This document shows positions 1 to 10,196 of a stretch of DNA of 10,196 nucleotides, piece by piece. Source of the DNA: Candidatus Eiseniibacteriota bacterium (lineage in GTDB: Bacteria; JAFGKV01); the NCBI GenBank assembly GCA_025453925.1, contig JALOPK010000092.1, positions 1 to 10,196 on the forward strand, in the 5' to 3' direction. Every line of letters starts with the position of its first letter. Positions within the stretch are counted from its first letter, which is position 1. Position numbers and translations under genes: made by a program. The notes under the pieces are model-generated. The model did not search any database. It saw only the letters and a program-made list of their open reading frames with translations, and was not told the origin of the DNA.

Positions 1-131
1 ACGACCACATGCTCTCCGACCGACAGCACATACTCCAGATTCCGGTCAGCGGCCTGGCAGAAGATGCACGCCGAAGGCTCGGACGAGCACCCGACATACT
101 CCATGCGCCAGGGCGCCCAGATTCTCTCCAC
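1..131 (-). CDS. HIT-family nucleotide-binding protein, 3'-truncated by window edge
   Basis: Only the first 43 codons are inside the window. Read from a GTG at 131, the protein opens with RIWAPWRMEYV and then ACIFCQAA. A W-A-P-W-R-x-x-Y stretch followed by a C-x-x-C zinc pair is the usual N-terminus of HIT proteins of the Ap4A phosphorylase/hydrolase-like branch. The diagnostic H-x-H-x-H motif would lie beyond the edge, so catalytic competence cannot be judged. The GTG lies one base after the TGA of the upstream uridylyltransferase-like gene, which points to translational coupling as the last visible gene of the fol-pan operon. The ribosome site is weak (GGATAG about five bases upstream). HIT enzymes hydrolyse or transfer nucleoside monophosphates from dinucleotide or adenylylated substrates; the substrate here is unknown. 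The family call rests on a short N-terminal match, but the motif spacing is characteristic. Confidence 0.8.
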   Translation of the reverse strand, partial: MERIWAPWRMEYVGCSSEPSACIFCQAADRNLEYVLSVGEHVV

Positions 132-132
132 G

Positions 133-885
133 TCAACTATCCATGGCTGCCAGGACCCGCTCGGTCTCCAGAAGCTCACTCATCGTGTTGATCCCCAGCG
201 GGGCGCGGGGCGCGCCCATTGAGAGGGCGCCGACCCGGCAGTCCGCCAGGAACAGAGATCCTACAACATCGGTCAGATAGAGCTCGCCCTGGCTGTTGTC
301 GGCAGTCAGGAGCTCAAGCTGGGGGAAGAGCACGCCGGGGGCGAAGCAGTACGCGCCGGTGTTGACCTCGCTCACCGCCTTCTCATCGGGGGAGGCATCG
401 GCCTCTTCCACGATACGGACCACCCTCCCGTCCGATGCGCGGATGATCCGCCCGAAGCCCCTGGGATCGGGCAGGTCCGCCGTGAGGATGGTGACCGCAT
501 TCTCTTCCGACCGGTGGTGCGCCACCAGTCTCGCGATCAGCGCGCCGGAAACGACCGGCGCGTCGCCGCAGAGGACGGCGACATCCGAGGCATAGTCCGA
601 GAGGCAGGGGCGCGCCCATCTCACGGCGTCGCCGGTGCCCCGGGGAACAGGCTGCTCGGCGACTTCGGCGCCGAGGCCGCGGGCGCACTCCGCCACGCCT
701 GGCGTCGCCGGACCGGCGATCGCCACGATGAGGTCGGCGCCTGCCTCCCGTGCTGCCGAGATCACGTACTCGAGCATCGGTCTGCCCCGCAGAGTATGCA
801 GCACCTTGGGCAGATCAGAGCGCATGCGCTTCCCCTGGCCCGCGGCCAGAACAATCGCCGCGAACCCCTGGCGCTCACAGCTCAA
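133..885 (-). CDS. GlmU-like UDP-GlcNAc pyrophosphorylase domain protein (no acetyltransferase domain)
   Basis: This 250-residue protein is a nucleotidyltransferase of the GlmU N-terminal type, expected to join UTP and GlcNAc-1-phosphate into UDP-GlcNAc in the cytoplasm. The N-terminal nucleotide loop is LAAGQGKRM (13-21), followed by LPKVLH with Lys27. GTGDAV (83-88), the metal Asp108 in CGDAP, Glu160 in RIVEEAD, Asn175 in EVNTG and Asn233 in GINT all match conserved GlmU active-site positions. Bifunctional GlmU is about 450-460 residues. This one stops in the linker helix, so the left-handed beta-helix acetyltransferase half is missing. Neither the continuing frame after the stop nor the following gene restores it. 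The start is TTG at 885, since no other start codon precedes the nucleotide loop; a GGGGAG lies nine bases upstream. It overlaps the end of panC by 11 bases. A related sugar-1-phosphate nucleotidyltransferase with another substrate is possible. Confidence 0.82.
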   Translation of the reverse strand: MSCERQGFAAIVLAAGQGKRMRSDLPKVLHTLRGRPMLEYVISAAREAGADLIVAIAGPATPGVAECARGLGAEVAEQPVPRGTGDAVRWARPCLSDYASDVAVLCGDAPVVSGALIARLVAHHRSEENAVTILTADLPDPRGFGRIIRASDGRVVRIVEEADASPDEKAVSEVNTGAYCFAPGVLFPQLELLTADNSQGELYLTDVVGSLFLADCRVGALSMGAPRAPLGINTMSELLETERVLAAMDS

Positions 886-1738
886 CGCGAATGTCTCCCC
901 CAGTGCCGATTGTCCATAGATTGTCGATCAGCCGGGTCGTGCCCACACGCCCGGCCACCGCAACCATGGCATGGTGGTCAACGGCATCCACCGGGCGGAG
1001 CGTCTCACGGGAAACGACATCGCAATACTCCACGCCAAGGCCAGGGAACTTTCCCATGAGCTGCGACATCTCGTTGCGGATGGCGGCGGAGCGCCGCTCG
1101 CCCCCTTCAATCAGGGTCTTCGCCGCCTGCAGCCCCGCGTAGATGCCCAAGGCCTGCACGCGGTCGGCGGGGTTCAGGTAGGAGTTGCGGGAGCTCATGG
1201 CCAGCCCGTCAGGCTCGCGGACGGTGGGGCACACGACAATTTCGATATCGAGGTCGAGTTCCTTCACCATTCGATCGATCAACAGCACCTGCTGCCCGTC
1301 CTTGCGGCCGAACGGCACCACGTGAGGCGTCGTGAGGTTGATCAGTTTGAGGACGACGGTGCCGACTCCGCGAAAGTGATCGGGCCTCGTACGACCGCAC
1401 AGCAGCGCGCCAAGAAGTGGCCAGTAGACGTACGTCTCGTGAGACTGGCCATAGATCTCATCGGCTGAGGGAACGAACAGCGCGTCGACTCCGAGGGCGG
1501 TCGCCTTGGCGGCGTCGTTCTCGAGATCGCGCGGGTAGCGACTCAGATCTTCCGTGGGGCCGAACTGGATCGGATTCACGAAGAGCGAGACCACCACGGA
1601 GTCCGCCAGGCTGCGGGCGGTCCTCATGAGGCGAATGTGGCCCTCATGGAAGTAGCCCATGGTGGGAACCAGAGCGACTCTGCCCTGTGCGCCTCGTCGC
1701 CAGGCCCTGATTTCATCCTTGGTTCGGAGTATGTCCAT
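875..1738 (-). CDS. panC: pantothenate synthetase (pantoate--beta-alanine ligase)
   Basis: PanC condenses D-pantoate with beta-alanine using ATP, via a pantoyl-adenylate intermediate, in the cytoplasmic pantothenate/CoA pathway. The 287-residue length is normal. The N-terminal ATP motif is PTMGYFHEGH (25-34), with the HIGH-type His31 and His34; most family members have Leu where this has Phe30. FVNPIQF supplies Asn55 and Gln58, the KDxQQ segment supplies Lys146, Asp147 and Gln150, and MSSRN (181-185) is the KMSKS-like loop. All active-site residues known from the M. tuberculosis enzyme are present. Two usually conserved neighbours differ: Gly148 replaces the aromatic of KD(Y/F)QQ, and Asp120 replaces Gly in RPGHF. 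The ATG at 1738 has an excellent ribosome site (GAGGAG, six bases upstream) and lies three bases after the end of panB. The 3' end overlaps the next gene. Confidence 0.96.
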   Translation of the reverse strand: MDILRTKDEIRAWRRGAQGRVALVPTMGYFHEGHIRLMRTARSLADSVVVSLFVNPIQFGPTEDLSRYPRDLENDAAKATALGVDALFVPSADEIYGQSHETYVYWPLLGALLCGRTRPDHFRGVGTVVLKLINLTTPHVVPFGRKDGQQVLLIDRMVKELDLDIEIVVCPTVREPDGLAMSSRNSYLNPADRVQALGIYAGLQAAKTLIEGGERRSAAIRNEMSQLMGKFPGLGVEYCDVVSRETLRPVDAVDHHAMVAVAGRVGTTRLIDNLWTIGTGGDIRVEL

Positions 1739-1741
1739 GCA

Positions 1742-2545
1742 TCACTCCTCGGAGTAGGTTTCGTGAGAGGCGGGGAAGCGCCCCTGCTGCACGTCACCGG
1801 CGTAGGCCGTGACCGCGTTATGTATTACTTCAGCCAGGTTAGCGTACCGACGAACGAAACGCGGCACCCGTGGGCCGCCGAGGCCGAGTAAGTCGTGGAG
1901 AACAAGAATCTGCCCGTCGCACTGCGCGCCTGATCCGATTCCGATGGTGGGGATCGACAGCGCCGCGGTGATCTCGGCCGCTGGCCCGGGCATCACGCAC
2001 TCCAGCACGATGGCAAAACATCCGGCACGCTACAGCTCCTTGGCGTGCGCGACAAGGAGCGCACTCTCGTGATCGCTACGTCCGGCCACGCGGTATGAAC
2101 CGGTGAGGCGGACGCGCTGAGGCAGCAAGCCCAGATGGCCCATGACAGGGATGCCGGCATCCACCATGGCCTCCACCACCGCGGGGCGAAATCCCTCGAG
2201 CTTCACCGCCTGGCATCCACCGTCGCGCAGGAACTGCGCCGCATTCTTCAATGCCCGGGCCGTGGAGAGATGGAAGGAGAGAAACGGCATGTCACCGATC
2301 ACCATCGCGGACGCGACTCCCCGGGACACGGCCTTCGCGTGGTGAATCATCGCATCCATGGTCACGCCGACGGTATCCGGAAGCCCGAGCACGGCGGGAC
2401 CGACCGAGTCACCAACGAGGACGATGTCGATCCCCGTTCTGTCCAGCACGCTGGCGGTCGGGAAGTCGTAGGCAGTCAGGGCAGTGATCTTGCGACCTTC
2501 CTGCTTCCACTTCCGGAGCATCTGGGGAGTCACTCGCGCGCTCAT
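1742..2545 (-). pseudogene. panB: panB, ketopantoate hydroxymethyltransferase, interrupted by one in-frame TAG
   Basis: PanB transfers a hydroxymethyl group from 5,10-methylene-tetrahydrofolate to ketoisovalerate, the first committed step to pantothenate. The frame runs 267 codons, a normal PanB length, with no indel, but codon 172 (2032-2030) is TAG. Before it lie Asp46 in LVGDS, Asp85 in IGDMPF, Lys115 and Glu117 in VKLEG, and GHLGL. After it the same frame continues as [12 protein letters not shown], with catalytic Glu182 (E. coli Glu181), then the conserved IPTIGIGSG and DGQILVLHD blocks, ending in TGA. Homologues usually have an acidic or polar residue at the stop position, so one base change (GAG or CAG to TAG) would explain it. 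The 171-residue fragment lacks the catalytic Glu. No well-placed restart is visible. ATG 2545 has GGAGG seven bases upstream and overlaps the kinase stop (ATGA). A sequence error, a genuine nonsense allele or stop readthrough are all possible. Confidence 0.9.
2030..2032 (-). other. in-frame amber codon inside panB
   Basis: On the minus strand the codons read GAG-CTG-TAG-CGT-GCC. The flanking protein aligns with PanB without a gap on both sides (AHAKEL, stop, [12 protein letters not shown]). An AAGGAG lies just upstream, but the GTG it would serve is in the +1 frame, so it cannot restart panB. The in-frame GTG at 2008 would begin right at the VLECV core strand and has no good ribosome site. 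Confidence 0.93.
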
Positions 2546-3201
2546 AGTTCGTCCTCCGGATCCGCGCCGGGGATCCAGACCTGCATGCCTGCCTGCGTCT
2601 CAGCCATCTTCGCGATGAGGCGTTCGAGTTCCCGGTCGTCAGTGCGATAGTCAACCTTGTTCGTATCTACGACCAGCACCGGCGAGGCAGTATACGTGAA
2701 GAAGAAACGGTTGTACGCCTCGTTGAGCGCTTCGATGTACTCCCTGCTGATGCGCTTCTCGAATGACCGGCCGCGCTCCTTGATCCGTTGCATGATCACT
2801 TCGGTCCTGGCTTGGAGGTACACGACCAGGTCGGGCTGGGCGGCGGACTTCTCCAGCACTTCCGCGATGCGTTCGTACAGGACCAACTCCTGATCATCGA
2901 GGTTCAGCCGGGCGAATATCCTGTCCTTCGCGAACATGTAGTCGCTCACCACCATGTCCATGAACACGTCGGCCTGGCCGATCTGCTGCTGCTGCTTGAA
3001 ACGACTCAGGAGGAAGAAGACCTGCACTTGGAAGGCGTAGCGCTCTGGATCCCGGTAGAAATGAGCGAGAAAGGGGTTTTCCTCGACCTGTTCGAGGATG
3101 AGCCGGGCATCGAGCCGTTCCGCGAGACGGCGGACCAGGCAGGTCTTCCCAACGCCGATCACGCCCTCGATGGCCACGAAATGCTTGTCACCTACCACCA
3201 T
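2542..3201 (-). CDS. deoxynucleoside kinase (dCK/dGK family)
   Basis: A 219-residue cytoplasmic kinase that phosphorylates deoxynucleosides to their 5'-monophosphates for salvage. The P-loop is GVIGVGKT (13-20). It is followed by the substrate-pocket segment ENPFLAHFY (41-49), the YAFQVQVFFLLSRF helix typical of the family, the D-R pair in AKDRIFA (Asp93-Arg94), and the arginine-rich lid KERGRSFEKR (141-150) leading into the family's YIEALNEAYNRFF helix. Length matches bacterial deoxyadenosine/deoxyguanosine kinases; the preferred base cannot be read from sequence. I chose ATG 3201 over the adjacent GTG 3204 because GAGG sits four bases before it. The ATG shares one base with the folK stop, and the 3' end overlaps the panB ATG by four bases, so coupling is likely on both sides. 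The C-terminal tail (about 205-219) is acidic and outside the usual fold. Confidence 0.93.
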   Translation of the reverse strand: MVVGDKHFVAIEGVIGVGKTCLVRRLAERLDARLILEQVEENPFLAHFYRDPERYAFQVQVFFLLSRFKQQQQIGQADVFMDMVVSDYMFAKDRIFARLNLDDQELVLYERIAEVLEKSAAQPDLVVYLQARTEVIMQRIKERGRSFEKRISREYIEALNEAYNRFFFTYTASPVLVVDTNKVDYRTDDRELERLIAKMAETQAGMQVWIPGADPEDEL

Positions 3202-3716
3202 CACACCTCGAGTCTTCTGCCCGGGATCCCCGGCCGGCGGCGGCGGACACCCCCGGCCGCGCGCAGGAAGCGGTAGCCCGCGAAACGAACACCCGTCACC
3301 GGCGAGCAGATATCGGGGTTCAGGTCGAGCAGCGGCGACAGCACAAACGGTCGGCGGGCAATGCAGGGATGCGGGAGCGAGAGACTTCGATCACGACACA
3401 CATGATCACCACAGAGCAACAGGTCAAGATCTACCGTTCGCGGGCCCCAGTGGGCGGCCCGTCGCCGCCCGAGCCTACTCTCGATTGTCTGTAGGACCGC
3501 CAGAAGACCGGATGCGGCGCCGCTCCAGCGGATCTCCGCCACGGCATTGAGGAAGTCAGGCTGACGCGTCATGCCCAGAGGACGGGTTTCGTACATCGGG
3601 GAAAGCCGCGTGGTGGGCGACACGCGGCGCAGATGCATCACCGCCTCACCAAGCGTGGCCTCCCTGTCGCCGAGGTTGCTCCCTAGTCCTACATAGGCGC
3701 GCCGCCGCGTGGTCAT
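3201..3716 (-). CDS. folK: 2-amino-4-hydroxy-6-hydroxymethyldihydropteridine pyrophosphokinase (HPPK)
   Basis: FolK transfers pyrophosphate from ATP to 6-hydroxymethyl-dihydropterin, the step before dihydropteroate synthase in folate synthesis. The 171-residue protein opens with AYVGLGSNLGDR (7-18), the standard start. It carries the TRPLG...QPDFLNAV pterin/ATP region and the HPPK signature WGPRTVDLDLLL (90-101), with the two magnesium aspartates Asp96 and Asp98. LPHP with His116 follows, and RPFVLSPLLDL completes the fold. The last 20 residues are very arginine-rich and probably not part of the core. ATG 3716 overlaps the folB stop by four bases (ATGA) and has GAGGGTG about six bases upstream. 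An open frame extends far upstream, but that part is a shadow of folB. No folP or folE is visible nearby. Confidence 0.95.
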   Translation of the reverse strand: MTTRRRAYVGLGSNLGDREATLGEAVMHLRRVSPTTRLSPMYETRPLGMTRQPDFLNAVAEIRWSGAASGLLAVLQTIESRLGRRRAAHWGPRTVDLDLLLCGDHVCRDRSLSLPHPCIARRPFVLSPLLDLNPDICSPVTGVRFAGYRFLRAAGGVRRRRPGIPGRRLEV

Positions 3717-4102
3717 GGGGCACACCCTCGGCTGCGGGAGACCCCGACCTCGACGAAGTCGAGGGTTCCCCGAATCGGTACCCGTGGCTTCCGTACGACC
3801 ACGTCGACCCGCTCCACCGGGAACTCGGCCAGAACGTCCTGGGCGATGACATGGGCCAGCGTCTCCAGAAGGTTGAAGACCCTGGCCGTGACGACGTGCT
3901 CCACCAGTTCGTACACTCGGCCGTAGTCGGTGGTGCTGTGGAGCTTGTCTGTCGCAGCGGCTCCCGCGAGGTCTCCGAACATGGAGAGATCGATCTCGAA
4001 CCGCTGGCCCAGCTCCCGTTCGGCGGGGGACACGCCGTGCGACCCATAGAAGACCATATTCCGCAATGTGATTCTGTCCATGATCATGACCCGTGCGTTC
4101 AC
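3713..4102 (-). CDS. folB: dihydroneopterin aldolase
   Basis: FolB cleaves dihydroneopterin to 6-hydroxymethyl-dihydropterin and glycolaldehyde, supplying FolK, the next gene. The 129-residue product matches the small (about 120-residue) family. RITLRNMVFYGSHGV (10-24) holds the family's YGxHG. PAERELGQRFEIDL supplies the acidic pterin-loop region, STTDYGRVYELV is the conserved DY segment, LLETLAHVIA carries Glu80, and VRKPRVPIRG carries catalytic Lys105. The GTG at 4102 is used here because GGACGAGG lies four to five bases upstream. In-frame ATGs at 4087 and 4081 would also give a complete enzyme, and 4081 (MDRITL) is closer to the usual length. As first gene after the promoter at 4156-4183, it likely heads the operon. 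Confidence 0.93.
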   Translation of the reverse strand: MNARVMIMDRITLRNMVFYGSHGVSPAERELGQRFEIDLSMFGDLAGAAATDKLHSTTDYGRVYELVEHVVTARVFNLLETLAHVIAQDVLAEFPVERVDVVVRKPRVPIRGTLDFVEVGVSRSRGCAP

Positions 4103-4155
4103 CGCGCCTCGTCCCGTTGACCGTCACTGCTCACGTGCACTCAGAGGGAATCGAG

Positions 4156-4183
4156 ACGATAGCGCCTATTGAGACTCTGTCAA
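4156..4183 (-). promoter_or_regulatory. sigma-70-type promoter of the fol-pan operon
   Basis: On the minus strand a perfect -35 hexamer TTGACA (4183-4178) is followed, 16 bases later, by TATCGT (4161-4156; four of six match TATAAT). Transcription would start near 4149, giving a leader of about 47 bases before the folB GTG. The surroundings are slightly AT-richer than the coding DNA. Assignment is by consensus only. Confidence 0.65.
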
Positions 4184-4197
4184 GACCAAGAGTGGTC
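4184..4197 (-). promoter_or_regulatory. small dyad abutting the -35 box
   Basis: GACCA-CTCT-TGGTC forms a perfect 5-bp inverted repeat with a 4-base centre, ending directly beside TTGACA. It could be an operator half-site pair or a weak hairpin ending the glycan operon. Only two T residues follow, so it is not a convincing intrinsic terminator. A separate palindrome CGAGGCCTCG lies nearer the GT4 stop. I see no other terminator in this 124-bp gap. Confidence 0.25.
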
Positions 4198-4226
4198 CGA
4201 TCGAGGCCTCGGAAGGAGTCCCACGA

Positions 4227-5336
4227 TCAGTGCCCGACCCGGGAGCGAAGCACTTCCGACCAGTGAGCTCCGATTGTTGCCCAGGAAAACTCCGCCGACA
4301 ATGCCCTACCTCGGGCCGCCAGCCGCGATGCCCCGCCCGGGTCCCGTCGCAGGTATTCGAGGGCTTCGGCGAATTCCTCGCCGGATTCGGCCCGAAGATA
4401 GTGAATCCGGGGCTCCATGCCCAGGCCTTCGACCGCGACCTCGGTCGCGATCACCGGTTTTTCCGCCGCAAGGTATGTCAACACCTTGAGCCTCGTGCCG
4501 CTTCCTGCCGTGAGGGGTGCCACGCAGACATCAGCGGCGGAGATCACGGGCCACACGTCTTCCACATAGCCCGTGAAGACCATTCCCTCCCGCACACCCG
4601 GCAGGGCCGGGCCGCCGGCAATCACGGCCGTTGCCTCCATCCCGCGACGGCGGGCCTCCGGTAGCCACTCACGCTGCAGCACGGCGATGGCATCCGCGTT
4701 GGGGGGATAATCGGTCTTGCCGAGGAACACCACATTGGGATGGGGAAGATCCGCTTCCGCCACCTCGGCTGGGGGAGGGTCCATCCCGTTGGGGACGATC
4801 TCGACCTGCGGGCACGCTGGCCCGAGGAGATCCCTGAGCCGCCGTCCGTCGGCGGGCGATACGGCGATGAGCAAATCCGCATGCCGGTACCACGACCGTT
4901 CCATCAACCGCACCGCGGCCGACCACATCCGTTTCCCCCGGCTGGCCAGGACGATGTGTTCGATGTTGTTCACGGTGACCGCCAGGGGGCAGCGGGCTCT
5001 GGATGCGGCGCGTGCCGCGGGTAGAGTCCACAATCCTTCTGAAAGGACAAGCGCCGGACCGAGCGCGCGGGCCGCGCGTACCATCCTTCCGGCGGCTGAC
5101 GGATGGAGATACCCCAGCACGCCCGGATTGAACCAGGGGATCGTCCAGGGCGCACGCCAGGGTGGCGCCTCGATGAACCGGGGCACAGCTCGAGGCGCGG
5201 GGCCGGGGCCGATCAGATGAACCTCGATACCCACTCCCCGGGCGGCCAGTGAGAGGATCCGTTGGCGGTTGCCCGCCCCCTCGGGCACCAGAGGATGCCA
5301 GACCAGATCGGCCACGACCCTGTCCATCGCCCTCAC
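4227..5336 (-). CDS. GT4-type glycosyltransferase (glycogen-phosphorylase-like GT-B fold)
   Basis: A 369-residue cytoplasmic glycosyltransferase with no membrane span, likely adding a sugar during surface-glycan assembly. The N-terminal acceptor half is poorly conserved, apart from a TVNNIEH stretch (121-127) and RHADLLIAVSPAD (151-163). The C-terminal donor half has VEIVPNGMD (178-186), NVVFLGKTDYPPNADA (201-216), MVFTGYVEDV (252-261) and VCVAPLTAGSGTRLKVL (270-286), followed by KPVIAT and VEGL. This is the subgroup with GSGTRLK in place of EGFGLP. The Glu that normally follows (KVLEA or KVLEY) is Thr287 here. GTG 5336 overlaps the preceding stop (GTGA); ATG 5327 is an alternative nine bases in, and neither has a strong ribosome site. 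Donor and acceptor sugars cannot be predicted. Confidence 0.88.
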   Translation of the reverse strand: MRAMDRVVADLVWHPLVPEGAGNRQRILSLAARGVGIEVHLIGPGPAPRAVPRFIEAPPWRAPWTIPWFNPGVLGYLHPSAAGRMVRAARALGPALVLSEGLWTLPAARAASRARCPLAVTVNNIEHIVLASRGKRMWSAAVRLMERSWYRHADLLIAVSPADGRRLRDLLGPACPQVEIVPNGMDPPPAEVAEADLPHPNVVFLGKTDYPPNADAIAVLQREWLPEARRRGMEATAVIAGGPALPGVREGMVFTGYVEDVWPVISAADVCVAPLTAGSGTRLKVLTYLAAEKPVIATEVAVEGLGMEPRIHYLRAESGEEFAEALEYLRRDPGGASRLAARGRALSAEFSWATIGAHWSEVLRSRVGH

Positions 5337-6931
5337 TCCCGCCGGACCAGGCGCACGCCTGATGGCCGGCCTGACCCGTCAACGTCGCCGCAGGCGACCA
5401 GGGAATAGGACGCCGTGACGTCGGGCGCGAGCGTCAACGGGTTGTCGCTGAAGAAACGGATCTGCTGCACCACCCAGGTGAGACCGCAGGCCTTCAGCGC
5501 GTCGGAGGCGCGCCCTTGGGTCTCGACCTCCACCCCGGCCGCGGAATCATGGATCGCCAGCCATCGTGCCGAGACGGCCCGGGCGGCTGAGTCTGACTGT
5601 TGACGATCGTAGCGCAGCAATGAGGCCGCCAGCGAGACGACCACGAATGCCGGCATCGCATAGCGGCGGAAGGGGCGAGTGCCCAGCATCGCCCGCATCG
5701 TGAGGTAGGCCAGGAGCCCCACGAGGCCCCCCACGAGCGCGCCCTGAAGCGACGGGAGCCGGAGCACCACGGATCGAATGGGGTAGAGGAAGTCCAAGGC
5801 CCTATTCTGGGCTGCCGTGAGCTGCACGAAGCCCGCCAGGGAGCAGGCCGCCGCCGGCCACCAGGGGATCCGTGCGCGCGCAGTGGTAGCCAGGGAGCCC
5901 ATGGCAAAGGCGCACCAGAGGGGAAGCAACGGTTCGACGTACCGTCCGCGCACGAACTGTGCCGCCTGCACTCCCGCCAGCGTGTGATTCGCCGCAAGGA
6001 GAATGGATGCGCCACTCACCAGCAGCAGTGGCGTCAGCATGCGACGCGCCGGGCAGGCGGCCCGCATTCGCCGGTCAAGGGCTCCCGCGGCGAGTCCCGC
6101 CGTCCCAAACACGACATAGAGCCCATACTGAAGGCTCCAATACCCACCCCACGCGACAGCGAACAGGAACGGCCACGGCAGCAGAGCCGCCACCGGTTCG
6201 AGCATCGTGCCGCGGGTGAGGTCAGCCAGATCAGGTGTCAAAGCCCGTGCGATCTCTGGAGGATGCCCGACGGCCAGTGGATCGTTGAACGAACATGGTG
6301 GATTGAGGTGTCGCACGACGAGATACGCGACGATGGGCGCCATTCCCCCCAGAGCGGCCAGGGCCGCTCGCAGCGAGAGCTTGCGGCCGGCAATCAGAAC
6401 GAAAGTCGCCAGCACGACCGCGCCGCCTGCCGCACGGGTCAGGGACGCCGCCGATGCGGCGAGCCCCAGGAACACCGCGGCGGTCGCGGAGGGGTGTGTT
6501 CCCCATCGGGCCGCGGCGAGCAGCCATGCGGCCAGGACCGGGCCGAACAGGTTCTCACTCAACAGGAGACCACTGGTGATCACGCCGGACGGCAGAAGTC
6601 CCACGGCGCAGCCGCCCAGCACGCCGGAGGGCGCCCAGAGCGGACGGGAGAGGGGCACGATGGTCGAAGAAATGACCGCGTTGAGGAGCCTGCTCAGAAG
6701 GTAACCCGTCTCCCGGGAACCCATAGCCGCTCCTATGGAAAGCAGGCCCGGGTAGAGCGGGGGATAGGCCAAGGAGAGCAATCCCGGGTGACCTTCCGGT
6801 TGCCGCGCCGCCAGGAAGTAGTCTACTTCATCTCCCAGCACGGTCGGCGTGTCGGCAAACATCGCCATGGCAAGGCGGGCCGCCAGGGCGACGGCCCAGG
6901 GAATCAAGAGATCAGATCGTCCTGTTCCCAT
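5333..6931 (-). CDS. multi-span membrane protein, GT-C (GT39/ArnT-like) glycosyltransferase candidate
   Basis: A 532-residue integral membrane protein with roughly ten or more hydrophobic segments, the first at about 8-25. An acidic motif GDEVDYF (33-39) follows that first span, where GT-C enzymes carry their catalytic Asp/Glu. Then come YPPLYPGLLS (56-65), SENLFGP (125-131), SLTRAAGG (163-170) and a later RGRYVEPLLPLW, all typical of dolichyl- or undecaprenyl-phosphate-sugar-dependent mannosyl/arabinosyl transferases. The last 90 residues or so are soluble and probably extracytoplasmic. The enzyme would move a sugar from a lipid-phosphate donor to a glycan or lipid on the outer face of the inner membrane. 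ATG 6931 has AGGAGG ten bases upstream and lies 20 bases inside the flippase gene. The downstream GT4 gene overlaps by four bases. Family assignment is by motif; substrate unknown. Confidence 0.75.
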   Translation of the reverse strand: MGTGRSDLLIPWAVALAARLAMAMFADTPTVLGDEVDYFLAARQPEGHPGLLSLAYPPLYPGLLSIGAAMGSRETGYLLSRLLNAVISSTIVPLSRPLWAPSGVLGGCAVGLLPSGVITSGLLLSENLFGPVLAAWLLAAARWGTHPSATAAVFLGLAASAASLTRAAGGAVVLATFVLIAGRKLSLRAALAALGGMAPIVAYLVVRHLNPPCSFNDPLAVGHPPEIARALTPDLADLTRGTMLEPVAALLPWPFLFAVAWGGYWSLQYGLYVVFGTAGLAAGALDRRMRAACPARRMLTPLLLVSGASILLAANHTLAGVQAAQFVRGRYVEPLLPLWCAFAMGSLATTARARIPWWPAAACSLAGFVQLTAAQNRALDFLYPIRSVVLRLPSLQGALVGGLVGLLAYLTMRAMLGTRPFRRYAMPAFVVVSLAASLLRYDRQQSDSAARAVSARWLAIHDSAAGVEVETQGRASDALKACGLTWVVQQIRFFSDNPLTLAPDVTASYSLVACGDVDGSGRPSGVRLVRRE

Positions 6932-8381
6932 TCTCCATGGTCCTCCTGCCGACGAGATCGAGTAGGCGATGCCAGTCCCTCCACTCAAGGCCGCGGACCA
7001 CGAGCAGCACGACAAGGTATGTCAGGACAGCCAGCGGCGCCGAGACGATGAGCCAGCGGCCTTCGGGGTGCAGGGCCTGCACACCGAGGCACACGGCGCC
7101 TGCGGCGACGACTGGCTTCACCGTTGAGAACAGGAGGCTCCGGGCGGGAACGCGCATGCCCGCTTTGACGATCATGAGCGTGAACCCCACCAGGGAGCTG
7201 AGACTGAAGGCCAGGGCTATCATCTCACTGGAGACAGCCGGACTCGTCATCCAAAGCCCCGCGAGAAGGCACATGAACACCACCAGAGCCCCGCCGTGGG
7301 CGATCAACAGCCGGAACGACTTCTCCTGCGTGAAAAGGGAGATCCTCACGCAGAGGGTGAGCGTCGTCGCGACGAAGGCGGGCACCAGGAGTCGTGTCAG
7401 GACGGCGGTCCTCTGGAATGCAGCGCCAACCACGGCGACGACCAGAGGTTCGGCATAGCACACCACGAACATGGCGACGGCGAACACCACGATGTTGGTG
7501 TAGCGCCAGACGTGGTGCATCGTGCGCGAGAACTGCACGCTGTCTCCCGTGGCGTGATGGTGGACCAAGGAGGGAATGGAGGTCTCGCCGATGAAGAAGG
7601 CGAGCTGCCTCGCGAGCAGGAAAACCATGAACGCTACCCCCAGAAAGCCCAGTTCGGCCATGTCATTGAGTGTATGCCGGCCTAGAATGAGCGCGACTCG
7701 ATTGCTGAGCACGAAGGCCAGATCCGCGGCGTAGCTGATGAGCCCGAAGCGGAGGAATCGCCAGTAACTCTGCGACAGGGGCTCCCGCGAAGGAGGGAGG
7801 AGGCGAAGGGCCGACTTGAGAAAGATGGCGAGGGTCAGGGCCGCCGACCCCACGAGAGCCAGGGAGATGCCCAGGCGTTGCAGCGAAGGAGCGAGCATGA
7901 CCAGAAGGAGTATTCTCAGCGCTGTGAGCACTGCCGTCACGGAGGCATAGCGCACGAGAGCTCCGCCCGCGTACAGCAGCGTCTGCACCGACTCCACCAG
8001 GGACGAGCCTATCGCCGCCGCGAGGGCGAGGGCATACAATCCCGGGTCGGGGACCAGCGGCGTCGCCGCCACGAACACGACGAACACCGCGACTTTGGCC
8101 CGCAGCGAGGAGAAGAACAGAGGCCGCACCTGGCCCCTTCCGTGGGCCAGCAGCTCCGGGACGTAGCGCCGCAGCAGCATGGAACAGCCGACGTCCAGCA
8201 CACAGACCATGGTGAACACCGACGAGTACAGGTAGCTGTAGAACCCCATCCCGCGGGGGCCAAGCTGGCGGGGAATGAGGGCGGCGGCCAGGAGCGAGAG
8301 GACGATTGCCGCGGCTCTGCCGGCCAGCAGGGCCAGAGCCCTTCGCGCCATTCTCGGTCCTGATGCGACCTGTGTGGACAT
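6912..8381 (-). CDS. polysaccharide/lipid-linked oligosaccharide flippase (Wzx-like, MVF/MATE superfamily)
   Basis: A 489-residue membrane protein with about 12-14 hydrophobic segments and basic inter-helix loops. The opening ALLAGRAAAIVLSLLAAALIP, then RQLGPRGMGFYSYLYSSV, is the classic first-helix and loop pattern of Wzx/RfbX-type exporters. These flip undecaprenyl-linked glycan units across the inner membrane. The middle part with FLRFGLISYAADLAFVLSNRVALILG and GETSIPSLVHH also fits the family; the C-terminal spans (about 390-470) are less conserved. ATG 8381 (MSTQVAS) is preceded by AGGTG five bases upstream. An in-frame start at 8456 would force translation through a terminator hairpin and add a sequence unlike the family. 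It heads the glycan operon and overlaps the next gene by 20 bases. The transported glycan is unknown. Confidence 0.9.
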   Translation of the reverse strand: MSTQVASGPRMARRALALLAGRAAAIVLSLLAAALIPRQLGPRGMGFYSYLYSSVFTMVCVLDVGCSMLLRRYVPELLAHGRGQVRPLFFSSLRAKVAVFVVFVAATPLVPDPGLYALALAAAIGSSLVESVQTLLYAGGALVRYASVTAVLTALRILLLVMLAPSLQRLGISLALVGSAALTLAIFLKSALRLLPPSREPLSQSYWRFLRFGLISYAADLAFVLSNRVALILGRHTLNDMAELGFLGVAFMVFLLARQLAFFIGETSIPSLVHHHATGDSVQFSRTMHHVWRYTNIVVFAVAMFVVCYAEPLVVAVVGAAFQRTAVLTRLLVPAFVATTLTLCVRISLFTQEKSFRLLIAHGGALVVFMCLLAGLWMTSPAVSSEMIALAFSLSSLVGFTLMIVKAGMRVPARSLLFSTVKPVVAAGAVCLGVQALHPEGRWLIVSAPLAVLTYLVVLLVVRGLEWRDWHRLLDLVGRRTMENGNRTI

Positions 8382-8414
8382 GCGCACACCTACGCCGTCG
8401 GGGACTACCCCTAG

Positions 8415-8446
8415 AAAAAGGGGGCTCGAGACGGTCTCGAGCCCCC
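8415..8446 (-). terminator. intrinsic terminator in the flippase leader
   Basis: Read on the minus strand, a perfect 12-bp GC-rich stem (GGGGGCTCGAGA paired with TCTCGAGCCCCC, 3-base loop) is followed at once by TTTTT. This is a textbook rho-independent terminator on that strand only; the plus strand has no T-run. It ends 33 bases before the flippase ATG, so it lies where the flippase leader RNA must be, unless the promoter sits within those 33 bases. It may act as an attenuator, end a short leader RNA, or block antisense transcription from the nucleotidase gene. Confidence 0.8.
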
Positions 8447-8574
8447 GCCAACCCACGGGACCTGACCTTGGATCATGCTTGTAGCAGTGGGATATTCGTT
8501 TCCTGCGCCCCCCGTCGCAACGATATTCTGACGGTGCCGCCGTTGTGGGTGGGCCACTCTCCCACGGAACATAC

Positions 8575-8582
8575 GAGGAGGA
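8575..8582 (+). promoter_or_regulatory. strong ribosome binding site for the 5'-nucleotidase
   Basis: GAGGAGGA contains a full AGGAGG, nine bases before the GTG at 8591. This fixes the start as GTG and places a short hydrophobic signal sequence directly at the N-terminus. Confidence 0.8.
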
Positions 8583-8590
8583 ACCCTGCC

Positions 8591-10196
8591 GTGTATCGCA
8601 TTGCCCTTGCTCTCGCGCTGCTCACGTCGGCATCGCCCGCCGACTCCCCGTCCCGGGTGGAGACTCTCATCATGGCGACCACCGATCTTCACTGCCGTCT
8701 CCTGCCTGAACGTGGACGCGCAGGGAGCCTCGCCGACGTGGCCGCGGTCGTGCGCAGACTCCGCGAGGAGTCACCGGAAGCCGTACTCCTCGATGCGGGA
8801 GACGCATTTGAGGGCAGCCCCACTGCGGACTACTACGCTACCGTTGACACTGTGGCGCCCCACCCGCTCGTCGCGCTGATGAATCGTATGGGCTACTCCG
8901 GAATGGCCTTGGGCAATCATGAGTTCACCTATGGCCTGAACCTGCCGAAGCGCCTCGCGGCGCACCTCTCGTTCCCCATGCTCGCCGCAAACGTTACCGC
9001 TCCCTCAAATGCGTGGCAGACCCACACCATAGTGGAGGCCGGGCCCGTCCGCATCCTCGTCATCGGAGTCACCACGCCGGGGACCGCCCTGTCCGAGGGC
9101 CCTTGGCTGAACGGCGTGCGGTTCGATGACCCGGTGCCCGAGTTGCGCCGAATCATCCCAAGACTCCGAAAACTCGAACGTCCCGATATCGTGTGCGTGC
9201 TCGCCCACACGGGGCTCGGTGAGGAGTCGACGGGATCCGGCGCCGAGAACTCGGGCATGACCATCGCCCGGGCGGTCCCCGGGATCGATGTGCTATTCCT
9301 GGGACATACGCACACGAGCGTTGATGCACGCATCGGCTCGACGTTGGTGCTGCAGGCCGGTGCCCGGGGCGCATGCGTGGCCACCGCCCGGCTGGCTATG
9401 GAGCGGAAAGGCAAAGGATGGAAGATCGTCAACCGTGAAGGCGAGCTGGTGCCCGCCGACGGACCGCCAGACTCCGCGGCGGTGGCCCTGTGCCGGGCGG
9501 CCGAGGAGCCGGTCGGCCGGTGGCTCGACGCCGAGGTGGGGACGTTCCATGCGGGTGTCTCCGCAAAGGACGGGGCGCTCCGGCTTGACGGCATCTCGCG
9601 GCTGATCGCCGAGGCGATGATGCACGCGGGGAGCGGCGACATCGCGCTGGTGCCCCTGCCCCCTGAGAGCCTGACCCTGCCCGCCGGGCCTGTTCGCCGC
9701 CGAGACCTCTACTCCCTGCAGCCCTACCTCAACCGGCTGGTGACTGTACGCCTGTCGAGCTCCCAGGTCCGCGCATGTCTGGAGCAATCCGCGGCCACCT
9801 GGGCGCCCTATGCCTTTGACGGCGCGCAGCAGCCTTCTCCCGCGCCGGGGAAACGGTTTGACTCGTTCCTGGTCGCAGGCGGGCTCACATACGTGCTGGA
9901 CTACACCGCCCCGGTTGGTGAGCGGGTTGTGTCGCTCCGGCGGGATGCCGCGCCGCCGTCCGACTCCCTCGATGTGGTGGTGTCCAGCTACCAGCACACC
10001 GGGGCCGGAGGATTCGATGTTCTGCGGACTGCGCCCGTGGTGGCCCGCACCGATGCGTTTCTCAGGGATGTACTGATCGAGCATGTGGCGGATGGCGACC
10101 GTCCCGAGGACACCGCCGAAACATGGTGGAGCAGCCCGTCCTATCGCGGGAGCTGGGCACAGCCCGTCCTGGACATGCTCCTCGCCCGCTCGGGGC
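8591..10196 (+). CDS. secreted UshA/CpdB-type 5'-nucleotidase (metallophosphoesterase), 3'-truncated
   Basis: The 535 visible codons are open to the window edge, with no stop. Residues 1-17 (MYRIALALALLTSASPA) form a short Sec signal peptide, so the enzyme should act in the periplasm or outside the cell, releasing phosphate from nucleotides or cyclic nucleotides. The calcineurin-type metal sites are TTDLH (Asp32, His34), LDAGDAFEGSP, ALGNHEFTYG, VLAHTG and FLGHTHT. The C-terminal nucleotide-binding domain follows, with LYSLQPYLNRLVTVRLSSSQVRACLEQS, FLVAGGLTYVLDYTAPVGERV and SYQHTGAGGFDVL. All expected metal ligands are present. Departures from consensus are Cys for Gly after TTDxH, and Thr for Asp in GNHEFDYG. 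About 40 residues after the nucleotidase core are visible, so a C-terminal extension, such as an anchor or sorting domain, may follow. It is divergent from the flippase. Nucleotide specificity cannot be assigned. Confidence 0.93.
   Translation, partial: MYRIALALALLTSASPADSPSRVETLIMATTDLHCRLLPERGRAGSLADVAAVVRRLREESPEAVLLDAGDAFEGSPTADYYATVDTVAPHPLVALMNRMGYSGMALGNHEFTYGLNLPKRLAAHLSFPMLAANVTAPSNAWQTHTIVEAGPVRILVIGVTTPGTALSEGPWLNGVRFDDPVPELRRIIPRLRKLERPDIVCVLAHTGLGEESTGSGAENSGMTIARAVPGIDVLFLGHTHTSVDARIGSTLVLQAGARGACVATARLAMERKGKGWKIVNREGELVPADGPPDSAAVALCRAAEEPVGRWLDAEVGTFHAGVSAKDGALRLDGISRLIAEAMMHAGSGDIALVPLPPESLTLPAGPVRRRDLYSLQPYLNRLVTVRLSSSQVRACLEQSAATWAPYAFDGAQQPSPAPGKRFDSFLVAGGLTYVLDYTAPVGERVVSLRRDAAPPSDSLDVVVSSYQHTGAGGFDVLRTAPVVARTDAFLRDVLIEHVADGDRPEDTAETWWSSPSYRGSWAQPVLDMLLARSG

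Follow-up and report, generated by a model that had tools for sequence, protein, structure and literature searches.

The panB gene serves the synthesis of vitamin B5 (pantothenate) and encodes 3-methyl-2-oxobutanoate hydroxymethyltransferase, a family covered by the profile PF02548 and by the NCBIfam equivalog TIGR00222, and Glu181 of the E. coli enzyme is catalytic. A stop codon inside such a gene can be set beside two known phenomena, namely the recoding of UAG, including pyrrolysine systems, and the single-base nonsense lesions or consensus errors of draft genomes. A literature search on recoding in Candidatus Fermentibacterota or on Glu181 turned up nothing. The gene described here is a panB with one in-frame TAG, an ordinary case of either a single-base lesion or an error in the sequence of an environmental draft genome.

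The window analysed is an entire contig of 10,196 bases from a draft genome placed within Candidatus Fermentibacterota (3.9 Mb in 502 contigs, 82.3% complete and 2.9% contaminated). Its relevant features are as follows.

133-885, minus strand: GlmU-like nucleotidyltransferase (250 residues), to which GlmU models match over their N-terminal half only
875..1738, minus strand: panC (pantoate--beta-alanine ligase), intact, next downstream of panB; TIGR00018, 298.8 bits
1742..2545, minus strand: panB, a full-length frame of 267 codons with one interruption
2000..2002, minus strand: panB codon 182 (GAG), the counterpart of E. coli PanB Glu181 in the alignment, lying 3′ of the in-frame stop
2030..2032, minus strand: the in-frame TAG, panB codon 172, at a position where 44 of 52 homologues carry Glu or Gln
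2542..3204, minus strand: intact deoxynucleoside kinase-like gene (PF01712), lying immediately upstream of panB and overlapping its start by 4 bases

The initial annotation had described a single TAG in an otherwise intact, full-length panB, placed ten codons before the catalytic Glu, and both statements hold. Translation yields one frame whose sole internal stop is the TAG at codon 172, with a TGA at codon 268, and no second stop or frameshift is found anywhere in the full 267 codons. When the stop is read through, the frame matches PF02548 over model positions 1-258 of 259 (343 bits) and passes TIGR00222 with 295.9 bits against a cut-off of 207.6, while the 171-residue fragment by itself reaches 172.4 bits and stays under that cut-off. 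Judged from the sequence, the preservation of the frame together with family conservation across the TAG is not a matter of chance. The GAG at codon 182 is taken here to be the counterpart of Glu181 from an alignment to the E. coli sequence, and the PDB chain 1m3u, which is the same sequence as E. coli PanB as far as the alignment shows, gives the same placement. This residue is absent from the 171-residue product if the TAG terminates. No repeat crossing the TAG was found, and a search of the whole draft genome returned one match only, the copy with a single TAG inside. Among viral contigs, no relatives of panB were found.

The part of the gene behind the stop is as constrained as the part before it. 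Relative to the same-genus genome (G001), with which overall panB identity is 73.4%, amino-acid identity is 72.5% before the stop and 75.8% after it, and dN is 0.19 and 0.165, respectively; synonymous sites in this comparison are near saturation, so that these values tell only that there has been no long free drift downstream. All 51 near-invariant columns are kept, 29 of them before the stop and 22 after, and the 95 codons 3′ of the TAG are thus under no less constraint than the 171 codons 5′ of it. Since constraint is undiminished beyond the stop and no further stop or frameshift has accumulated, the comparison supports the view that panB is not an old pseudogene, as had been argued earlier from downstream conservation alone.

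The 52 homologues have Glu (31) or Gln (13) at codon 172 in most cases, the remainder being spread over Ala, Arg, Ser, Cys, Val, and Thr, and none of them has a stop in this column. Both other genomes of the phylum that were compared, G001 and the same-family G002, have GAA at this codon in a panB without a stop, so that alignment to the sister genomes shows the TAG to be unshared. Because the column is mostly Glu or Gln, one substitution in a GAG or CAG is enough to give TAG, and both are common codons for these residues in panB and the adjacent genes.

Three readings of the TAG had been proposed at the outset: a sequence error, a recent nonsense mutation, and a codon read as an amino acid. 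The first two stand, while the third is contradicted by how TAG is used in this genome and by its release factor, tRNAs, and lack of PylS. Stop codons were surveyed in 0.53 Mb of readable sequence taken as stretches, several short contigs being read as N only. Of 360 stop-terminated long ORFs, a mechanically defined set that includes some false ones, 119 end with TAG, 216 with TGA, and 25 with TAA. Moreover, in several cases TAG stands at the natural C-terminus of a conserved protein, with the next gene starting in frame straight after it; for instance, the TAG of tpiA is followed in this way by secG, that of F-type atpA by atpG, and that of V-ATPase subunit B by subunit D. The genome also encodes an intact release factor 1 (481 bits). 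TAG is a working terminator in this genome.

A suppressor tRNA and pyrrolysine genes had been named as things to look for. No CUA anticodon occurs among the 39 tRNAs found in this genome, which is 82% complete; 38 of them were read by ARAGORN, while the remaining one, which lies at the edge of a contig, was read by eye as CGC. The PylS N-terminal domain (TIGR03912) has no match in the genome, and the C-terminal model TIGR02367 gives a sub-threshold 21.5 bits against a cut-off of 178.15; as a control, this model also has matches in 13 of 14 other genomes, 12 of these below the cut-off.

Other conserved genes with an internal TAG had likewise to be counted, and none was recognised in the 0.53 Mb, panB being the only interrupted conserved gene. 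Further, none of 92 domain matches (52 ABC and 40 response-regulator domains) contains an internal stop. About 25 ORFs whose in-frame extensions resembled coding sequence were examined, eight by a Pfam scan and the remainder by eye. Seven of the eight scanned candidates proved to be pairs of distinct genes sharing a frame; in L044, the eighth, the junction is reached only by the end of a weak ABC-2 domain. An in-frame TAG in panD of G002, considered as a second case, was rejected as the natural C-terminal stop.

Genome-wide reassignment of TAG, a suppressor tRNA, or pyrrolysine insertion would give a full-length PanB and would agree with the intact, conserved frame 3′ of the stop and with the tolerance of several residues in the codon-172 column. 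However, the use of TAG at the end of ORFs that include atpA, tpiA, and V-ATPase subunit B, the intact release factor 1, the tRNA and PylS results, and the sister panB genes without TAG make this very improbable. An equally slight chance is given to a species-specific suppressor or a leaky UAG context, which might likewise produce full-length PanB, with the tRNA gene lying in the portion of the genome that the draft lacks.

It is even more doubtful that PanB is made in two pieces, with the C-terminal one started internally, or that a structured site directs programmed readthrough of the TAG. There is a GTG at codon 180 and an ATG at codon 185, the latter with a GGAG 6 bases ahead, but a start at this ATG would lose Glu182, and the GTG is without an obvious ribosome-binding site. 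As to readthrough, a stem-loop 3′ of the stop was sought by folding against shuffled sequence and was not found; the RNA there folds worse than the shuffled sequence (z +2.23), and the stop is not common to the sister genomes.

Should the cell really carry this base, translation would terminate at residue 171, and the last 95 residues would be lost together with the catalytic Glu. In view of what is established about the enzyme, the truncated product would be expected to be inactive because it lacks this residue. The position of the Glu codon behind the TAG, on which the earlier claim of an inactive product was based, is confirmed, and the inactivity itself we infer. A real and recent nonsense allele, fixed or frequent in the strain and leaving it to take up pantoate or pantothenate or to depend on its neighbours, is a possible explanation, although not the preferred one. 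The constraint kept downstream fits a recent event, and the failure of the panD and panE models to give a convincing match could fit a decaying pathway. On the other hand, profile matches show panC and the other genes of the operon to be intact. In this draft genome, panD (TIGR00223) has no match and panE (TIGR00745) only sub-threshold ones, but panE is a weak marker, as other reductases can replace it, and the missing panD may only reflect missing contigs, the genome being 82% complete and both relatives carrying panD; its absence is weak evidence of pathway loss.

The order folB, folK, deoxynucleoside kinase, panB, panC, and the glmU-like gene is common to the window and G001, and in G002 it is identical over the part held by the contig, where the kinase, panB, and panC lie at the contig edge. 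The order from folB to panC, with the kinase gene between folK and panB, is also seen in the distant genome G005, as it is in G001. Stretches homologous to the GlmU-like gene, of about equal extent, follow panC in both G001 and G002, which suggests that this 250-residue gene is a stand-alone one and not a truncation.

The reading preferred here, with a probability of about 60%, is that the TAG is a consensus error of metagenome assembly or a captured minor strain allele in an otherwise functional panB under selection, the single-base lesion falling on a codon that would be Glu or Gln as in relatives. It is ranked first because panB is single-copy, panC is intact, and a one-base change is the sole lesion in a fragmented draft of 502 contigs; sense codons in the relatives also favour it. 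Against an error counts the fact that the assembly is not visibly error-rich, as seen from the 92 domains without a stop and the lack of another interrupted gene in 0.53 Mb. That an error rather than a mutation is responsible is our inference.

The case has little weight outside genome annotation, where a gene caller would report panB as two fragments or as a pseudogene and wrongly score the organism as a pantothenate auxotroph. Neither recoding nor auxotrophy should be inferred from a lone in-frame stop in a draft genome unless reads support it.

Compared with UAG recoding and pyrrolysine systems, the locus shares an in-frame UAG and a conserved frame after it but differs in having no CUA tRNA and no PylS, with release factor 1 present and TAG a common terminator. 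It resembles known panB genes, as defined by PF02548 and TIGR00222, in matching over the full length on either side of the stop, in its single copy, and in its position adjoining panC, and differs from them in the TAG at codon 172. With the single-base nonsense lesions or consensus errors of draft genomes, from which no difference was seen, it has in common a single substitution that relatives do not share, in a gene otherwise undecayed.
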